Shown: positions 1 to 64,000 of the stretch, piece by piece
How the letters are laid out: every line of letters starts with the position of its first letter
Numbering within the stretch: the first letter of the stretch is position 1
Source: Flavobacterium notoginsengisoli
Lineage (GTDB): Bacteria; Bacteroidota; Bacteroidia; Flavobacteriales; Flavobacteriaceae
NCBI RefSeq assembly: GCF_014207905.1
Contig: NZ_JACHLB010000004.1
Location: 186,001 to 250,000, forward strand
Reading direction: 5' to 3'
DNA length: 64,000 nt
Notes under the pieces: model-generated
Told to the model about the DNA's origin: nothing
Seen by the model: only the letters and a program-made list of their open reading frames with translations
The model's database searches: none
Translations under genes and position numbers: made by a program

Positions 1-326
1 GGTGCATCCATTTTAGAAACCTGAAACAATTCCTGATGCGCGATTACCAGAATTACCATTAACAAAATACCTAGAACAACACTCAGTAAAAGCTTCCAAT
101 TAAAAAGACTTTTGGCTGTTTTATTCGAAGAAAATTTCGGTAAACTGTAAATGTTGTAATACCATATAAAAAGGGAAAACAGCAGCGTAATCGAAGAGTT
201 TATTATAAGATCTCCAGGTGTAGAATCGGCATCAAATAATTTAGGTATCGAAGCCATAACCGCCAGAGCAATCGAACTTCCCCAAATGACTTTGAGCGAA
301 ACCTGAAAACGTTTTGGTTTTTCCAT
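1..326 (-). CDS. N-terminal part of a membrane protein, possibly a LytS-type sensor kinase (cut by window edge)
   Basis: The first 108 residues of a gene that runs off the left edge; I translated it from the ATG at 324-326. After a basic head (MEKPKRFQVSLK) there are three hydrophobic segments at about residues 13-31, 40-61 and 79-97. That layout resembles the membrane module of LytS/YehU-type histidine kinases common in Bacteroidota, but no kinase motif lies inside the window. The gene assignment is firm and the function is a guess. Confidence 0.55.
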   Translation of the reverse strand, partial: MEKPKRFQVSLKVIWGSSIALAVMASIPKLFDADSTPGDLIINSSITLLFSLFIWYYNIYSLPKFSSNKTAKSLFNWKLLLSVVLGILLMVILVIAHQELFQVSKMDA

Positions 327-339
327 AGTTGTAGTTTAA

Positions 340-640
340 TAGTCAAAGATAGTTTTATTTGAAAAAGATTTCACGCAGATTTTATAGGATTCTAGTAGAA
401 TTTCGATTTCTTTTTTAAATCTCGCAAAGTCGCAGAGTCGCAAAGTTTTTATTCTCATTTTTTTGTCATTTCGAGGAACGAGAAATCTTCGCGAGTAACT
501 CGACAAAGGTTGGAGAAATTCTGTGCGGAGCTACTTGTGAAGATTTCTCGTTCCTCGAAATGACAAACAGTGCGCGCAAAATAGAATCAAAAAAAATCTG
601 CAAAATCTGATAAAATCCTTTTCAAATCTGCGTGAAACAA
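340..640. repeat. Nested palindromic intergenic repeats
   Basis: This spacer has no gene. An outer inverted pair starts with TTTCACGCAGATTTTATAGG near 370 and ends with AATCTGCGTGAAA near 637. Inside is a CGCAAAGTCGCAGAGTCGC-type stretch (about 421-446) and a complete second inverted element at 463-566. The arrangement suggests palindromic elements inserted within older ones. It may also act as a transcription barrier. Confidence 0.7.
463..566. repeat. About 104-bp inverted-repeat element, TTGTCA/TGACAA family, copy 1
   Basis: The left arm starts TTGTCATTTCGAGGAACG and the right arm ends CGTTCCTCGAAATGACAA, so the element folds into a long hairpin. Related elements lie at 8898-9003 and 29683-29784 with different arm sequences that stay self-complementary within each copy. 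No coding capacity. Confidence 0.85.
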
Positions 641-646
641 AAAAAA

Positions 647-1384
647 TCAACCCCTTTTAACTCCCAAAATAACACCAGAATCCGCATCTTGAACAAAGCC
701 AATAACCTCAAATCCTTGTACATTATAATTTTTAGGAAGATAAATTGTTGTCGTTCCTTTCTTGCCTTTATTCAAATTAACAGTCTGCAACTGACGTACA
801 ATCTGATAATGCGATAAAACCCGATTCGCATTCTCCCCTCTTCTAACATTACTTTTTGCTTCTTTCTGAACAACGGCAAGTAATAAACGACTATTTTTTG
901 AAGAGCTTTCCACATTATACTGTACTGAAAGTATATTTGAGTTTTGAACAGTTTCTAAACTCAAATTAGCTAAAGCAGATTTCGAAAGTGCCGATTTGAT
1001 TCCGTTTCTAAGACTTGTTTCTTGAGAACCGATATAATCTGATTTTCCGTTGATAATCACCTGAGGCGTGTAGATTGGTTCTTTACCCATAAACTGAGCA
1101 TAATCGTATTGTCTTTTGGTATAATCGGCATTGCTGAAAATATCTTTCCAACCCTGTTTGTCCCAATAATCAACGTGATAAGCCAATACATAAACGTTTT
1201 TATCTCGATATTCATTCTGAATTTTTGCCAGCAATTCATCTGCTGGCGGACAACTCGAACAGCCCTCTGAAGTATATAATTCTAAAAGTGCAAAACCTTT
1301 TTTATCTGTGTTCTGACCAAATACACCATTTCCAACCAAAAGAAACAGCATTAAAAAACCAGTTAATAATTTTATCTTTTTCAT
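647..1384 (-). CDS. DUF1223 secreted thioredoxin-like protein
   Basis: A 245-residue protein with an N-terminal signal peptide (hydrophobic LLTGFLMLFLLVGNGVFG) and the DUF1223 hallmark LELYTSEGCSSCPPADELL, whose CxxC resembles a thioredoxin-fold active site. The family is predicted to be exported; its substrate is unknown. I start at the MKKIK methionine: an upstream in-frame start would lie in the repeat at 1401-1490 and put 11 polar residues before the signal peptide. It is followed downstream by a palindromic repeat region and preceded by the Ohr gene on the same strand, which suggests but does not prove a redox role. Confidence 0.8.
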   Translation of the reverse strand: MKKIKLLTGFLMLFLLVGNGVFGQNTDKKGFALLELYTSEGCSSCPPADELLAKIQNEYRDKNVYVLAYHVDYWDKQGWKDIFSNADYTKRQYDYAQFMGKEPIYTPQVIINGKSDYIGSQETSLRNGIKSALSKSALANLSLETVQNSNILSVQYNVESSSKNSRLLLAVVQKEAKSNVRRGENANRVLSHYQIVRQLQTVNLNKGKKGTTTIYLPKNYNVQGFEVIGFVQDADSGVILGVKRG

Positions 1385-1400
1385 AATTTCTATTTTCTCT

Positions 1401-1490
1401 CCTGCAAGGTTTTCCAAACCTTGTAGGTATGTTTTTTTTTAAGATTTCAGCATACAATTAAACCTACAAGGTTTGGAAAACCTTGCAGGT
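1401..1490. repeat. Inverted repeat with near-perfect 28-bp arms
   Basis: The left arm (1401-1429, starting CCTGCAAGGTTTTCCAAACC) is complementary to the right arm (1462-1490, ending GGAAAACCTTGCAGG), with a T-rich loop between. It lies between the ohr and DUF1223 genes and could terminate ohr transcription. Confidence 0.8.
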
Positions 1491-1505
1491 TAAGCAATTT
1501 AGAAA

Positions 1506-1916
1506 TTAAAGAATGTTAATCTCAACGTTTATATTTCCTCTTGTCATTTTAGAATAAGGACAAGTCTGATGTGCCTGAGAAGCCAGTTTTTCAGCTGTTT
1601 CTAAATCTAAACCTGGAAGACTGATATTTAGTCTTGCCTGTAGAAAATATTCACCCTCTACAACACACAAATCTACCTCTGCATCTACTGCAGTTTCGCC
1701 TGGAAGTCTCACGCCGAATTTAGCAGCAGCAAGTCCTAAAGCTCCAATAAAACAAGCCGACCATCCTGCAGCAAACAACTGCTCTGGATTTGTTCCCGGA
1801 TGTGAAGATCCCGGCGAACTTAATTTGATATTTAATTGTTCATCCGAACTTTGAGAAGCTCCTTCTCTACCGCCTGTTGTATGTGTTTTTCCTGTGTATA
1901 AAACTTTTGTTTCCAT
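1506..1916 (-). CDS. ohr: Organic hydroperoxide resistance protein (Ohr)
   Basis: A 136-residue Ohr/OsmC-fold thiol peroxidase that reduces organic hydroperoxides in the cytoplasm. The peroxidatic cysteine is C55 in the LFAAGWSACF segment and the resolving cysteine is C119 in QTCPYSKMTRGN, both at the usual Ohr positions. The length is normal. The start METKVLYTGKTHTTGG is typical of Ohr, and the early arginine (R17) expected in the active site is present. No OhrR-type MarR gene is adjacent; the OxyR-like gene at 9143-10111 is a possible regulator. OsmC, a paralogous branch, is encoded at 7550-7966. Confidence 0.92.
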   Translation of the reverse strand: METKVLYTGKTHTTGGREGASQSSDEQLNIKLSSPGSSHPGTNPEQLFAAGWSACFIGALGLAAAKFGVRLPGETAVDAEVDLCVVEGEYFLQARLNISLPGLDLETAEKLASQAHQTCPYSKMTRGNINVEINIL

Positions 1917-2013
1917 GATTATTTGTGTAAAATGTTATTTGTAAAAAGTGAAATGTTTGTTGTAAAATTTGCGTTTTGAAAGGAATTAATAATTAACCAT
2001 TTATAATTCACCA

Positions 2014-3000
2014 TTATTTAGATACATCGATTATTGCTTGAGCAAACGCTTTTGGATCTTCTTGCGGAACATTGTGTCCAATTCCTTTTAAAATTCTGTG
2101 CTCATATTTTCCTGTGAATTTGCTTGCATAGGCTTTTCCATCCGCGAAAGCGCCGTCAAAATCACTTCCTATTGTAATAGTTGGAACTTTAATTTCTGGT
2201 CTTGATGCCAAACGTTTTTCCAGATTATCGTATTTAGTTTCACCAGCTTCAAGAGATTGTCTCCATCTATAATTGTGGATCACGATAGCCACATGATCTG
2301 GATTATCAAAAGACTGAGCCGTTTGATTGTAAGTGGCTTTATCGAAATTCCATAGTGGAGAAGCGATTTTCCAGATCAGTTTATTAAAATCGTAAGTGTT
2401 TTGAGCATAACCTTGTTTTCCTCTTTCGGTTGCGAAATAATACTGATACCACCATCCTAATTCTGCTGTTGGCGAAAGTGGTTTTAAGTTTGCTTCTAAA
2501 TTCACTACGATATAACCGCTTACCGAAACCAAACCTTTTACGCGTTCTGGCCAAAGCGCCGATACTGCAACAGCTGTTCTCGCTCCCCAATCAAAACCTC
2601 CAATTACTGCTTTGTCTATTTTTAGAGCATCCATAAAAGCGATAATATCACTTGCTAAAGCTGCCTGTTGACCGTTTCTAAAAGTATCTTTTGAAAGGAA
2701 AGTTGTTGTCCCGAATCCGCGTAAATAAGGCGTGAAAACGTGGTAACCTTTTGAAACTAAAACTGGAACGACTTCGTTGTAACTGTGAATATCGTAAGGC
2801 CAGCCGTGAAGTAAGATTACCGGAGTTCCATTTGACGGACCTGCTTCGGTGTAGCCTACGTTTAATAATCCGGCACTGATTTGTTTTAAAGTTCCTAACG
2901 AACTGCTTACTTCAATTGTTTTTTGTTGTGAAGTCTGTGCATTAGTAAATGAAGCATTCATAAAAAGAATAGCGATTAGAATATTGGATAGTGTTTTCAT
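2014..3000 (-). CDS. Secreted alpha/beta hydrolase, epoxide hydrolase/dehalogenase-like
   Basis: A 328-residue alpha/beta-hydrolase with a signal peptide (MKTLSNILIAILFMNASFTNAQ). The oxyanion-hole motif is HGWPYDIHSY and the nucleophile elbow is GGFDWGARTA, with Asp rather than Ser, as in epoxide hydrolases and haloalkane dehalogenases. The C-terminal GIGHNVPQEDP supplies the catalytic His. The family opens epoxides or cleaves carbon-halogen bonds through an ester intermediate; the real substrate cannot be read from sequence. An extracytoplasmic location is unusual for this class but is clear from the leader. Confidence 0.82.
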   Translation of the reverse strand: MKTLSNILIAILFMNASFTNAQTSQQKTIEVSSSLGTLKQISAGLLNVGYTEAGPSNGTPVILLHGWPYDIHSYNEVVPVLVSKGYHVFTPYLRGFGTTTFLSKDTFRNGQQAALASDIIAFMDALKIDKAVIGGFDWGARTAVAVSALWPERVKGLVSVSGYIVVNLEANLKPLSPTAELGWWYQYYFATERGKQGYAQNTYDFNKLIWKIASPLWNFDKATYNQTAQSFDNPDHVAIVIHNYRWRQSLEAGETKYDNLEKRLASRPEIKVPTITIGSDFDGAFADGKAYASKFTGKYEHRILKGIGHNVPQEDPKAFAQAIIDVSK

Positions 3001-3043
3001 AATTGTTTTTTGTTAGATGTGAGATGTGATTTGTGAGATGTTG

Positions 3044-3307
3044 TTTAACCGCAAAGGGCACTAAGAATTACGCAATCCCGATAGCTAGAAGTTAATTTCA
3101 CGCAGATTTCAAATGATTTAAGCAGATAAGCGCAGATACTTTCTAAAATCTTAAAAATTAAATCTGCTAAAATCTGCAGAATCTGCGTGAAACAAAATCC
3201 TTTTAATCATGGTAATCTGTGGTTAACCTAATCAATACAAAGCTTTGCTACCGCTGCGTTTTTTAACGGCAACAAAGAGCAAAAAACCTTGCGTACTTTC
3301 CGGTTAA
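3044..3307. repeat. Nested palindromic repeats
   Basis: Gene-free spacer. An outer imperfect pair (TTAACCGCAAAGGGC near 3044 and TTTCCGGTTAA near 3298) surrounds an inner palindrome at 3096-3193 that begins TTTCACGCAGATTT and ends AATCTGCGTGAAAC. The inner family also occurs at 32942-33003 and as the outer layer at 340-640. Confidence 0.65.
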
Positions 3308-3312
3308 ATTTT

Positions 3313-3723
3313 TTACTTTTTCATTACAAGTATTGGTTTTCCTTTTTCTACGATATAAGTCGCCAGTTCAGAAGCCTTAGCATTAGTATTATTTTTAGCC
3401 GAGTGCACCACGCCAGCCGGAATAAAAAGTACTTCTCCCGCTTTCAAGGTTACAGGTTCTTTGTCTTCAATTTGATATTCCAGCGAACCTTCAACCACGT
3501 AAATGACTTCTTCGCCAGGATGAGAATGTTTCCCAAAAGCCGAATGTCCGTCAAAATCGATTCGTGCTTGTACCATTTCTTTTCCCGGAGTACTTAGATC
3601 ATGTTTTTGCAAATCGATACGTTTTACTCCTTGCGCTGCAATCTGATTCGGAACCAAAAAGGCAATGATTCCTAAAACGATAATCGCTATTATAACCCAC
3701 GTTTTTTGTTTTTTCGTTTCCAT
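3313..3723 (-). CDS. Membrane-anchored or exported cupin-domain protein
   Basis: A 136-residue protein. An N-terminal hydrophobic segment (about residues 8-30) is followed by one cupin domain with the metal-binding pattern HSHPGEEVIYVVEGSLE, then the second motif ending in PAGVVHSAKN. The His, His, Glu and His ligands are present, so it can bind a divalent metal; the reaction is unknown. I chose the METKKQ start because the upstream alternative adds polar residues in front of the hydrophobic segment. Two direct repeats 21 bp apart lie upstream (3810-3840) and may be an operator. Confidence 0.8.
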   Translation of the reverse strand: METKKQKTWVIIAIIVLGIIAFLVPNQIAAQGVKRIDLQKHDLSTPGKEMVQARIDFDGHSAFGKHSHPGEEVIYVVEGSLEYQIEDKEPVTLKAGEVLFIPAGVVHSAKNNTNAKASELATYIVEKGKPILVMKK

Positions 3724-3809
3724 AACTTCTAGTTTTAAATAGTTGTTTTCTGTTAATTTCTTTGTCAAAAGTATTTCGATAACCCTTCATATGAAATCAG
3801 AAAATAGGT

Positions 3810-3840
3810 GAAACGGACAAACTTTAGGGCGAAATGGACA
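3810..3840 (-). promoter_or_regulatory. Candidate AraC-type operator: direct repeats 21 bp apart
   Basis: GAAACGGACA at 3810-3819 and GAAATGGACA at 3831-3840, read on the plus strand, differ at one base and start exactly 21 bp apart, the spacing typical of AraC-family half-sites. They lie about 90-115 bp upstream of the cupin start. No bound protein is known. Confidence 0.5.
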
Positions 3841-3880
3841 GTGTGTGAGTTGTAATTTGTGAGATGTGAAATGCGAATGG

Positions 3881-4134
3881 TTTTACCGCAAAGAGCGCAA
3901 GGATTTTTGCTTATAGGACTTTGTAAAAACGCAAAGAACGCAAGGCTTTGTCTTTATTTTTTTGCCACAGATTATAAGAATTAAAAGAATTTTTAATCTG
4001 TGTTAATCTGTAAAATCTGTGGCTAAACAAAAAATCACAAAGCTTTAAAAATAAAACTTTGCGACTCTGCGTCTTTGCGAGATTAAAAAACTTAGCGAAC
4101 CTTGCAAAAGCCCTTTGCGTCCTTTGCGGTAAAA
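3881..4134. repeat. Nested palindromic repeats
   Basis: Gene-free spacer. Outer arms TTTTACCGCAAAGAGCGCAA (from 3881) and CCTTTGCGGTAAAA (to 4134) enclose a further CGCAAAGAACGCAAGG / TTTGCGACTCTGCG layer and an inner GCCACAGATT...AATCTGTGGC palindrome (about 3962-4023). Confidence 0.7.
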
Positions 4135-4152
4135 TTAATCGTATGCACCAAA

Positions 4153-4193
4153 AAAAAATCAGGAATAGCGTTTTACCACCATCCTGATTTTTT
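4153..4193 (-). terminator. Rho-independent terminator of the lipoprotein gene
   Basis: AAAAAATCAGGA pairs with TCCTGATTTTTT across a loop of about 16 nt and ends in a T run when read on the minus strand. It starts about 20 bp after the stop codon at 4215. Confidence 0.8.
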
Positions 4194-4214
4194 GAATTAA
4201 AATAACCTTCGCTT

Positions 4215-6794
4215 TTATCTTCTGCCTCTAAAGCCTCCGCCACCTCTGAAACCGCCACCGCCAAAGCCGCCTCCATTAAATCCACCGCCACTTCTTTGGA
4301 TATTTTGGAAATTTCGAGTTTGCATTTCACCACGGTCTCTGGAAATAGCCGAACGGTCCAGATCACGTGTAACATCTGGACGACCTGCTTCACCAAGCGG
4401 TTTGTTTGGCTGTCCGAGTGTTTGGTCAGCTTTAGGGAAATTATCTCGTATTCCGTCACCCATTCTGGTTTCGCCTCCTAGGTTTTGATTATCGCGTTGC
4501 ATACGTTCTCCTGCTCCATTCGCACCAAGACCTTGATTATCGCGCTGAATTCTCTCTCCTGCACCATTCGCGCCAAGCCCTTGATTATCACGCTGAATTC
4601 GTTCTCCTGTTCCATTTGCACCAAGTCCTTGATTTGGTCTATTTTGAATTCCTTCACCCGTTTTTTTAGATGACCCTAGAGTTCCTGCCTTCGTCCAGCC
4701 GCCATTTCCATTATTATAATGGCTCCAGTTTCCGTTGGCATCCCTTTTATAGATATGTCCGTCGTGACCAGCATACAGATTATTGTTGGTATGAATTGTA
4801 GTTCCTCCGCCTCTTCTATGTGTGATTACACCTTTATTTCCGCCCGAAGTTTCATAACCAATTGCAGTTCCGCGACGGGTTGTAATATGTCCTGTCTGCG
4901 CCCACTGATTTCCGTTTGTAGCAGCCGAATGTCCCCATTGTGCATACGCATTATGCCCTTGATTCGTTCTCGCATAATTTCCTGTCCACGGATTATAAGT
5001 ACTTGCCGAAGTACGTCCACCGTACCAACCCTGAACGCTTGCAGAACGTCCGTATCTTCCCGTTGCAGGATTATACCAAGCCGAAGTTCCAGCAGCGCCA
5101 TAAGGTCCGTAAACACGTCTTCCTGCGGCGTAACCGCCTGTCCACGGATTGTAAACTGCACCGCCTCCGTATGCATAAGGCCACGGACGATAAATTGGAT
5201 ACATTCCGCCATAATACATATACGGTGGATAATACCATCCTGTACCGTACGATAAGATAGCGCCAAACGTAGCACCAATAATAAACGCGCCCAAATAACC
5301 TGCTGTTGCACTGCTTTCAACAGTTGTATCGGTTGTCGTTTGCGTTACATACGTCACATTATATACTGGCGAACTTGGCGGAATCGTATAAATTTCTTTC
5401 GGAACAGAATCGCAGGTTTTCCAAGGCCCATTCGGACTTGTAGACATAAACCAAACCGCCTGAAAACACAAATAATACAAATCGCCCACCTTTACAATTT
5501 TCTCTTGCGTATTGCTTGCATATTGCATTTTCGTTCCATCGATAGGTTTAAACTGAGGCGTTCCACCATCATACGATACTTTTACTTTGGCTTCAGCATC
5601 CGATTTCTTCAAAATAGCCGTCGTCGGAACTTGTGCCAACATTACAGCATCATTCGCTTCCTGCGTTCCTGGAACAGACGACAATACATTGGCACGCGGA
5701 GAATCTTTCGGAATTTTAGCAAAATCATCCGGAAGACTATTTCCGGCATACGACCAAGGCCCTGTCAAATCTTTAGACTTAAACCATCTTCCAGACAATA
5801 AAATATAGTACTGTCCTTTATTTTCGTCGGCAAAAACGTCATTTTCGGTATTTTCTATATATAACAATTTGGTCCCTGGAATTTTTTTAAATATCGGATT
5901 TCCGTTTATAGCAATCAATTCCGCTGGTTTATTACTGTAGAAAACCTCTGGAGCTCCGCCAGATGAAGGTGGTGGAATCATTTTTTTGACATCATCAAAA
6001 TTCTGTCCCGAAGGCAGATTACTTAAACCCGCAGGCAATTTGGTGGTTTTAGTCCATTTGCCCGCCACATTTTTCGAAGTCAGCCAGATATTCTCTACCA
6101 ACAGATAATAATCTTTTGTGGTTTTATCAAAAAACAAATCCCAATTGGTATTTACAACATATTGAATATCTGTTTTTTCTACAGGCACCAAAACCGGTTC
6201 GCCCTGTACAATAAGCAAAATGGCAGGATTCGTACTGTAAAAAATTGTCGGAGGATCATTTTTAGAAGCGATTCCCTTAGACGGACTTTTGGTATGACTC
6301 AAATCTGCCAAAATACGATCTACCGAAATAGGGTCTCCGCTTTTAGGCAACGTTTCTTTAAACAGCTTTTCCATTTCTGGCACTTTCTTTTTGTCCAGAG
6401 CAGGAAAACGGATATCGGTTACCTGAAGATTTTTAATAAAAGCGCTTCGGTTGTCTTTATCTACCAATGTTTCCGCTTTTAGAGAAGCCACGCCCAAAAC
6501 CTGTTTTCCGTCTTTTGGAGTCAGCGAAAAAGCCACTCTAGCTGTAATCTCTTTAAAATCTTTCCAGTCGTCTACCTGAGGCTGATAATAAACCAGTTTT
6601 GTACCGTTATTTTCAGCTTCACGAGGCCAGCCACGATCTGCAATCAAAGCAGAACTGGCAGTATCAGACTTTACAGCTTCAGTACCCGACTGCTCTGTAT
6701 CTTTATCTTTTTTGCAGGAGAACAAAACCGTACTCAAACAAACAGCAAGTATTAGAAAAGCATTTCTCATAAATTTTAAGGTTAGATTATTCAT
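4215..6794 (-). CDS. Large repeat-rich surface lipoprotein of unknown function
   Basis: An 859-residue predicted lipoprotein: lipobox LFSC with C27, followed by a charged linker. The first half contains at least three related modules (each with a P-x-I/V-F-Y-S-like strand, a ..GxPxLxP.. or KxIPGTKLLYIENT strand, then a YYxLxxxxWFxSKxxxGPW motif), which looks like a tandem beta-rich repeat domain. The middle (about 510-700) is rich in Tyr, Gly, Trp and Asn, with YNPWTG and YNPATG repeats. Then come 16-residue repeats of the type NQGLGANGAGERIQRD, and a Gly/Phe/Arg C-terminus (GGGFGGGGFRGGGG). Likely anchored to the outer membrane and exposed. I cannot assign a function. Confidence 0.8.
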   Translation of the reverse strand: MNNLTLKFMRNAFLILAVCLSTVLFSCKKDKDTEQSGTEAVKSDTASSALIADRGWPREAENNGTKLVYYQPQVDDWKDFKEITARVAFSLTPKDGKQVLGVASLKAETLVDKDNRSAFIKNLQVTDIRFPALDKKKVPEMEKLFKETLPKSGDPISVDRILADLSHTKSPSKGIASKNDPPTIFYSTNPAILLIVQGEPVLVPVEKTDIQYVVNTNWDLFFDKTTKDYYLLVENIWLTSKNVAGKWTKTTKLPAGLSNLPSGQNFDDVKKMIPPPSSGGAPEVFYSNKPAELIAINGNPIFKKIPGTKLLYIENTENDVFADENKGQYYILLSGRWFKSKDLTGPWSYAGNSLPDDFAKIPKDSPRANVLSSVPGTQEANDAVMLAQVPTTAILKKSDAEAKVKVSYDGGTPQFKPIDGTKMQYASNTQEKIVKVGDLYYLCFQAVWFMSTSPNGPWKTCDSVPKEIYTIPPSSPVYNVTYVTQTTTDTTVESSATAGYLGAFIIGATFGAILSYGTGWYYPPYMYYGGMYPIYRPWPYAYGGGAVYNPWTGGYAAGRRVYGPYGAAGTSAWYNPATGRYGRSASVQGWYGGRTSASTYNPWTGNYARTNQGHNAYAQWGHSAATNGNQWAQTGHITTRRGTAIGYETSGGNKGVITHRRGGGTTIHTNNNLYAGHDGHIYKRDANGNWSHYNNGNGGWTKAGTLGSSKKTGEGIQNRPNQGLGANGTGERIQRDNQGLGANGAGERIQRDNQGLGANGAGERMQRDNQNLGGETRMGDGIRDNFPKADQTLGQPNKPLGEAGRPDVTRDLDRSAISRDRGEMQTRNFQNIQRSGGGFNGGGFGGGGFRGGGGFRGRR
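4480..4650. repeat. 48-bp in-frame tandem repeats inside the lipoprotein gene
   Basis: Three to four copies of a 48-bp unit encode NQGLGANGxGERxQRD. Third-position differences between copies (for example TTCGCACC, TTCGCGCC, TTTGCACC) show they are not brand new. Unit number may vary between strains. Confidence 0.8.
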
Positions 6795-6994
6795 TGAAAA
6801 CTTTTTCGATCGTCTTATAAAATTGATTCGTATAAAATTAAATTCAGCGCATAAATAAAACTACAAATCAGCCCCTTACTTTGTTTCACATTATAATTTG
6901 AAACCAAATAAGCATTTAAAATCATCCTTTTTTCCTAAAACTAAAATGTAAATCTGAACAATAAAGTAATATAAGATCTAACATTGATATTGAT

Positions 6995-7083
6995 TAGGAG
7001 CTATTTCCCGCTATCCGCTATATCTTTTTCTTGCTAAAGAAGCAAGAAAAAGGATGCCGCTACTATCGGGGCTAGGGCACTCG
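6995..7083. repeat. Interspersed repeat with internal hairpin
   Basis: Contains CTATTTCCCGCTATCCGCTA, then CTTTTTCTTGCTAAAGAAGCAAGAAAAAG (a strong hairpin at about 7024-7052), then GGATGCCGCTACTATCGGGG. I recognise this as a common intergenic repeat in Flavobacterium genomes. It lies between the lipoprotein start and a doubtful small frame at 7123. Confidence 0.6.
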
Positions 7084-7122
7084 GTTTCAAAAGGAAGTTT
7101 TTGGGAAATTAATGTTTAAGAA

Positions 7123-7329
7123 TTGTATTACTTTTTAGACTATAAAACTAAGCCGTTTTTTAATTTATTTGAGCTTCCTAAATTACAGAGTCAGGTAAAT
7201 TTAACCCTCGCATTGGATGTTCTAAACGATCAGGAAAACATTCAAACCAACGCTGCCAAACTTGGAGACAGCTTCTATTGGCTCAATGAACTAGCCGAAA
7301 TTTTAAATCCTTATCTGGATTTGGAGTAA
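7123..7329 (+). pseudogene. Small reading frame, possible gene remnant
   Basis: A 68-codon frame with plausible, non-repetitive composition (for example AAKLGDSFYWLNELAEILNP). It has no ATG near its beginning: the only available start is TTG, an in-frame stop lies 2 codons upstream, and an interspersed repeat sits just before it. This fits the C-terminal remnant of a longer gene cut off by the repeat, or a chance frame. I do not recognise a family. Confidence 0.35.
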
Positions 7330-7455
7330 TAAGGTTCTTTTTTTGGAAAATTAAAACCCTTGGTCTTTTTGGAGATTGAGGGTTTTGTTTTTTATTGAAA
7401 TTCTTCACAATACAAAGTTTTATAAATTATTTTTATAACTATAAAAAATTATTAA

Positions 7456-7487
7456 TTTGATTAATAAACACCTTCCCTATACCTTTG
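7456..7487 (+). promoter_or_regulatory. Bacteroidota-type promoter of osmC
   Basis: TTTG at 7456-7459 and TACCTTTG at 7480-7487 are separated by 20 bp, matching the Bacteroidota -33/-7 pattern. The -7 box lies 63 bp before the OsmC start. Confidence 0.65.
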
Positions 7488-7549
7488 TCTCATCAAAATC
7501 AAAGAAATGATTTGAACATCTTAAAAAATAACTTTAAAAAATAGAAATC

Positions 7550-7966
7550 ATGAAATTTACAAGAAGAGCAAACGCAAACTGGAAAGGTACAGGAATGGAA
7601 GGAAAAGGAACCATTAGTACACAAAGCACCACTTTAGATAATGCACAATTGTCTTTTAAAACTCGTTTCGAACAAGGTGTTGGAACTAATCCTGAAGAAT
7701 TAATCGCAGCGGCACATTCTGGCTGTTTTACCATGCAATTAAGCTTTTTATTATCTGAAGCTGGTTTTGTTCCAGAAGATTTAGACACAACCGCTAAAGT
7801 AACTTTTGAAGACGGAACTATCACTTTAATTGCTTTAGAACTTACAGGAAAAGTTCCTGGAATCTCTGAAGAAGATTTTCAGCAAACCGCTCAAAAAGCA
7901 AAAGAAATTTGTCCTATTTCTAAGTTGCTAAATACGGAGATTACTTTATCAATCACTTTACTATAA
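7550..7966 (+). CDS. osmC: OsmC family peroxiredoxin
   Basis: A 138-residue OsmC-type thiol peroxidase acting on organic and inorganic peroxides in the cytoplasm. The peroxidatic C59 lies in IAAAHSGCFTMQLS and the second C121 in KEICPISKLL; the N-terminal RRANANWKGTGMEGKG is the family's dimer-swapping strand. The length matches OsmC. It has its own TAnnTTTG promoter and is followed by a palindromic repeat and a secreted hydrolase. The LysR protein convergent to this region carries the OxyR cysteines, so peroxide control is a reasonable inference. Confidence 0.9.
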   Translation: MKFTRRANANWKGTGMEGKGTISTQSTTLDNAQLSFKTRFEQGVGTNPEELIAAAHSGCFTMQLSFLLSEAGFVPEDLDTTAKVTFEDGTITLIALELTGKVPGISEEDFQQTAQKAKEICPISKLLNTEITLSITLL

Positions 7967-7972
7967 ATAATT

Positions 7973-8047
7973 AAATTCCAATACAAAAATCCCAAATTCC
8001 AACGCTTTGTGGAAAATTGGAATTTGGAATTTTCAAAATTGGAATTT
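7973..8047. repeat. AAATTCCAA/TTGGAATTT palindromic repeat, copy 1
   Basis: Several AAATTCCAA motifs face TTGGAATTT motifs and form alternative hairpins between osmC and the next gene. A similar cluster is at 9045-9143. Confidence 0.65.
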
Positions 8048-8082
8048 CTATTCAAAATCAACAATTTAAAATCTAAAATAAA

Positions 8083-8850
8083 ATGAAAACAATATTTAAA
8101 AGCTTTTTAGCATTCGCAGTAATAATCTTTAGTTTAGTATTTACAACAGCAAACGTAAACGCTCAAACTGCTCCTAAAATTAAAAACGTAGTATTGGTTC
8201 ACGGCGCTTTCGCGGATGGATCTGGATGGAAAGGTTTGTACCAAATTTTAACTAAAAAAGGCTATAATGTAACGATTGTTCAAAACCCGCTAAGCTCTTT
8301 GGAAGACGATGTTAGAGCAACAAATTTAGCTTTAGACAAACAAGATGGACCAACTGTTTTGGTTGGACATTCTTGGGGTGGAACTGTAATTACTGAAGCT
8401 GGAAATCACCCAAAAGTTGCAGCTTTGGTTTATGTAGCTGCTTTACAGCCTGATAATGGAGAAACTTCTGTTCAATGGTTACAAACTGCGCCTCCAGCTC
8501 CTGAAAATGGTGTATTGAATCCAGACGATAAAGGAATCGCTTATTATGATAAAGCTAAATTCCACGCTGGTTTTGCAGGTGATTTAAGTAAAGAAGACGC
8601 TGACTTTATGTTTGCTTCGCAAGGTGCTTTTTATGCAAAAGGTTTTGTAACGCCAATTACTAAAGCGGCTTGGAGAACGAAACCGTCATACGGAATCGTT
8701 GCAACTGAAGATAAAAGCATCAATCCTGATATCGAACGTGCTATGTACAAACGTTCTAACACAAAAATTACTGAAATAAAAGGCAGTCACGTGGTGTTTA
8801 TTTCTCAGCCACAAAAAGTTGCGAATGTGATTATTGAAGCATCAAAATAA
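8083..8850 (+). CDS. Secreted alpha/beta hydrolase (serine esterase type)
   Basis: A 255-residue alpha/beta hydrolase with a signal peptide ending NVNAQ (about residue 28). It has LVHGAFADGSGW as the oxyanion strand, the nucleophile elbow VGHSWGG (Ser), and a C-terminal GSHVVFISQP with the catalytic His. It resembles the small esterases related to plant methyl-salicylate/hydroxynitrile lyase-type enzymes that are often annotated only as alpha/beta hydrolase. The substrate is unknown. It differs from the Asp-type hydrolase at 2014-3000 in nucleophile and length. Confidence 0.83.
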   Translation: MKTIFKSFLAFAVIIFSLVFTTANVNAQTAPKIKNVVLVHGAFADGSGWKGLYQILTKKGYNVTIVQNPLSSLEDDVRATNLALDKQDGPTVLVGHSWGGTVITEAGNHPKVAALVYVAALQPDNGETSVQWLQTAPPAPENGVLNPDDKGIAYYDKAKFHAGFAGDLSKEDADFMFASQGAFYAKGFVTPITKAAWRTKPSYGIVATEDKSINPDIERAMYKRSNTKITEIKGSHVVFISQPQKVANVIIEASK

Positions 8851-8897
8851 TTGTGAATGGTTGATGGTTAATTATTAATTCCAAACTTACCGCAATA

Positions 8898-9003
8898 TTG
8901 TCAGTCTGAGCGGAGTCGAAGACTACACAAGCAACGTTACAAAGATTGGCGATTTTGATTGTGGAGCTACTTGCTTGGTCTTCGACTTCGCTCAGACTGA
9001 CAA
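8898..9003. repeat. TTGTCA/TGACAA inverted-repeat element, copy 2
   Basis: Arms TTGTCAGTCTGAGCGGAGTC and GACTTCGCTCAGACTGACAA pair into a hairpin. The outer six bases match the other copies while most of the arm has changed on both sides. Confidence 0.85.
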
Positions 9004-9044
9004 AACTGGATGTAATTCTTTTTTAATAGCTCCACAAAAAATAG

Positions 9045-9143
9045 AAATTCCAAATTCCAATTACTGTATAACTTGGAATTTGGATTTTCTTTTATTGAAG
9101 TTTGCCTTTCAATATTGGAATTTGGATTTTCTTTATTGGAATT
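9045..9143. repeat. AAATTCCAA/TTGGAATTT palindromic repeat, copy 2
   Basis: AAATTCCAAATTCCAA at 9045-9060 faces several TTGGAATTT motifs. The right end touches the stop codon of the OxyR-like gene (9143), so it may form its 3' end. Confidence 0.65.
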
Positions 9144-10111
9144 TAAGCAAACTTACTCATTGCTTTCACAAAATAAGGAGAATCGTTCCAACGGATTTTT
9201 CTGTAACTGAAATCTTTTTTGAGCGATTCAGGAAGGCAGTTCCAAATGGCTTCGTTCATTTTTTCGAGCAATAACTTTTTAGAAAATGAATCTGAAACTA
9301 CTAAGCTTATTTCTCTTACGGGAACGGGTTCTTTAAAAGGTTTAAAAAGTGTGCCTGTTTCGTTTAAAGTAGAAAGCTTTGGGATAATCGCAAATCCTAA
9401 ATGTGCACGAACCAGATTTTTTAAGGTTTCTATCGAATTGATATCGTAGGTAAACTGTTCTTTTATTTTATCTGAACTTTTTAATCCGCAGATATCTAGC
9501 AATTGTGCATTGTAGCAGTATTCATGATGCAGAAGCAACAATTCTGTTTTATCTCCTGGTTGCATTTCGTAAAATTCATCATTTGCCATTGGATGCGTTT
9601 CATTCAAATATGCGACGAAAGGTTCTTTAAAAATAACGTGTTCTATTAAATTTGGGTTTCCTGTTGGTGTCGCCATAATAGCAACATCAATTGCACCAGT
9701 TTCCAACTCTTTCATTAAAACTCCGGTGTAACCTTCTTTGATAATGAAATGTACTTTGGGAGCCACTTCTTTCATGGCCTGAATAAATAACGGAATCAGA
9801 TAAGGCGATAAAGTAGAAATAATGCCAAGCTTCAACTCTCCTTCTAAAAGATTTTTTTCGTTTATCACAAAATCACGAATTTCATCGACTTCACGTAGAA
9901 TCTTTTTGGCTTTATTGATAATCTCAATTCCTAAAACAGTTGGCGTTAACGGAACTTTATTTCGATCGAAAATCTTGATTCCGATTTCTTCTTCCAAATT
10001 TTTTAACTGAATCGTAAGGCCTGGCTGTGTTACCATACAAACTTCGGCCGCTCTTGCAAAATGGCGTTCTTCGTCTAAAGCTACAATATATTTTAATTGC
10101 TGAATAGTCAT
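9143..10111 (-). CDS. oxyR: LysR family regulator, OxyR-like
   Basis: A 322-residue LysR regulator. The N-terminal winged helix is MTIQQLKYIVALDEERHFARAAEVC with a second helix TQPGLTIQLKNLE, followed by the substrate-binding-like domain. C199 and C208 occur in HHEYCYNAQLLDICGLKSS, the same numbers and 9-residue spacing as the disulfide-forming pair of E. coli OxyR, so this is very probably a hydrogen peroxide sensor. It is convergent with osmC and the hydrolase. The region upstream holds short decameric repeats (GCTAAGATAC-like, 10118-10152). Confidence 0.88.
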   Translation of the reverse strand: MTIQQLKYIVALDEERHFARAAEVCMVTQPGLTIQLKNLEEEIGIKIFDRNKVPLTPTVLGIEIINKAKKILREVDEIRDFVINEKNLLEGELKLGIISTLSPYLIPLFIQAMKEVAPKVHFIIKEGYTGVLMKELETGAIDVAIMATPTGNPNLIEHVIFKEPFVAYLNETHPMANDEFYEMQPGDKTELLLLHHEYCYNAQLLDICGLKSSDKIKEQFTYDINSIETLKNLVRAHLGFAIIPKLSTLNETGTLFKPFKEPVPVREISLVVSDSFSKKLLLEKMNEAIWNCLPESLKKDFSYRKIRWNDSPYFVKAMSKFA

Positions 10112-10117
10112 GCTTTT

Positions 10118-10152
10118 GAGGTGCTAAGATACTAAGATGCTAAGGTACTAAG
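10118..10152. repeat. Short decameric repeats upstream of oxyR
   Basis: GGTGCTAAGATACTAAGATG continues with CTAAGGTACTAAG; CTAAG recurs about every 10 bp, one helical turn. It may be a repeat fragment or a regulator-binding array. The rest of 10153-10416 holds only the terminator-like palindrome below. Confidence 0.45.
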
Positions 10153-10184
10153 TTGTTGCGTTTTTATTTTCAGTTTCTGGTGAA

Positions 10185-10216
10185 AACTTTGTCAAAGTTT
10201 GAAACTTTGACAAAGT
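10185..10216. terminator. CTTTGTCAAAGTT palindrome, copy 1
   Basis: AACTTTGTCAAAGTT pairs with AACTTTGACAAAGT around a tiny loop. The same palindrome occurs at 17028-17056, 29617-29655 and 29795-29827, mostly just downstream of genes. Confidence 0.5.
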
Positions 10217-10416
10217 GCTCTAAAAAGTGCAAATTATTTAGAATCAAAATAATTATCATCTTTTTCATAGAAAATTGAATCCGTACTATCCAATTTATCG
10301 TACATTAACAAAACGGATTAAAGGAATGCTGTAAACTCAAATGGAGTAGTTTTTGGAGCATATTGAGTTTATCGTTCCTGAATGAAGTTTTTTTTCAAAA
10401 TAAACTAATTTGAAAC

Positions 10417-10447
10417 AAAAAAGCGATCACCTAACCGATCGCTTTTT
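10417..10447 (-). terminator. Terminator of the YceI-to-nitronate-monooxygenase operon
   Basis: AAAAAAGCGATC pairs with GATCGCTTTTT across an 8-nt loop. On the minus strand it follows the stop at 10474 by about 27 bp. Confidence 0.85.
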
Positions 10448-10473
10448 CCTTTTCTATAAGAATAAAATTAGCT

Positions 10474-11559
10474 TCAAATCTTTAAATCATTAAAATATGT
10501 CGTTGTTTCTTCAATTAAAGAATGCATTAATGCTGAAGCTTTTCTGTGTTTTAATATTGGAGAAATCTGTCCGCCCCAGAATAAAATCATATCCCATTTT
10601 TGCTGTTCTAGCGCAGCTTTTCTCAATGGAGACATAAAAGTAGTCTGTAAGGGAAATGGCAAAAAATCGGCTTCTTTTGCAATTAAGTCTTTTGCCAATC
10701 GGCTAGATAATCCACGACCTAATCTACCTGTATATGCCCGCGATAAGGTTGTATATTTTGAAGCATCCGAAAACAGCATTTCTCTATGGACAGGCAGCGC
10801 ATTAGATTCGTCTGTAGCCAAGAATGCTGTTCCTATTTGAGCCGCATCAGCACCTAATGTCAATGCCGCGGCGATACCTTTTCCTGTTGCGATTCCGCCC
10901 GCTGCGATTATAGGCACTTTTACCTTTTCACGAATAAGCTGCAATAAAACAAAAGTTCCCGTTAATGAAGATTCTGCGTTAGTTAAAAATGAAGGACGAT
11001 GCCCTCCTGCTTCAAAACCAGAGGCAATAATCATATCGGTACCTGCATTTTCTAAAAAAATAGCTTCATCTAAAGTTGTAGCTGCACCGACAGTAGAAAT
11101 TCCCAATTTACGGCATTGTTCCATTACATCTTCAGAAAGCGTTCCGAACATAAAACTGAAAACTTTTGGACGAATGTCTAAAATAACTTCCAATTGGTTT
11201 TCAAATCGAGATTGGAATGGCGCTGGTTTTTCTGGCAATGGAATTCCTGCTTCATCAAAATAGGGTTTAAATAGTGTTTTTGCTCGTTCAAAATGTTCAT
11301 CACTAAGTCCAGATTGAGAAATATCATGATCCGAAACCCACAAATTGATATTATAAGGCTTATTGGTTGCGGCTTTTATTTGTTTATCAACATCGAATAT
11401 TTCTTGCTGAGTCATTGTATAAGCGCCATATCCGCCTAAACCGCCAGCGTTAGAAACAGCCGCTGTGAGTTCGACCGAAGAAAGATTTCCTCCAAACGGA
11501 CCTTGCAGTATTGGATAATCAATTCCTAATAATTTGGCAACTTTGGTGTTATTCCACAT
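10474..11559 (-). CDS. Nitronate monooxygenase family flavoprotein
   Basis: A 361-residue TIM-barrel FMN enzyme of the 2-nitropropane dioxygenase/nitronate monooxygenase family. Seen: LGIDYPILQGPFGG at the N-terminus, the family-like GFEAGGHRPS with the conserved His, and phosphate-binding IIAAGGIATGKGIAAALTLGADAAQIGTAFLA. The family oxidises alkyl nitronates such as propionate 3-nitronate, though many members reduce other flavin substrates. It is the last gene of a tight five-gene minus-strand operon and is followed by a strong terminator. Confidence 0.88.
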   Translation of the reverse strand: MWNNTKVAKLLGIDYPILQGPFGGNLSSVELTAAVSNAGGLGGYGAYTMTQQEIFDVDKQIKAATNKPYNINLWVSDHDISQSGLSDEHFERAKTLFKPYFDEAGIPLPEKPAPFQSRFENQLEVILDIRPKVFSFMFGTLSEDVMEQCRKLGISTVGAATTLDEAIFLENAGTDMIIASGFEAGGHRPSFLTNAESSLTGTFVLLQLIREKVKVPIIAAGGIATGKGIAAALTLGADAAQIGTAFLATDESNALPVHREMLFSDASKYTTLSRAYTGRLGRGLSSRLAKDLIAKEADFLPFPLQTTFMSPLRKAALEQQKWDMILFWGGQISPILKHRKASALMHSLIEETTTYFNDLKI

Positions 11560-11576
11560 GGCTTGAAAATTTAAAT

Positions 11577-12026
11577 TTATTGGCTAAGATCTGTCAGCAT
11601 TTTATTGACAATAATCCATTTTCCATCAAATTTATGGAAAGATAAAAGATCTCGATAATTAAAATCATACATTTTTACGTTCAATTCTACCACTGCAATC
11701 GAATTTATGATTGTAATGTTTAGTATTTCTCCTTTAAAAGGTTTTCCAGAATCTTTAGGACTTTGTCTGTTTTTGACACCATCCAGATAAAGGTCTATTG
11801 TTTTAAAATAAGGTTGTCCTTTTACATCTCCAAAAAGTAATGTTCCAGGATGAAAAATTTTCCCTAACAGCCTAACATCTCCTTCGTAAATTCCTTTAAA
11901 ATAATAATCTTCAATTACTTCGGTAATGGCTTTTGTTTCTCCTTGATTTTCCATTTCGATATTAGATTGTGCTTTTATACCCTGCCAAAAACAGAGCATA
12001 AAAGCAGTTAATAAAATTGTTTTCAC
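11577..12026 (-). CDS. Secreted NTF2-like protein, lumazine-binding-like
   Basis: A 149-residue protein with a signal peptide (MKTILLTAFMLCFWQGIKAQ) and an NTF2/SnoaL-like fold: helix ITEVIEDYYFKGIYEGD, then FHPGTLLFGDVKG, and the sandwich strands ending FHKFDGKWIIVNKML. It resembles the family named putative lumazine-binding (Lumazine_bd_2); real ligands are unknown. It begins 1 bp after the SDR stop and ends 17 bp before the nitronate monooxygenase start, so it is co-transcribed. Confidence 0.78.
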   Translation of the reverse strand: MKTILLTAFMLCFWQGIKAQSNIEMENQGETKAITEVIEDYYFKGIYEGDVRLLGKIFHPGTLLFGDVKGQPYFKTIDLYLDGVKNRQSPKDSGKPFKGEILNITIINSIAVVELNVKMYDFNYRDLLSFHKFDGKWIIVNKMLTDLSQ

Positions 12027-12027
12027 T

Positions 12028-12762
12028 TTAGTTCAAATTATGTCCAGCACCTTTACCTCCATCAACATTAATGATAGAGCCTGTAATAAAGTTACTTTTG
12101 GCTACGGTATACACCATTTCTGCAATATCGTCGATTTCTCCTACTCTATTTACTAAATGCAATCCTGCACTCAAATCTGCTTTATCGCCATGCATTGGTG
12201 TGCGAATAACTCCTGGTGCAACAGTGTTTACTCTAATATTTTGTTTTCCGAATTCTGCAGCCAATTGAATCGTAAGAGCATGAATAGCGCCTTTACTTGC
12301 AATTGGTGCCGAAGCAGGCCATCCTCCTAAACCGTGATTTACAAGAGGCGTTCCGATGTTGATGACAACTCCGTCTTGCTGTTTCAACATTTGCGGAATT
12401 ACAGATTGTGTTGTAAAATAAGTTCCTTTTAGATTTGTAGATAAAAATTTATCCAAGTAAGATTCTTCAACTTCTAAAAATGGTTTGCTTTCAAAAATCC
12501 CTGCATTATTAATTAAGACATCTACTGAACCAAAATTTTCAAGAGCAATTTTCACCAATTCTTCTCCTGTTTTTTTATTACTTACATCTCCCGCAAACAT
12601 GGCAAGATTATCTCCTGCTCCGAATTCGTCAAATGTATTTTGTAATGCTGTTTCTGTAAAAGAATTGATTACAACATTATCTCCACGGTCTAAAAAGTAT
12701 TTTGCAATTCCTTTTCCGATACCAGAACCAGCTCCAGTAACGATTATAGTCTGTTTTTTCAT
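12028..12762 (-). CDS. SDR family protein lacking the catalytic tyrosine
   Basis: A 244-residue Rossmann-fold SDR with the cofactor motif TGAGSGIGKGIA (residues 9-20) and NNAG (86-89). In the active site, where classical SDRs have Y-x-x-x-K, this protein reads PIASK, so Pro153 takes the Tyr position although Lys157 stays. The catalytic Ser is also replaced by Thr138 (NIGTP). The C-terminal RVNTVAPGVIRTPM is normal. It may use another proton donor or be a binding protein. It is third in the operon, 4 bp after the tautomerase. Confidence 0.85.
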   Translation of the reverse strand: MKKQTIIVTGAGSGIGKGIAKYFLDRGDNVVINSFTETALQNTFDEFGAGDNLAMFAGDVSNKKTGEELVKIALENFGSVDVLINNAGIFESKPFLEVEESYLDKFLSTNLKGTYFTTQSVIPQMLKQQDGVVINIGTPLVNHGLGGWPASAPIASKGAIHALTIQLAAEFGKQNIRVNTVAPGVIRTPMHGDKADLSAGLHLVNRVGEIDDIAEMVYTVAKSNFITGSIINVDGGKGAGHNLN

Positions 12763-12766
12763 GATT

Positions 12767-12985
12767 TTATTTTTTATCGGCTGTAATGCCTTTTTCTCTT
12801 AATACTGAAACTTGTTCTCCTGCGTAACCCCAATTATCGAGATCAATTTCATGAATTGCAATGTGGGTCAAATGCGGATCTTTGTTTAAAACCTCAGTAA
12901 TTAAATTCGTAATTCCTTTTATTAATTCTTGTTTTTGTTCGCGAGTAACGCCTTCGCGAGTCAATTCGATATTTACGTAAGGCAT
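12767..12985 (-). CDS. 4-oxalocrotonate tautomerase family protein
   Basis: A 72-residue member of the tautomerase superfamily. Pro2 follows Met1 and would be the N-terminal catalytic base after Met removal (MPYVNIELT), and the small alpha/beta subunit (TREQKQELIKGITNLITEVL) is typical. These enzymes convert enol and keto forms of unsaturated diacids or related electrophiles. Its place in an operon with YceI, an SDR and a nitronate-monooxygenase-like enzyme hints at reactive carbonyl or quinone metabolism, but no substrate is evident. Confidence 0.87.
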   Translation of the reverse strand: MPYVNIELTREGVTREQKQELIKGITNLITEVLNKDPHLTHIAIHEIDLDNWGYAGEQVSVLREKGITADKK

Positions 12986-12989
12986 GACT

Positions 12990-13532
12990 TTAGTTTTTAG
13001 AAGTTTGAGCAGTAATGTTGAAATCTAAATCAAAATCATTGTAGATTAAAGTATCTCCCAAATCTTTAAAGAAGTTTCCTGATCGAAATTTAATATCGTA
13101 TTTGGTACGATCAATAACCAATTTTCCTGCTAATGAAAAGGCATTGCCATTACTTTCTTCTAATTTTACCTCAAAACCAGTAAGATGAGTAATATCTTTT
13201 ATGGTCAGATTTCCTTCTAAATAATAAGAATTTGAAGTTAGCTGTTTGGCAGTAATAATATCAAACGAAGCAGTTGGGAATTTTTCGATAGAGAAAAAAT
13301 CATCTGAAGCTAAATGTCCTGCAAATTGTGCATTTGTGGCTGCATCTGTAACGTCTAATATTTTGATTGTAGCAATGTCGATGATAATCTTGCCTCCAAT
13401 AATTTTTCCGCTATTAATGATAAAATTACCTTCTTTGATACCTATTGTACCATTATGTGCGCCGGTTACTTTTCTCCCGATCCAATCGATTTGGCTTTTT
13501 GCACTATCGATTTTAAATTGTATTGTTTCCAT
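12990..13532 (-). CDS. YceI family lipid-binding protein (no signal peptide)
   Basis: A 180-residue YceI-domain protein. The start METIQFKIDSAKSQIDWIGRKVTGAHNG and the later FPTASFDI and NLTIKDITHLTGF segments match the YceI lipocalin-like beta barrel, which binds polyisoprenoid or amphiphilic ligands. Most YceI proteins are periplasmic, but no signal peptide is visible here, so it looks cytoplasmic. It is the first gene of the operon, with a CRP-like palindrome about 57-70 bp upstream of its start. Confidence 0.87.
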   Translation of the reverse strand: METIQFKIDSAKSQIDWIGRKVTGAHNGTIGIKEGNFIINSGKIIGGKIIIDIATIKILDVTDAATNAQFAGHLASDDFFSIEKFPTASFDIITAKQLTSNSYYLEGNLTIKDITHLTGFEVKLEESNGNAFSLAGKLVIDRTKYDIKFRSGNFFKDLGDTLIYNDFDLDFNITAQTSKN

Positions 13533-13586
13533 TTTTATTGTATTTAAAAGTACAATACAAAGGAACGGCGGTTACAGAAATTGGTT

Positions 13587-13605
13587 ACGTGATGTAGATC
13601 ACATT
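13587..13605 (-). promoter_or_regulatory. CRP-like palindromic operator upstream of the yceI operon
   Basis: On the minus strand the site reads AATGTGATCTACATCACGT, very close to the E. coli CRP consensus (TGTGA-N6-TCACA). It lies between the stop of the Crp-type regulator gene (13609) and the YceI start (13532). That regulator's recognition helix has CRP's Arg-Glu-x-x-x-Arg contacts. Confidence 0.7.
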
Positions 13606-13608
13606 CGG

Positions 13609-14184
13609 CTAATGAGAATTATATAGTCTGCTAAGCGTTTCTCTAGAAACTCCTAAATAAGCAGCAATTAAATGTTTTGGAACCAAATTGTAGAGTTGAG
13701 GATAAAGCGCTAAAAGTTCTTCATAACGCTTTTTCGTATTATTATTCATTAAAGATAATAGTCTTTTTTGAGACGCAATATATCCTTTGTTGGTGCGCCA
13801 GCGAAAGAAATGTTCTATTTGATGGAATTCGTTGCAAAGTTTTTCACGATCTTCATTTGTAAGACATAAAACTTCTACATCCGTTATACAATCTACATTT
13901 ATAGTTGCTTTTGTTTGATTGTATAAAGCATCATAATCAGAGGTCCACCAAGTTGGCATGGCAAATTGAAGAATATACATCTTGATTTCATCATTGATGA
14001 AAAATGCTTTCAAACAGCCTGAAATAACGAAATATTCGCAATCAACTTTATCTCCAGCACTAATTACGGTCTGCCCTTTTTTAAAAGATTGCAATTTAAA
14101 ATGCGAAAAGAAATATTCGAACTCTTCATCTGTTAATGAAACAGTTTTGGAAATATGATTTTGAAGAATTTCTTTAGAGTTCAT
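13609..14184 (-). CDS. Crp/Fnr family regulator with a CRP-type recognition helix
   Basis: A 191-residue cNMP-binding-fold regulator. The N-terminal beta-roll spans about residues 20-120 (for example KKGQTVISAGDKVDCEYFVISGCLKAFF), followed by the dimer helix and a short HTH: HLIAAYLGVSRETLSRLYNSH. The RETLSR helix carries the Arg, Glu and Arg that E. coli CRP uses to read TGTGA. It lacks a clear cAMP pocket. I use the ATG start (MNSKEILQNH); the frame extends upstream only to a TTG. It lies directly upstream of the YceI operon on the same strand. Confidence 0.86.
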   Translation of the reverse strand: MNSKEILQNHISKTVSLTDEEFEYFFSHFKLQSFKKGQTVISAGDKVDCEYFVISGCLKAFFINDEIKMYILQFAMPTWWTSDYDALYNQTKATINVDCITDVEVLCLTNEDREKLCNEFHQIEHFFRWRTNKGYIASQKRLLSLMNNNTKKRYEELLALYPQLYNLVPKHLIAAYLGVSRETLSRLYNSH

Positions 14185-14301
14185 TTTTCTTTGAAAAAGG
14201 TTCAAAGACTCAAAGGTACAAAGGTTTTCTAGTAGTTTTTATAACAATAACTATTTATTTCCACACTTACGAACCTTTTCTTTGAACCTTTTCTAAATAA
14301 A

Positions 14302-15045
14302 TTAAACCAAAATCATTCCTCCATCCATAATAAAATCAGCACCAGTAATAAAAACCGCTGCGTCACTACTTAAATGCGAAACCATTTTAGCTACATCTTC
14401 TGCTTTTCCCATTTGTTTTAGTGGGACTTTTTCTACTACTACATCCATAATACTTTTTACGGTTGATTCGTCTAAACCTACTTTTTTCATAACTTCTGTC
14501 TGAGTTGGTCCTGGACTAACCGAGTTTACTCTAATTTTTCTTGGCGCTAATTCTACTGCTGCAGATTTCATAACCGAATTCAAAGCAGTTTTACTCGCCG
14601 AATAAACCGAAGATCCCGGACCTGGCATACTTGCAGTATTAGAAGAAAGAAATACTACCGAAGCTCCGTCTTTCAGAATCGGGATAAATTTACTTAATGT
14701 GAAAAACGCGCCTTTTAAGTTCACATTCATAATATTATCATATAATTCTTCTGTGGTTTGTTCGATTGTTCCTAAACCTGCAATTCCCGCATTAATAAAC
14801 AAAATGTCAACTGAACCAAAATCGGCTTTTACTTGTTCAGCCAGTTTTTCAATATCCGAAATATTCGACTGATCGGCTGTGATGCCAGTTACGCCCAAAT
14901 CTAATGCTGCTTTTTCTATGGCTTCTTTTCTTCTTCCTGTAATAATGACGTTTACTCCTTGTTCTTTTAATTGTTTTGCTGCTGCGTAACCTATTCCGCT
15001 ATTTCCGCCTGTTATAACGGCTGTTTTATTTTTTAGATTTTCCAT
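14302..15045 (-). CDS. SDR family oxidoreductase
   Basis: A 247-residue classical short-chain dehydrogenase/reductase. Cofactor motif TGGNSGIGYAAAKQL, NAG at INAGIAG, catalytic Ser in VFLSSNTAS, and catalytic Tyr and Lys in VYSASKTAL are all present, with RVNSVSPGPTQTEV after them. The Arg in ITGRRKEAI suggests NADPH preference. It is divergent from the HxlR regulator at 15305, an arrangement typical of HxlR-controlled oxidoreductases that respond to quinones or aldehydes. The substrate is unknown. Confidence 0.9.
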   Translation of the reverse strand: MENLKNKTAVITGGNSGIGYAAAKQLKEQGVNVIITGRRKEAIEKAALDLGVTGITADQSNISDIEKLAEQVKADFGSVDILFINAGIAGLGTIEQTTEELYDNIMNVNLKGAFFTLSKFIPILKDGASVVFLSSNTASMPGPGSSVYSASKTALNSVMKSAAVELAPRKIRVNSVSPGPTQTEVMKKVGLDESTVKSIMDVVVEKVPLKQMGKAEDVAKMVSHLSSDAAVFITGADFIMDGGMILV

Positions 15046-15090
15046 CTTTTGAATTATTTAAAATTTATTTAGCAAATTTAAATTCAAAAT

Positions 15091-15125
15091 GGTATAACTT
15101 TGTAACCAGTATCATTGAGTATACC
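15091..15125. promoter_or_regulatory. Candidate operator with GGTAT...ATACC ends
   Basis: GGTATAACTTTGTAACC and ATCATTGAGTATACC form an imperfect inverted pair in front of the SDR gene, with another GATACC copy at about 15141. It also contains TAACTTTG (15095-15102), a possible -7 box for the plus strand. Likely an HxlR operator, inferred from position. Confidence 0.45.
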
Positions 15126-15165
15126 AAAAATAATTAATTCGATACCATGCAATTAGATAAATTTA

Positions 15166-15297
15166 TTGCCACGAATTCACGAATTTATTTTTATAATCTA
15201 TGTCGAAAAATGTGATTAATTACACTAATTATATTGATATTCAATCAATATAATTAGTGCGGGATACTTTGGGAAAAAATTCGAGAATTCGTGGCAA
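15166..15297. repeat. Nested palindrome in the SDR-hxlR spacer
   Basis: Outer arms TTGCCACGAATTCACGAATT and AATTCGAGAATTCGTGGCAA enclose a perfect 15-bp inverted repeat (CACTAATTATATTGA at 15223-15237 with TCAATATAATTAGTG at 15245-15259). It ends 8 bp before the HxlR start codon, so it would lie in that gene's 5' leader. Confidence 0.7.
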
Positions 15298-15304
15298 AAA
15301 AAAA

Positions 15305-15649
15305 ATGAAAACTATGGAAAGAAATCAGAAAGAAGAAGTACAAGCGCTTCAGGACACGCTGCATGTTTTGGGCGGAAAATGGCGTTTACCGATTATCAAT
15401 TCAATCTGCAACGGAAATCATCGTTTTAGAGAAATTGAACGCAGTATTCCAGGAATTACAACAAGAATGCTTTCTAGAGAACTCAAAGAAATGGAATTGA
15501 ACATGCTCATTAAAAGAACGGAAGATCGTGATGCTGAAATTCAGGTCAAATACGAATCGACTCCTTATTGTAAATCTTTTGCACCAGTTATCGAAGAAAT
15601 GATTAAGTGGGGAAAATCACATCGAAAAGAGATTATTAAAAAATCATAG
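15305..15649 (+). CDS. HxlR family transcriptional regulator
   Basis: A 114-residue winged-helix regulator of the HxlR family: LHVLGGKWRLPIINSICNGNHRFREIERSIPGITTRMLSRELKEME is the signature helix-turn-helix arrangement, and it ends EEMIKWGKSHRKEI. I start at MKTMERN because the upstream frame runs through a repeat. C55-type single cysteines in this family sense quinones or aldehydes in some relatives; here one Cys (NSICNG) lies in the second helix. It probably controls the divergent SDR. Confidence 0.88.
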   Translation: MKTMERNQKEEVQALQDTLHVLGGKWRLPIINSICNGNHRFREIERSIPGITTRMLSRELKEMELNMLIKRTEDRDAEIQVKYESTPYCKSFAPVIEEMIKWGKSHRKEIIKKS

Positions 15650-15837
15650 AAGGCATTTTATTTTCATTCATAAATCATCCGTTTTTAGATTTAAAAAACA
15701 ATCAAACAAGCTTAAAAAGTGCTTAAAAATTCGTTTTTAAATGGCTTTCAGCTATAAAAACCCTATCTTACATAAATATTAAAGTCGATTCTGTTGGCCC
15801 TATCGACGGTTAATTACAAATTTCTAAAAACGATCAA

Positions 15838-16914
15838 ATGAAACAGCTTCTACAGTGGACCATCATTATTCCAATTTTATCATGGGTTCTTCTATTTAGC
15901 GGATTAATAGAAAACAGCAGTATTTTTCAAATTTGTGCAAGTATTCTTCTTATCCTTAGCGTAATGTCGGCTGTTCATCATTCTGAAATTATTGCGGAAC
16001 GCGTTGGAGAACCTTATGGAACCATAATTCTGGCCATTTCTATTACTGTAATTGAAGTTTCTATAATTGTTTCTTTAATGCTTTCTGAAGGTTCAGAAGC
16101 GGCTTCTCTAGCCAGAGATACGGTTTATGCCGCCACCATGCTTATTCTAAATGGTATTATCGGATTGTGTCTTCTTATCGGAAGCATCAAACATTATGAA
16201 CAAAATTTTTCTACTTCTTCTGTAAACATAGGTCTAGTTTCACTGATTTCGATTATTGTATTTACTTTAGTGTTTCCAACTTTTACTGAAAGTGTTCATG
16301 GTTCTTATTATTCAACACCTCAGTTAATATTTGCTTCTATCGCTTGTCTGGTCATTTACGGGTCTTTTTTATTTGCACAAACAAAAGGCTATCGCCAATA
16401 TTTTTTGACGAACGGGACAAACGAAGACGAATCTAAAACACATCCTATTAAAATCAGCAATAAAACATTTTATACCAGTCTACTTTTTCTATTAATAAGT
16501 TTAGGAATTGTAGTTTTACTAGCCAAAACGCTCTCGCCTACTATAGAAAACATTATTATAGGTTACAATCTTCCAAAATCGTTAGTTGGGGTTATCATCG
16601 CCATTATCATTTTATTACCCGAAGCCATTGCGGCTATTATTGCAGCAAGAAAAAACAGACTCCAGACGAGTTTAAACTTAGCTTTAGGTTCTGCTCTAGC
16701 CAGTATTGGTTTAACCATTCCGAGTGTTTCGGTAGTCTGTATTTTAATGGGCATGCCAATTGTTTTGGGACTCGATATTAAATCGATTGTACTTTTGGCG
16801 TTATCTGTCTTTATTGTAATGCTTTCTTTAAGCAAAGGAAAATCAAACATAGTTTATGGTGTGGTGCTTCTAGTGAATTTGTTTGCTTATATGTTTTTGA
16901 TGATTTATCCTTAA
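15838..16914 (+). CDS. chaA: ChaA-type calcium/sodium:proton antiporter
   Basis: A 358-residue integral membrane protein with about 10-11 hydrophobic segments, of the cation/Ca2+ exchanger superfamily, ChaA branch. The two inverted alpha repeats are visible: HHSEIIAERVGEPYGTIILA...VIEVSII (residues about 48-78) and LPEAIAAIIAARKNRLQTSLNLALGSALASIGLTIP (about 260-295), each with the acidic ion-binding Glu. It extrudes Ca2+, Na+ or K+ against protons. It stands alone with its own spacers and no partner gene. Confidence 0.87.
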   Translation: MKQLLQWTIIIPILSWVLLFSGLIENSSIFQICASILLILSVMSAVHHSEIIAERVGEPYGTIILAISITVIEVSIIVSLMLSEGSEAASLARDTVYAATMLILNGIIGLCLLIGSIKHYEQNFSTSSVNIGLVSLISIIVFTLVFPTFTESVHGSYYSTPQLIFASIACLVIYGSFLFAQTKGYRQYFLTNGTNEDESKTHPIKISNKTFYTSLLFLLISLGIVVLLAKTLSPTIENIIIGYNLPKSLVGVIIAIIILLPEAIAAIIAARKNRLQTSLNLALGSALASIGLTIPSVSVVCILMGMPIVLGLDIKSIVLLALSVFIVMLSLSKGKSNIVYGVVLLVNLFAYMFLMIYP

Positions 16915-16945
16915 TTTTTAATATACAAGTTTGTGTATAAAATAT

Positions 16946-17005
16946 TCTCTCGCAGATTTTGTAGATCAAAAGAAATCTGCTTTATCGGCTAAATCCGTGA
17001 GAGAA
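16946..17005. repeat. Palindromic repeat after chaA
   Basis: CTCTCGCAGATT and AATCCGTGAGAG-type ends with internal GATTTTGTAGATC/GAAATCTGC segments form an imperfect hairpin 30 bp past the chaA stop. The remainder of 17057-17334 is AT-rich with no clear feature. Confidence 0.55.
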
Positions 17006-17027
17006 GTATAAACAGTCATAACTTAAC

Positions 17028-17056
17028 CTTTGTCAAAGTTTTGAACTTTGACAAAG
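17028..17056. terminator. CTTTGTCAAAGTT palindrome, copy 2
   Basis: CTTTGTCAAAGTT and AACTTTGACAAAG pair almost perfectly. Same sequence family as 10185, 29617 and 29795. There is no long T tract, so terminator activity is an inference. Confidence 0.45.
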
Positions 17057-17334
17057 ATGAATGTGATTACATCAATTACAACGATATAGTTCAAAAACAG
17101 CATTATAAGTGTATTTTTAACACCTATAAAAGTATCACAATAAAGACCAAAAGTGAACTATTTTACTCCTTCTTTTTCAGCATTTTTCTCTAACTTAGCG
17201 CTCTACATTTTGAAATGTAAGATTAAAATAAACTTTGTTTTTCTGCAAAACATTGATTGAAAAAGAATTACCAAACTTTCTCTTACTTTTTGCTAGAAAA
17301 ACATTTCTTCTAATAATTTAGTTAATTGAAAACT

Positions 17335-18744
17335 ATGAACAAATTTGATTTTGGAATTGTAGGACTCGGGGTAATGGGCCGTAACTTACTTTTAAATATT
17401 GCAAGCCATAACTTCGCGGCTGCAGGTTTAGATTTAGATACAGAAAAAGTCAATTCTCTTCAGCAGGAAGCTGATGCAGACCATACTATTGAAGCGACGA
17501 CAGATGTGAAGCATTTTGTAGAACTTATTCAACAGCCAAGAGCGATTATGTTATTGGTTCCTGCGGGAAAACCTGTTGATAGTGCTATTGCAAGCTTACT
17601 TCCTCATTTAGATAAAGGAGATATTATTATCGACGGTGGAAACACTTATTTTACAGATACTGACAGAAGATTTTTAGAATTATCTGAAAAAGGAATTCAT
17701 TTCTTCGGAATGGGAATTTCTGGTGGTGAAAAAGGTGCTCGTTTCGGTCCTGCGATGATGCCAGGTGGCGATCAGAAAGCATACGAAAGACTTCGTCCTA
17801 TTTTTGAGGCAATTGCAGCAAAAGTTGACGGAGAACCTTGTGTAGAATATTTAGGAAACGGTTCTGCTGGTAACTATGTAAAAATGGTTCATAACGGAAT
17901 TGAGTACGGAATTATGCAGTTAATTTCTGAGATTTATGACCTTATGAAAAGAGGTTATAATTTGGATGATGAAACGATTCAGAAAACTTTTGCTGAATGG
18001 AATCAAACTGATGATTTAAGATCTTATTTGATTGAAATTACTGGAAACATCTTAAAACAAAAAGATGAAGACGGAACACAATTAATCAATAAAATTTCGG
18101 ATTGGGCAAGATCTAAAGGTACAGGAAAATGGACTTCGCAAAACGCAATGGATTTACAAGTTCCAGTTCCAACAATCGACGCAGCAGTTAACATGCGCGA
18201 TATGTCTAAAACAAAACCAGAAAGAATTGAAGCAGCTAAAAAATTAGTTTGGAATTCAAGCGAAACTAATGTTCCGCAAAGCGAAGCAATTGCAGCTTTA
18301 AAATCGGCTATGTATTTTTCTATTGTAGTGACTTACGCTCAAGGTTTAGCGCAACTTCACACTGCTTCTAAAGAATATAATTACGGATTAAATCTGGAAA
18401 CTGTTGCTAAAATCTGGCGCGGCGGATGTATCATTCGTGCGACAATTTTAGAAGATTTCAGAAAAGCATATGTTACAAAAGCAGATTTGCCAAACTTACT
18501 TTTAGATGGCGGAATCGCTTCAAAATTAACAGAAAACCAAGCAGGAATGAGAGCTGTAATTCAATTTGCTGTTCAAAAAGGATTGCCTGTTTCAGGATTA
18601 ATGAATTCGTTAGCATACTTTGATGCTTACCGTTCTGCTAATCTTCCGACAAATCTAATTCAAGCACAGCGTGATTATTTTGGAGCGCATACTTACGAAC
18701 GTATCGATAAAGAAGGCGTTTTCCATACACAATGGGCTGAATAA
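17335..18744 (+). CDS. gnd: 6-phosphogluconate dehydrogenase, decarboxylating
   Basis: A 469-residue enzyme that oxidises 6-phosphogluconate to ribulose 5-phosphate and CO2 with NADP+. Seen: the N-terminal Rossmann motif GIVGLGVMGRNLLLNIASH, the substrate-binding ISGGEKGARFGPAMMPGG, and the catalytic GNGSAGNYVKMVHNGIEYG with Lys and Asn. The C-terminus ends AHTYERIDKEGVFHTQW, the usual tail of the long form. I use the ATG (MNKFDFGIVG); the frame extends to a TTG 9 bp upstream. First gene of gnd-zwf-pgl. Confidence 0.97.
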   Translation: MNKFDFGIVGLGVMGRNLLLNIASHNFAAAGLDLDTEKVNSLQQEADADHTIEATTDVKHFVELIQQPRAIMLLVPAGKPVDSAIASLLPHLDKGDIIIDGGNTYFTDTDRRFLELSEKGIHFFGMGISGGEKGARFGPAMMPGGDQKAYERLRPIFEAIAAKVDGEPCVEYLGNGSAGNYVKMVHNGIEYGIMQLISEIYDLMKRGYNLDDETIQKTFAEWNQTDDLRSYLIEITGNILKQKDEDGTQLINKISDWARSKGTGKWTSQNAMDLQVPVPTIDAAVNMRDMSKTKPERIEAAKKLVWNSSETNVPQSEAIAALKSAMYFSIVVTYAQGLAQLHTASKEYNYGLNLETVAKIWRGGCIIRATILEDFRKAYVTKADLPNLLLDGGIASKLTENQAGMRAVIQFAVQKGLPVSGLMNSLAYFDAYRSANLPTNLIQAQRDYFGAHTYERIDKEGVFHTQWAE

Positions 18745-18773
18745 ACAATTAAAGCAACACAACTACAACCACA

Positions 18774-20315
18774 ATGACTAAAAATAAACTAAAGAATCCA
18801 ACAATCATTGTTATTTTTGGAGGAACCGGAGATTTGGCAAAGAGAAAACTCTTTCCCGCATTTCAAAATCTGTACCTTGACGGACGTATGTCTGAAAAGT
18901 TTCAGATTATCGCTCTTGGAAGAGCAGAAAAAAACAATGAAGATTTTCGCAGTTATGTCGCAGAAAACCTAAATCTTTTTTCAAGAAGAAAAGGAATTGA
19001 TGATCCAGAAACTGAAAAGTTTCTTTCTCATATAACCTATCATAGTCTTGATATCGACAAAGAAGAATCTTATATCGGATTGAATGAGAAAATCAACAAT
19101 TTTGATTTGGCCTTTGGAGAACGTGCTAATCGTCTTTTCTATCTTTCGATTACGCCTTCTTTCATTTCGACAATTTCGAGCAATATCAAGAAAATCGGAT
19201 TGGCAGCAAATCCAAAACAAGATCGTATTATTATTGAAAAACCTTTTGGTTACGATAAAACTTCTGCAATTGAATTGAACGAAATGCTTTCGCAAACTTT
19301 CAAAGAAGAGCAGATTTATAGAATTGATCACTATTTAGGAAAAGAAACGGTACAGAATATTTTGGCTTTCCGCTTTGGAAACTCTATGTTCGAACCTTTG
19401 TGGAGCCGTAATTTTATTGATTTCGTACAAATTACCGTTGCAGAAGAAGTTGGCGTTGAAGAACGAGGCGGATTCTACGAAGGTGTTGGGGCATTAAAAG
19501 ATATGATTCAGAACCATTTGCTTCAAATTTTATGTATGACGGCTATGGAAGCACCTGCATCTTTAAACGCAGATGATATTCGTAACCGAAAAGCAGATGT
19601 CTTAAAATCAATTCGTCGTATTAAACCAGACGAAGTAGATCATTATATTGTACGCGGTCAATATGATGCGGGAGAAATAAAAGGTGTTCCTGTTCCGGGA
19701 TATCGTCAAGATAAAGGCATTGCACCAGATTCGAATACAGAAACTTACGTTGCCATGAAGATTTATCTGGACAACTGGAGATGGCAGGGAATTCCGTTCT
19801 ATCTGCGTTCTGGTAAAAGAATGGAAGAAAAACAATCTTCAATCATTATTCAGTTTAAACCAGTTCCGCATTCTTCATTTTCTTATGGAAAAGAAGGTAT
19901 GACTCCAAACCGTCTGATTATTAATATTCAGCCTTCAATGGACATTAAACTACAATTTATGACCAAAAAGCCAGGTTTATCAATGTCTTTAAGACCTGCT
20001 GAAATGGTTTTTGATTATTTTGCTTGTTCAACAATGTCGCCAGAAGCTTATGAAACCTTAATTGCCGATGCTTTGTTAGGAGATCCTACCCTATTTATGC
20101 GTTGGGATCAGGTAGAAGAAGCTTGGGACGCAATTGATACCATTCAGCAAGTTTGGAAAACAACTGCTCCAAAGAATTTCCCAAATTACAAAGCAGGAAG
20201 CTGGGGACCAGAAGAAGCAGACGAATTGTTAGCACGCCAAGGACATAAATGGATTCCGAATACACAAAACATTAAACAAGAAGAAGTAATTTCAAATGGT
20301 ACAGATATACAATAA
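18774..20315 (+). CDS. zwf: Glucose-6-phosphate 1-dehydrogenase
   Basis: A 513-residue enzyme making 6-phosphoglucono-lactone and NADPH from glucose 6-phosphate. The cofactor motif is IVIFGGTGDLAKRKLFPAF, and the active-site signature is YRIDHYLGKETVQN with the catalytic His. The conserved NHLLQILCMTAMEAP and PFYLRSGKRM segments are present. The length is normal. It starts 29 bp after gnd, and its last 20 bp overlap the start of pgl in another frame, so translational coupling is likely. Confidence 0.97.
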   Translation: MTKNKLKNPTIIVIFGGTGDLAKRKLFPAFQNLYLDGRMSEKFQIIALGRAEKNNEDFRSYVAENLNLFSRRKGIDDPETEKFLSHITYHSLDIDKEESYIGLNEKINNFDLAFGERANRLFYLSITPSFISTISSNIKKIGLAANPKQDRIIIEKPFGYDKTSAIELNEMLSQTFKEEQIYRIDHYLGKETVQNILAFRFGNSMFEPLWSRNFIDFVQITVAEEVGVEERGGFYEGVGALKDMIQNHLLQILCMTAMEAPASLNADDIRNRKADVLKSIRRIKPDEVDHYIVRGQYDAGEIKGVPVPGYRQDKGIAPDSNTETYVAMKIYLDNWRWQGIPFYLRSGKRMEEKQSSIIIQFKPVPHSSFSYGKEGMTPNRLIINIQPSMDIKLQFMTKKPGLSMSLRPAEMVFDYFACSTMSPEAYETLIADALLGDPTLFMRWDQVEEAWDAIDTIQQVWKTTAPKNFPNYKAGSWGPEEADELLARQGHKWIPNTQNIKQEEVISNGTDIQ

Positions 20316-21012
20316 TACAGACGAAATTAATACCGTTGCAGCAGATTTATTCGTAGAATCGGCTCAGAAAGCAATTGCTGCAAAAGGAAAATTTACAGCT
20401 GTTCTTACAGGAGGTTCTTCTCCGGCAGGAATCTATAAATTATTAGCGTCTGATGCTTACAAAAACAAAATAGACTGGAGTAAAGTTTATATTTTTTGGG
20501 GTGACGAAAGATGGGTTCCGCTAAATGATGAATTGAGTAATGCTAAAATGTCTTATTCAACTTTATTAAGCCACGTTCCTATTCCGCAAGAAAACATTTT
20601 TGAAATGTATAAAGATGGAGTTACACCAGAAGAATATGCAGCTGAATACGAAAAATCTATTAGGAATATTTTAGGAGAAGAAGGTAAATTTGACCTTATT
20701 CTATTAGGTATGGGAGATGACGGACATACGGCTTCTCTTTTTCCTGGTGAAGCTGTTTTAGAAGAACAAACGAAATGGGTTGACGCTTATTATTTAGCTC
20801 CACAAAAAATGCATCGTATCACGCTTACTGCGCCATTAATAAACAAAGCAGAAAAAATTGTAGTTGTAGCTTTTGGAGAAAAGAAAGTACACGCTCTAAA
20901 AGAAGTTACAACAGGAGAATACAATCCGACTTTATATCCGATGCAATTGATTAAGCCAGTTTCTGGAGAATTATTGTTTTTAGTAGATAAAGTAGCTGCA
21001 GGAACAAACTAA
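20296..21012 (+). CDS. pgl: 6-phosphogluconolactonase
   Basis: A 238-residue DevB-type lactonase hydrolysing 6-phosphoglucono-lactone, the step between Zwf and Gnd. Seen: LTGGSSPAGIYKLLAS, the characteristic YIFWGDERWVPLNDELSNAKM, and LLGMGDDGHTASLFPG, which hold the phosphate- and lactone-binding residues. Its start lies inside the zwf end. With gnd and zwf it completes the oxidative branch of the pentose phosphate pathway in one operon. A terminator follows. Confidence 0.95.
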   Translation: MVQIYNNTDEINTVAADLFVESAQKAIAAKGKFTAVLTGGSSPAGIYKLLASDAYKNKIDWSKVYIFWGDERWVPLNDELSNAKMSYSTLLSHVPIPQENIFEMYKDGVTPEEYAAEYEKSIRNILGEEGKFDLILLGMGDDGHTASLFPGEAVLEEQTKWVDAYYLAPQKMHRITLTAPLINKAEKIVVVAFGEKKVHALKEVTTGEYNPTLYPMQLIKPVSGELLFLVDKVAAGTN

Positions 21013-21038
21013 GAAATTGTTTTTCTTATTATAAAATT

Positions 21039-21071
21039 AAAGGTTTATGCTGAAAAGTATAAACCTTTTTT
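21039..21071 (+). terminator. Terminator of gnd-zwf-pgl
   Basis: AAAGGTTTAT pairs with ATAAACCTTT across a 10-nt loop and runs into six T residues, 27 bp after the pgl stop. Confidence 0.87.
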
Positions 21072-21098
21072 AGTTTAGCATTTTATAAGCAACAATTC

Positions 21099-21266
21099 AT
21101 TCCGTAGGAATGTTTCGTCGGTAGAAATATGTTAGAATTACGATTAATGCGTTCCTACGAAACGCTTGATTAATGTATAATTTGCGTAAAAAACAGGTGT
21201 CCCTACAGGACACAAATGCTAAACAATCCTTTTTTTTCTACCGACCAGATATTCCTACGGAATATT
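21099..21266. repeat. ATTCCGTAGGAAT / TGTCCCTACAGGACA repeat, copy 1
   Basis: Contains ATTCCGTAGGAATGTTTCGT at the left, GCGTTCCTACGAAACGC, GGTGTCCCTACAGGACAC and ATTCCTACGGAAT at the right. Each is a hairpin or half of one. A diverged copy is at 42184-42304. Confidence 0.7.
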
Positions 21267-21297
21267 AATTTTAATAGATTAAAATTATTATTTCTCA

Positions 21298-21657
21298 CTA
21301 ATTCTCCACCAATTCAATATCCATCGTTTTAATCAAACCATTTTCAAAAGTATAAACGTGTTTTACAAATCCGTCAAACATTAAATTTCCTTGAAGATCT
21401 TTCACATTTTGGTGCACTTTTACTTCCAAGCTTCCGTTTTCCCTTTCATCAAAACCAACAGGTTCTACTTTCGGATTAATTTCGCTCCATTGTCTTGTCC
21501 AATAGCTTCTGATTTCGTCGTGGCCGATAATATAACCACCTTCCCAAGCTTTTGACCATTGTACATCCTCTTGCATAGTTGATAAACAGTTGTCGATATT
21601 TCTTTCATTAAAAGCATTATACGCTTTTTCTATTACGTGTTCGAATTTTACTGACAT
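21298..21657 (-). CDS. NTF2-like (SnoaL-type) protein
   Basis: A 119-residue cytoplasmic protein with the SnoaL/NTF2 pattern: N-terminal helix VIEKAYNAFNERNIDNCLSTM, then QEDVQWSKAWEGGYIIGHDEIRSYWTRQWSEINP and beta strands ending HVYTFENGLIKTMDIEL. This fold serves as isomerase, cyclase or hydrolase and often has no assigned substrate. It stands alone on the minus strand between two plus-strand operons, beside a palindromic repeat. Confidence 0.78.
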   Translation of the reverse strand: MSVKFEHVIEKAYNAFNERNIDNCLSTMQEDVQWSKAWEGGYIIGHDEIRSYWTRQWSEINPKVEPVGFDERENGSLEVKVHQNVKDLQGNLMFDGFVKHVYTFENGLIKTMDIELVEN

Positions 21658-21823
21658 ATTGTGTTGTTTTCAATTAGTTTTATAAAAGTAAGATAGAAAT
21701 TGTAACTTTTTAATATAAATCCCAATAAAAATTAAAACCTTAAAAATCAACTTCGATTATTAATAAATCTTAAAATCTCATTGGTTTTAGAAAAATTTTA
21801 AGAAACCTTCCTTTTCAAATTAC

Positions 21824-21831
21824 TATATTTG
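21824..21831 (+). promoter_or_regulatory. -7 promoter box of the RND efflux operon
   Basis: TATATTTG fits TAnnTTTG and lies 67 bp upstream of the small gene that heads the operon. No convincing -33 TTG is visible at the right distance. The spacer 21658-21823 is otherwise AT-rich without a feature I can name. Confidence 0.5.
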
Positions 21832-21897
21832 GCGCACTATAAACAATTATAAGCCCTCTTTTTAAGGAATAAAATTATATAATCTGCTGAGCTGTAA

Positions 21898-22257
21898 ATG
21901 AAACCTGTAAAGTTCATATATGTTATTTTACTTTCACTGCTTTCTTTTTTTAGAGGGACAGAGACGTATCAGCCGATTTATAGTGCCACTAGCTGTATTA
22001 CTCTTGACAGCGTTACAGCAGACGATGTACTTAGTTTTTCTTCAGACTTTTCTACCTCTAAAACAATTGATCTTCATTGTATTGTAAAAAAGAAAATAAA
22101 AGGAAGAGCGACTGCTTCGGAACAAAGTACAATTAAAGCTCCCTATTTTAGTAATTTAATAAACTTCAAGCTTTACAAAAAAAGCTTAATATATGGTATA
22201 GCTTCAATATACCAGGTTCAAAGGCATACTTATCTGCATTTGTACCAACTTTTCTAG
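21898..22257 (+). CDS. Small exported or membrane-tethered protein heading the RND operon
   Basis: A 119-residue protein I do not recognise. A short N-terminal hydrophobic segment (VKFIYVILLSLLSFF) is followed by a polar body rich in Ser and Thr, two cysteines (TSCIT and DLHCIV), and a basic/aromatic C-terminus (QRHTYLHLYQLF). It has an ATG start and lies between the promoter at 21824 and the periplasmic adaptor gene, same strand, 222 bp before the adaptor start. It could be a leader peptide gene, a small accessory protein of the pump, or a spurious frame. Confidence 0.55.
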   Translation: MKPVKFIYVILLSLLSFFRGTETYQPIYSATSCITLDSVTADDVLSFSSDFSTSKTIDLHCIVKKKIKGRATASEQSTIKAPYFSNLINFKLYKKSLIYGIASIYQVQRHTYLHLYQLF

Positions 22258-22479
22258 CCTTTACACTTTCGTTGTTTTTATGTAATTCAGAAGTTTCTGA
22301 ACAATTCCTCATATACATTCACCTAGTATTTTGAGAAAATTATTTATATAAAAATATTCCCAAAAACGGTACTTCAAGCGAAGTATTCGAACACATTTTT
22401 ATTTCTAAAATCCAAATTCTTACTTCCTTTTACTTTGTATCAGGGAGAAAATCTATTTATTCAAAAATTTAAAAACCTA

Positions 22480-23574
22480 ATGATGAGCATTTATAAAAAT
22501 CCATTCCTTTTATGCACTTTGGCTTTATTTGTTTTAGTCTCGTGCGGAGATAAATCTAAAAAGAATTCTGACAACATAAAAACAGTTCCTGTTTATAAAG
22601 TTACCTTAAAAGACACCATAGTTTCGAGCAAATTTGTTGCCGATGTACACGCTAAAAACAATGTAGAAATTCACGTTCGTATTCCTGGTTTATTAGACAA
22701 AGTATACGTAAGTGAAGGACAAAAAGTAAAAAAAGGGCAAATCCTTTTTAAAATAAGTGACGTAGAACTTCAGATTCAATTATTGAAAGCTGAAGCTGTT
22801 TACAAAAGCGCTAAAGCCGATCTAAGAATTGCTACTGTAGAATTAGAACAAGCACAAACTCTTTTTAATAAAAAAGTAATTGCAGACAAAGAATTAGAAT
22901 TATCTAAAGCAAAATACGAAGCCGCTTCCGCGAAAGTTGCACATGCTGTTGCAGAGAAAAAAGCAATCGATCAGCAAATTAGTTTTACCACAATCCGTGC
23001 GCCATTTGATGGAACAATTGACCGTATTCCGTTTAAAGAAGGAAGTTTAATAGAAAATGGTTCATTATTAACAACTGTTTCTCAATTAGATGACGTTTAT
23101 GCATATTTCTCAATTCCAGAGAATACTTATTTCCAAATGATGGAAGATAAGACCTTAAACACACAAGGCGACATCAAATTAATATTACCAAACGGACTAG
23201 TTTATGACCAAAAAGGCGAATTAAGAACCGCCGACGGAGAAATCGACAGAGAAACTGGTTCTATTCAATACAAAGCAAAATTTCACAATCCGCAAGGTTT
23301 TATCAAACATGGAACTTCTGGAAAATTAATTATTTCAGAACCAAAAACCAATGCGATTTTAATTCCGCAAAAAGCAGTTTTTTCTATTCAGGACAAACAA
23401 TATGTATTTGTGGTACAAAAAGATGGAGTAGTTAAAATGACAAATGTTACAATTGAAACCACTCTTGATGATGTTTATATTCTAAATGAAGGTCTAAAAA
23501 GAGACGACCTAATTGTAGAAGAAGGCACACAGTCATTGAGAGACGGCGATAAAATCAACATCAAACAAATGTAG
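22480..23574 (+). CDS. RND efflux periplasmic adaptor lipoprotein (AcrA/MexA type)
   Basis: A 364-residue membrane-fusion protein. A lipoprotein signal with lipobox LVSC (FVLVSCGDKS) anchors it. Domain order: lipoyl half VHVRIPGLLDKVYVSEGQKVKKGQ, coiled-coil hairpin (about residues 100-165, rich in Ala, Lys, Glu), second lipoyl half QISFTTIRAPFDGTIDRIPFKEGS, beta barrel, and membrane-proximal domain ending LRDGDKINIK. It links the inner-membrane pump to the outer-membrane channel. I start at the ATG pair at 22480; the longer frame begins with a TTG in AT-rich spacer. Confidence 0.92.
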   Translation: MMSIYKNPFLLCTLALFVLVSCGDKSKKNSDNIKTVPVYKVTLKDTIVSSKFVADVHAKNNVEIHVRIPGLLDKVYVSEGQKVKKGQILFKISDVELQIQLLKAEAVYKSAKADLRIATVELEQAQTLFNKKVIADKELELSKAKYEAASAKVAHAVAEKKAIDQQISFTTIRAPFDGTIDRIPFKEGSLIENGSLLTTVSQLDDVYAYFSIPENTYFQMMEDKTLNTQGDIKLILPNGLVYDQKGELRTADGEIDRETGSIQYKAKFHNPQGFIKHGTSGKLIISEPKTNAILIPQKAVFSIQDKQYVFVVQKDGVVKMTNVTIETTLDDVYILNEGLKRDDLIVEEGTQSLRDGDKINIKQM

Positions 23575-23624
23575 TTTATCGACTTGTAAAACAGTTATTT
23601 AATTATTGATCTAAAAAAAATAAA

Positions 23625-26600
23625 ATGATAGAGTTATTTATCAGAAGGAAAATATTGTCGTTAATTATCTCGGTAATGATTGTCCTTTTGGGATTGCTGG
23701 CGTTGTTTCAGCTTCCCATTACCCAATTCCCAGATATTGTACCACCGTCTGTAACCGTTACAGCAAAATATACAGGAGCAAATGCAGAGGTTTCAGCCAA
23801 TGCCGTTGCCCTTCCGCTCGAAAGAGCCATAAATGGAGTTCCTGGAATGACGTATATGTCTACCGTAACTTCTAATGATGGTTTGACTTTAATTCAGGTT
23901 TTCTTTGAAGTAGGAACCGATCCCGATTTGGCGGCAGTAAACGTTCAGAACAGGGTTACTACAATTTTGGACGAACTTCCAGAAGAGGTAATTCGTGCTG
24001 GAGTTACAACCGAAAAAGAGGTAAATAGTATGTTGATGTATTTGAACATCACAAGTACCGACAAAACTCAAGATGAGCAATTTATCTTCAACTTTACGGA
24101 TATTAATATTCTTCAGGAATTAAAACGTATTGACGGAGTTGGACGTGCCGAAATCATGGGGCAAAAAGAATATTCGATGCGTGTCTGGTTAGATCCAGAA
24201 AAAATGCTTTCGTATAATATTTCGGCTAATGAAGTGATTAATTCGCTTCAAAAACAAAACATTTCGGCAGCACCAGGTAAAGTTGGTGAAGGTTCGGGAC
24301 AAATGAACAATCAGCTGCAATATGTAATTAAATACGGCGGAAAATTCTTCGAACCTAAACAATATGAAGAAATTGCTTTAAGAGCCAATGCTGACGGAAC
24401 AATTTTAAGATTAAAAGACATTTCTAAAATCGAATTTGGTGCAATGAGTTACGGAATGGTTTCTAAAACCGACGGAAAACCTTCTGCATCAATCATGCTA
24501 AAACAGCGTCCAGGTTCTAACGCTTCGGAAGTAATTGCCAGCGTAAAAGAAAAAATGGCAGAATTGAAAGGTTCTTCTTTTCCTCCAGGAATGGAATTTA
24601 ATATTGCGTATGACGTTTCTCGTTTTCTTGATGCTTCTATACATGAGGTTTTAAGAACTTTGGTTGAAGCCTTTCTTTTAGTAGCGTTTGTAGTTTTCCT
24701 TTTTCTTCAAGATTGGAGATCGACTTTGATTCCCGTATTAGCTGTTCCTGTCGCACTTATTGGTTCGTTTACTTTTATGTCGATGATGGGATTCTCGATT
24801 AACTTATTGACGCTTTTCGCTTTAGTCCTTTCGATCGGAATTGTAGTCGATAACGCAATTGTAGTTGTAGAAGCCGTCCACGTAAAAATTTCCGAAGAGC
24901 ATATGTCACCAATGGAGGCAACAATCAGCGCCATGAAAGAAATTACAGGTGCCGTTATTGCAATTACGATTGTAATGGCTGCCGTATTTATTCCAGTTGC
25001 TTTCTTGAGCGGCCCAGTTGGAGTTTTCTATAGACAGTTTTCTTTAACTATGGCAATTAGTATTGTAATTTCTGGTATTAATGCCCTTACCCTTACTCCT
25101 GCGCTTTGTGCCATTATGCTGAAAGCTCACGATCCGAATAAAGAAAAGAAATCGCTTTTAGACCGTTTCTTCCATAGATTCAATAATTGGTTTGATAATA
25201 TTACTTCGAAATACATTAAAGTATTAGTAAAATTTGCTGATCGTAATACCGTTACGGTTGGAATATTAGTGCTTTTCTGCGTATTAACTTGGGGAACAAC
25301 TCGCTTTTTAGCATCTGGATTTATTCCGACAGAAGATCAAGGAATGGTTTACGTAAGTGTAACTACTCCACAAGGAGCAACTGTAGAACGTACTGAAAAA
25401 GCTTTGGACGAAGTAACCAGAATTGCGCAAGGTATAAAAGGTGTAGATAACGTTACGACTCTTGCAGGATATAGTATTGTTACTGAAATTGCTGGTGCAT
25501 CTTACGGAATGGGAATGATTAACTTAAAAGATTGGAGCGAACGTGATGTTTCGGTAACTGAATTTATGGCAGAACTTACCGAAAAAACTAAAAACATTAC
25601 CGATGCTCAAATTGAAATTTTTGCTCCCCCAACTGTTCCTGGTTTTGGTAATACAAGTGGTTTTGAACTTCGTTTGCTAGATAAATCTGGAGGAAGTATC
25701 GCAAACACCGATAAAGTTACCAAAGAATTTATTAAAGAATTAAATGCTTCGCCAGAAATCCAGAACTCTTTTTCTAGTTTTGATGCTACTTTCCCTCAAT
25801 ATTTAGTTCATATTGATTATGATTTGGCAGCAAAAAAAGGAATTTCTGTAGACAATGCCATGTCGACTTTACAAACGATGTTGGGTTCTTTTTACGCAAC
25901 CAATTTTATTCGTTTTTCTCAAATGTATAAAGTTATGGTTCAAGCAAGTCCACAATTTCGTCAAAATCCTGAAAGCATTTTGGATATGTATTTGAAGAAT
26001 GACAAAGGCGAAATGGTTCCGTTTTCTACTTTCGTAAAATTAGAAAGAGTTTATGGTCCTGAAGTTTTAACGCGTTACAATATGTATATGTCGGCCATGA
26101 TCAACGGTGAACCTGCTGAAGGTTATAGCTCTGGAGATGCGATTGCAGCTGTAGAAAGAATCGCTGCCGAAAAATTGCCTAGCCGTTTTGAAGTAGAATG
26201 GTCTGGTATGACTCGTGAGGAAATTTTATCAGGAAATCAGACAATCTACATTTTTGCGCTTTGTATACTATTTGTATACTTATTATTAGCAGCACAATAC
26301 GAAAGTTTGTTGCTTCCATTCCCAGTATTATTAAGTCTTCCTGTTGGAGTTTTTGGTTCTTACATTGCTCTTGTAATGGTTGGATTGGACAATAATATTT
26401 ACGCTCAAGTGGCACTCGTCATGCTGATTGGTTTGCTCGCCAAAAATGCCATTCTAATTGTAGAATTTGCGATGGCACAAAACAAACTCGGACGTGATAT
26501 CGTCGAAGCGGCGATTGAAGGCGCAAGACTTCGTTTCCGTCCTATTTTGATGACTTCTTTTGCTTTTATTTCAGGATTAATTCCGTTGTGTATTGCTTCT

Positions 26601-26741
26601 GGTGCGGGTGCAATTGGTAACCGTTCTATCGGAACAGCTGCTGCGGGTGGAATGTTAATCGGAACTGTGTTTGGTCTTTTAATCATTCCAGGACTTTACA
26701 TACTGTTTGCGAAATTAGAAAAACGAATGAGCAAATCTTAA
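23625..26741 (+). CDS. RND multidrug efflux permease (HAE1/AcrB type)
   Basis: A 1038-residue proton-driven pump. It starts with MIELFIRRKILSLIISVMIV (TM1), has two large periplasmic loops, and shows FALVLSIGIVVDNAIVVVEA in TM4, where the proton-relay Asp is kept but the second position of AcrB's Asp-Asp pair is Asn, as in many HAE1 members. Other signatures are the GFIPTEDQG segment and VMLIGLLAKNAILIVEFA in TM10-11. The length is normal for AcrB. It exports drugs, bile salts or endogenous lipids; the substrate is unknown. Middle gene of the pump operon. Confidence 0.95.
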   Translation: MIELFIRRKILSLIISVMIVLLGLLALFQLPITQFPDIVPPSVTVTAKYTGANAEVSANAVALPLERAINGVPGMTYMSTVTSNDGLTLIQVFFEVGTDPDLAAVNVQNRVTTILDELPEEVIRAGVTTEKEVNSMLMYLNITSTDKTQDEQFIFNFTDINILQELKRIDGVGRAEIMGQKEYSMRVWLDPEKMLSYNISANEVINSLQKQNISAAPGKVGEGSGQMNNQLQYVIKYGGKFFEPKQYEEIALRANADGTILRLKDISKIEFGAMSYGMVSKTDGKPSASIMLKQRPGSNASEVIASVKEKMAELKGSSFPPGMEFNIAYDVSRFLDASIHEVLRTLVEAFLLVAFVVFLFLQDWRSTLIPVLAVPVALIGSFTFMSMMGFSINLLTLFALVLSIGIVVDNAIVVVEAVHVKISEEHMSPMEATISAMKEITGAVIAITIVMAAVFIPVAFLSGPVGVFYRQFSLTMAISIVISGINALTLTPALCAIMLKAHDPNKEKKSLLDRFFHRFNNWFDNITSKYIKVLVKFADRNTVTVGILVLFCVLTWGTTRFLASGFIPTEDQGMVYVSVTTPQGATVERTEKALDEVTRIAQGIKGVDNVTTLAGYSIVTEIAGASYGMGMINLKDWSERDVSVTEFMAELTEKTKNITDAQIEIFAPPTVPGFGNTSGFELRLLDKSGGSIANTDKVTKEFIKELNASPEIQNSFSSFDATFPQYLVHIDYDLAAKKGISVDNAMSTLQTMLGSFYATNFIRFSQMYKVMVQASPQFRQNPESILDMYLKNDKGEMVPFSTFVKLERVYGPEVLTRYNMYMSAMINGEPAEGYSSGDAIAAVERIAAEKLPSRFEVEWSGMTREEILSGNQTIYIFALCILFVYLLLAAQYESLLLPFPVLLSLPVGVFGSYIALVMVGLDNNIYAQVALVMLIGLLAKNAILIVEFAMAQNKLGRDIVEAAIEGARLRFRPILMTSFAFISGLIPLCIASGAGAIGNRSIGTAAAGGMLIGTVFGLLIIPGLYILFAKLEKRMSKS

Positions 26742-26755
26742 TAAGTAAATTTTTA

Positions 26756-26947
26756 AACACATAGAATCATAGGATTTGGAAAGCGTGGAAAGGTGTTTCA
26801 CTTAGCTTTAATAAACATAGCTGTATGGTAATAACCAAATCCTAAAGTTGAAACTTTAGGCTATGTTCATAAGACTATGTGTTAGAAACTAGTTTCTTTC
26901 TATTTCCTTTTCCAAAAAAAAGAAAAAATCTATGTCTCTATGTGTTA
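26756..26947. repeat. AACACATAGAA...CTATGTGTT composite repeat, copy 1
   Basis: Ends AACACATAGAATCATAGG and CTATGTCTCTATGTGTT are inverted. The interior has TTTCACTTAGCTTTAATAAACATAG and GTTAGAAACTAGTTTCTTTC, shared with the copy at 31855-31990. It separates permease and channel genes, so the channel may have its own transcript level. Confidence 0.8.
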
Positions 26948-26989
26948 AAATAAAAATTTAGACAAAGGATTGAACAAATAAATAAAACA

Positions 26990-28474
26990 ATGAAAGAGAT
27001 ATTAAATCAATATAAAAATAATGATGTTATAAGGACAACTAAAAGTGCCGTTCTAATAACCGGAATTTTACTTTTAACAGCTTGTTCTGCACCAAAAGTC
27101 AGTACAAAATTAGACGCAGCAAAACTTCCTGAAAATTTTGATGCACAAAGAAAAGAAGCTACAAATGATGCTTTTATTCCATTAAAAACAGAAACATTTT
27201 TTAAAGATCCTAAATTAGAAGAGTTACTCAAAAAAGCAATTGCCAAAAATCCTGATTATCTAATAATGCAGGAAAGAATTTTAATTGCCAATTCGCATTT
27301 AAAGGTCGCAAAACTAGCACTTCTTCCCTCATTAGACTTAGTTGCAGATGCTTCTGGAACACATTACGGAAAATATACAATGGATGGAGTTGGTAATTAT
27401 GATACTAATTTTTCTCAGAATATTACCGAAAAACAAAGAATCAACGAAGACTTAACTCCTAATCTATTTTTAGGAGGAAAAGTTTCGTGGGAAGCTGATA
27501 TTTGGGGCAAACTAAGCAATCGTAAAAAAGCTGCACAACAAAGATATTTTGCATCTCAACAAGGAATGCGCTTATTGCAAACGCGCCTTTTAGGCGATGT
27601 TGCCGATTTGTATTTTAAACTGATTGCTTTAGACAAACAAGCTACTATTTACGATGACAACTTAAAAACACAAGAAAGAGCACTTGATATTGTTTCGGCA
27701 CAAAGATCTGTTGGAAAAGCTACAGAATTAGCTGTACAGCAGTTTAATGCACAAAACAGTAACATTCATGCAGAAGCTTCAGAATTGAAATTAAGCATTG
27801 ATCAGACAGAGAAAGCACTATTAACTCTTTTGGGAGAATATGGCGGAAAAATCGACAGAAGCAGTGATTTCTTGGCGGGCCACTTAGATGTTTTAAATCA
27901 AAAAATAAGTGTCGATTCTATTATTCATAAAAGACCTGACGTGTCAGAAGCTTATTTCGAATTATTGGCAAGTAATGCTGATGCAAAATCGGCTCGTGCT
28001 GCCTTTTTTCCAACTTTAAATTTAGGCGGTTATGCAGGTTTTAATTCGTTCTCTTTCAACACTTTCTTTGATGCTGGCTCATTTGCATGGCAGATATTGG
28101 GAGGTTTAAGTGCTCCTGTTTTCAATAAAGGGCAAATAAAACAGGAATTTTATGTTTCGAACAGAAAACAAGAAATCTCATTTCTTCAATATCAAAATAG
28201 CGTAACAACGGCATTTAACGAATTGAGTGCATTATTGCGAAGAAATGAAGCCTATGAAGATGTTTTGAAATACAAACTAAACGAAATCGATCATCTTGAA
28301 ATTGCCGTAAACGTTTCTAATGATTTGTATTTGAGCGGTTACGCCAATTACTTGGAAATCATTAGCGCACAACAAAACAAACTACAGGCAGAACTTGATT
28401 TTGTAGACATTCAATTGCGAAATGCAAACTCGCAAGTACTGCTGTACAAAGCTTTAGGCGGAGGAATTAATTAA
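26990..28474 (+). CDS. Outer membrane efflux channel lipoprotein (TolC/OprM type)
   Basis: A 494-residue outer-membrane factor, third component of the RND pump. A lipobox LTAC (ILLLTACSAPK) is preceded by a longer than usual 20-residue polar head. Two OEP repeats are visible: the first contains NPDYLIMQERILIANSHLKVAKLALLP and the second HKRPDVSEAYFELLASNADAKSARAAFFPTLNLG; PxLxLxx beta-barrel strands follow each. It is separated from the permease by a 192-bp repeat, so co-transcription is probable but may be attenuated. Confidence 0.92.
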   Translation: MKEILNQYKNNDVIRTTKSAVLITGILLLTACSAPKVSTKLDAAKLPENFDAQRKEATNDAFIPLKTETFFKDPKLEELLKKAIAKNPDYLIMQERILIANSHLKVAKLALLPSLDLVADASGTHYGKYTMDGVGNYDTNFSQNITEKQRINEDLTPNLFLGGKVSWEADIWGKLSNRKKAAQQRYFASQQGMRLLQTRLLGDVADLYFKLIALDKQATIYDDNLKTQERALDIVSAQRSVGKATELAVQQFNAQNSNIHAEASELKLSIDQTEKALLTLLGEYGGKIDRSSDFLAGHLDVLNQKISVDSIIHKRPDVSEAYFELLASNADAKSARAAFFPTLNLGGYAGFNSFSFNTFFDAGSFAWQILGGLSAPVFNKGQIKQEFYVSNRKQEISFLQYQNSVTTAFNELSALLRRNEAYEDVLKYKLNEIDHLEIAVNVSNDLYLSGYANYLEIISAQQNKLQAELDFVDIQLRNANSQVLLYKALGGGIN

Positions 28475-28534
28475 TGTTTTTATATATTGGTCAAAAATTG
28501 CCTCTGTTTTATAGCTCATCGCAGAGGTAATTTT

Positions 28535-28568
28535 AAATCCCATTTCTATTCTGAAATGGGATTTTTTT
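28535..28568 (+). terminator. Terminator of the RND efflux operon
   Basis: AAATCCCATTTC pairs with GAAATGGGATTT around a 6-nt loop, followed by a T run, about 60 bp after the channel stop codon. Confidence 0.88.
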
Positions 28569-28632
28569 ATAAAAATAATCCTCGTTTACCGTTAACTTTT
28601 TACCTTTATTCTATAATACTAAAATTCCATTG

Positions 28633-29193
28633 ATGGATATTTCCAAAATTCTTGATCTCATATACCAAATTCCGGAGCAGTCAAAATTGACGATTCAAAA
28701 TAATGTCAATGAAATTGCTTTCCCGAAAGGGCATATTTTATTAAAAGCCAACAAAATAGAATCTAATATTTATTTTATAAAAAAAGGTTTAGTAAGAGCT
28801 TTTATCGAAAGAGATAATGAAGTGACATTTTGGTTTGGAAAAGAAGGCGAAACCGTGATTTCTATGAAAAGTTATGTCGAAGATCAGCCTGGTTATGAAA
28901 ACATCGAACTTCTGGAAGATTGCGAATTGTACGAACTCAAAACCGAAAATCTTAGAAAGCTTTTCAGCGAAGATGTTCACATTGCAAACTGGGGAAGAAA
29001 ATTTGCCGAAAAAGAATTGATTAAAACCGAAGAACGACTGATTTCTAAACAATTCAAAAATGCTTCAGAACGTTATTTGGAATTAATGAAAGATCATCCC
29101 GAGCTTATTAAAAGAGTACAATTAGGCCATATTGCTTCTTATTTAGGAATCACACAAGTTAGTTTAAGCAGAATTCGTGCAGAATTAAAATAA
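28633..29193 (+). CDS. Crp/Fnr family regulator
   Basis: A 186-residue cNMP-fold regulator: beta-roll with GHILLKANKIESNIYFIKKGLVRAF, dimer helix KFAEKELIKTEERLISKQFKNASERYLELMKDHPELIKRV (approximate), and a short HTH (GHIASYLGITQVSLSRIRAELK). The recognition helix reads QVSLSR, lacking the Glu that CRP and FNR use, so its DNA site should differ from those of the other two Crp proteins in the window. The ATG at 28633 follows an in-frame TTG. It precedes the SMR exporter by 73 bp and may control it. Confidence 0.87.
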   Translation: MDISKILDLIYQIPEQSKLTIQNNVNEIAFPKGHILLKANKIESNIYFIKKGLVRAFIERDNEVTFWFGKEGETVISMKSYVEDQPGYENIELLEDCELYELKTENLRKLFSEDVHIANWGRKFAEKELIKTEERLISKQFKNASERYLELMKDHPELIKRVQLGHIASYLGITQVSLSRIRAELK

Positions 29194-29266
29194 TTTCATT
29201 TTTTATCATTTGTTAAATTTTTTCCGAATTCGATAAAAGAACTTTGCACCTTAAATTTTTAACTAT

Positions 29267-29593
29267 ATGAACTGGATTATTTTAATCATTGCCGGCTTAT
29301 TTGAAGTAGCCTTTGCCTCTTGTCTTGGAAAAGCAAAAGCAACCACTGGAACTGAAATGTATTATTGGTATATTGGATTCTTTATTTCTTTAACTGTTAG
29401 TATGCTTTTATTGATGAAAGCCACAGAAACACTTCCTTTAGGAACAGCTTATGCAGTTTGGACAGGAATTGGAGCTGTTGGAACAGTTTTAGTCGGAATC
29501 TTTGTTTTTAAAGAACCTGCAGCATTTTGGAGATTGTTTTTCTTAGCTACTTTGGTCGGTTCTATTGTTGGTTTAAAGGCGGTTTCGCACTAA
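29267..29593 (+). CDS. sugE: SMR family exporter, SugE/Gdx-like
   Basis: A 108-residue four-helix small multidrug resistance protein. The first helix is MNWIILIIAGLFEVAFASCLGKA with the essential Glu13, and later helices carry GTAYAVWTGIGAVGTVLVG and FKEPAAFWRLFFLATLVGSIVGLKAVSH. The WTG(I)GAVGT(V) and AFASCLG patterns favour the SugE/Gdx group (guanidinium or small quaternary ammonium export) over EmrE. I see no convincing guanidine riboswitch in the short leader. A palindrome with a T tail follows. Confidence 0.88.
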   Translation: MNWIILIIAGLFEVAFASCLGKAKATTGTEMYYWYIGFFISLTVSMLLLMKATETLPLGTAYAVWTGIGAVGTVLVGIFVFKEPAAFWRLFFLATLVGSIVGLKAVSH

Positions 29594-29616
29594 AAATATA
29601 TTTTACGATTATATTC

Positions 29617-29655
29617 AACTTTGTCAAAGTTCAAAACTTTGACAAAGTTTTTTTG
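29617..29655 (+). terminator. CTTTGTCAAAGTT palindrome with T tail, copy 3
   Basis: AACTTTGTCAAAGTT and AACTTTGACAAAGTT pair and are followed by eight or nine T residues, 24 bp after sugE, so this copy looks like a true terminator. Confidence 0.75.
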
Positions 29656-29682
29656 TTTTAAAGCCATATATAACCCCCAATC

Positions 29683-29784
29683 TTGTCATTCCGAGGAACG
29701 AGGAATCACACGCGGGATTCGACAAAGATTGGCGAAATTCGATGCGTAGTTTCTAGTGTGATTCCTCGTTCCTCGGAATGACAA
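29683..29784. repeat. TTGTCA/TGACAA inverted-repeat element, copy 3
   Basis: Arms TTGTCATTCCGAGGAACGAG and CTCGTTCCTCGGAATGACAA pair. Relative to copy 1, changes at arm positions occur on both sides (TTTCG/CGAAA to TTCCG/CGGAA). Together with the palindromes at 29617 and 29795 it fills the gene-free spacer 29594-29902. Confidence 0.85.
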
Positions 29785-29794
29785 ACTCTACGTG

Positions 29795-29827
29795 AACTTT
29801 GTCAAAGTTTAAAACTTTGACAAAGTT
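29795..29827. terminator. CTTTGTCAAAGTT palindrome, copy 4
   Basis: AACTTTGTCAAAGTT and AACTTTGACAAAGTT, separated by three bases. It sits on the other side of the repeat at 29683, so the two copies flank it. Confidence 0.5.
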
Positions 29828-29902
29828 AATCTCCAAAATGATTAATGCGTTTTCAGCATCACATGATAAAAAAATAGCATTTTACATCATTATTCCCTGC
29901 TT

Positions 29903-29910
29903 TATCTTTG
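29903..29910 (+). promoter_or_regulatory. -7 promoter box of elaA
   Basis: TATCTTTG fits TAnnTTTG and lies 26 bp upstream of the ATG, a short leader as is common in this phylum. No clear -33 box. Confidence 0.5.
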
Positions 29911-29935
29911 TCAAAAATTAAAGCTTAAAATTAGA

Positions 29936-30382
29936 ATGACATTTAGCCATACCATTAAATCTTTTGAAGAATTAACCAATCACGAATTATATAACTTGCT
30001 TCAATTAAGAAGTGACGTTTTTGTAGTTGAACAAAACTGTCCGTATTTAGATTTGGATAATAAAGACCAAAAAGGTTTTCATTTATCATTTTATGTAGAT
30101 AACGAATTAGCTGGTGTAACACGTTTACTTCCTGCTGGAGTGTCTTACAATGAAATCTCAATAGGAAGAGTTGTAATTGCAAGAACAAATCGCGGATTGG
30201 GTTTAGGAGTAAAACTAATGGAAGCTTCAATTGCAGGCTGCGAAGAAAAATTTGGAAAAGCTCCAATTAGAATCAGTGCACAATATCATTTATCAAAATT
30301 TTATCAATCACTTGGATTTGTTGAGCAAGGAGAAGTTTATGATGAAGATGGAATTCCGCATATTGGAATGTTACGGGCATAA
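29936..30382 (+). CDS. elaA: GNAT acetyltransferase, ElaA family
   Basis: A 148-residue GNAT-fold protein of the ElaA type: ELTNHELYNLLQLRSDVFVVEQNCPYLDLDNKDQKGFH (approximate) is the family's N-terminal hallmark, followed by the acetyl-CoA loop VIARTNRGLGLGVKLMEAS (R-x-x-G-x-G/A pattern) and the final HIGMLRA. ElaA's substrate is not established. It is convergent with the LysR gene, whose stop lies 4 bp away, leaving no room for a separate terminator. Confidence 0.87.
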   Translation: MTFSHTIKSFEELTNHELYNLLQLRSDVFVVEQNCPYLDLDNKDQKGFHLSFYVDNELAGVTRLLPAGVSYNEISIGRVVIARTNRGLGLGVKLMEASIAGCEEKFGKAPIRISAQYHLSKFYQSLGFVEQGEVYDEDGIPHIGMLRA

Positions 30383-30386
30383 AAAG

Positions 30387-31250
30387 TTACGGAACGATTA
30401 ATTTTAAAACATTAGCCAAAACCGGATTATGATCTTCTGTTCGCCAATTGATATACAAATCGGTTTCTAAAGGAAGCTTAATAAATCGGATTCCAGGAAT
30501 TTCATGAAAAAGATAAGAATCGGGTAAAATTGCAATTCCGAGTCCTTTTCGAACCAAAGCAATAATGGCCGAACCAAATTCAGAATGAAGATAAACTTCT
30601 GGTGCATTTTCTAAAGAATTGAATAAACGCTGAATCAAATCGCTGTAGCTGCTGCCTTCATCGTTTGTCGGCAATATGAATTTCTGAGAAGCAAGTGTTT
30701 CTTTAGTTAAATCCTCAGGAGTTTGATAAGGATGATCTTCGGGAACAACAATTGCCAAATGATCTGTATAGATTTTTTGAGATTCAATATCTTTTGCCGT
30801 ATTGATATCTCTTGTAATAGCCAAATCGATTTTATAATTGCGAAGGAAATCTTGCTGATTTTCATAAATAACTTGAACCAATTTGACTTTAAGTTTTGGA
30901 AAAGCATCAGAAATACGAGATAAAATCTCAGGCATAATTGAAGCTGAAATAGAATCTGGATGAGAAATGGTTATAGTTCCGCTCTCTCCTAACTGAATCT
31001 GACGGGCAGATTGATGAATAAACTCTAGTTTGTTCAATTCGACCTCCCATTTTTCTTTTAGAAATTGACCAGCGGCTGTAAGTTTGACATTACGTTTGTT
31101 TCGTTCAAACAACTGAACACCAAGCTGATTCTCTAAAGATTGAATCTGACGACTCAATGCTGATTGCGTAATATTCATTTTTCCGGCTGTATTCCAGAAA
31201 TGAAGTTCGCGAGATAACGCTAAAAAATATTTAATTTGTTGTAAATCCAT
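30387..31250 (-). CDS. LysR family transcriptional regulator
   Basis: A 287-residue LysR regulator: HTH MDLQQIKYFLALSRELHFWNTAGKMNITQSALSRQIQSLENQLG, then LFERNKRNVKLTAAG, and a ligand-binding domain containing TITISHPDSISASIMPEIL and LVRKGLGIAILPD. It is divergent from the GNAT gene at 31313 with a 62-bp spacer holding an ATGC-N7-GCAT palindrome, so it probably controls that gene and itself. The co-inducer is unknown. Confidence 0.9.
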   Translation of the reverse strand: MDLQQIKYFLALSRELHFWNTAGKMNITQSALSRQIQSLENQLGVQLFERNKRNVKLTAAGQFLKEKWEVELNKLEFIHQSARQIQLGESGTITISHPDSISASIMPEILSRISDAFPKLKVKLVQVIYENQQDFLRNYKIDLAITRDINTAKDIESQKIYTDHLAIVVPEDHPYQTPEDLTKETLASQKFILPTNDEGSSYSDLIQRLFNSLENAPEVYLHSEFGSAIIALVRKGLGIAILPDSYLFHEIPGIRFIKLPLETDLYINWRTEDHNPVLANVLKLIVP

Positions 31251-31252
31251 TG

Positions 31253-31267
31253 ATGCAATTTACGCAT
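31253..31267. promoter_or_regulatory. Candidate LysR-box in the lysR-GNAT spacer
   Basis: ATGCAATTTACGCAT is an inverted repeat (ATGC/GCAT) of the T-N11-A type bound by LysR proteins, starting 3 bp from the LysR start codon; a further ACGCATT half lies at about 31293. Confidence 0.55.
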
Positions 31268-31312
31268 TTATTAAGAACAAAAAACACATTTTAACGCATT
31301 AAAAAAACATAA

Positions 31313-31831
31313 ATGAGTACAGTAGAAATATATAAAGCAACAATTGATGATGTAAAAAAACTGCAATCTATAGGTAGACAAACGTTTTTTGAAACATTTG
31401 CAGATGAAAATAGCCAAGAAAATATAAATAAATATCTGAATGAAAGTTTTGCTGATGAAAAATTATTAGCAGAATTGAATAATCCAAATTCCTATTTCTA
31501 TTTAGCTGTTTCAGAAAATAATGTTATTGGTTATTTGAAACTAAATACAGCAAATGCTCAAACCGAAAAACAAGCTGATGATGCTCTTGAGATTCAACGT
31601 ATTTATGTTTCAAAAGAATTTCACGGCAAAAAAGTGGCTCAAACACTTTACGCTCAAGCAGAACAAATGGCCAAAGAAATAAAAGCATCTTATATGTGGC
31701 TTGGCGTTTGGGAAAAGAATTTTAGAGCTGTAAGTTTTTATACTAAAAATGGTTTCGTGAAATTTGATACACACATCTTCAGATTTGGAGATGAAGAACA
31801 AATCGATTTATTGATGAAAAAAGTTTTATAA
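31313..31831 (+). CDS. GNAT N-acetyltransferase (PaiA/SAT-like)
   Basis: A 172-residue GNAT enzyme: N-terminal VEIYKATIDDVKKLQSIGRQTFFETFADENSQENI, the central LEIQRIYVSKEFHGKKVAQTLYAQAEQMAKE with the acetyl-CoA-binding loop, and WLGVWEKNFRAVSFYTKNGFVKF, the PaiA-like motif of spermidine/spermine acetyltransferases of Gram-positive bacteria. A polyamine or amino-sugar substrate is plausible but not proven. Divergent LysR control is likely. Confidence 0.87.
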   Translation: MSTVEIYKATIDDVKKLQSIGRQTFFETFADENSQENINKYLNESFADEKLLAELNNPNSYFYLAVSENNVIGYLKLNTANAQTEKQADDALEIQRIYVSKEFHGKKVAQTLYAQAEQMAKEIKASYMWLGVWEKNFRAVSFYTKNGFVKFDTHIFRFGDEEQIDLLMKKVL

Positions 31832-31854
31832 ATTCATAAAAAAAACAATTATTA

Positions 31855-31990
31855 AACACATAGAAACATAGAATTTAAAAGCTCAGACAAGGCATTTCAC
31901 TTGTTTAAATAAACATAGTTGGCTATGTGTTAGAAACTAGTTTCTTTTATCTTCTTTTTCATTTATATAAATTCTATGTTTCTATGTGTT
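31855..31990. repeat. AACACATAGAA...CTATGTGTT composite repeat, copy 2
   Basis: Starts AACACATAGAAACATAGAAT, contains GGCATTTCACTTG, AAATAAACATAG and GTTAGAAACTAGTTTCTTTT, and ends CTATGTTTCTATGTGTT. It is shorter than the copy at 26756-26947, which carries an extra CCTAAAGTTGAAACTTTAGG hairpin in its middle. Confidence 0.8.
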
Positions 31991-32033
31991 TACCATTTTT
32001 TAAAATTTTAAAAAGTAACAACTACTTCAACAA

Positions 32034-32921
32034 ATGAAAAAAAGACAATTTTTATTGCTTTTACTAATAATTGGTACCGCTTTCTGGGGAATTTCCTATT
32101 CGGTTACCAAAATGGCAATTGGAAACAGTTCGCCAAACATTTTTCTATTTTATCGCTTCTTTTTAGCTGTAATTGTACTGAGTATCGTTTTTTGGAAATA
32201 CGTGAAAGATATGAATCTAGATGCTATTAAAACTGGTTTTATATTGGCTGTCCCAATGTTTTTGGGTATTCAATTACAGACTGTTGCGCTTAAATATACA
32301 ACTGCTTCTCAATGTTCTTTTATTGCTGGTTTGACCGTGATTATTATTCCGTTAATGAAATTAGCTGTTTATAAAACTAGTACGCCTTTAAAAATCTGGA
32401 TTGCTGCTCTCACTGCTTTAACTGGCTTGTTTATTATTGCTGTGCAAGATAAATTCGTTGTAAACTTAGGTGATTTATTTACCATTGCAGGCGCATTTGC
32501 TTTTGCCGTTTATTTAATTGCTGTAGAAAAACATTCGGCTTCAAAAAATCTTTTGTACTCAATTGTTCCGATGTTCTCGTTTTGTGCTTTGTTTACATTT
32601 TGTCTCGCATTTACAGATCCGCACGCAGAATGGTTTCCAAAAAGTGATACATTCTGGCAAGGTGTTATTTATTGCGCCTTATTTTCTACCGCTTTTATGT
32701 ACACCGTTTCTAATATTTCACAGCGTTATTTATCGGCAGAACGTGTTGCTGTAATTTATCTTTTTGAACCTGTCTTTGGCGCAATCGGAGCTTTTTTTAT
32801 TTTAGGGGAAAATCTATCGTGGCGATTGCTTTTGGGTGGGGCTTTGATCTTTTCGGCAACAATTATTTCAGAAGTTAATTTTAAAAAGCCTAAATTGAAA
32901 GTTGTAGCTAATAAAAAGTAG
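32034..32921 (+). CDS. DMT superfamily EamA transporter
   Basis: A 295-residue inner-membrane protein with ten hydrophobic segments in two EamA repeats. The first repeat contains GTAFWGISYSVTKMAIGNSSPN with FYRFFLAVIVL and the end helix YTTASQCSFIAGLTVIIIPL; the second contains FTIAGAFAFAVYLIAVEKHS and AVIYLFEPVFGAIGAFFILGE. Members export amino acids or metabolites, and no specific substrate can be inferred. It is convergent with the phytochrome gene, with a long palindrome between. Confidence 0.88.
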   Translation: MKKRQFLLLLLIIGTAFWGISYSVTKMAIGNSSPNIFLFYRFFLAVIVLSIVFWKYVKDMNLDAIKTGFILAVPMFLGIQLQTVALKYTTASQCSFIAGLTVIIIPLMKLAVYKTSTPLKIWIAALTALTGLFIIAVQDKFVVNLGDLFTIAGAFAFAVYLIAVEKHSASKNLLYSIVPMFSFCALFTFCLAFTDPHAEWFPKSDTFWQGVIYCALFSTAFMYTVSNISQRYLSAERVAVIYLFEPVFGAIGAFFILGENLSWRLLLGGALIFSATIISEVNFKKPKLKVVANKK

Positions 32922-32941
32922 TTGCTTTAAGATTGTTTTTT

Positions 32942-33003
32942 ATGTTTCACGCAGATTATGCAGATTTTTATCTAGTAGAATCTGCATAATCTGCGTGAAA
33001 CAT
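32942..33003. repeat. Perfect 25-bp-arm palindrome between convergent genes
   Basis: ATGTTTCACGCAGATTATGC begins the left arm and GCATAATCTGCGTGAAACAT ends the right arm, with a 12-nt loop. Sitting between the converging DMT transporter and phytochrome genes, it is well placed as a bidirectional terminator. Same end sequence as the repeats at 340-640 and 3096-3193. Confidence 0.8.
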
Positions 33004-33018
33004 AAAAAATTTCTCTAT

Positions 33019-35295
33019 TTATATCGGCAAAAGCGTATCTGCTGGATCACAAGGGAAATAAAGTATAATATCGGTTCCTTCACCTGGTTTTCCTTCTGCA
33101 TAAATATCGCCTCCAACTGTCTGCATAATTTTTTTGCATAATGCAAGTCCTATACCTGATCCTGTATAATGTTCCTGTGTATGAAGTCTTGTAAAAATCT
33201 TAAAAATAGATTCGTTATATTCTGATTCAAAACCAATTCCATTATCCGAAAAACGAACCCAATGACAATGCACTTTAAATAAATGATGCATCATTACAGC
33301 TTCTTGAGAAGCCGTAATCGTAATCTTTGGCGTTCTGTCTGGAGAAGCGTATTTTAATGAATTCTGAATAATATTAAGAAACAACTGTTTCATTAAAAAA
33401 CCTATTCCATGAACTTCTGGAAGTTTTTCAGATTCAATTATTGCTTTATTTTCTAGAATTACTTCGCTCATTTCTTTGAGAGTAGCTTCTAAAATTTCAT
33501 TCAAATCTACTTCTTGAAAAGTTTCTCTGTTATTTTTTATTCGCGTGTATTTTAGAATATCTTCTAATAAACCGCTCATTCTGTAAGCAGATTTAGAAAC
33601 TTTTTCTAACGAATTTGAAATCGATTCTGTCGAAATAACATTTATTTCTGACAACATTTTTGAAGTAATCAATTGGATTTTTCGCAAAGGTTCCTGCAAA
33701 TCATGTGTACTAATCCAGTTGATGTTTTCAAGCTCCGAATTGGTTTCTTTTAAAATTTCGCTTTGATTACGATATTTCTCTTCCTCTTCGCTTAACATAA
33801 TCAAAATAAGCTGATTGTGTAAAGCATGTGCGTATTGAACCGCAGCGTTAATTTCGTACTGTTTCCAAGTACTGCTTTGGTTTTTAACAATCTGTTTCCA
33901 GATATTAAATGAATTTCTTGGATGAAGTCCGTTGCTGTCTTTTACAATACTTTTTTCTGGATCTCCTCCCCAGTTAATTTCAGTTACCGTTTCAGGTCTA
34001 AACCAAATAATATGGTCGTTGTTACCAAGCGAATGATACATTATTCCCGCAAAGTTTGAATCTTGGGCTATTTCAGGAAAATGATCAATTAATTTGTTTG
34101 TTGTAAAAACTTCACCAATTTCTTTAGCAATAATCTCTTCAATTAAAGCTGTAATATCTTCATCAGAAGGTGTTAAGCCTCTTTTGTAGATTTTATTTCT
34201 TGAAATAATAGAAACTCCCGCAGCATTACATATTTCTAGTAATTGAGGTGCTTTTAAAATTGTCTCTAAAGATTCCTGCAAAATAGGAAGTTCAAGACTT
34301 GTTAATTGTTCTAACGCTAAAGTTGTTTTTTGAGCGCTGATATTTTCATCATTAGATTGTCTTAAATCAATTTGAGAAGTTATAAACTGCCCTTGTAGTT
34401 TGGCTGCTAATCTAAGTTCTGGAGAAAGATTTTTTTCTGAATAATGATGACACGCAATTAATCCCCACAAACGATCGTGGTGAATTAATGAAATTGTCAA
34501 AGTAGCGCCAACACCCATATTTTGCAAATATTCTACGTGAATTGGTGAAGTGCTTCTTAAAATAGAAAGACTTAAATCCAGATTTTTTCCTTCTTTATCA
34601 TCAACTGTATAAATCGGAACAGGCTCATAATTAATATCAACAATTAATCGAAGCTGATTTTTAATATATAATTCTCTCGCCTGTGCAGGAATATCAGTAT
34701 GCGGATAATGTAATCCTAAAAATGGTTCTAAATCTTCTCGGCAATCTTCGGCAAAAACTTCTCCGTTATATTGTTCATCAAAACGATAAATCATTACACG
34801 ATCATAGCCTGTAATTTCGCGTGTTCCTTGCGCCACTAATGCGCACAAATCTTTAAGCGAAGTAGTTTTATTCATCTGACTTACAAACTGAATAGTTTGT
34901 TTGTAAGCATCTGCTAATTTTTCTCTATCGACAAATAATAATTCGGCTTCAAGAACATAAATACCGTCACTTTTATGAATATTGATTTGAAATAATCTAC
35001 CCAGTAATTCTATCTCCAAAGGAAAAGCATCTCTAAATTCATCTCCATTTGTATAAGCTAAAATTTCATCCTGAGCTTCAGAACCAAAAACTGCTGAAAA
35101 ATCTTTGCCCAACATCTGAGTGTGAGAAATACCAAAATACGTGGCAACATTTTCTGTACAGAAATCTATTTTCCATTGCATTGTTATACCAAGTAAAAAA
35201 CCATGAGGCTGAATTTTACCTGGAATATGTATTGGTTCATGCTCGCAATTGCTTAAATTTACAATATCGCGATTGACTATATCTCTAATCTTCAT
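33019..35295 (-). CDS. bphP: Bacteriophytochrome histidine kinase
   Basis: A 758-residue red/far-red light sensor. Domains: PAS (about 15-120), GAF (140-310), PHY (325-500), HisKA (525-590) and HATPase (640-750). C17 in SNCEHEPIHIPGKIQPHG is the biliverdin-attaching cysteine; the DIP motif D201 in PHTDIPAQARELY and H253 in SPIHVEYLQNM contact the chromophore; PRNSF (460-464) is the PHY tongue PRxSF. H532 in WISTHDLQEP is the phospho-acceptor, with ATP-lid GIGLALCKKIM. No receiver domain is fused. It begins 3 bp after the heme oxygenase gene. Confidence 0.95.
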   Translation of the reverse strand: MKIRDIVNRDIVNLSNCEHEPIHIPGKIQPHGFLLGITMQWKIDFCTENVATYFGISHTQMLGKDFSAVFGSEAQDEILAYTNGDEFRDAFPLEIELLGRLFQINIHKSDGIYVLEAELLFVDREKLADAYKQTIQFVSQMNKTTSLKDLCALVAQGTREITGYDRVMIYRFDEQYNGEVFAEDCREDLEPFLGLHYPHTDIPAQARELYIKNQLRLIVDINYEPVPIYTVDDKEGKNLDLSLSILRSTSPIHVEYLQNMGVGATLTISLIHHDRLWGLIACHHYSEKNLSPELRLAAKLQGQFITSQIDLRQSNDENISAQKTTLALEQLTSLELPILQESLETILKAPQLLEICNAAGVSIISRNKIYKRGLTPSDEDITALIEEIIAKEIGEVFTTNKLIDHFPEIAQDSNFAGIMYHSLGNNDHIIWFRPETVTEINWGGDPEKSIVKDSNGLHPRNSFNIWKQIVKNQSSTWKQYEINAAVQYAHALHNQLILIMLSEEEEKYRNQSEILKETNSELENINWISTHDLQEPLRKIQLITSKMLSEINVISTESISNSLEKVSKSAYRMSGLLEDILKYTRIKNNRETFQEVDLNEILEATLKEMSEVILENKAIIESEKLPEVHGIGFLMKQLFLNIIQNSLKYASPDRTPKITITASQEAVMMHHLFKVHCHWVRFSDNGIGFESEYNESIFKIFTRLHTQEHYTGSGIGLALCKKIMQTVGGDIYAEGKPGEGTDIILYFPCDPADTLLPI

Positions 35296-35298
35296 TTT

Positions 35299-35895
35299 CT
35301 ACTTTCGGTCAAAATGCTTGTAAATACTATCAAAAGCAAAAATTGCTCCTTCTATAATTTCCTCTCCATTATTATGTTCTTGTTCGTATTCAGCTAGAAA
35401 ATTCAAAAAAGATTTCCAAAAACTTCCTGTTTTATCTCCGTAACCATTAAAGTAAGATACACCTTTTTCTCCTGAAAGTTTAGGTAATTTCGAAACGTTT
35501 TTTAGAATAAATCTTCCGCCAAGTGTAGAACCTTCTACAACATAAAGAATTCCTAATGCAAAAGCTTCTGAAATTCCTTCTGTTTGGAATACTTTTTCTG
35601 TATTTGATTTATTTGAATTTAAAAACAAAAGATCATTCTCTATCAGATGTTTCTTTCTTCTTTGTTCTAAATCATCAATCGAATTTGAGAAAAAAGGAAA
35701 AATAAATCCTTCCGTATCATTATGAACGTCGTGCATTAAACTTAGATAATAAGTATAATCTTCAACCTTCATGTTGGGTGACATGATAGACATTGAAACT
35801 GGAAGTTCTTCTAATTTCTTATGATAATCAGATGTTTGCGTTTTTAAATCATTAAGAAAGTTGGAAGCTATAGTAGAAGTTGGATTTGTACTCAT
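35299..35895 (-). CDS. bphO: Heme oxygenase making biliverdin for the phytochrome
   Basis: A 198-residue BphO-type heme oxygenase that opens heme to biliverdin, CO and iron. H25 in TSDYHKKLEELPVS is the likely proximal heme ligand, and ILYVVEGSTLGGRFI is the distal-helix motif typical of phytochrome-linked enzymes, including the conserved GG. It is 3 bp upstream of bphP and almost certainly co-transcribed, supplying chromophore to it. The spacer upstream (35896-36003) shows no clear promoter box. Confidence 0.93.
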   Translation of the reverse strand: MSTNPTSTIASNFLNDLKTQTSDYHKKLEELPVSMSIMSPNMKVEDYTYYLSLMHDVHNDTEGFIFPFFSNSIDDLEQRRKKHLIENDLLFLNSNKSNTEKVFQTEGISEAFALGILYVVEGSTLGGRFILKNVSKLPKLSGEKGVSYFNGYGDKTGSFWKSFLNFLAEYEQEHNNGEEIIEGAIFAFDSIYKHFDRK

Positions 35896-36003
35896 TTTTG
35901 AATTTTTTCTTTATTTATGAGAGTCTATTGAAAACCGCTCTTTCACAAATTTAAACAAAAAAAAGTAATAGTATTTAAAATCTTATTTTTAACAATTGTT
36001 GTA

Positions 36004-37338
36004 CTATTCGTCAATTAAACATATCTCAAAAGTCGTTTTTCCGTCTTTATTATTATGCAAAATATAACCGCCGTGGGCTTCAATAATATTTTTAGATAAA
36101 GTCAGACCTATGCCCGCGCCTTCGTTTCTTGTGGTAAAAAAGGGAAGAAATATTTTGTCTTCAATTTCCTTTTCAATTCCTTTTCCGTTATCCGAAATCT
36201 TTATAAAAACTCGATTGTCTTTGGCTTCTGCCGAAATTCCAATTTCTTTATTATTAATACTTTCTAATGCATTAATCGAATTTGTCATCAAATTAATTAA
36301 TACTTGTTCGATTTGCTGTTGGTCTACATAGATTTGATATTTTCCTTTAATTGCATTTAAAACCTCTACGTTTTCTTTTTTAAACAACGGATTCATAGTT
36401 TGAACACAATTCTCAATTAAATCCTGCAATGTTATATATTCTTTTTTTGGAGACGGCAACATTGCCAATTTTCGATAACCCTCAACAAATTTCTGTAAAT
36501 GATCGCTTCTTCTCAGCATCGTTTGCACGCTATGTTTTATATCTTCCAAATCTTCTGCAGAAAGCGAATCTTGCTCTACTAAATCTTCCAAATTCTGGCA
36601 AATAGAACGTATTGGCGTAATCGAATTTAAAAGTTCATGCGAAATCACTTTCATCAAATTTATCCAAGCATCTTTTTCCTTTTTCTCCACTACATTCTGA
36701 ATTGAATCTAACAAAACGATAAAATAATCTTGTTCAAATATCTCTGTTCGAGAGGCTTGAAGAACAAAAGTCTGTCTACTTTGTTCGTTTATACTAATTT
36801 CTATTGAAGTTTTAATTTCATGGAAATCATCTTTTTCCAGAATTTCACACAAAGAGGACAACTGATTTTTAAGGTACTTCCATTTCGAAACCTTCGGAAC
36901 ATTAAAATGACTTGAGAAATAATCATTCATTAAAAAAATACTCCAATCATGTTCTTGTTTTTGGAGAATAATAACTCCCGTTTCGATATTATTTAAAATA
37001 GAACGGTAAATTATATCTCTAGAAATCTGCTCATTATGCTTACTTTTCATTGTTTCATACAATTGAAATAAGTCGCCATAATTTTTATCGATTTTATGTT
37101 TAGAAAAATCTGAAGTAAAATCATTCTGTAAAATCGAAGAAATGGTTTTATTGTAAAGCAAAACCATATTTTGAACATAAAAATACATTTCTCTTACAAG
37201 CAAAAAAACCATACAGAAACCAAATATTCCTGTAAAAAACAAATTGATTTTAAAGAAATAAATAGACAATTCTATTCCGACAACAATCAATAGCAATCGA
37301 AAAAAAATGAGTTTATAAATTTGTATCTTTTTAAACAT
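36004..37338 (-). CDS. NtrY-like sensor histidine kinase
   Basis: A 444-residue membrane kinase. Two N-terminal TM segments (about residues 8-27 and 31-52) are followed by a cytoplasmic PAS-like region (about 100-210), HisKA with WINLMKVISHELLNSITPI (His phospho-acceptor), and HATPase with the N box VLINLMTNSINAL, DNGKGI and GAGIGLTLSKNII. The frame extends upstream to a TTG, but the ATG at 37336-37338 starts 2 bp from the stop of the response regulator gene. Partner of the sigma-54 regulator upstream. The signal is unknown. Confidence 0.9.
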   Translation of the reverse strand: MFKKIQIYKLIFFRLLLIVVGIELSIYFFKINLFFTGIFGFCMVFLLVREMYFYVQNMVLLYNKTISSILQNDFTSDFSKHKIDKNYGDLFQLYETMKSKHNEQISRDIIYRSILNNIETGVIILQKQEHDWSIFLMNDYFSSHFNVPKVSKWKYLKNQLSSLCEILEKDDFHEIKTSIEISINEQSRQTFVLQASRTEIFEQDYFIVLLDSIQNVVEKKEKDAWINLMKVISHELLNSITPIRSICQNLEDLVEQDSLSAEDLEDIKHSVQTMLRRSDHLQKFVEGYRKLAMLPSPKKEYITLQDLIENCVQTMNPLFKKENVEVLNAIKGKYQIYVDQQQIEQVLINLMTNSINALESINNKEIGISAEAKDNRVFIKISDNGKGIEKEIEDKIFLPFFTTRNEGAGIGLTLSKNIIEAHGGYILHNNKDGKTTFEICLIDE

Positions 37339-37339
37339 A

Positions 37340-38692
37340 TTAATCAATATTGATATTGTATTTTTCTAAACGTCGATACAGAGAACCTCTAGACAAACCA
37401 AGTTCCGCTGCTGTTTTACTAATATTATTATTGTTTTTGAGAAGGGCTTTTTCGACTGTTGTTTTTTCTACAGCAGAAAGTTGAATATCGTCTGCATTTT
37501 CTTCGTAAGGTGTAATGATTTCAAGATCTAAATCTGAAACCGTAATGATATTGTTTTCGCAAAGAATAACGGCGCGTTCGATCTTATTTTCCATTTCGCG
37601 AATGTTTCCGTTCCAAGCGTGTTTTTCGATTTGTTCTAAGACTTTTTTGTCGAATGTAATTTCGTCGCGACCGTATTTTTCAATCATTTTATCTAAAAGA
37701 TATTCGGCCAGCGGAATTTTATCTTCGTTTCGTTCTCTGAGCGGTGGCAAAACAATTTCCATTGTATTAATGCGATAATACAGATCTTCTCTAAAATTTT
37801 TATCGGCAACTTCCAATTTCAAATTCAGATTGGTCGCTGTAATAATTCGAACATTCAACGGCCTTGCTTTGGTTTCTCCCAATCTTGTTACGGTTTTAGT
37901 TTGAATAACTTGCAATAATTTCGATTGTAAATGAAGCGGAACATTTCCAATTTCATCCAGAAAAATAGTTCCATTTTGAGCCATTTCAAAACGTCCCGGC
38001 GTATCTGATTTTGCATCAGTAAAAGCGCCTTTTGCATAACCAAACAATTCGCTTTCGAAAATATTCGAATTTAAAGACCCCAAATCAACTGCAATAAATG
38101 GCTGATTTTTTCTTTCTGATTGCAAATGAATATGATGCGCCAAAACAAATTTTCCCGTTCCGTTTTCTCCTAAAATCAATACATTGGCATCGGTTTTGGC
38201 TACTTTATCGGCCAAAGAATAGGCTTTTTTTATAATTTCAGAATTTCCTGTGAAGAAATCATTTCTAATTTCGATTGCTTCTTTTTTATTCTTTTGCTCT
38301 TTTCGAGATTTATCTACGGCTTGTTTAACCGATTCTAGTAGTTTTTTGTTCTCCCAAGGTTTCAAAATATAATCAAAAGCGCCTGATTTTAATCCTTCAA
38401 CAGCAGTTTCTACTTTTCCAAAAGCCGTCATTAAAATCACAACTGTTTTTGGCGAAAGCGTTTTTATTTCTTTCAGCAAATACAAACCTTCTCTTCCATC
38501 TTCAAAACCGATTCGGTAATTCATGTCTAACAAAACGACATCGATGGCATTTTTAGACAATAAATCGACAATGTTTTTGGGATTATTGAGCGTATAAATG
38601 TTCTCAAAATACTTTTTCAAGTAGACTTTTGAAGCAAAAAGGATGTCTTCTTGATCATCGATGATTAAAATAGAGGCGTTGGTCTTTTTCAT
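37340..38692 (-). CDS. Sigma-54-dependent response regulator (NtrC family)
   Basis: A 450-residue regulator. Receiver (1-125) with DDQED, the phospho-acceptor Asp in VVLLDMNYR and Lys in LKPWENKK; AAA+ domain with Walker A LGENGTGKFVLAHHIH, GAFTDAKSDTPGRF (sigma-54 contact loop, GAFTDA in place of GAFTGA) and Walker B NGTIFLDEIGN; and a C-terminal Fis-type HTH (ISKTAAELGLSRGSLYRRLEKY). It activates sigma-54 promoters. Divergent from the ABC operon at 38976, it is co-transcribed with the kinase. Confidence 0.94.
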   Translation of the reverse strand: MKKTNASILIIDDQEDILFASKVYLKKYFENIYTLNNPKNIVDLLSKNAIDVVLLDMNYRIGFEDGREGLYLLKEIKTLSPKTVVILMTAFGKVETAVEGLKSGAFDYILKPWENKKLLESVKQAVDKSRKEQKNKKEAIEIRNDFFTGNSEIIKKAYSLADKVAKTDANVLILGENGTGKFVLAHHIHLQSERKNQPFIAVDLGSLNSNIFESELFGYAKGAFTDAKSDTPGRFEMAQNGTIFLDEIGNVPLHLQSKLLQVIQTKTVTRLGETKARPLNVRIITATNLNLKLEVADKNFREDLYYRINTMEIVLPPLRERNEDKIPLAEYLLDKMIEKYGRDEITFDKKVLEQIEKHAWNGNIREMENKIERAVILCENNIITVSDLDLEIITPYEENADDIQLSAVEKTTVEKALLKNNNNISKTAAELGLSRGSLYRRLEKYNINID

Positions 38693-38716
38693 TGTTGTTC
38701 GGTTTTGGACGAAAGG

Positions 38717-38732
38717 TGTCCATTTATGGACA
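38717..38732. promoter_or_regulatory. Palindromic candidate enhancer site
   Basis: TGTCCATTTATGGACA is a 7-bp-arm inverted repeat, and a further GGAC at 38707-38710 forms a second overlapping pair with GTCC. It lies 25 bp from the regulator's start and about 60 bp upstream of the candidate sigma-54 promoter, a suitable place for NtrC-type activator binding. Confidence 0.55.
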
Positions 38733-38791
38733 GTTTGATTTTTTATTGAAAAATAAATGATTAAAAATAAAGCAGTTACAATGTTTAATTT

Positions 38792-38809
38792 CTTGGCATG
38801 AAAATCACA
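38792..38809 (+). promoter_or_regulatory. Candidate sigma-54 promoter of the ABC operon
   Basis: CTTGGCATGAAAATCACA matches the -24 box (TTGGCAyG) well. The -12 part reads TCAC where TTGC is expected, so GG and C are at the right spacing but the -12 G is A. It would give a leader of about 160 nt before the ATP-binding protein gene. Confidence 0.5.
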
Positions 38810-38975
38810 TTCTCACTAGTAAATCATTAATTATTAAAGCCTTTCGGAAGTACAAATAACAAATAAATAGCGATAAATTGAAAATAATTTATCTTAATTT
38901 TCAGACTTGTTTCTGTCATTTCCGAAGACATAAAATTTTAAAAGAAAAATCAATCAAAAACTAAAACAATCAATT

Positions 38976-39686
38976 ATGATTAGCATTACAAAACTTTCAA
39001 AAGTATTTAGAACTGAGGAATTGGAAACAAAAGCATTAAGCGAAATTTCATTAACCATCAATCAAGGCGATTTTGTGTCTATTATGGGACCGTCTGGAAG
39101 CGGTAAATCTACTTTATTAAACATTATTGGTCTTTTAGATAGTGCTTCAGACGGAAGTTATGAACTTCTTGGAAAGGAAATGATCGGCTTAAAAGAAAAA
39201 AGTAAATCGCAGGCAAGAAAAGAAAACATCGGATTCATTTTTCAGAACTTCAATTTAATTGATGAAATTTCTGTTTTTGAAAATATCGAATTGCCTTTAA
39301 TTTACAGCAATGTTCCTAGCGCTGAAAGAAAATCTAGAGTAAATGAAATTGCCAAAATACTTGGAATTTCGCATCGTTTAAAACATTTCCCACAACAGCT
39401 TTCGGGCGGACAGCAGCAGCGTGTGGCGGTTGCGAGAGCTTTAATCAATAATCCGAAAATTATTTTGGCCGATGAGCCAACTGGAAATCTAGATAGCAAA
39501 AGCGGCAATGAAGTGATGGAACTTTTAACCGATCTTCATGCCAGCGGTTCGACAATTCTAATGGTTACACACTCTGATTACGACGCTTCTTTTTCGCAAA
39601 AAACCATTCTGATGAAAGACGGAATGATTCTTTCTGAAAAAAAGAATCACAGAAATGTAGACGTTTTGGTTAATTCAAATAATTAG
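38976..39686 (+). CDS. ABC transporter ATP-binding protein (MacB/LolD type)
   Basis: A 236-residue ATPase of the MacB/LolD/FtsE class. Walker A GPSGSGKSTLLNIIG, Q-loop FIFQNFNLID, signature LSGGQQQRVAVARAL, Walker B IILADEPTGNLDSKSG, and the switch VTHSDYD. It powers a mechanotransmission-type transporter with the permease gene 4 bp downstream, moving peptides, lipoproteins or lipids rather than small nutrients. Divergent from, and probably activated by, the sigma-54 regulator. Confidence 0.94.
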   Translation: MISITKLSKVFRTEELETKALSEISLTINQGDFVSIMGPSGSGKSTLLNIIGLLDSASDGSYELLGKEMIGLKEKSKSQARKENIGFIFQNFNLIDEISVFENIELPLIYSNVPSAERKSRVNEIAKILGISHRLKHFPQQLSGGQQQRVAVARALINNPKIILADEPTGNLDSKSGNEVMELLTDLHASGSTILMVTHSDYDASFSQKTILMKDGMILSEKKNHRNVDVLVNSNN

Positions 39687-39690
39687 TCTT

Positions 39691-42114
39691 ATGCTGAAAA
39701 ATTGGATTAATACGTTTGTTTACCATGTCAAGAATTATAAATTCTTTACGATACTAAACATTTTAGGATTAAGTATCGGAATTGCAGGTTTAATCTTTGC
39801 CATTCTATATTGGAATGATGAGCAAAGTTACGATCAATGGAATCCTAATAAAAAAAGTGTCTTTTTAATAGCCAACCAGATGGATGCAACAACTTATTGG
39901 GCATCAAGTTCTGCTCCGATTGGAGCCACTATAAAAGAAGCTTCTTCTGAAGTGGAATCTTTTTGCTATGTAAATGGTAATTATGATAATGAAATTATTC
40001 GTTACAACAACAAAAAAGTTCAGTCTGAAAATGTGCTCGTGGCTCAAAAAAACTTCTTTGACTATTTTCCTTATCCCTTTATTGAAGGTAGTCCTAAAAA
40101 AGGTCTTATTGATGGCAACAGTATTTGTTTATCTCAAGATCTGGCGCAACAACTGTTTGGAAACGAACGTGCATTTGGCAAAAAGATAATTTTGCAAAAT
40201 CAGGTTTTGGTTGTTAGAGGTGTTTACCAACTAGAAAAGAAATCTATTTTTAATCCTTCTTGCGTTGTAAATTTTATGGACTTACGCATAAAAAATGGCA
40301 TTCAGCAATGGGGAAACTTTCAGTATATTCTTTTATTGAAACTAAAAAATCCAGCTCAGGCAGATGTAGTAAAAAATAGTCTTGCTAAAGTTTATTACAA
40401 TAATATGATTCTACCTCGTGCCGAAGATCAAGGCATGAAACCACAGGAATATATTAAGAAATTTGGCGAAGTAAAACCTCATCTAGAAGCTTTAGAAACA
40501 ATTCGTCTGCATACCAAAACTGGCGGGCTTATAGAAAGCAATGGAAATTATCAGCTTCTGATGATTATTATAGGACTATCGATTCTAATTCTAACCCTGT
40601 CAATTGTAAACTATATCAATTTTGCTACTGCTAATGCCGTAAAACGTGCAAAAGAAATTGGAGTTAGAAAAATTATCGGAGCTTCTAAAAACAATATTAT
40701 TCAGCAATTTATATTTGAAACGGCAATTATTGCAATCATAGCAATTTTAATTTCATTGGTTATAGTAGAGCTTTCTTTACCTTATTACAATCTTTTTTTA
40801 GACAAAAAATTGGTCATGTTAAGCACGCAGTTTTATCTTCAGCTGATTGCTGTTTTTATAATTATTGTGGTTATGGCAGGAATATTTCCAGCTGTATATG
40901 TATCAAATTTTGAAGTTTTAAAGGTTTTAAGAGGGAATTTTACCCGCAGTAAAAGTGGCATTTGGCTCAGAAATGGATTGCTGGTATTTCAATTTGCAAT
41001 CGCTTCTTTCTTCATTATAGGATCTTACATCGTACACCAACAAATTGATTACATGAGTTCTAGAGATTTGGGTTTTAAAGGAGACCAAGTTTTAAATATC
41101 TCTTATCGAAATGTTTATGGCGAAAAGATTTCTAACCAATACCGAATGAACAAATACGAGCAAATAAAAAACGAACTACTTCGCATTAAAGGCGTACAGC
41201 AAGTTGCCGGAGGCGGATTTGTTCTTGGATATGGTGCTAAATCTGTGATTTCGTATCATCACAAGGATATCAATATAGACGGAAATAACATTCCCGTAGA
41301 CTTTGGCGTGCTGGAAATGATGAATATAAAACTCGCAAAAGGACGCTTTTTAAGTCCTGAATATTCACAAGACACTATTAATTCGATGTTGATTAATGAA
41401 ACAGCTTTAAAACTATTAAATGAAAAAGATCCTATTGGTAAAAAGATAAACTGGGATAGCAAAGAGGCAATTATTGTTGGAGTTGTTAAAGATTTTAATG
41501 TCGGAAATCCAGGCGAACCCATTCCTCCTATCACTATTTTTCATTTTAAAAGCGTGCCATGGTTTAGCAATCTTTTAAATAATATTTATGTAAAAGCAGA
41601 TCCCAAAACTATGCAGCAAACAATTGCCGATATAGAAAATGTATGGTCAAAAAAAGTAGATTCAAATTATCCTTTCACATTCGATTTTGTTGATAAAGAA
41701 TACGCAAGATCTTATCAAAGCTATATAAAACAAAGAAATCTCTTCAGCTTACTGAACATTTTTGTTATCGTAATTGCCCTTATCGGATTATTTGCTCTAG
41801 CTTCTTATTCTATTGAAAGACGAATGAAAGAAATCGCAATTCGCAAAACACTTGGTGCAGAAACAAATGTTTTACTAAAAGAACTTTGCAAGCAATATAT
41901 CGTTTTTAGTATTATCGGATTTCTTATTGCTCTAATTCCAGCTCATTATTTACTTAATAAATGGCTCGAAAATTTTGCTTACAGAATTGGAATTTCAATA
42001 TATCCATTTATAATAGGATTTACTGTCTTACTGATTTTGACTTTAGCTGTAGTTCTTTCAAGAGCCTATCAAGCTACAAAAGTGGATGTTTTACGCTATT
42101 TAAAATACGAATAA
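39691..42114 (+). CDS. ABC transporter permease, FtsX/MacB type (duplicated)
   Basis: An 807-residue permease. TM segments at about 18-40, 285-310, 340-360, 375-400, 430-450, 685-705, 730-750 and 770-795 enclose two large extracytoplasmic MacB_PCD-like domains. Each FtsX half shows the usual tail motif: AVKRAKEIGVRKIIGASK at about 310 and IERRMKEIAIRKTLGAET at about 710. This eight-TM duplicated form is common in Bacteroidota. No adaptor or TolC gene is adjacent, so it may act alone or with distant partners. A strong terminator follows. Confidence 0.9.
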   Translation: MLKNWINTFVYHVKNYKFFTILNILGLSIGIAGLIFAILYWNDEQSYDQWNPNKKSVFLIANQMDATTYWASSSAPIGATIKEASSEVESFCYVNGNYDNEIIRYNNKKVQSENVLVAQKNFFDYFPYPFIEGSPKKGLIDGNSICLSQDLAQQLFGNERAFGKKIILQNQVLVVRGVYQLEKKSIFNPSCVVNFMDLRIKNGIQQWGNFQYILLLKLKNPAQADVVKNSLAKVYYNNMILPRAEDQGMKPQEYIKKFGEVKPHLEALETIRLHTKTGGLIESNGNYQLLMIIIGLSILILTLSIVNYINFATANAVKRAKEIGVRKIIGASKNNIIQQFIFETAIIAIIAILISLVIVELSLPYYNLFLDKKLVMLSTQFYLQLIAVFIIIVVMAGIFPAVYVSNFEVLKVLRGNFTRSKSGIWLRNGLLVFQFAIASFFIIGSYIVHQQIDYMSSRDLGFKGDQVLNISYRNVYGEKISNQYRMNKYEQIKNELLRIKGVQQVAGGGFVLGYGAKSVISYHHKDINIDGNNIPVDFGVLEMMNIKLAKGRFLSPEYSQDTINSMLINETALKLLNEKDPIGKKINWDSKEAIIVGVVKDFNVGNPGEPIPPITIFHFKSVPWFSNLLNNIYVKADPKTMQQTIADIENVWSKKVDSNYPFTFDFVDKEYARSYQSYIKQRNLFSLLNIFVIVIALIGLFALASYSIERRMKEIAIRKTLGAETNVLLKELCKQYIVFSIIGFLIALIPAHYLLNKWLENFAYRIGISIYPFIIGFTVLLILTLAVVLSRAYQATKVDVLRYLKYE

Positions 42115-42133
42115 ATTAGTTTTGAGTTTTTGC

Positions 42134-42173
42134 AAAAAGCTGTGCAAGTCTGAGCCCTTGCGCAGCTTTTTTT
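42134..42173 (+). terminator. Terminator of the ABC operon
   Basis: AAAAAGCTGTGCAAG pairs with CTTGCGCAGCTTTTT, with one mismatch, and ends in seven T residues, about 20 bp after the permease stop. Confidence 0.87.
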
Positions 42174-42183
42174 ATGAAATTAT

Positions 42184-42304
42184 ATTCCGCTAGGAATATC
42201 TCGTGGGTAGAAAAAAATAGTCACGTATATTCAAAGTGTCCTGTAGGGACACCTGTTTAGCGGAATACATGTTATGAAGATAATCAAACGTTTCTACGGA
42301 ATGT
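42184..42304. repeat. ATTCCGnnAGGAAT / TGTCCTGTAGGGACA repeat, copy 2
   Basis: Contains ATTCCGCTAGGAATATCTCG, GTGTCCTGTAGGGACACCTG and TTTCTACGGAATG. The GTGTCC...GGACAC hairpin core also occurs in the copy at 21099-21266, inverted. No coding frame in 42174-42392. Confidence 0.65.
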
Positions 42305-42392
42305 ATTCTGTTAATCCATTAAAAAAATCCACCAATCAGACATTCTTATTTAATTTTATATAACTATTTGAGTCTTCCTTTTTCAGGGCAAA

Positions 42393-43004
42393 TTAAGCGT
42401 AAAAACGTTTTAAAATTTTCTTTGCATTATCTGAAGCTACAATCAATCCGCCGCTCATCATGATAATGTCTTTGAGAACCAAACGACCACCAACAGAAAG
42501 ATATGGAAATCCAAACTCTGGCGTTGGAAAATCTCCGCCCAAATTCGGGACGTAAACTTCTGGTGTTGTAATTAAAAAAGATAATGTTACAAATGCCATT
42601 CCGAATGTTAGAAGTCCGCCAACAAAGCCCAATTTAGGAAACCAAATTCCTAAAAGAACCAATAAACCTATAATTACAATAACAGTTCCTAATCCGTAAG
42701 AGAAAATGTAAGTTCTGTTAGCTTCATGCCATTTAATGTTTTTTTCAACAATTTTCCCTTCAAGGTTTTTATGTAGCGTATAGGCTTTTACCGTTTTTCC
42801 TTCATCATTCACGATTTGTTTATTAGCATCCTTATAAAAGAAACTCATAAATGGACTATTCGCGACAAGCGGAACAATTCCGTCAGCTTCATATTTAAAG
42901 GCTTTTAATCCGCCAATCCAAGCCATTACAACAAATATGGCAATTCTTAAAAAGTGAATAAAGTTGTTTTGTCCACCAGCAATAAATCGTATAAATTTTT
43001 CCAT
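42393..43004 (-). CDS. DUF417 (YkgB/RclC-like) membrane protein
   Basis: A 203-residue inner-membrane protein with four hydrophobic segments. FIHFLRIAIFVVMAWIGGLKAFKYEADGIVPLVANSPFMSFFY (approximate residues 15-58) is the DUF417 hallmark, and the C-terminal half contains GGDFPTPEFGFPYLSVGGRLVLKDIIM. In E. coli RclC, a family member, contributes to reactive chlorine resistance; the biochemical role is unclear. An AraC gene lies just upstream on the same strand, with direct repeats in the spacer. Confidence 0.85.
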   Translation of the reverse strand: MEKFIRFIAGGQNNFIHFLRIAIFVVMAWIGGLKAFKYEADGIVPLVANSPFMSFFYKDANKQIVNDEGKTVKAYTLHKNLEGKIVEKNIKWHEANRTYIFSYGLGTVIVIIGLLVLLGIWFPKLGFVGGLLTFGMAFVTLSFLITTPEVYVPNLGGDFPTPEFGFPYLSVGGRLVLKDIIMMSGGLIVASDNAKKILKRFYA

Positions 43005-43058
43005 TTTGATTATGTTTTAAGTACATACCAAAATTACTTTAGAGCTATCTGGATAAAA

Positions 43059-43086
43059 ATGGACTAAAAGGAGTTTTCATGGACTA
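43059..43086 (-). promoter_or_regulatory. Candidate AraC operator upstream of the DUF417 gene
   Basis: ATGGACTA at 43059-43066 recurs at 43079-43086, a 20-bp spacing. The second copy overlaps the AraC stop codon and the first lies about 55 bp upstream of the DUF417 start. The half-site resembles GAAAyGGACA in front of the cupin gene at 3810-3840. Confidence 0.5.
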
Positions 43087-43896
43087 TTTTGCCACAATAG
43101 AAATACCAACTTCTTTTCTGAATTCTTTGGGCGAAATACCCACACTTTTCTTAAAATAGCGACTGAAATAAAATTCATCTTCAAAATTGAGATCGTCTGC
43201 AATTTCTTTTATCGTTTTGGTCGTTAGGTGCAACAGTTTCTTTGCTTCCAAGACAATGCGATCTTGAATAAGTTGCGAAGGCGATTTTCCGAAATGTTTT
43301 TTGATTCTTTTACTGAAAGTATTCACACTCAAATTGTATTTAGAAGCATAAAAAGCGACTTCTTTTGCTTCAAGAAAATGAGAATCCAGCAAATGCTGAA
43401 ACTTCAAAATATCAGCATTTCCAATAGATTCCTGAATCTGCGGTGACATTTTGAGCTGTTTTTCTTTACTGCTTAACGCTAGAACAACCTGCAAGTAGGA
43501 CTTTAGAATCGAGTTATCATAATCTAACTCAGAGTCTTCTACCCTTTTCATTCTTTCGATAATGCTGGTAATTTCTTCGTAAATAAAATCGGAAACCGTT
43601 ACAAAAGGTTCGCTATAAATATCATTGAATAAAATTCCGTTGCAGGCTACTTCTTTTTTATGATATTCGATGCAATAAAAATCTCCGTGAAAGCTTAAAT
43701 TATTAATGAAAGGCGCTGTAGAACTTTTCCATTGTAGCAACTGATATGGAGTTAAAAACAAGAGGCATTTTCCTTTGCAATCGTAATCAGTCAAATCAAC
43801 AGAAAAAACAGCTTCTCCATCAAACATCAAAATGTTGTAATACGGTTCGTTGATTTCTTTTTCAAGAAAAGAAGATTGTTTGAGTTGGATTTTCAT
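43084..43896 (-). CDS. AraC family transcriptional regulator
   Basis: A 270-residue AraC/XylS regulator. The N-terminal cupin-like sensing domain (about 1-150: NEPYYNILMFDGEAVFSVDLTDYDCKGKCLLFLTPYQ, approximate) is followed by two HTHs: FYASKYNLSVNTFSKRIKKHFGKSPSQLIQDR and IADDLNFEDEFYFSRYFKKSVGISPKEFRKE, the usual AraC signature. It lies upstream of the DUF417 gene and is likely its activator. No divergent gene. The upstream spacer 43897-44092 holds repeat remnants (CTCCTTCGTCGAAATGA near 43983) and nothing else I can name. Confidence 0.9.
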   Translation of the reverse strand: MKIQLKQSSFLEKEINEPYYNILMFDGEAVFSVDLTDYDCKGKCLLFLTPYQLLQWKSSTAPFINNLSFHGDFYCIEYHKKEVACNGILFNDIYSEPFVTVSDFIYEEITSIIERMKRVEDSELDYDNSILKSYLQVVLALSSKEKQLKMSPQIQESIGNADILKFQHLLDSHFLEAKEVAFYASKYNLSVNTFSKRIKKHFGKSPSQLIQDRIVLEAKKLLHLTTKTIKEIADDLNFEDEFYFSRYFKKSVGISPKEFRKEVGISIVAK

Positions 43897-44092
43897 ACTA
43901 CTAAATTACAGATTTGTTTTTTGTTTCTTAGATTTTGTGCCTTGGCGTTCTGTTTTTTTTTTACCGCTGCTTGCGAAAATTTCTCCTTCGTCGAAATGAT
44001 GAACTCCGTGTTCAAAGCAAAAAACTTAAAAATATAATCTCGTAAAGACGTAAAGATAGAATAGCTTATTTATACTGATTCTTAAAGCGATT

Positions 44093-44106
44093 TTGACATT
44101 CGTCAA
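44093..44106 (+). promoter_or_regulatory. FNR-like palindromic operator
   Basis: TTGACATTCGTCAA is a perfect inverted repeat with 5-bp arms and a 4-bp spacer, the FNR geometry (TTGAT-N4-ATCAA). It ends 23 bp before the -7 box of the Crp/Fnr gene at 44158, so a bound dimer would cover the -33 region. Confidence 0.65.
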
Positions 44107-44128
44107 TGTTTTTTTCTTTGATTAACTT

Positions 44129-44136
44129 TACTTTTG
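44129..44136 (+). promoter_or_regulatory. -7 promoter box of the Crp/Fnr gene
   Basis: TACTTTTG matches TAnnTTTG and lies 22 bp upstream of the ATG. Confidence 0.55.
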
Positions 44137-44157
44137 AAAATGATTAATTTTTGAGAA

Positions 44158-44727
44158 ATGATAAGTGAACTTGAAGCTTTAATTCAGAGCAAATTACAAT
44201 TGGAAAATGAGGATTTGAACACCGTTCTTTCCTGCTTTAAATTAGTGCATGCAAAGAAAAATGAACAATTGCTTAAAAGCGGTGCAATTGCAGACAAAAT
44301 CTTTTTTATAAATAAAGGCTGTTTAAGACTCTATTACAGCACAGAAGATCATGCCGTTGCTACCCGTTTTATGGCTTTTGAAGGTACATTTCTAACTTCA
44401 ATTGTGAGTTTTATTTCGAGAGAACCTAGCGTAGAATATATTGAAGCCGTTGAAAATTCAGAGCTTTTAGCGATTTCTTACGACGATTTTTTTCGACTTC
44501 GAAATACGATTCCGCAATGGGACAAAATGTACATTTATATTCTCGAATACGGTTTAACTGTTATCACTTCTAAGCTCAGCAGTTTATTGACACAAAACGC
44601 TGCCGAAAGATATCGCAATCTTCTTAAAAACAATCCAGAACTTATTCAGAGATTATCTAATGCCAATCTTGCTTCCTATCTTAATATTTCGCCAGAAACA
44701 TTAAGCAGAATAAAATCACAGATTTAA
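44158..44727 (+). CDS. Crp/Fnr family regulator with an FNR-type recognition helix
   Basis: A 189-residue regulator. The beta-roll contains KKNEQLLKSGAIADKIFFINKGCLRLYY, and the C-terminal HTH is ANLASYLNISPETLSRIKSQI. The helix PETLSR keeps the Glu, Ser and Arg of FNR's VETISR and lacks CRP's extra Arg, which fits the TTGAC-N4-GTCAA palindrome upstream. There is no N-terminal cysteine cluster, so an Fe-S oxygen sensor as in E. coli FNR is not supported. It ends 47 bp before ilvD. Autoregulation is inferred. Confidence 0.87.
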   Translation: MISELEALIQSKLQLENEDLNTVLSCFKLVHAKKNEQLLKSGAIADKIFFINKGCLRLYYSTEDHAVATRFMAFEGTFLTSIVSFISREPSVEYIEAVENSELLAISYDDFFRLRNTIPQWDKMYIYILEYGLTVITSKLSSLLTQNAAERYRNLLKNNPELIQRLSNANLASYLNISPETLSRIKSQI

Positions 44728-44773
44728 CACGCTGTAAAACATCAAAAAACAACATTAAAAAACATTTTCTATC

Positions 44774-46465
44774 ATGAGAAGTGATGAAGTAAAAAAAGGT
44801 GTTCAACGAACTCCTCATAGATCTTTATTGCGAGCTACGGGCTTGAAAAACGAAGATTTCGGCAAACCTTTTATCGGCGTTGCCAATTCATTTATTGAAA
44901 TTATTCCGGGGCATTTTTTCCTAAATAAAGTTTCTGAAATTATTAAAGAAGAAATTCGTGCCAATGGCTGCGTTCCATTCGAATTTAATACCATCGGAAT
45001 AGATGACGGAATTGCAATGGGTCACGACGGAATGTTGTATTCTCTTCCTAGCCGAGAAATCATTGCCAATTCTATTGAAAGTGTTATGAATGCTCATAAA
45101 TTAGATGCTATGATTGCGATTCCAAATTGCGACAAAATTGTTCCTGGAATGATTATGGGCGCTTTGCGAGTTGATGTTCCAACCATTTTTGCAAGTGGCG
45201 GTCCAATGTCTAAAGGATATACCAAAAACGGAACTGCAATTGATTTAGCTTCTGCATTTGAAGCCGTTGGAAAACACGAAGCAGGAAAAATAACCGACGA
45301 AGAATTGTACGACATTGAATGCAACGCCTGCCCAAGTGGCGGAAGCTGTTCTGGAATGTTTACTGCCAATTCTATGAACACTTTAATGGAAGCAATGGGA
45401 ATTGCTTTGCCTGGAAACGGAACTATTTTGGCTCAAACTCCAGAACGTGAACAATTGTATCGTCAAGCAGCTAAAAGAATCTGCGATATTGCTAAAGATC
45501 AACAAGCAATAGAAAAATTCAAACTTAAAAACATTTTGAATGAAAATGCCGTAAGAAATGCTTTTGCAGTCGATATGGCAATGGGCGGAAGTACAAATAC
45601 TGTTTTGCATATACTTGCAATTGCAAATGAAGCCAACGTTGCTTTTAAACTTCAAGATATTAATACCATTTCTGGAAAGGTTGCTCATATCGCTAAAATT
45701 TCGCCAAGTTTAAGCACCGTTCACATGGAAGATATTAATCGAGCTGGCGGTGTAAATGCGGTAATGAAAGAAATAAACAAAAGAGGCTCAGGTGTTTTAA
45801 TTGACAATCTGACTATTGGCGGTGAAACTTTATTAGAAAAAATTGCCAATGCAGAAATCAAAGACACAAATATTATTCATACTATTGATAATCCGTACAG
45901 TAAAGTTGGAGGATTGGCAATTTTATATGGAAATTTGGCTGAACAAGGCGCGGTAATTAAAACGGCTGGTTTAACGGGCGATCGCGTATTTACAGGAAGC
46001 GCGGTTTGTTTTGACGGTCAAGCCGAAGCTATTGCCGGAATTATGATGGGAAAAGTAAAAGCTGGTAATGTTGTCGTTATCCGTTACGAAGGTCCAAAAG
46101 GCGGTCCAGGAATGCAGGAAATGCTTTCACCAACTAGTTTGATTATGGGAATGGGATTAGGAAGTTCTGTCGCTTTAATTACCGATGGAAGATTCAGCGG
46201 CGCTACAAGAGGCGCTTCAATCGGACATGTTTCTCCCGAGGCAGCAGAAGGCGGAATGATTGGTTTGGTGCAAGATGGAGACGAAATTCATATTGATGTG
46301 GATCAATACATTTTATCTGTCAATTTAACTGATGAAGAAATAGCCAAACGAAAAGAAAATTTCAAACCAGTGAAAAAAATATTAAATTCTAAATGGCTTT
46401 TGCAATACAGAGCATTAGTAACAAATGCCAGTACAGGCGCGATATTACGAACAGATTTGGACTAA
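44774..46465 (+). CDS. ilvD: Dihydroxy-acid dehydratase
   Basis: A 563-residue IlvD/Edd family dehydratase converting 2,3-dihydroxy-isovalerate (or methylvalerate) to the 2-oxo acid in valine and isoleucine synthesis. Fe-S ligand candidates are C119 ([11 protein letters not shown]) and C186 ([18 protein letters not shown]), with [25 protein letters not shown] before them. No other branched-chain genes are nearby; its neighbour is a Crp/Fnr gene 47 bp upstream. It could be the biosynthetic enzyme or a sugar-acid dehydratase paralogue. A strong terminator follows. Confidence 0.9.
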
Positions 46466-46488
46466 AAACTAGATTTTCAAATACTTAA

Positions 46489-46522
46489 AAAAAAGCTAAA
46501 TCAAATTTGATTTAGCTTTTTT
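46489..46522 (+). terminator. Terminator of ilvD
   Basis: AAAAAAGCTAAATCAAA pairs perfectly with TTTGATTTAGCTTTTTT, about 24 bp after the stop codon. Confidence 0.9.
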
Positions 46523-46583
46523 CATTTTTTTTTAATATATTTATAAAATAAAGCTCAAAACTATCCACCTTAAATTATTAAAA

Positions 46584-46757
46584 ATGGAAAAAATAACATC
46601 CAAAAAATCTCTAATGCTGCTATCCGTTGGAATTTTCATTATCGCTGCTTCACTAATTATTCCTCATTTTATAAAGATTTCAGATTTATCAAGAGGATTA
46701 ATTGTTGGAATGGGTCTTGGAATGTTATTATTAGCACTTAGCCCTAAAAGAATATAA
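46584..46757 (+). CDS. Small two-helix membrane protein, 57 residues
   Basis: A 57-residue protein I read directly between the ilvD terminator and the glycosyltransferase gene. Two hydrophobic segments (LMLLSVGIFIIAASLIIPHF, then GLIVGMGLGMLLLALSP) are separated by a short polar turn KISDLSRG; a basic head MEKITSKK and tail PKRI suggest both ends face the cytoplasm. It has an ATG start and clean stop. Function unknown. It is convergent with the glycosyltransferase gene, 14 bp apart. Confidence 0.7.
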   Translation: MEKITSKKSLMLLSVGIFIIAASLIIPHFIKISDLSRGLIVGMGLGMLLLALSPKRI

Positions 46758-46771
46758 GTTATAATTGCATT

Positions 46772-48202
46772 TTATTTCTTCGTAAAACCTTTTCTAGTCA
46801 TTTCGCCCCAGCCTTTAGTTCCCATAATTTTTTCTTTATAACCAATTAAAGCGGAATATACCGTAAGCGGATGAAAATAGATTGGCTCTATAAATGCGGC
46901 CATTAAAAGCTTAAAAAAATCTGCTTGCTTTGGGTATTTGTGATAAGTTCTTTCTTCGCTAAACAATGCAATAACCGAAAAGAAAACGGCAAAAGAGTAC
47001 ACAAATAAGAGCAATAGGAAAAAGAAATGCCAGTTTAATAATCCGAAAATTATAAATATAAAGGTTATTACAAGTCCAATAAATTCGATACCTGGAGCTA
47101 GAAACTCAAACAATGTCCAATACGGAACGCTCAGCATTCCTAAAAGTTTATACTTTGGATTTAGAAACATTCTCTTGTGAAAACTTAATGTTTCAATTGT
47201 TCCTCTCATCCATCTGCTTCTTTGCTTTTTAAATATCTTAAAATCTTCTGGAGCTTCTGTCCAACAAAGTGGATCTGGAATATAACTTACCGCATAAGGC
47301 AGTTTATTTTCAAGCATATAACGACGCATTCTCACAATCAGCTCCATATCTTCTCCGACTGTTTTCGTGCTGTAACCACCAGCTAAAATGGCAATTTCTT
47401 TATCAAATGCACCAAAAGCGCCACTAATTAGTAAAAGCCCGTCTAGCCTTCCCCACGCCATTCTTCCTAAAAGGAAAGCTCTCAAATATTCTAAAACCTG
47501 AATTCTAGGTAACATCACATCTGGAATATTCACTTCTACTAAACGTCCGTTTTTTATAATACATTGATTGGCAATTCGCACTACGCCTCCAGTTGCAATA
47601 ATTCTTTTGCCTTGAGATTCTAAAAATGGTTTTGCTAATTTCAAAAGCGAATCTTTGTCTAGAATACAATCAACATCAATACAAACAACATATGGATTCT
47701 GAGCAATGTTTAAGCCAACATTCAAAGCGTCGGCTTTACCTCCATTTTCTTTGTCTACAACTATTAATTTTTTAAAAGCTGCATTTCTAGACGTATAAAT
47801 TCCTTTTATTTTTTTGGTTTCAATTTTAGGATGAATATCCAAATCGGTCAAAACAAGATCGTAAGTTTTTACTAAGATTTCCATCGAATTGTCTTTACTT
47901 CCGTCATTTACCACGATAACCTGATAATTATTGTAATTTAATGAAAGTAAAGATTTTACATTTTCTTCGATAGTAAATCCTTCATTATATGCCGGCGCAA
48001 TTAGAGAAAGTTTTGGCGCAAATTCGCTAGTCAGAAGCACTTCGTAATCTACAAAACTATTTTTCTTCAAATAACCTCTTAATTCCTTTTGCGAAAGATA
48101 GGCCAATATTAAATATGAAGACATGATTAGTATAGCATACCCCAAAATAAGAAGTATGTAAACATCTAAAAACCATGTTATGTCTGTATTAAAAAAGGTC
48201 AT
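46772..48202 (-). CDS. Membrane GT2 processive glycosyltransferase (PgaC/BcsA-like)
   Basis: A 476-residue polysaccharide synthase. One N-terminal TM (about 12-35), then a cytoplasmic GT2 domain with LIAPAYNEGFTIEENV, VVNDGSKDNS, the metal-binding VCIDVDCILD, the acceptor motif GEDMELIVRMRRY and KKQRSRWMRGTIET (the Q/RxxRW processivity motif), followed by four C-terminal TMs (about 360-450). These features mark an enzyme that makes and extrudes a beta-linked polymer from a UDP-sugar. Last gene of the five-gene sensing and export operon. Confidence 0.9.
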   Translation of the reverse strand: MTFFNTDITWFLDVYILLILGYAILIMSSYLILAYLSQKELRGYLKKNSFVDYEVLLTSEFAPKLSLIAPAYNEGFTIEENVKSLLSLNYNNYQVIVVNDGSKDNSMEILVKTYDLVLTDLDIHPKIETKKIKGIYTSRNAAFKKLIVVDKENGGKADALNVGLNIAQNPYVVCIDVDCILDKDSLLKLAKPFLESQGKRIIATGGVVRIANQCIIKNGRLVEVNIPDVMLPRIQVLEYLRAFLLGRMAWGRLDGLLLISGAFGAFDKEIAILAGGYSTKTVGEDMELIVRMRRYMLENKLPYAVSYIPDPLCWTEAPEDFKIFKKQRSRWMRGTIETLSFHKRMFLNPKYKLLGMLSVPYWTLFEFLAPGIEFIGLVITFIFIIFGLLNWHFFFLLLLFVYSFAVFFSVIALFSEERTYHKYPKQADFFKLLMAAFIEPIYFHPLTVYSALIGYKEKIMGTKGWGEMTRKGFTKK

Positions 48203-48212
48203 TCTTTTCTGC

Positions 48213-49031
48213 TTATATTGTTAACGCTTGCAAAACACTTTGTGCTTCATATTTTATAATTGTGTTCGGAGCTTTGGTACTCAATTCTGCTACAAATGGG
48301 ACTTTTTGCGTCAGTTTCAGCTCTTTTATAAGTTTCAAGCCTAAAGAAACTACAGTCGTATTTTGCGATTCTAATAAAAGTTCAACACCTTTTGTATCTC
48401 CAATATCGTGTTTTTTGAAAGCACTTATAATATTTACCTGCGTCCATTCGTCAATAATATCAGTATGCTCAGTCAAGTGCACAATTCCTTTTACTCCTTC
48501 TAATTTAATTCCGGCATTTATAGCAGTAATTTTTAAAGTTTTATTTCGGGCTTTAGTGCAAGCTATAATCTGATCAAAAGCTTCATTGATATTAAATTCG
48601 GCTAATTCGGTGATTCCTTTGCATTTTATTTCCCAACTAAAGTTTTTCAGTTTTTTAAAAGAATCTTTTATTAATCCTGAATCTTTATAAAATTGTTCAA
48701 GTTTTTGAGCATAAATACCTTCATAATTTTTATGGAGATTAATAAGTGTTTCTGTCAAAACTGTTCTAAAAAAACTGGTATCAAAAAGTACCATGAAATT
48801 TTTATCCTTTTTGATTTCGGCATAAAGAACGTCTTCAAAAATTACTGAAGAAAGTACTTTTTCTATCAATTCATTGTACTCATTTCTAAGTTTTTCTCTT
48901 TTAATATTCCTATTTCTGCTCGCCACAATTAAGAGATAAAAGACAAACGAGGCTAAAACAAATAGATAAATTGAGAAAGTTAGGAAAGGTATTTCCCATT
49001 CTCCACTTTTATATAGTTCCCAAAGGTTCAT
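48213..49031 (-). CDS. HEAT-like repeat protein with one N-terminal TM
   Basis: A 272-residue protein. A TM segment at about residues 14-38 (PFLTFSIYLFVLASFVFYLLIV) is followed by a charged cytoplasmic body with several alpha-helical hairpins of HEAT/armadillo style (for example ITELAEFNINEAFDQIIACTKARNKTLKITAINAGIKLEGVKGIVHL, approximate residues 148-195). It has no catalytic motif. Its place between a TPR/barrel outer-membrane protein and the polysaccharide synthase suggests a scaffold, like accessory subunits of synthase-dependent export systems. I know of no named homologue. Confidence 0.78.
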   Translation of the reverse strand: MNLWELYKSGEWEIPFLTFSIYLFVLASFVFYLLIVASRNRNIKREKLRNEYNELIEKVLSSVIFEDVLYAEIKKDKNFMVLFDTSFFRTVLTETLINLHKNYEGIYAQKLEQFYKDSGLIKDSFKKLKNFSWEIKCKGITELAEFNINEAFDQIIACTKARNKTLKITAINAGIKLEGVKGIVHLTEHTDIIDEWTQVNIISAFKKHDIGDTKGVELLLESQNTTVVSLGLKLIKELKLTQKVPFVAELSTKAPNTIIKYEAQSVLQALTI

Positions 49032-49033
49032 AA

Positions 49034-50248
49034 TTAAAAACGTTTGGTTACAATTAACTGTACATTAAATCTATTTCTATATTGCCCTGGAATATATTCT
49101 TCGTCTTCATACAAAAAAATGGGACGCACAAAAAACGAATCGCCAAAACGATGCTGATATTGAATTCCGATTCTATATGCTTTTAAAGGCTGTGTAAAGT
49201 TGTTATACAGATATAAATACGGCACATTTCCGTATTGAAGTTCTAATCTAATAATACGCTCTTTCTCTTCATTTGTTCTCTGAATGCTTACAACATGAGA
49301 AAATAATTCGTTTGAAGTATCATAATAAGGTCTGTAAGCAAAAGAGTAAATTCCAGGATTATAAGCAATTTGCCCCGTTACCAATGTAATATCATCAGAA
49401 TCAAAATGCATAAATCTTGCTCCAAGAGAATATTCAAATTTTTTATAAGGTTTAAAATAATATTCTAAACCTGCTTTTGCAACAGGAAAAATCGTTTCAC
49501 CAGTTGAAACTCCGGCATTGGCATACAGATAGCTTTTATTGGAAAAGGTTTGATAAAAATCGGTTTCAAACAGCATTTGTGTTTCATTGCTTACGTTTCC
49601 TATGTTTGCTCTTCCTACAATGGCAGATTTGCTGAATTTGTGTGAATACTCCGCATAACCATAATGAAAAGGCGATTGTCCAGGATCTGAAGTTGAGATA
49701 TTCAAATAAGAAACCGATACTGCATTTTTTGCTTTACGCCCGATTAAGGTGCGAATTCCTTTAAATGCCTGCGTACTATTATCAGCAAAAGATGCTTTTT
49801 CAATTAATTCTAAAGCTTCTTGATCGCGATTTAATTTTTCTAGACAAATTGCTTTTATTTTAATAATCTCAGCAGATTTCGGATCAATTGCCAAATATTT
49901 ATCGCAGTAGAAATTACATTTCTCATAATTCTCCGACCAGAAATAAACATTAATTATAGCTTGCAACGCTTCTGTATTCGGGTTTACTCGATCTGTTAAT
50001 GGAGATAAAGTTTTGATTGCCGATTTATAGTCTTTTTTCCAGCTATAAATTCGTCCTGTATAGGTTTGAATATCTTCATCTTGAGGATATTTGGCGCGTA
50101 TTGGTTCTATCAATGATAAAGCTTTGTCGTAGTTTCCTTTTTCAACCTCACGTTTTGCGTTGGCTAAAGTTTCATCGACATTAATTTCCTGAGCAGTTAC
50201 GATAGAAGAAATAAATAAAAGGCAGATAAAATAATATATAGATTTCAT
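49034..50248 (-). CDS. TPR plus outer-membrane beta-barrel protein (YaiO family)
   Basis: A 404-residue protein with a signal peptide (MKSIYYFICLLFISSIVTAQ). Residues about 25-165 hold four TPR-like helical hairpins (for example ANAKREVEKGNYDKALSLIEPIRAKYPQDEDI), and the rest alternates aromatic/polar beta strands ending in KRF, with a terminal Phe as in outer-membrane barrels. The layout (TPR then barrel) recalls PgaA and BcsC, which thread a polymer out of the periplasm. Its start overlaps the receiver gene's stop by 1 bp (TAATG), implying coupling. Confidence 0.85.
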   Translation of the reverse strand: MKSIYYFICLLFISSIVTAQEINVDETLANAKREVEKGNYDKALSLIEPIRAKYPQDEDIQTYTGRIYSWKKDYKSAIKTLSPLTDRVNPNTEALQAIINVYFWSENYEKCNFYCDKYLAIDPKSAEIIKIKAICLEKLNRDQEALELIEKASFADNSTQAFKGIRTLIGRKAKNAVSVSYLNISTSDPGQSPFHYGYAEYSHKFSKSAIVGRANIGNVSNETQMLFETDFYQTFSNKSYLYANAGVSTGETIFPVAKAGLEYYFKPYKKFEYSLGARFMHFDSDDITLVTGQIAYNPGIYSFAYRPYYDTSNELFSHVVSIQRTNEEKERIIRLELQYGNVPYLYLYNNFTQPLKAYRIGIQYQHRFGDSFFVRPIFLYEDEEYIPGQYRNRFNVQLIVTKRF

Positions 50249-50613
50249 TAGACACGTGTATTTAGTAATTTATTGATTCTCACTAAAAGCACAGCCGGAC
50301 TGACTGGTTTTGCAATAAATTCATTGGCTCCGATATCAAACGAATCCAATTCTGTTTGTTCTATGCCAGACGAAGTTAAGATAATAACCGGAACATCAGA
50401 TTTCAGAGTTTCCCTAACATATTGCGTAATTTCCATTCCGCTAATACCGGGCATATTAATATCGGTAAGAATTAGATTGTAATTATCGTTTACTATTGCA
50501 TCTAGCGCATCTTTACCATCAGAAAATTGGTCAACACTAAATCCTTTAGATTCTAAGAAAAAAGATAATGATTTGCGTAGGATGTCATTATCTTCGGCTA
50601 AAATTATTCTCAT
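50248..50613 (-). CDS. Single-domain response regulator (CheY-like)
   Basis: A 121-residue receiver without an output domain: acidic pocket LAEDNDIL, phospho-acceptor D51 in LILTDINMPG, conserved Thr/Ser in VIILTSSG and Lys in FIAKPVSP. It presumably takes phosphate from the adjacent hybrid kinase and acts by protein contact, perhaps with the HEAT protein or the synthase. It sits between the kinase (77-bp gap) and the outer-membrane gene (1-bp overlap). Confidence 0.92.
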   Translation of the reverse strand: MRIILAEDNDILRKSLSFFLESKGFSVDQFSDGKDALDAIVNDNYNLILTDINMPGISGMEITQYVRETLKSDVPVIILTSSGIEQTELDSFDIGANEFIAKPVSPAVLLVRINKLLNTRV

Positions 50614-50690
50614 TTTTTAAAATTTTAAACTTGGGGCAAAAATTTAATTATAACGTCAGAATTGTAAAGCTATTGCTTATTTCTCTTTTA

Positions 50691-52673
50691 TCATAGCACT
50701 TTCAAGATTTTAACGACTTCGACAATTCCACAGTGTAAAATATTTACTTTATCTAAAATTTCTGTAGAAAATTCATTCATCGAAGCTTCTTCCTCAATAA
50801 TAGATGCACATTTGCTAAGATCTTCCAGCATGAAAATATCTAAACTTGATTTCATATTATGTGCTAGTTTCTTCACAGCATCATGATTATCATTTTTAAA
50901 AGCTTCTTCTAATTCTGCCATTTGAACAGGAATTTTTTCTAAGAAAAGATGGATCATTTCTTTTTTAAAATTTTCATCACCGCAAGACATTTCATCCAAA
51001 AAAGAAAAATCTATTTTTCTTTTCTTTTCAGCTCCCACTTCCTCTGTCATTGCTGTCTTAATTGCTTTTAAAAGTATAGATTGTTTAAAAGGTTTTGGCA
51101 CATAACCATTCATACCGACATTATAACAGCGTTCTTGTTCGCCAACTAAAGAGTGTGCAGTCATGGCAATAATTGGAACCGAAGAATTCATTTCATTTCG
51201 AATATAATCAGTAGTTTGATAGCCATCTTTTACAGGCATTTGAAGATCCATTAAAACTAAATCATACTTATTTTGAGATAGCAATTCTATACCTTCATCG
51301 CCATTTGAAGCAATATCCAATTCAAAACCAAAATTTTGAATAACACTTTTTACCAATTTCTGATTTAACACATTGTCTTCGCAAAGTAAAATTTTTAAAT
51401 TACCAAGATCATTTTTAGAAATTGATTTAACTGTCGTTTTTGGAGTATCAGCTTTTTTATAGGTTAGGAAAAAGAAAAATTCAGAACCTTTGTTAAGTTC
51501 ACTTTTTACGTGAATTTCTCCTTTATGCAGTTCGATTAATTGTTTTACAATGTTTAGCCCAAGTCCAGTTCCTCCAAAAGTTCTGGTCGTACTTTCTTCA
51601 CCCTGTGTAAAACGTTCAAAAATAGTTTTAAGTTTATTTTTCGGAATTCCGATTCCAGTGTCTTTTACAGAAAAACGAAGGGTATAATTATCATCACTTT
51701 CTTCTATTTTCTTTACCGAAACCGTTACTTCACCTTCTTGTGTGAATTTTAGTGAATTTCCAACTAAATTAACCAATATCTGGTTCAATCTTCCTTGATC
51801 GCCAATAACATTATCGGGCATATCGGCATCTAAATAAAGATTAAATTCAACGTCTTTATGAGCTTTTACCTTCAATAAGCTATAAACATGTTTAAGTGTT
51901 CTTTTTAGATTAAAAGGTTCAGATTCAATGGTTAAATTTCCAGATTCTATTTTTGAAAGATCTAGAATATCATTGATGATAATGAGTAAATTTTCTCCTG
52001 CAACTTGCACACTATCAATATAATCTTGCTGTACATCATCTAAATCGGTTTGTGCCAAAAGATCTGTAAAACCAATAATCGCATTTAAAGGCGTTCTGAT
52101 TTCGTGACTCATATTGGCTAAGAAATTATCTTTTGCCAAAACAGCACGTTCTGCAATCTGTCTTTGTGTGTATAGTTCGTAATTTTTTGTACCAAGCTCT
52201 AATTGCGCCATAACGTGTTTTGCCACGATAGAAAGAGCATTTCGCTGATTATCATCAAGTTCTTTTACAACATGATCAACTGCACACAAAGTCCCTATAT
52301 TATATCCATCTGGAGTTGTTAACGGAACGCCAGCATAAAATCTTACGTTAAATCCGCCAGTTACATTTGGATCGTCTTTAAATCTTTCGTTCAAATGCGT
52401 ATCGTTGATTTCAACCATTTTAGTATCTAAAATAGTATAGTTGCAAAAGGAGATTTCGCGAGGAACTTCAGATACTCCTACTCCAATTTCAGACTTAAAC
52501 CATTGTCTTGTTTCATCTATAAAAGAAATATGGGCAATTGGCACGCCACAGATATAAGATACGAGTTTTGTAGCATCGTCAAAAGCATTGTCAGGAAGTG
52601 TATCAAGAATATTATAACGTTTTAAAGCCGCTAAACGTTGCAGCTCATTTTCTGGAATGGGGTAATCTTTCAT
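50691..52673 (-). CDS. Hybrid histidine kinase: GAF, HisKA, HATPase, receiver, Hpt
   Basis: A 660-residue cytoplasmic hybrid kinase. GAF domain (about 25-160, with REISFCNYTILDTKMVEIND); HisKA H190 in FLANMSHEIRTPLNAII; HATPase with DQGRLNQILVNLVGNSLKF, DTGIGIP and GGTGLGLNIVKQLI; receiver with D476 in LVLMDLQMPVKDG; Hpt with H605 in VKKLAHNMKSSLD. So it holds a full phosphorelay up to Hpt, which can pass phosphate to the single receiver encoded next. No TM segment, so the GAF domain would sense a cytoplasmic or diffusible cue. First gene of the operon. Confidence 0.94.
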   Translation of the reverse strand: MKDYPIPENELQRLAALKRYNILDTLPDNAFDDATKLVSYICGVPIAHISFIDETRQWFKSEIGVGVSEVPREISFCNYTILDTKMVEINDTHLNERFKDDPNVTGGFNVRFYAGVPLTTPDGYNIGTLCAVDHVVKELDDNQRNALSIVAKHVMAQLELGTKNYELYTQRQIAERAVLAKDNFLANMSHEIRTPLNAIIGFTDLLAQTDLDDVQQDYIDSVQVAGENLLIIINDILDLSKIESGNLTIESEPFNLKRTLKHVYSLLKVKAHKDVEFNLYLDADMPDNVIGDQGRLNQILVNLVGNSLKFTQEGEVTVSVKKIEESDDNYTLRFSVKDTGIGIPKNKLKTIFERFTQGEESTTRTFGGTGLGLNIVKQLIELHKGEIHVKSELNKGSEFFFFLTYKKADTPKTTVKSISKNDLGNLKILLCEDNVLNQKLVKSVIQNFGFELDIASNGDEGIELLSQNKYDLVLMDLQMPVKDGYQTTDYIRNEMNSSVPIIAMTAHSLVGEQERCYNVGMNGYVPKPFKQSILLKAIKTAMTEEVGAEKKRKIDFSFLDEMSCGDENFKKEMIHLFLEKIPVQMAELEEAFKNDNHDAVKKLAHNMKSSLDIFMLEDLSKCASIIEEEASMNEFSTEILDKVNILHCGIVEVVKILKVL

Positions 52674-52903
52674 TATTTAAGTAGGTAAAGTGTGCAAAGA
52701 TAAACTAAAAGCAATAAAAAAATCCTTGTTTTACTTATAAACATCATTGATTTTCAGAATTGTATCGTTTTTATTTATTACAAAATGGAATATTTATTCC
52801 CTAAGCATTGGTTATTTCAAATTATAAAATAAAATTTGTTTGAAATTTCTTTCTTGAAAAAAGTATTTTCAAAAGATATGTTTCTTTTATACTATAAATG
52901 AAA

Positions 52904-53842
52904 CTAACTTTTTAAATGTCTAACAATTTCTGAAACATGTTCATCGTCAGTTCCGCAACAGCCTCCAAAAACATTAAAATGTGGAAATAAATCTTTCAAT
53001 TTTTTATATTCTTTTCCTAATTCTGTTGGTTCTCCTCGATCTAAAACGGTTGATTCGTCTAATTCTGCATGACTTTTGCATGAAGCATTTGCCTTAAAAC
53101 CTTTTATGCGTTTTACCCAATTTTCATTTTCATTTAATTGATTTCCAAAATGGGAAGGATGCGCACAATTAATCATATAATATAACGGAGGAATATTTAC
53201 GCTATTATCTATCTTTTCAATTGCTTCTTTTAAATGCATTCCTGTTGGCAGTTTTCCATCTGTTTCTACCGTAAAGGAGATCACGACAGGTAAATTGAAT
53301 TTTTCAGCGGCTTTTACAATTCCGATAGCTTCTTCAATATAATTCATCGTTAAAGCCGAAATCAAGTCTACTGGAATTTGGCTAAAAATCTTTATTTGTT
53401 CAGCATGATATAGTTCTGATTCTTCAATAGTCATGGAGTTTTCAGGAACATAACCGTCGCCACGCGGACCAATACAGCCACTTATTAAAATGGTTTTAAT
53501 ATCATTTTCAAATTCTGCTTTCAAATCGTGCAAAAGAGCAACTGCTTTTTCATTTAATTCTTGCAATTGATGTCGAAAATAGCCAATTCTTTCTATCCAA
53601 TCTGGGTTTGCACGCCAAGTCGGACTTTCTAAAATGAAATTGGTTTTGTATTTTTTGGCAATTTCCAAATAACGTCTATAATACTCTTTAATCGCTTCGT
53701 AGCCTTTTTCATGTTTCAAAATATCAAAAGCAGCAAAAAAGGGAAGATCAAATCCTTGTAGAAAAATCAAAGTTGTTTCGAGTCCGCCGTCTGTTATAAA
53801 TAATTCGTCCGAATCTGTTGGAAAAGTAGTTATCATATTCAT
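52904..53842 (-). CDS. Homocysteine S-methyltransferase family protein
   Basis: A 312-residue zinc-dependent methyltransferase of the MmuM/BHMT barrel family. ITDGGLETTLIFLQGFDLP opens the barrel; INCAHPSHF gives the first zinc Cys and FGGCCGTDDEHV the Cys pair. It transfers a methyl group, for example from S-methylmethionine, to homocysteine, making methionine. The ATG at 53842 is preferred to an upstream GTG. It is a monocistron; the 230-bp spacer downstream of the hybrid kinase start shows nothing clear. Confidence 0.88.
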   Translation of the reverse strand: MNMITTFPTDSDELFITDGGLETTLIFLQGFDLPFFAAFDILKHEKGYEAIKEYYRRYLEIAKKYKTNFILESPTWRANPDWIERIGYFRHQLQELNEKAVALLHDLKAEFENDIKTILISGCIGPRGDGYVPENSMTIEESELYHAEQIKIFSQIPVDLISALTMNYIEEAIGIVKAAEKFNLPVVISFTVETDGKLPTGMHLKEAIEKIDNSVNIPPLYYMINCAHPSHFGNQLNENENWVKRIKGFKANASCKSHAELDESTVLDRGEPTELGKEYKKLKDLFPHFNVFGGCCGTDDEHVSEIVRHLKS

Positions 53843-53895
53843 CACACATCACCATTAAATCATTAAAAATCAACAAAATAACTTTTCAAATATAC

Positions 53896-53926
53896 AAAAA
53901 AACCTCTTTACTAATTGGTAAAGAGG
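53896..53926 (-). terminator. Terminator of the NAD(P)-binding protein gene
   Basis: CCTCTTTAC pairs with GTAAAGAGG across a short loop. On the minus strand it ends in seven T residues, about 33 bp after the stop at 53959. Confidence 0.85.
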
Positions 53927-53958
53927 CTGTTATATAATTAGTTAGAATAAATTTTGAT

Positions 53959-54597
53959 TTAAAGTTTTAGAATTTCATTAAGTTCGAGAATTACTTTTCC
54001 TGTCGAAAATTCTTTTGGTGCTTTTAATAACTTGGCAGCTAAAAATGCAGTTGAAATTGGTTTTAAATTATGAAAAAGACCAATTGCATTTAGCGCTTTA
54101 ATGAGTTTTATAGAAATCTTTTCTGCCCAACGATCAGAACCTTCACGAATAAGCGGTCCAGGTCTAAAAATGATATATTGCGGAAAATGAAGACTTTGGA
54201 TATTCTCTTCCAATTTTCCTTTCATCATAGAATAAAAAACACTGCTTTTGGATGAAGCTCCATAAGAAGAAACCAAAACTAAAGAATTAACATGATTTTC
54301 TCTCGCAGCGGCTGCAAATTGAGCGGGAATATCAAAATCGATTTTCCATTGATTATCTTTTGAACCCGCATCTTTTAAAGTTGTTCCCAAACAAGAAAAA
54401 AGAACGTCTCCAGTAATCAAATTCTTAAAAGAATCTATTTCTGAAAAATTCACAATGTGTTCCGTCAATTTTGGATGCGATTTTCCTGTAGAACGTCTCA
54501 CAAAAATGGAAACTTCTGCATAATCATTACTTTGTAAAAGCAAATTGACCAATTCTTTTCCTGTGGCGCCAGTTGCTCCAATAATCAATGCTTTCAT
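53959..54597 (-). CDS. NAD(P)-binding Rossmann protein (HTATIP2/atypical SDR-like)
   Basis: A 212-residue protein of the NAD(P)H-binding atypical SDR group. Cofactor motif MKALIIGATGATGKELV, FSCLGTTLKDAGSK, then LVLVSSYGASSKSSVFYSMMKGKLE with the Ser, Tyr and Lys of the active site, and FRPGPLIREG. It resembles human HTATIP2 and bacterial oxidoreductases of unknown substrate. Single gene, leaderless in appearance, with its own terminator. Confidence 0.87.
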   Translation of the reverse strand: MKALIIGATGATGKELVNLLLQSNDYAEVSIFVRRSTGKSHPKLTEHIVNFSEIDSFKNLITGDVLFSCLGTTLKDAGSKDNQWKIDFDIPAQFAAAARENHVNSLVLVSSYGASSKSSVFYSMMKGKLEENIQSLHFPQYIIFRPGPLIREGSDRWAEKISIKLIKALNAIGLFHNLKPISTAFLAAKLLKAPKEFSTGKVILELNEILKL

Positions 54598-54680
54598 AAT
54601 TTGTGGTTTTGAAAGTAAATATAATAATCTTTTTAATTGAAAAGCCTCTTTACTACTTTCATAAAACTAAAAATATAAGG

Positions 54681-55973
54681 CTATAAATATTTCTCAATTA
54701 AAGCTTTAATTTCAGGCGTAGAAGGTCTTGGCGCATCTTTATGAATGATTTTTCCATCTTTACCAATTAAAACATAACGCGGAATTGTAGTCACATTGAT
54801 TTGCTTTAATAATTCGTCTTTTTCAGATTTAGCGATTAAAACACTATTCTCTTTGTTCAAAATATCTTTATAAACTGCCATTGCTTTTTTCCAAGAATTT
54901 GCACTTTTATCAATAGAAATAAATACAAAAGCGACATCAGTGTATTTATCCATTAGCTTTTTTTCGTCTGGAAATTCTTCTCGGCACGGCATACACCACG
55001 AAGCCCAAAAGTCTATCAAAACTAATTTCCCTTCATGCTTTTTGATTATCTCTTTTAAAACTAAAGGAGTTGCTGCCGGTTTTAATTCGTTTTCAACATT
55101 AGCTACAAAAACTTCATTTTTACAATACTTTCTAAATATTTCTAATGCTTTTGGATCAAAAGGAACTTTCTGATCTCGAATACTTATCGGATAATAAATA
55201 GTTGAATACAATAAATAATCTACAATATTTTGGTTGTTGAAATTTTTAGAAATAAACTCCATTTCGCCAGAAAGGCTTTTTTTCAAACCTAAAACTTTCA
55301 TACGTTTTTGAACATAATTCTGAAGAAGTTCTCGGTATTTATCTACGTCTAGTAATGTATCTGCTTGATCAAAACTTTCTTCTATAGCCGTAAACGTTTT
55401 TGGATTTATAGTTTTTTCTTCTAGCTCATTATACAAGGTTAGACTCCAAAAAGTAGCAGAAAAATAGTCATAGAATTCTTTTGAAAGCTTATGCTCTTTA
55501 TAATACGTTTCTAATAGTTCTTTCTGTTTTATATAATCTTTATCAAAATAAGGATTCATCTTCTGAGATGCCATAACAACCTTTAATTGATTATAATTTG
55601 GAAGATTTTTAATTGATCCATATTTTTCAAAAGAGACATTTAAAAATTCTGATTCAGATTTACGAATCGGGTTTGAAGCGCAAGAATAATGTATCAGCCC
55701 TTTTTCATCAACATCAAACTCTAAAGTTTCGTTTGGTGCTGCGAAAATTGAAGTATTTCTGAAAATATCATTGCAAAATATGGAACAATCATTATCGACT
55801 ATTAATTCTCTATTCTTTGTGTTCAGAACCGCTCGATCATAAATATTTTCTCTTGATTCGGAAGTTAGATTTATTACACCTTCATTATTTCCAACATATT
55901 TAATGGTAATCTGCTGTGCAAATGAAGCAATAGAAAAAAATGAAAATACAAGAATAGTATAGAATTTAGTCAT
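54681..55973 (-). CDS. Exported TlpA-like thiol oxidoreductase
   Basis: A 430-residue protein with a signal peptide (MTKFYTILVFSFFSIASFAQ). The first 290 residues form a mixed alpha/beta domain of unknown function that occurs in many Bacteroidota TlpA proteins. Residues about 300-430 are a thioredoxin domain with the redox site WASWCMPCREEFPDEK and cis-Pro loop VTTIPRYVLIG. It likely works in periplasmic disulfide reduction or cytochrome maturation. No cytochrome gene is near; the next gene is divergent (arsR). Confidence 0.88.
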   Translation of the reverse strand: MTKFYTILVFSFFSIASFAQQITIKYVGNNEGVINLTSESRENIYDRAVLNTKNRELIVDNDCSIFCNDIFRNTSIFAAPNETLEFDVDEKGLIHYSCASNPIRKSESEFLNVSFEKYGSIKNLPNYNQLKVVMASQKMNPYFDKDYIKQKELLETYYKEHKLSKEFYDYFSATFWSLTLYNELEEKTINPKTFTAIEESFDQADTLLDVDKYRELLQNYVQKRMKVLGLKKSLSGEMEFISKNFNNQNIVDYLLYSTIYYPISIRDQKVPFDPKALEIFRKYCKNEVFVANVENELKPAATPLVLKEIIKKHEGKLVLIDFWASWCMPCREEFPDEKKLMDKYTDVAFVFISIDKSANSWKKAMAVYKDILNKENSVLIAKSEKDELLKQINVTTIPRYVLIGKDGKIIHKDAPRPSTPEIKALIEKYL

Positions 55974-56152
55974 ACAAAGTTTGGTTGGTTTTGTTAGTAA
56001 GTATTGTTTTTAAAACGCTCATTACAAACATTTTAAAATTGAATTCAAATATAGATTAGTTTGTTTTAATTTAGAAGAATATTCTGAACTATTTTTCAAG
56101 TTAAAAACAAATACAAATTAGTAGATAATTTTGTTTTCTCAATCCTAAATCG

Positions 56153-56168
56153 TAATATTGCAATATTA
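56153..56168 (+). promoter_or_regulatory. ArsR operator, site 1
   Basis: TAATATTGCAATATTA is a perfect 16-bp palindrome 12 bp upstream of the arsR ATG. It shares TCG(T/C)AATATTGCAATA with the site at 56531-56546. Confidence 0.78.
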
Positions 56169-56180
56169 AATTTAAAAAAA

Positions 56181-56507
56181 ATGGGAGCAACTAAAACGGA
56201 ACATTTTACAGATGCACAAAATCAGATTGCAACAATAGCAAAAGCTTTGGGGCACCCTGCCAGAATTGCCATTTTAGAATATTTATTAAAAGTAAATGAC
56301 TGCATTTGTGGCGATATTGTAAATGAACTTCCTCTCGCCCAACCTACAGTTTCGCAGCATTTAAAAGAACTGAAAAATGCAGGAATCATTAAAGGAAATA
56401 TTTCCGGAAATTCAATTTGCTATTGTATTGATGAAAAAGCCATTGAAATTTTAAATCATTATTTCTTAAACATTACTCAAACTCTTTCAAAATCAAAATG
56501 TTGTTAA
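56181..56507 (+). CDS. arsR: ArsR family metalloregulator
   Basis: A 108-residue winged-helix repressor. ALGHPARIAILEYLLKVNDCICGDIVNELPLAQPTVSQHLKELKNAGI (approximate) shows the ELCxC-like alpha-3 metal site as NDCICGDIV, and the C-terminus ends KSKCC, adding two Cys. In ArsR it binds As(III) or Sb(III) and releases DNA. A palindrome right before the ATG and a second in front of the next gene suggest control of both units. Divergent from the TlpA gene. Confidence 0.92.
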   Translation: MGATKTEHFTDAQNQIATIAKALGHPARIAILEYLLKVNDCICGDIVNELPLAQPTVSQHLKELKNAGIIKGNISGNSICYCIDEKAIEILNHYFLNITQTLSKSKCC

Positions 56508-56530
56508 AACATTTTTTTTGACTTTTTATA

Positions 56531-56546
56531 TCGCAATATTGCAATA
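56531..56546 (+). promoter_or_regulatory. ArsR operator, site 2
   Basis: TCGCAATATTGCAATA (core GCAATATTGC palindromic) lies 18 bp upstream of the DUF6428 ATG and shares 14 bases with site 1. Confidence 0.75.
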
Positions 56547-56563
56547 AACAAATTTATAATAAA

Positions 56564-57034
56564 ATGAAGCTATCAGAAGTAAAACAAATTTTACCAACAT
56601 TAGAAAATGTTGAATTTGAATTAGAAAACGGAACTTTTGTACCCGAAAATTTCCACGTAACAGAAGTCGGAATCATAAAAAAGAACTTTATAGATTGTGG
56701 CGGTGTTATTAGAAATGAAGAAGTTGTAAACTTTCAACTTTGGAATGCTAACGATTTTGAACATCGCTTAAAACCAAATAAACTGTTGCATATTATTACA
56801 CTTTCTGAAGAAAAGCTCAATATTAAAGATCTTGAGATTGAGGTAGAATATCAAGATGAAACTATTGGAAAATATGACTTAACTTTTAATGGTAAAAACT
56901 TCATACTAAAGAATAAGACAACAGCTTGTTTGGCAAAAGATGCTTGCGGAATTCCTGAAGAAAAACAAAAAATAATATTAAGAAAATCAACAGATAACGC
57001 TTCTTCTTGCTCACCAAATTCTGGATGCTGTTAA
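56564..57034 (+). CDS. DUF6428 family protein of the ars locus
   Basis: A 156-residue protein I assign to DUF6428, a family that appears with arsR and arsC in Bacteroidota. Start MKLSEVKQILPTLENVEFEL, then VGIIKKNFIDCGGVIR. The C-terminus is cysteine-rich, with TACLAKDACG and a final NASSCSPNSGCC; such a tail could bind arsenite or another thiophilic metal, an inference. It has its own ArsR site, and arsC follows after a 41-codon frame. Confidence 0.82.
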   Translation: MKLSEVKQILPTLENVEFELENGTFVPENFHVTEVGIIKKNFIDCGGVIRNEEVVNFQLWNANDFEHRLKPNKLLHIITLSEEKLNIKDLEIEVEYQDETIGKYDLTFNGKNFILKNKTTACLAKDACGIPEEKQKIILRKSTDNASSCSPNSGCC

Positions 57035-57037
57035 GAA

Positions 57038-57163
57038 ATGAAAACTAAAATCATTCAATACAAAAAACCAATTATCATAACCACATCAGTAATTGTGTTA
57101 CAGCTTATTTTTGGTTTTGAACCTAAATTCTGTATCATAAACCTGATTTGGCTACTCGTTTAA
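57038..57163 (+). CDS. Small hydrophobic 41-residue frame in the ars operon
   Basis: Read directly from the sequence: it starts 3 bp after the DUF6428 stop and ends 2 bp before the arsC ATG. After a basic head (MKTKIIQYKK) it is nearly all hydrophobic (PIIITTSVIVLQLIFGF, then FCIINLIWLLV), consistent with one or two TM segments. It might be a small membrane protein or the leftover of a lost transporter. Tight spacing supports expression, but its composition is not decisive. Confidence 0.5.
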   Translation: MKTKIIQYKKPIIITTSVIVLQLIFGFEPKFCIINLIWLLV

Positions 57164-57165
57164 TT

Positions 57166-57585
57166 ATGGAAAAGAAAATACTAATATTATGCACCGGGAA
57201 TAGCTGTAGAAGTCAAATAGCAGAAGGTTATATGAGATATTTTGCAGATAATAAAGCCGTAATATATAGCGCTGGCGTAGAAACTCACGGCGTAAATCCG
57301 AAAGCAATTGCTGTAATGAAAGAAGATGGAATTGACATTTCGAATCATACCTCAAATAATATTGAAGAATACAGCAATATAGATTTTGACTTTGTTCTTA
57401 CAGTTTGCGACAATGCAAAAGAAAGATGCCCATTCTTTCCTTCAAAAGCACAAAAATTTCATTACAATTTTCCAGATCCAGCAAAAGCTACAGGAACAGA
57501 TTTTGAAATTGAAACGCAATTTAGAATTGTAAGAGATCTGATAAAAGAATATTGCAAAAATTTTGTTGAGGATAATCTAAACTAA
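57166..57585 (+). CDS. arsC: Arsenate reductase, low-molecular-weight phosphatase type
   Basis: A 139-residue ArsC of the LMW-protein-tyrosine-phosphatase fold, thioredoxin-coupled. P-loop CTGNSCRS has the catalytic C9 and R15; C81 and C88 in VCDNAKERCPFF complete the three-cysteine relay seen in the staphylococcal pI258 enzyme (C10, C82, C89). DPA in NFPDPAKATG is the general acid loop. It reduces As(V) to As(III). The start is the ATG at 57166; the frame extends upstream to a TTG. No acr3 or arsB efflux gene follows within the window. Confidence 0.93.
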   Translation: MEKKILILCTGNSCRSQIAEGYMRYFADNKAVIYSAGVETHGVNPKAIAVMKEDGIDISNHTSNNIEEYSNIDFDFVLTVCDNAKERCPFFPSKAQKFHYNFPDPAKATGTDFEIETQFRIVRDLIKEYCKNFVEDNLN

Positions 57586-57620
57586 AAAGGAACAATTATA
57601 ATGGATTGTGTCATTTTTTT

Positions 57621-57737
57621 AAAGCTTCGGAGAAGCTAAATATCTATAGCAAATAACAAAATATCCATAATCTAAAGCTCCAGAGGAGCGACATATTTTT
57701 ACAACTTATAATATATGTCGCCCCTCTGGAGCTTTTT
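57621..57737. repeat. GCTCCAGAGGAGC palindromic repeat
   Basis: The inner part (57674-57736) has long inverted arms: AAAGCTCCAGAGGAGCGACA and GTCGCCCCTCTGGAGCTTTT. A shorter AGCTTCGGAGAAGCT hairpin is at 57623. It lies between arsC and the convergent gene and could end both transcripts. Confidence 0.75.
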
Positions 57738-57754
57738 GCCAATAAAATATTCAA

Positions 57755-58663
57755 TTAATCATGATTAACCATCTGACGAAAAATCATTAATTCGCCACTA
57801 TTATTTCTTTTCCAAACATTAATACTTTTGCCTTTTACATTAGCGCTTTTATCGCCATTACTCCAATCTACACTATAAAAACCAAATTCTATAATTGCTT
57901 TATTGGTAACAATTACTCCAGACGTTTGAATAGAAATTTTGTCAATGCTCAAAGTTCCTGGTTTTTCGTGTTCTGTAAAATATGCCGTAATCTCTTTTTC
58001 TCCCGAAAGAATTGGCGAATAATAGGTTAGATACATTGCATCGGGCATAAACATTTTGGCATGCTCAGCTCCTTGCCTATTTTTTACCAAATTTTTAATT
58101 GAACTGTTTCTTTCTATAACTTCAGAAATTAATTTGTCTGATGATGTATATGCTTTTGTTTGTGGAACCATTTTATCATCAACATCAGGAATAAATCGGT
58201 CGTCAAAATAACTATTGGCTCCCCAGATTTCAGCCGCAATTGTTGTAATTTTATTTTTATCTTCTTTCTTCCATAAAACCATATATTTTCCTGAGTATGT
58301 ATAAGATTTTAGGTCTTTTATATGCAGGTTTTCATCAAAATTTCCAATTTCTAAAACATAGTTATCGAAATCTTGTAATTCTACAATCTTTTTTTGATAA
58401 GACGTTACTTTTGCTTGATTTAACCATTGCTCATAAAAGTCAGCAATGAGATTTTTTCCTACCCTTTCTCTGTTATGTTCAGGCATCAATACAGATTGGT
58501 CATTATATCTTTTTAGTATAAAGTCTTTATTGTTTTCAACAAAAGCAGTTGCAAAAGCAGAATTGTAGTCTTCAATCTGTTTCTGGATATCCAAATCAAT
58601 TTTATTTTCTTGAGCAAAAATACTAACCGTAAAAAAAAGAAAAGCTAAACTAAATTTTCTCAT
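57755..58663 (-). CDS. Secreted protein with two SnoaL/DUF4440-like domains
   Basis: A 302-residue exported protein (signal MRKFSLAFLFFTVSIFAQ). Two NTF2-like domains in tandem: the first (25-155) has QIEDYNSAFATAFVENNKDFILKRYNDQSVLMPEH, the second (about 180-300) has AEHAKMFMPDAMYLTYYSPILSGEKEITAYFTEHE and ends VWKRNNSGELMIFRQMVNHD. Fold known, role unknown. The 357-bp spacer upstream (58664-59020) is AT-rich and I see no further element in it. Confidence 0.75.
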   Translation of the reverse strand: MRKFSLAFLFFTVSIFAQENKIDLDIQKQIEDYNSAFATAFVENNKDFILKRYNDQSVLMPEHNRERVGKNLIADFYEQWLNQAKVTSYQKKIVELQDFDNYVLEIGNFDENLHIKDLKSYTYSGKYMVLWKKEDKNKITTIAAEIWGANSYFDDRFIPDVDDKMVPQTKAYTSSDKLISEVIERNSSIKNLVKNRQGAEHAKMFMPDAMYLTYYSPILSGEKEITAYFTEHEKPGTLSIDKISIQTSGVIVTNKAIIEFGFYSVDWSNGDKSANVKGKSINVWKRNNSGELMIFRQMVNHD

Positions 58664-59020
58664 AGCGTATTTATTAAATCCAAAAACAAATATACAATTT
58701 TGATTTTCAACAATTTAAAAACTAAACAAAAGTTCAAAACCATTTACTTTTGACATTATTTTTTCAGTTTCTTCGATTAAATTTCGATATTCAAAATAGA
58801 TTCTTAAATCAACAAATCATATTCGCTTAATTTCAATAATTCATAAAAGTAAGTCAGATTCAGAAGAAAACATTCAATTTTAATAGAAACAGAAGTTAAT
58901 TTTTACACAATAAATCTTTAACAAGGCAATAATTCGTTTTATAAAATGTTTATATATAAAAGATTATGATGCATCTAATCTTTTCAAAATCAATACCCCT
59001 AAAGATTAATAGTATAAAAC

Positions 59021-59614
59021 ATGAAAAAAATATTTTTGATAATCGCCATTGCTACATTTTCATTGAAGGGATTTTCACAAGAACTGAATAGTAAATTTAA
59101 AAGCATTCCGGCAAAAGACGCTAATAAAAAAGAAGTTGTTCCGCCGAAAGAAGAAGCTCCAAAAGAAAATCCGCCAGCACCGATAGAAAAACCTGCACCA
59201 CTACAGGTTAATCCAGATGAGTTGTTTAAAAACACTAATCTTTACAAACAAGAATCAAACGTTGAGGGAATTTTCTATAGAAGAAACCAGTTTTTAGGAA
59301 ACTTCAATACCACAGCCGTTTATTCTACGATTATGTATCGTGATGCCGCTTTTGTAGACGGCGACAAAGTAAAAGTATATTTTAACGATCAGGTAATTGA
59401 ACCAGAAGTTTCTTTAACTTCCGATTTTAAAAGCGTGAAGCTAAATCTGGTAAAAGGAATCAATAAAATTGATATTGAAGCTTTAAATGAAGGTTTTGCT
59501 TCTCCAAATACAGCCGAATTTAAAGTTTACGACGATAAAGGTCAAGTTATTTCGTCAAGCGAATGGAATGTTGGTACGGGCTATAAAGCTGTAATTGTAT
59601 TGGTTAAAGAATAA
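59021..59614 (+). CDS. Exported protein of unknown function with a proline-rich linker
   Basis: A 197-residue protein with a signal peptide (MKKIFLIIAIATFSLKGFSQ), then a Pro/Lys/Glu/Ala linker (about 40-75, PPKEEAPKENPPAPIEKPAP) and a beta-rich domain (about 85-197) with alternating strands (DKVKVYFNDQVIEPEVSLTSDFKSVKLNLVKGINKIDIEALNEG), like an Ig-type fold. No family named. The linker suggests a surface or wall-spanning spacer. Confidence 0.7.
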   Translation: MKKIFLIIAIATFSLKGFSQELNSKFKSIPAKDANKKEVVPPKEEAPKENPPAPIEKPAPLQVNPDELFKNTNLYKQESNVEGIFYRRNQFLGNFNTTAVYSTIMYRDAAFVDGDKVKVYFNDQVIEPEVSLTSDFKSVKLNLVKGINKIDIEALNEGFASPNTAEFKVYDDKGQVISSSEWNVGTGYKAVIVLVKE

Positions 59615-59655
59615 TTATGGTATAGAGAAATCGTTTGAAATCATAAAAAACACTT

Positions 59656-59682
59656 AAAACTGCTGGTTTCAGCAGTTTTTTT
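59656..59682 (+). terminator. Terminator of the gene ending at 59614
   Basis: AAACTGCTG pairs with CAGCAGTTT around a 4-nt loop and ends in seven T residues, about 40 bp after the stop. Confidence 0.88.
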
Positions 59683-59693
59683 CTTGTATATAT

Positions 59694-59714
59694 GTAGTTA
59701 ACTACGTAGTTTTG
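59694..59714 (+). promoter_or_regulatory. Promoter overlapped by a MarR-type palindrome
   Basis: GTAGTTAACTAC (59694-59705, perfect 12-bp palindrome) overlaps ACTACGTAGT (59701-59710, perfect 10-bp palindrome), and the latter overlaps the -7 box TAGTTTTG (59707-59714). Repressor binding would block the promoter of the GNAT-MarR pair. Confidence 0.65.
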
Positions 59715-59740
59715 TACCTATATTTAATTTCCGAACAAAA

Positions 59741-60223
59741 ATGAACATTCAGCCCATACAAAACAAATACGAAAATGAAATCGTAGACTTGATATTAAAC
59801 ATTCAGCAAAAAGAATTTAATGTTCCTGTTACTTTAGAAGACCAACCGGATTTACTGGATATTGAAAACTTTTATTTTAAACCTGGCGGCACTTTTCTCG
59901 GCGCGTTTATAGACGGAAAACTAGTTGGAACAATCGCTTTGGTAAAATTTAATGAAGAAGCCGGCGCCATCAGAAAAATGTTCGTTAAGAAAGAATACAG
60001 AGGAAAAGAATTTCAAATTGCACAAAAGCTATTGGAGCAATTAGTTGCGTACAGCAAAGAAAACGGAATTAAAAACTTATATTTAGGAACGGTTTCTATT
60101 TTACAGGCTGCTTTGCGCTTTTACGAAAAGAATAATTTCATTACAATTGAAAAAGAAGCGCTTCCAACCGATTTTCCTTTAATGAAACCAGATAATGTAT
60201 TTTGTCATTTACAATTAAGCTAA
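59741..60223 (+). CDS. GNAT acetyltransferase
   Basis: A 160-residue GNAT-fold protein. N-terminal YENEIVDLILNIQQKEFNVPVTLEDQPDLLDIENFY, central GTIALVKFNEEAGAIRKMFVKKEYRGKEFQIAQKLLEQLV with the acetyl-CoA loop, and RFYEKNNFITIEKEALP. It resembles the acetyltransferase often fused to or paired with MarR regulators (YwnH/PhnO-like). Substrate unknown. The MarR gene starts 6 bp later, forming a two-gene unit. Confidence 0.87.
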   Translation: MNIQPIQNKYENEIVDLILNIQQKEFNVPVTLEDQPDLLDIENFYFKPGGTFLGAFIDGKLVGTIALVKFNEEAGAIRKMFVKKEYRGKEFQIAQKLLEQLVAYSKENGIKNLYLGTVSILQAALRFYEKNNFITIEKEALPTDFPLMKPDNVFCHLQLS

Positions 60224-60228
60224 AAGAA

Positions 60229-60702
60229 ATGAATATAATTGACGAAATTGGCATTTTAGCCATCTCAACTCGACTGCAACGTCTTAGCGAACAATTACGC
60301 AAAGACGGAGCCTTGATTTATAAATCTTTTGATATTGATTTTGAAGCGAAATGGTTTCCTGTAATTTATACTTTACACATAAAAGAAATGCTAAGTGTTG
60401 TAGAAATTGCAAATGAAATCGGCTATAGCCATCCTTCAACCATCAGTTTGTTGAAGGAATTAGAAAAGCTAAAAATTATCAGTTCTAAAAAAGACAAACA
60501 AGACGAACGAAAAAGGCTTATTATTCTAACTCCAAAAGGAAAAGAACTAGTCGAAAAAATGCAGCCTGTTTGGCACGTTATGAAAAAAGCGTTAAATGAT
60601 ATTACTGATAACCAGAATAACCTTTTGAAAGCGATTGAAGAAGCCGAACAAAAATTGGCTGTTCAAGGTTTTTTACAAAGAATTTCAGAAATTAAAAGCT
60701 AG
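60229..60702 (+). CDS. MarR family transcriptional regulator
   Basis: A 157-residue winged-helix regulator: LHIKEMLSVVEIANEIGYSHPSTISLLKELEKLKIISSKKDKQDERKRLIILTPKGKELV is the HTH and wing with the usual DERxxxIxLTxxG motif. Start MNIIDEIG is chosen since the earlier in-frame start overlaps the GNAT gene. It probably represses the pair through the palindrome at 59694-59714. Its stop is 1 bp from the convergent HxlR gene. Confidence 0.87.
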   Translation: MNIIDEIGILAISTRLQRLSEQLRKDGALIYKSFDIDFEAKWFPVIYTLHIKEMLSVVEIANEIGYSHPSTISLLKELEKLKIISSKKDKQDERKRLIILTPKGKELVEKMQPVWHVMKKALNDITDNQNNLLKAIEEAEQKLAVQGFLQRISEIKS

Positions 60703-60703
60703 A

Positions 60704-61060
60704 TTATTCTTTTCCTGTAATCTTTTTTCTGTGATTGTAACCCCATTTTGCCAAAGAATCAATCACTTCTTTTAAAGTATGTCCGTATTCTGTTAATTGA
60801 TATTCGACAGTTATAGGCTGTGTATTAAGAACAGTTCGTGTTACTAGCTGATTTTCTTCTAAATTCTTCAATTCTCTACTCAGCATTTTTCCAGAAATAC
60901 CTTCCACTTCACGAAGCAAATCAGTAAATCGTAAAGTATTAAAACATAAAGATGCGATGATGCTAATTTTCCATCTTCCGTTTAAAATATACATGGCGTC
61001 ATGAACTGCCATAATATGCTGCGTACATTTTTTAGGATCGTGTTTAGGCTCTTTTATCAT
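60704..61060 (-). CDS. HxlR family transcriptional regulator
   Basis: A 118-residue HxlR protein: CTQHIMAVHDAMYILNGRWKISIIASLCFNTLRFTDLLREVEGISGKMLSRELKNLE is the family signature, ending KWGYNHRKKITG. Two cysteines precede or sit within the HTH (CTQH and SLCFN). Divergent from the nitroreductase gene at 61169, with GTTAC repeats in the spacer. Likely controls it in response to electrophiles such as quinones, by analogy with YodB/CatR. Confidence 0.9.
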   Translation of the reverse strand: MIKEPKHDPKKCTQHIMAVHDAMYILNGRWKISIIASLCFNTLRFTDLLREVEGISGKMLSRELKNLEENQLVTRTVLNTQPITVEYQLTEYGHTLKEVIDSLAKWGYNHRKKITGKE

Positions 61061-61074
61061 ATTCTATTAGTGAG

Positions 61075-61110
61075 TTACCTCGATGTTACAGTTACTTTTA
61101 GTAATCAGCT
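61075..61110. promoter_or_regulatory. Candidate HxlR operator in the hxlR-nitroreductase spacer
   Basis: GTGAGTTACCTCGATGTTACAGTTACTTTTAG contains three GTTAC motifs at about 61074, 61085 and 61091 and an AGTAATC half at 61099. The layout is suggestive but not a clean palindrome. Confidence 0.35.
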
Positions 61111-61168
61111 GACAAAAATATACTTAAAGTGTTTACATTTGAGAACAATTTTAAACGATTAAATAAAA

Positions 61169-61801
61169 ATGGCCTTAATAGATGCACTAAAGTGGCGTTA
61201 CGCTACAAAAAAAATGAACGGACAAGCTGTTCCGCAAGAAAAAGTAGATTATATCCTTGAAGCTGCAAAATTAGCTCCCTCTTCATCTGGATTGCAACCG
61301 TACAAGGTTTTTGTTATTACAAACCAAGATTTAAAAGAAAAAATCAGAGCTGTAAGTTTTGATCAAAGCCAAGTTACAGATGCTTCTCACGTATTGGTTT
61401 GGGCTGCTTGGGACGGATACAGCATTGACAAAATCACTACTGTATTTGATAAGACTACAAGCGAGAGAGGAATTCCTTCTAGCGCAATGGACGAATACAA
61501 AGCAAGACTTTGGGGAATGTACGAGCCTCTTGGACAAGAATGGCACGCCAACCATGCGGCAAAACAAGCTTACATTTCATTTGGTTTAGCAATTGCAGCA
61601 GCCGCAGAACAACAAGTTGACACAACGCCAATGGAAGGTTTTATTCCTGCAGAAGTTGACAAATTGTTAGGTTTAAGCGAACTAGGACTTAAAAGCGTTT
61701 TAATTTTGCCACTTGGTTATCGAGATGAAGCAAACGACTGGTTGGTAAACTTGAAAAAAGTAAGAACATCACAAGAAGAATTTATCACAGAAATTAAGTA
61801 A
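61169..61801 (+). CDS. NAD(P)H-dependent nitroreductase (NfsB-like)
   Basis: A 210-residue FMN enzyme of the nitroreductase family. Start MALIDALKWRYATKKMNGQ, FMN-binding R-Y-A-T and SSSGLQPYKVFVI, and C-terminal LKSVLILPLGYRDEANDW, a usual NfsB-type closing motif. It reduces nitro compounds, quinones or azo compounds with NAD(P)H as a dimer. The divergent HxlR gene suggests induction by such chemicals. A strong terminator follows. Confidence 0.92.
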   Translation: MALIDALKWRYATKKMNGQAVPQEKVDYILEAAKLAPSSSGLQPYKVFVITNQDLKEKIRAVSFDQSQVTDASHVLVWAAWDGYSIDKITTVFDKTTSERGIPSSAMDEYKARLWGMYEPLGQEWHANHAAKQAYISFGLAIAAAAEQQVDTTPMEGFIPAEVDKLLGLSELGLKSVLILPLGYRDEANDWLVNLKKVRTSQEEFITEIK

Positions 61802-61825
61802 AAAAAAAAATTTTTTTTCTTTGTT

Positions 61826-61871
61826 AAAAAGCTTTTGAAATCGCAAATAATGTGATTTCAAAAGCTTTTTT
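61826..61871 (+). terminator. Terminator of the nitroreductase gene
   Basis: AAAAAGCTTTTGAAATC pairs with GATTTCAAAAGCTTTTT around a loop of about 11 nt and ends in T residues, 25 bp after the stop. Confidence 0.88.
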
Positions 61872-62071
61872 GTTTTGAATATTTCATTTTTAGACTGCAT
61901 TAAGTCTCAATTTCACAAAATCACAAAAAGTGCTTTAAATGTAAGATTGAATTTTTAACATTTTCAACAAAAATAGGTACATAAAGCGGATAATTATATA
62001 ATATGTTATAACTAATTTTGTCCAATCCAAAACAATTCAATCTTAATTACAACACCTTAAAATCCTACATT

Positions 62072-62449
62072 ATGTCAGATTTTTTAACTCAATTTGGTGA
62101 AGACCTAAAGAAAAACGTCCCAGGTTTTATCGCTGTTTCTGTAGCTGAAATCGCTAGTGGAATGTCATATTACTCACAATCAGTTGTTGCAGATTTTGAT
62201 CCTGAATTAGCTTCGGCTTATAATCTTGAAGTGGTTAAAGCAAAAATGAATGCTATTAAGGCTCTAAATCTACATGGACAGGTTGTAGACAACATTATGA
62301 TTACACTAAGTTCTCAAATACACATCATCGATGTATCTGACAACCAGCAGTATTTTATTTATTTAGCTGTAGATTCGACTAGAGCTAATTTAGGTATGAC
62401 AAAATCGATTCTAAACAAATACAAAAAAGAAATCGCAACAAAATTGTAA
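62072..62449 (+). CDS. Small protein, possibly Roadblock/LC7-like
   Basis: A 125-residue cytoplasmic protein. MSDFLTQFGEDLKKNVPGFIAVSVAEIASGMSYYSQSVVADFDPELASAY (approximate) then helix VVKAKMNAIKALNLHGQVVDN and two strands NIMITLSSQIHIIDVSDN and QYFIYLAVDSTRANLGMTKS. The alpha/beta order is like Roadblock/LC7 domains, which modulate small GTPases, but the match is weak. I start at the ATG at 62072; an upstream start would add a low-quality 18 residues. It is a single gene with a hairpin terminator. Confidence in coding is high, in fold low. Confidence 0.7.
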   Translation: MSDFLTQFGEDLKKNVPGFIAVSVAEIASGMSYYSQSVVADFDPELASAYNLEVVKAKMNAIKALNLHGQVVDNIMITLSSQIHIIDVSDNQQYFIYLAVDSTRANLGMTKSILNKYKKEIATKL

Positions 62450-62469
62450 TACCCATTTTTTTGTCCCGT

Positions 62470-62511
62470 AAAGAGAAATGTTCTAATAAGAATGTTTCTC
62501 TTTATTTTTTT
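62470..62511 (+). terminator. Terminator of the Roadblock-like gene
   Basis: AAAGAGAAA pairs with TTTCTCTTT across a partly paired loop, followed by a T run; about 20 bp after the stop. Confidence 0.75.
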
Positions 62512-62571
62512 TGAAAAGTTTCAAACTTCTTTAAAATTTATATATTTAGAAAATGAAAAAAGACTGTTTAA

Positions 62572-63036
62572 ATGGAACTACGTGCCTATTTCGAAAAATA
62601 TCCTGATGAAGCCACTTGTATAGAAGAACTTAAAAACAAGCGCTTAGAAAATGGCATCATTTGCAGAAAATGTGGTCACGACCAGCATTCTTTTAGACAA
62701 AATGATTTAAAGTTTCAATGCAGAAAATGTGGCAGCCGAATCAGCCTGCGATCTGGAACCGTAATGGAAAACTCCAATTTACCAATACGTCATTGGATGA
62801 TTTGCATTGAATTGATGACATTAACTCACAGAAAAATGTCAATTCTTAAAATTCAATACCTTTTAGGACACAAACGTTACGAACCCATTTGGCTCATGGT
62901 TCAGAAAATACGTTTGGTTATGAAAATTAGGGACGAAAAATACCGATTAAGAGCCTACTCTGAGTTTGATCCCGAATTTCTTCAGAAAATAGACAGACTG
63001 GCTTTACAGAAAAAAACAAAAAGCGCCTCGGATTGA
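62572..63036 (+). CDS. IS1595-type transposase relative: Zn ribbon and HTH without a DDE domain
   Basis: A 154-residue protein resembling the N-terminal part of IS1595/ISXO2-type transposases. The start MELRAYFEKYPDEATCIEELKNKRLENG (approximate) is followed by a zinc ribbon with C31-x2-C34 and C50-x2-C53, then IRHWMICIELMTLTHRKMSILKIQYLLGHKRYEPIWLMVQKIRLVMKIRD, the HTH-like segment. IS1595 enzymes run on to about 300 residues with a DDE/N catalytic domain, which is absent here. The frame ends cleanly in a terminator stem. A domesticated DNA-binding protein is more likely than a decaying IS, an inference. Confidence 0.8.
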   Translation: MELRAYFEKYPDEATCIEELKNKRLENGIICRKCGHDQHSFRQNDLKFQCRKCGSRISLRSGTVMENSNLPIRHWMICIELMTLTHRKMSILKIQYLLGHKRYEPIWLMVQKIRLVMKIRDEKYRLRAYSEFDPEFLQKIDRLALQKKTKSASD

Positions 63037-63046
63037 GGCGCTTTTT
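63018..63046 (+). terminator. Terminator overlapping the stop codon
   Basis: AAAAAGCGCCTC pairs with GAGGCGCTTTTT around GGATT. The stop codon TGA of the transposase-like gene (63034-63036) lies in the hairpin, so the last codons are part of the stem. Confidence 0.88.
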
Positions 63047-63073
63047 GTATAACAAACTAAATATAATTAAAAT

Positions 63074-63128
63074 CAATTATCAATTATCAATTATCAATTA
63101 TCAATTATCAATTATCAATTATCAATTA
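63074..63128. repeat. CAATTAT heptanucleotide tandem repeat
   Basis: Seven complete CAATTAT units and one partial unit in perfect register. It ends 6 bp before the stop codon of the Lys-rich gene. Perfect copies suggest recent slippage; it is not in a coding frame. Confidence 0.92.
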
Positions 63129-63133
63129 AATAA

Positions 63134-63679
63134 TTATTTCTTCTTGTTCTTTTTTGCTTTAGATCTTTTCGCTTTCTTTTTAGCAATTTTCTTAGCTTTC
63201 GCTTTATCCTTTGCTTTTTTCGCTTTTGCTTTCTTCTTAGCTTTTGCTTTTAATTTTGCTTTTTTAGCTTTTTCTTTCTTAGCGTCTTTCTCTTTTTTCT
63301 TCGCTACAGCTTTTTTCTTTTTCAATTTTTCTTTTTTCTCAGCTACAGCTTTTTTCTCTTTTTCTTTCATCTTTTTCTTTTTCTTATCGTTTTTAGATTC
63401 GCCTTTATTTTCTTCTTCCGAGTTTTCTTCTTCTGATGAAACTGTTTCTTCAGAAACTTCTTCTCCTGTTTTCTCCTCCTTAACTTCTTCTACAACAGCA
63501 GCTTCTTTTTCTACTGTTTTTCTTGGAGCTCTTTTAGGTTTTGGTTTAGATTCTGGAGTTTCAGCTACAGCTGATTCAGTTTCCGTTTGAGCCGTCTTTT
63601 GCTCATTTTCATCAGTAGAGATAACCGGAGTGGTATTTACCGCCTGATCGATTTCATTAGTAAGCACTTCTTCTGCCAT
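63134..63679 (-). CDS. Lys/Ala-rich histone-H1-like protein
   Basis: A 181-residue protein of two parts. Residues 1-100 are acidic and disordered (VEEVKEEKTGEEVSEETVSSEEENSEEEN, approximate). Residues about 100-181 are nearly all Lys and Ala in repeats such as KAKAKKKAKAKKAKDKAKAKK, like the C-terminal tails of histone H1 and bacterial nucleoid proteins (AlgP, HU fused tails). Likely binds DNA or RNA or acts as a polycation; no domain gives a function. The opposite strand also shows a long frame, an artefact of the Lys/Ala composition. Confidence 0.8.
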   Translation of the reverse strand: MAEEVLTNEIDQAVNTTPVISTDENEQKTAQTETESAVAETPESKPKPKRAPRKTVEKEAAVVEEVKEEKTGEEVSEETVSSEEENSEEENKGESKNDKKKKKMKEKEKKAVAEKKEKLKKKKAVAKKKEKDAKKEKAKKAKLKAKAKKKAKAKKAKDKAKAKKIAKKKAKRSKAKKNKKK

Positions 63680-63800
63680 TATTTTGTTAATTTTAAGAAA
63701 TTGATTAAATTATTTTTGGTATTTACTAATTTTCAATGTTATTAAATCATTAAATTAACATCAAAAAATAATAAACAAAGATAAATTGAAAAACCTATTC

Positions 63801-63881
63801 GCCAATGTTAAGTTTTTCATCGAAAGAAAAAACCAATCATAAAACACTAACAAACAACACTTTACCCAATGTTAAGTTTTT
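63801..63881. repeat. Direct repeat CCAATGTTAAGTTTTT in the histone-like gene spacer
   Basis: CCAATGTTAAGTTTTT occurs at about 63802-63817 and again at about 63866-63881, 64 bp apart, in the spacer upstream of the Lys-rich gene (63680-63962). No other feature is seen in that spacer. Confidence 0.5.
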
Positions 63882-63962
63882 ACTTCGTAAATTTTCAGAA
63901 ATAGAGACTGCTTTTCAAGCCATTAGAAAGCACACGAATTTCATTTAAACAAACTTTAAATC

Positions 63963-64000
63963 TTAATATTTCGCCTTAAATTCGTTGAAAAACGGTTCAA
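63963..64000 (-). CDS. C-terminal end of a gene running off the right edge
   Basis: In one minus-strand frame the last bases encode EPFFNEFKAKY followed by a TAA stop (63963-63965). The short peptide looks like a normal coding end, but 12 codons are too few to be certain or to name it. Confidence 0.35.
   Translation of the reverse strand, partial: EPFFNEFKAKY

Follow-up and report, generated by a model that had tools for sequence, protein, structure and literature searches.

In a 64,000-nucleotide stretch of the Flavobacterium notoginsengisoli genome (the window), a short Crp-type regulator very probably acts as a local class II CRP-type activator of the adjacent YceI operon through a CRP-like palindrome, which appears from sequence comparison to be the best explanation overall. 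With similarly high confidence, we suggest that a large share of the short Crp-type regulators of Bacteroidota are self-contained switches, each with its own target promoter adjoining and a 16-bp palindrome centred at −41.5/−42.5, whose half-site is set by base-reading residues of the wingless helix and yields a readable recognition code. The features concerned are listed below by window position.

13609-14184, minus strand: short Crp-type regulator, 191 aa, with a cNMP_binding domain, then a helix-turn-helix (HTH) ending at the reading helix, wingless
13624-13647, minus strand: codons of the reading helix core SRETLSRL, residues 180-187 (ORF translation)
13588-13603, minus strand: candidate CRP-like operator TGTGATCTACATCACG, predicted centre about −42.5
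13558-13565, minus strand: predicted −7 promoter element TTCCTTTG, from TTTG and the F. johnsoniae numbering
13553, minus strand: predicted transcription start, placed from the G of TTTG at −5
12990-13532, minus strand: YceI-like protein, first operon gene (Pfam)
12767-12985, minus strand: tautomerase-like protein, 72 aa (length by eye; Pfam run on 70 aa)
12028-12762, minus strand: short-chain dehydrogenase, SDR (Pfam)
11577-12026, minus strand: lumazine-binding-like protein, LumBd (Pfam Lumazine_bd_2)
10474-11559, minus strand: nitronate monooxygenase family protein, NMO, last operon gene

The candidate operator is included in AATGTGATCTACATCACGT (13587-13605, minus strand), which lies between the regulator and the YceI operon. 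The initial annotation had put the palindrome 7 bp past the stop codon of the regulator; its location was right, whereas the distance was slightly off, as there are five bases between the stop codon (13609-13611) and the initial T of TGTGA. The −7 element of F. johnsoniae is given as T-12 A-11 H H T-8 T-7 T-6 G-5 in PMC6847099. On the basis of this numbering, the TTTG found 26 nt past the 16-mer would place the operator centre at −42.5 from the predicted start, and the 5' leader of the YceI operon would be ∼21 nt. Class II sites of E. coli are centred at −41.5, one base away from the predicted centre. The −11 position carries T for A and no TTTG could be found at −33 of the window promoter, as expected for a promoter that needs help. 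An inverted repeat, TATTGTA-N8-TACAATA, was also observed at 13536-13557 (minus strand), spanning the predicted YceI start region, and several Flavobacterium loci carry a related repeat, TGTAnTTTTAAAnACA, at a distance of 49 bp from where the site starts.

We propose the following mechanism. The regulator would be a local, cAMP-independent and wingless member of the CRP/FNR superfamily, whose dimer would read TGTGAT-N4-ATCAC(G) through Arg181, Glu182 and Arg186. From a position around −42.5, immediately before a weak putative sigma-A promoter (TTCCTTTG), it would recruit RNA polymerase in class II fashion and turn on the YceI-tautomerase-SDR-LumBd-NMO operon. Judging from the gene content of this operon and of the sister cassettes described below (DJ-1/PfpI, old-yellow-enzyme-like and OsmC-like genes), our guess is that the signal might be a reactive small molecule, such as an electrophile, a quinone or a nitro compound.

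The arrangement was compared in 81 loci, that is, the window and the best 80 of 233 relatives from one scan of named genomes, which represent several Bacteroidota genera. In 80 of the 81 loci the site (at least 9 of 12 arm positions) had TTTG exactly 26 nt downstream, a spacing that formed part of the selection rule; the single miss (L017) is cut by a contig end. Positions 2-5 (G, T, G, A), the central TA and TCAC were invariant in all 80 sites, and the last base was G in 70, C in 8 and A in 2 of them. The TTTG core was likewise present in 80/80, with T at −11 in 76 and A in 4. Because orthologues share common descent, the 80 loci, with 75 distinct 66-mers among their sites, do not represent 80 independent events. 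The reversed pattern gave no match in 976 kb of orthologue loci and the TTTG spacing is fixed in 80/81, so the site appears to be above chance.

YceI was located downstream on the same strand in 75 of the 80 loci (best 80 of 233) and the site was present in all 75; thus, the absence of the palindrome upstream of orthologous operons, which the initial annotation had named as a refutation, was not observed. In these loci 10-12 of 12 arm positions matched, and the distance from the site centre to the YceI ATG was 61-78 bp. Four further loci (L034, L050, L070 and L079) have lost YceI and have kept the site before the gene that is now first in the operon. By tblastn, among the best 80 of 233 relatives, NMO was found in 75, YceI and LumBd in 74 each, the tautomerase in 73 and the SDR in 72. 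Extra sites off the main position were detected at six places (10 strand matches) in L037, L045, L053 and L054, of which four precede LumBd and two an OsmC-like gene (by eye). They stand where the LumBd or OsmC-like gene follows an inserted gene or the operon end, and TTTG was found at 26 in all six. A second strong site was also noted upstream of the main one in L047, L057, L058, L061, L064, L065, L071, L076, L078 and L080, at 27 bp in five loci and 37 bp in the other five. Autoregulation was considered and rejected: over 300 bp of sequence preceding the regulator, the best match reached only 7-9 of 12 positions (80 loci).

Alternatively, the palindrome might serve the regulator gene as an RNA hairpin or terminator, given that it lies directly past the stop codon in the window and that the gene of a paralogue (L117, see below) has a T-tailed hairpin at its end, the arms of which read GTGAT/ATCAC (about 5868-5897, minus strand). 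However, no T run follows the window palindrome, and its position is tied to the downstream TTTG and not to the stop codon, from which it varies between 2 and 614 bp among the best 80 of 233 relatives. RNA folding gave z = −1.2, with 27 of 200 shuffles as good, and on this result the reading was rejected; we assign it hardly any probability.

How often such sites occur was also examined in the 5.5-Mb genome of the organism itself, a search that had been proposed at the outset. The exact TGTGA-N6-TCAC gave 18 matches at 15 places, compared with 19 for its reversed control, and a looser search with two mismatches and a longer pattern gave 53 against 57. The 64-kb window contains one exact occurrence, beside the regulator, but no enrichment could be observed genome-wide, so a single site is by itself not beyond chance and proves little. 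With neither exact nor two-mismatch sites enriched, a global regulator was rejected, and the regulator looks local. Thirteen other places carry an exact site, 10 within an ORF, two past a stop codon and one ambiguous; one of the two that follow a stop codon adjoins a globin-like gene (named by eye).

The co-occurrence of regulator and site was examined in 91 genomes of the genus. An orthologue (E <= 1e-80) was present in 15, all of which had an exact TGTGAYNTANRTCACG nearby, no more than about 350 bp away, vs 2 of the 76 genomes lacking an orthologue with at least one such site anywhere (Fisher 2.5e-15). The reversed control produced five matches, in five of the same 91 genomes. In a 149-genome family sample, an 18-base version of the site was found in three genomes and its reversed control in none. 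Two genomes with an orthologue had a second site: in G156 (L161) it precedes a DJ-1/PfpI-like gene (by eye), with TTTG at 26, and in G197 (L163) it lies where another RE-type regulator gene ends. Conservation, spacing and co-occurrence thus support the earlier proposal that the operon is controlled through the CRP-like site, with binding and control both standing as predictions.

It should be considered whether a different CRP/FNR protein reads the palindrome in trans, the adjacency of the regulator being incidental. The genome encodes 18 Crp-type proteins, and two genomes without an orthologue (G155 and G168) carry a similar site, which may be read there by another regulator. On the other hand, only two of the 18 have an RE helix, and these two paralogues are the only ones with a palindrome score of at least 10 nearby (500 bp downstream, 400 bp upstream). 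Together with the co-occurrence over 91 genomes and the co-variation of helix and half-site shown below, this makes a trans reader very improbable, and the adjoining regulator is retained as the probable reader. The site of G155 (L154), CGTGATTTATATCACA, has TTTG about 25 nt on, within TAAATTTG, and precedes a small Cys-containing protein and a receptor-like gene (named by eye); it is perhaps the target of another regulator.

The translation of the 191-aa ORF (13609-14184, minus strand) ends in KHLIAAYLGVSRETLSRLYNSH, and the protein is 96% identical to its F. chungbukense counterpart. In a weak second phmmer segment, SRETLSRL was aligned with SRETVGRI of E. coli CRP, so that its Arg, Glu and Arg fall at the positions of CRP Arg180, Glu181 and Arg185. 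The translation and this alignment bear out the CRP-like Arg/Glu/Arg first read from the sequence. PMC12531629 tabulates these CRP residues as base contacts and describes the residues that contact bases as conserved within the family. R181, E182 and R186 were invariant across 30 aligned orthologues (of 81). Pfam cNMP_binding matched with 40.9 bits (cutoff 27.5), and no Pfam model for the HTH was found at E 1e-3. The curated NCBIfam models for CRP (PRK11753.1) and Fnr (PRK11161.1) gave scores well below their cutoffs (28.3 bits vs 266 and 24.2 bits vs 228, respectively).

An AlphaFold model built from 30 of the 81 orthologues (pLDDT 78.7) has the CRP/FNR fold, with helices at 170-177 and 181-189, and matches CRP/FNR chains; the absence of a family from the structure-match lists is uninformative. 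Only four residues follow the eight-residue helix core, and the model aligns only up to CRP residue 190, so that no wing follows the reading helix. Arg82 is the cAMP phosphate-binding residue of CRP. The window regulator contains no Arg in residues 1-112 and therefore has no counterpart of it; an Arg at position 92 was present in only some of the 30 aligned orthologues. The cAMP-sensing features were not found in the regulator sequence, and the doubt voiced earlier about cAMP binding proved well founded. In FNR, an N-terminal Cys cluster carries 4Fe-4S; no Cys occurs before residue 49 of the regulator, so there is no FNR-type N-terminal cluster. C57, C99 and C117 were invariant in the 30 aligned orthologues of 81, and the L117 paralogue lacks C117. 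That these conserved cysteines form a sensor is only an idea.

The second RE paralogue in the window's genome (L117:5917-6480) is 51% identical to the window regulator; downstream of it lie a gene that matched no family, a gene of the DJ-1/PfpI family (149 bits, cutoff 139) and an old-yellow-enzyme gene (393.6 bits, below the cutoff of 403). This paralogue and its relatives form a sister group of 14 distinct loci (L245-L258). A strong distal site (11-12 of 12 positions) with TTTG at 48-49 was identified in 13 of the 14 loci, L256 being without it, and lies 23 bp (about two turns) upstream of a weaker proximal site (6-10 of 12) with TTTG at 25-26. The proximal match was reached by <4% of shuffles in 11 of 14 loci and by 4.4% (L246), 4.6% (L249) and 16% (L247) in the others, rates that are somewhat generous as TTTG was chosen for best fit. 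A pure class I label for this group was dropped, the degenerate second TGTGA site at −41.5/−42.5 making the arrangement a tandem one. Going by these sites, use of the −42 position seems to be general, sister group included. In L170, where a sister regulator precedes a YceI-like gene, the one site found is degraded and has its TTTG at 25. The proximal sites of L170 (TGTGATATACATCCTT) and L256 (TGTGATGTATGTCCTG) look as if the right arm had lost one base, and in both TTTG is at 25, not 26.

The geometry of these promoters also bears on whether the regulator binds the site as a repressor and is freed by its signal. A local regulator beside detoxification-type genes is a common repressor layout, and the site borders the −33 region. 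However, the fixed centre at −42.5, the missing −33 TTTG and the T at −11 in 76/80 point to an activator-dependent weak promoter, and the stronger site 23 bp upstream in 13/14 sister loci also speaks against repression, although these are arguments from geometry only. Thus, repression appears unlikely, and class II activation remains the favoured explanation.

To see the wider picture, two sets of Crp-type regulators were used: a discovery set A of 95 matches from 14 genomes, and a set B that took in 104 of the 105 matches found in four further genomes (Chitinophaga, Pedobacter, Dyadobacter and Mucilaginibacter). A strict rule, which asked for a 16-mer close to the regulator with all six outer pairs complementary and TTTG 25 or 26 nt further on, gave 20 hits in set A against shuffled means of 0.48 (single-base) and 1.1 (dinucleotide; maximum 4), and 13 hits in set B against 0.42 and 0.9 (maximum 4). 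A relaxed rule (five of six pairs, at most 60 bp from the regulator stop) identified 67 of the 199 regulators in 18 genomes (shuffled means 1.25-2.5), 34/95 in set A and 33/104 in set B, or 32/92 and 29/100 without the focal orthologues; the dinucleotide-shuffled means were 1.2 and 1.3 per set, with maxima of 5 and 7. Other spacing pairs from 3 to 60 gave 0-13 matches, with a second peak at 47-50. The arrangement that the initial annotation described for one gene is not unique and represents one case of a wider rule. No palindrome was found under the relaxed rule for 132/199 regulators, whose targets may lie elsewhere. The helix core fell within the last 26 residues, the stretch examined, in 196/199 regulators and was mostly followed by 2-12 residues. 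Crp-type paralogues numbered 15-34 per genome in the seven richest of the genomes examined.

RE-type regulators stood out in both sets. A site scoring at least 11 was present for 4/9 of them vs 0/86 others in set A and for 11/20 vs 0/84 in set B; at a score of at least 10 the figures were 5/9 vs 2/86 and 11/20 vs 7/84, respectively. Without the focal orthologues, the RE counts at the score of at least 11 were 1/6 (set A) and 7/16 (set B), and six of these seven in set B had TTTG at 48-49, L269 having none at the listed spacings. No site scoring at least 10 was found within 500 bp of 4/9 (set A) and 9/20 (set B) RE-type regulators. RE helices that continue RIR or RVR (L186, L288, L297, L301 and L310) had no site.

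Comparison of helices and half-sites suggests a recognition code. Helices of type RET-R go with TGTGAT, xET-R with xTTGAY, EY-E with CTTAAA, ATNF-K with xTTGGT, VH-R with GATAAC, and VH-R with Arg at the 180 position with GGTAAC (for example, STVHLSRI with GATAAC vs SRVHLSRI with GGTAAC). EF-K goes with xTTGAA in 4 of 7 pairs; L199 (THEFLSKI) is odd, with ACTTCA downstream and ATTGAACAAGTTCAAT on the divergent side. The SL-R type is varied, including xTTGCC, TTTACC, TTTCAC and xTTAAC. Over 50 distinct helix/half-site pairs (left arms), which are phylogenetically non-independent, Arg at the 180 position was associated with G at half-site position 2 (3/3 vs 0/47, p 5e-5), Glu at 181 with A at position 5 (24/25 vs 14/25, p 0.002) and Phe at 182 with A at position 6 (7/9 vs 3/41, p 4e-5), with a weaker link between residue 185 and position 4 (p 0.05-0.07). 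Among regulator pairs <40% identical outside the HTH, the mean number of half-site differences (of 5) was 2.31, 2.09, 1.60, 1.09 and 0.40 for zero to four shared readers, and the mean for three to four shared readers was reached by 0/5000 permutations. Since the site changes in step with the reading helix, regulator targets should be readable from sequence.

The closest solved structure is PDB 3dn7, a cyclic nucleotide binding regulatory protein of Cytophaga hutchinsonii (E 3e-29), which also gave the highest VIA-align Z (20.3) and shares a WW.SDY motif in the alignment, whereas its helix is of the TPEYLSEI kind, paired with CTTAAA in sets A and B. The model likewise resembles E. coli CRP (1g6n residues 7-190; VIA-align Z 14.5, rmsd 3.5, 170 residues), and the two have in common the Arg/Glu/Arg base readers, an operator of the TGTGA-N6-TCACA type (in silico here) and a predicted position near that of class II sites. 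In contrast with CRP, the regulator lacks the phosphate-binding Arg and the wing, has a local target instead of a global regulon, and would act on a predicted promoter of the Bacteroidota TAnnTTTG type. The half-site of FNR is TTGAT. Sister regulators with TPETISRI-type helices had FNR-like CTTGAT half-sites in the same geometry, whereas the focal protein, which goes with TGTGAT, carries Arg at the position occupied by Val in FNR, and differs from FNR also in having no Cys in its first 48 residues. According to the abstracts of studies on two other families, GntR and IclR, operator motifs have been analysed jointly with DNA-reading residues (PMC4494728, PMC8222616); the Crp-type regulators add to this a nearly constant distance from the promoter.

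No paper dealing with operators of short Bacteroidota Crp-type regulators was found in open-licence PMC, in a search that possibly missed the slash form Crp/Fnr, and words beginning with Bacteroid or Flavobacter gave no hit in a term search of the main text of PMC12531629. The general layout and the code are the more novel part, beyond the focal case. In PMC12531629, class I activation via AR1 is claimed to be confined to E. coli-type CRP; the strong distal site of the sister group (about −64.5) with its weaker companion at −41.5/−42.5 bears on this claim. If the rule is true, the operators and targets of many uncharacterised regulators could be predicted, the nearly fixed geometry and the code turning each short regulator into a testable prediction. 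They would also supply signal-responsive promoter parts for Bacteroidota, and the pairs provide a natural data set on the interconversion of CRP and FNR specificity.

Two more Crp-type regulators were observed in the window. The one at 44158-44727 (plus strand; helix SPETLSRI) has no such palindrome before the dihydroxyacid-dehydratase-like gene (by eye) that follows it. The other, at 28630-29193 (plus strand; helix TQVSLSRI), is followed 8 bp past its stop codon by an imperfect palindrome, TTTATCATTTGTTAAA (29202-29217), then by TTTG at 29243-29246 (25 nt on) and by a small multidrug-resistance-type transporter (by eye) at 29267. A Flavo-1 RNA (Rfam RF01705, 81 bits) is located at 7000-7077 (minus strand).
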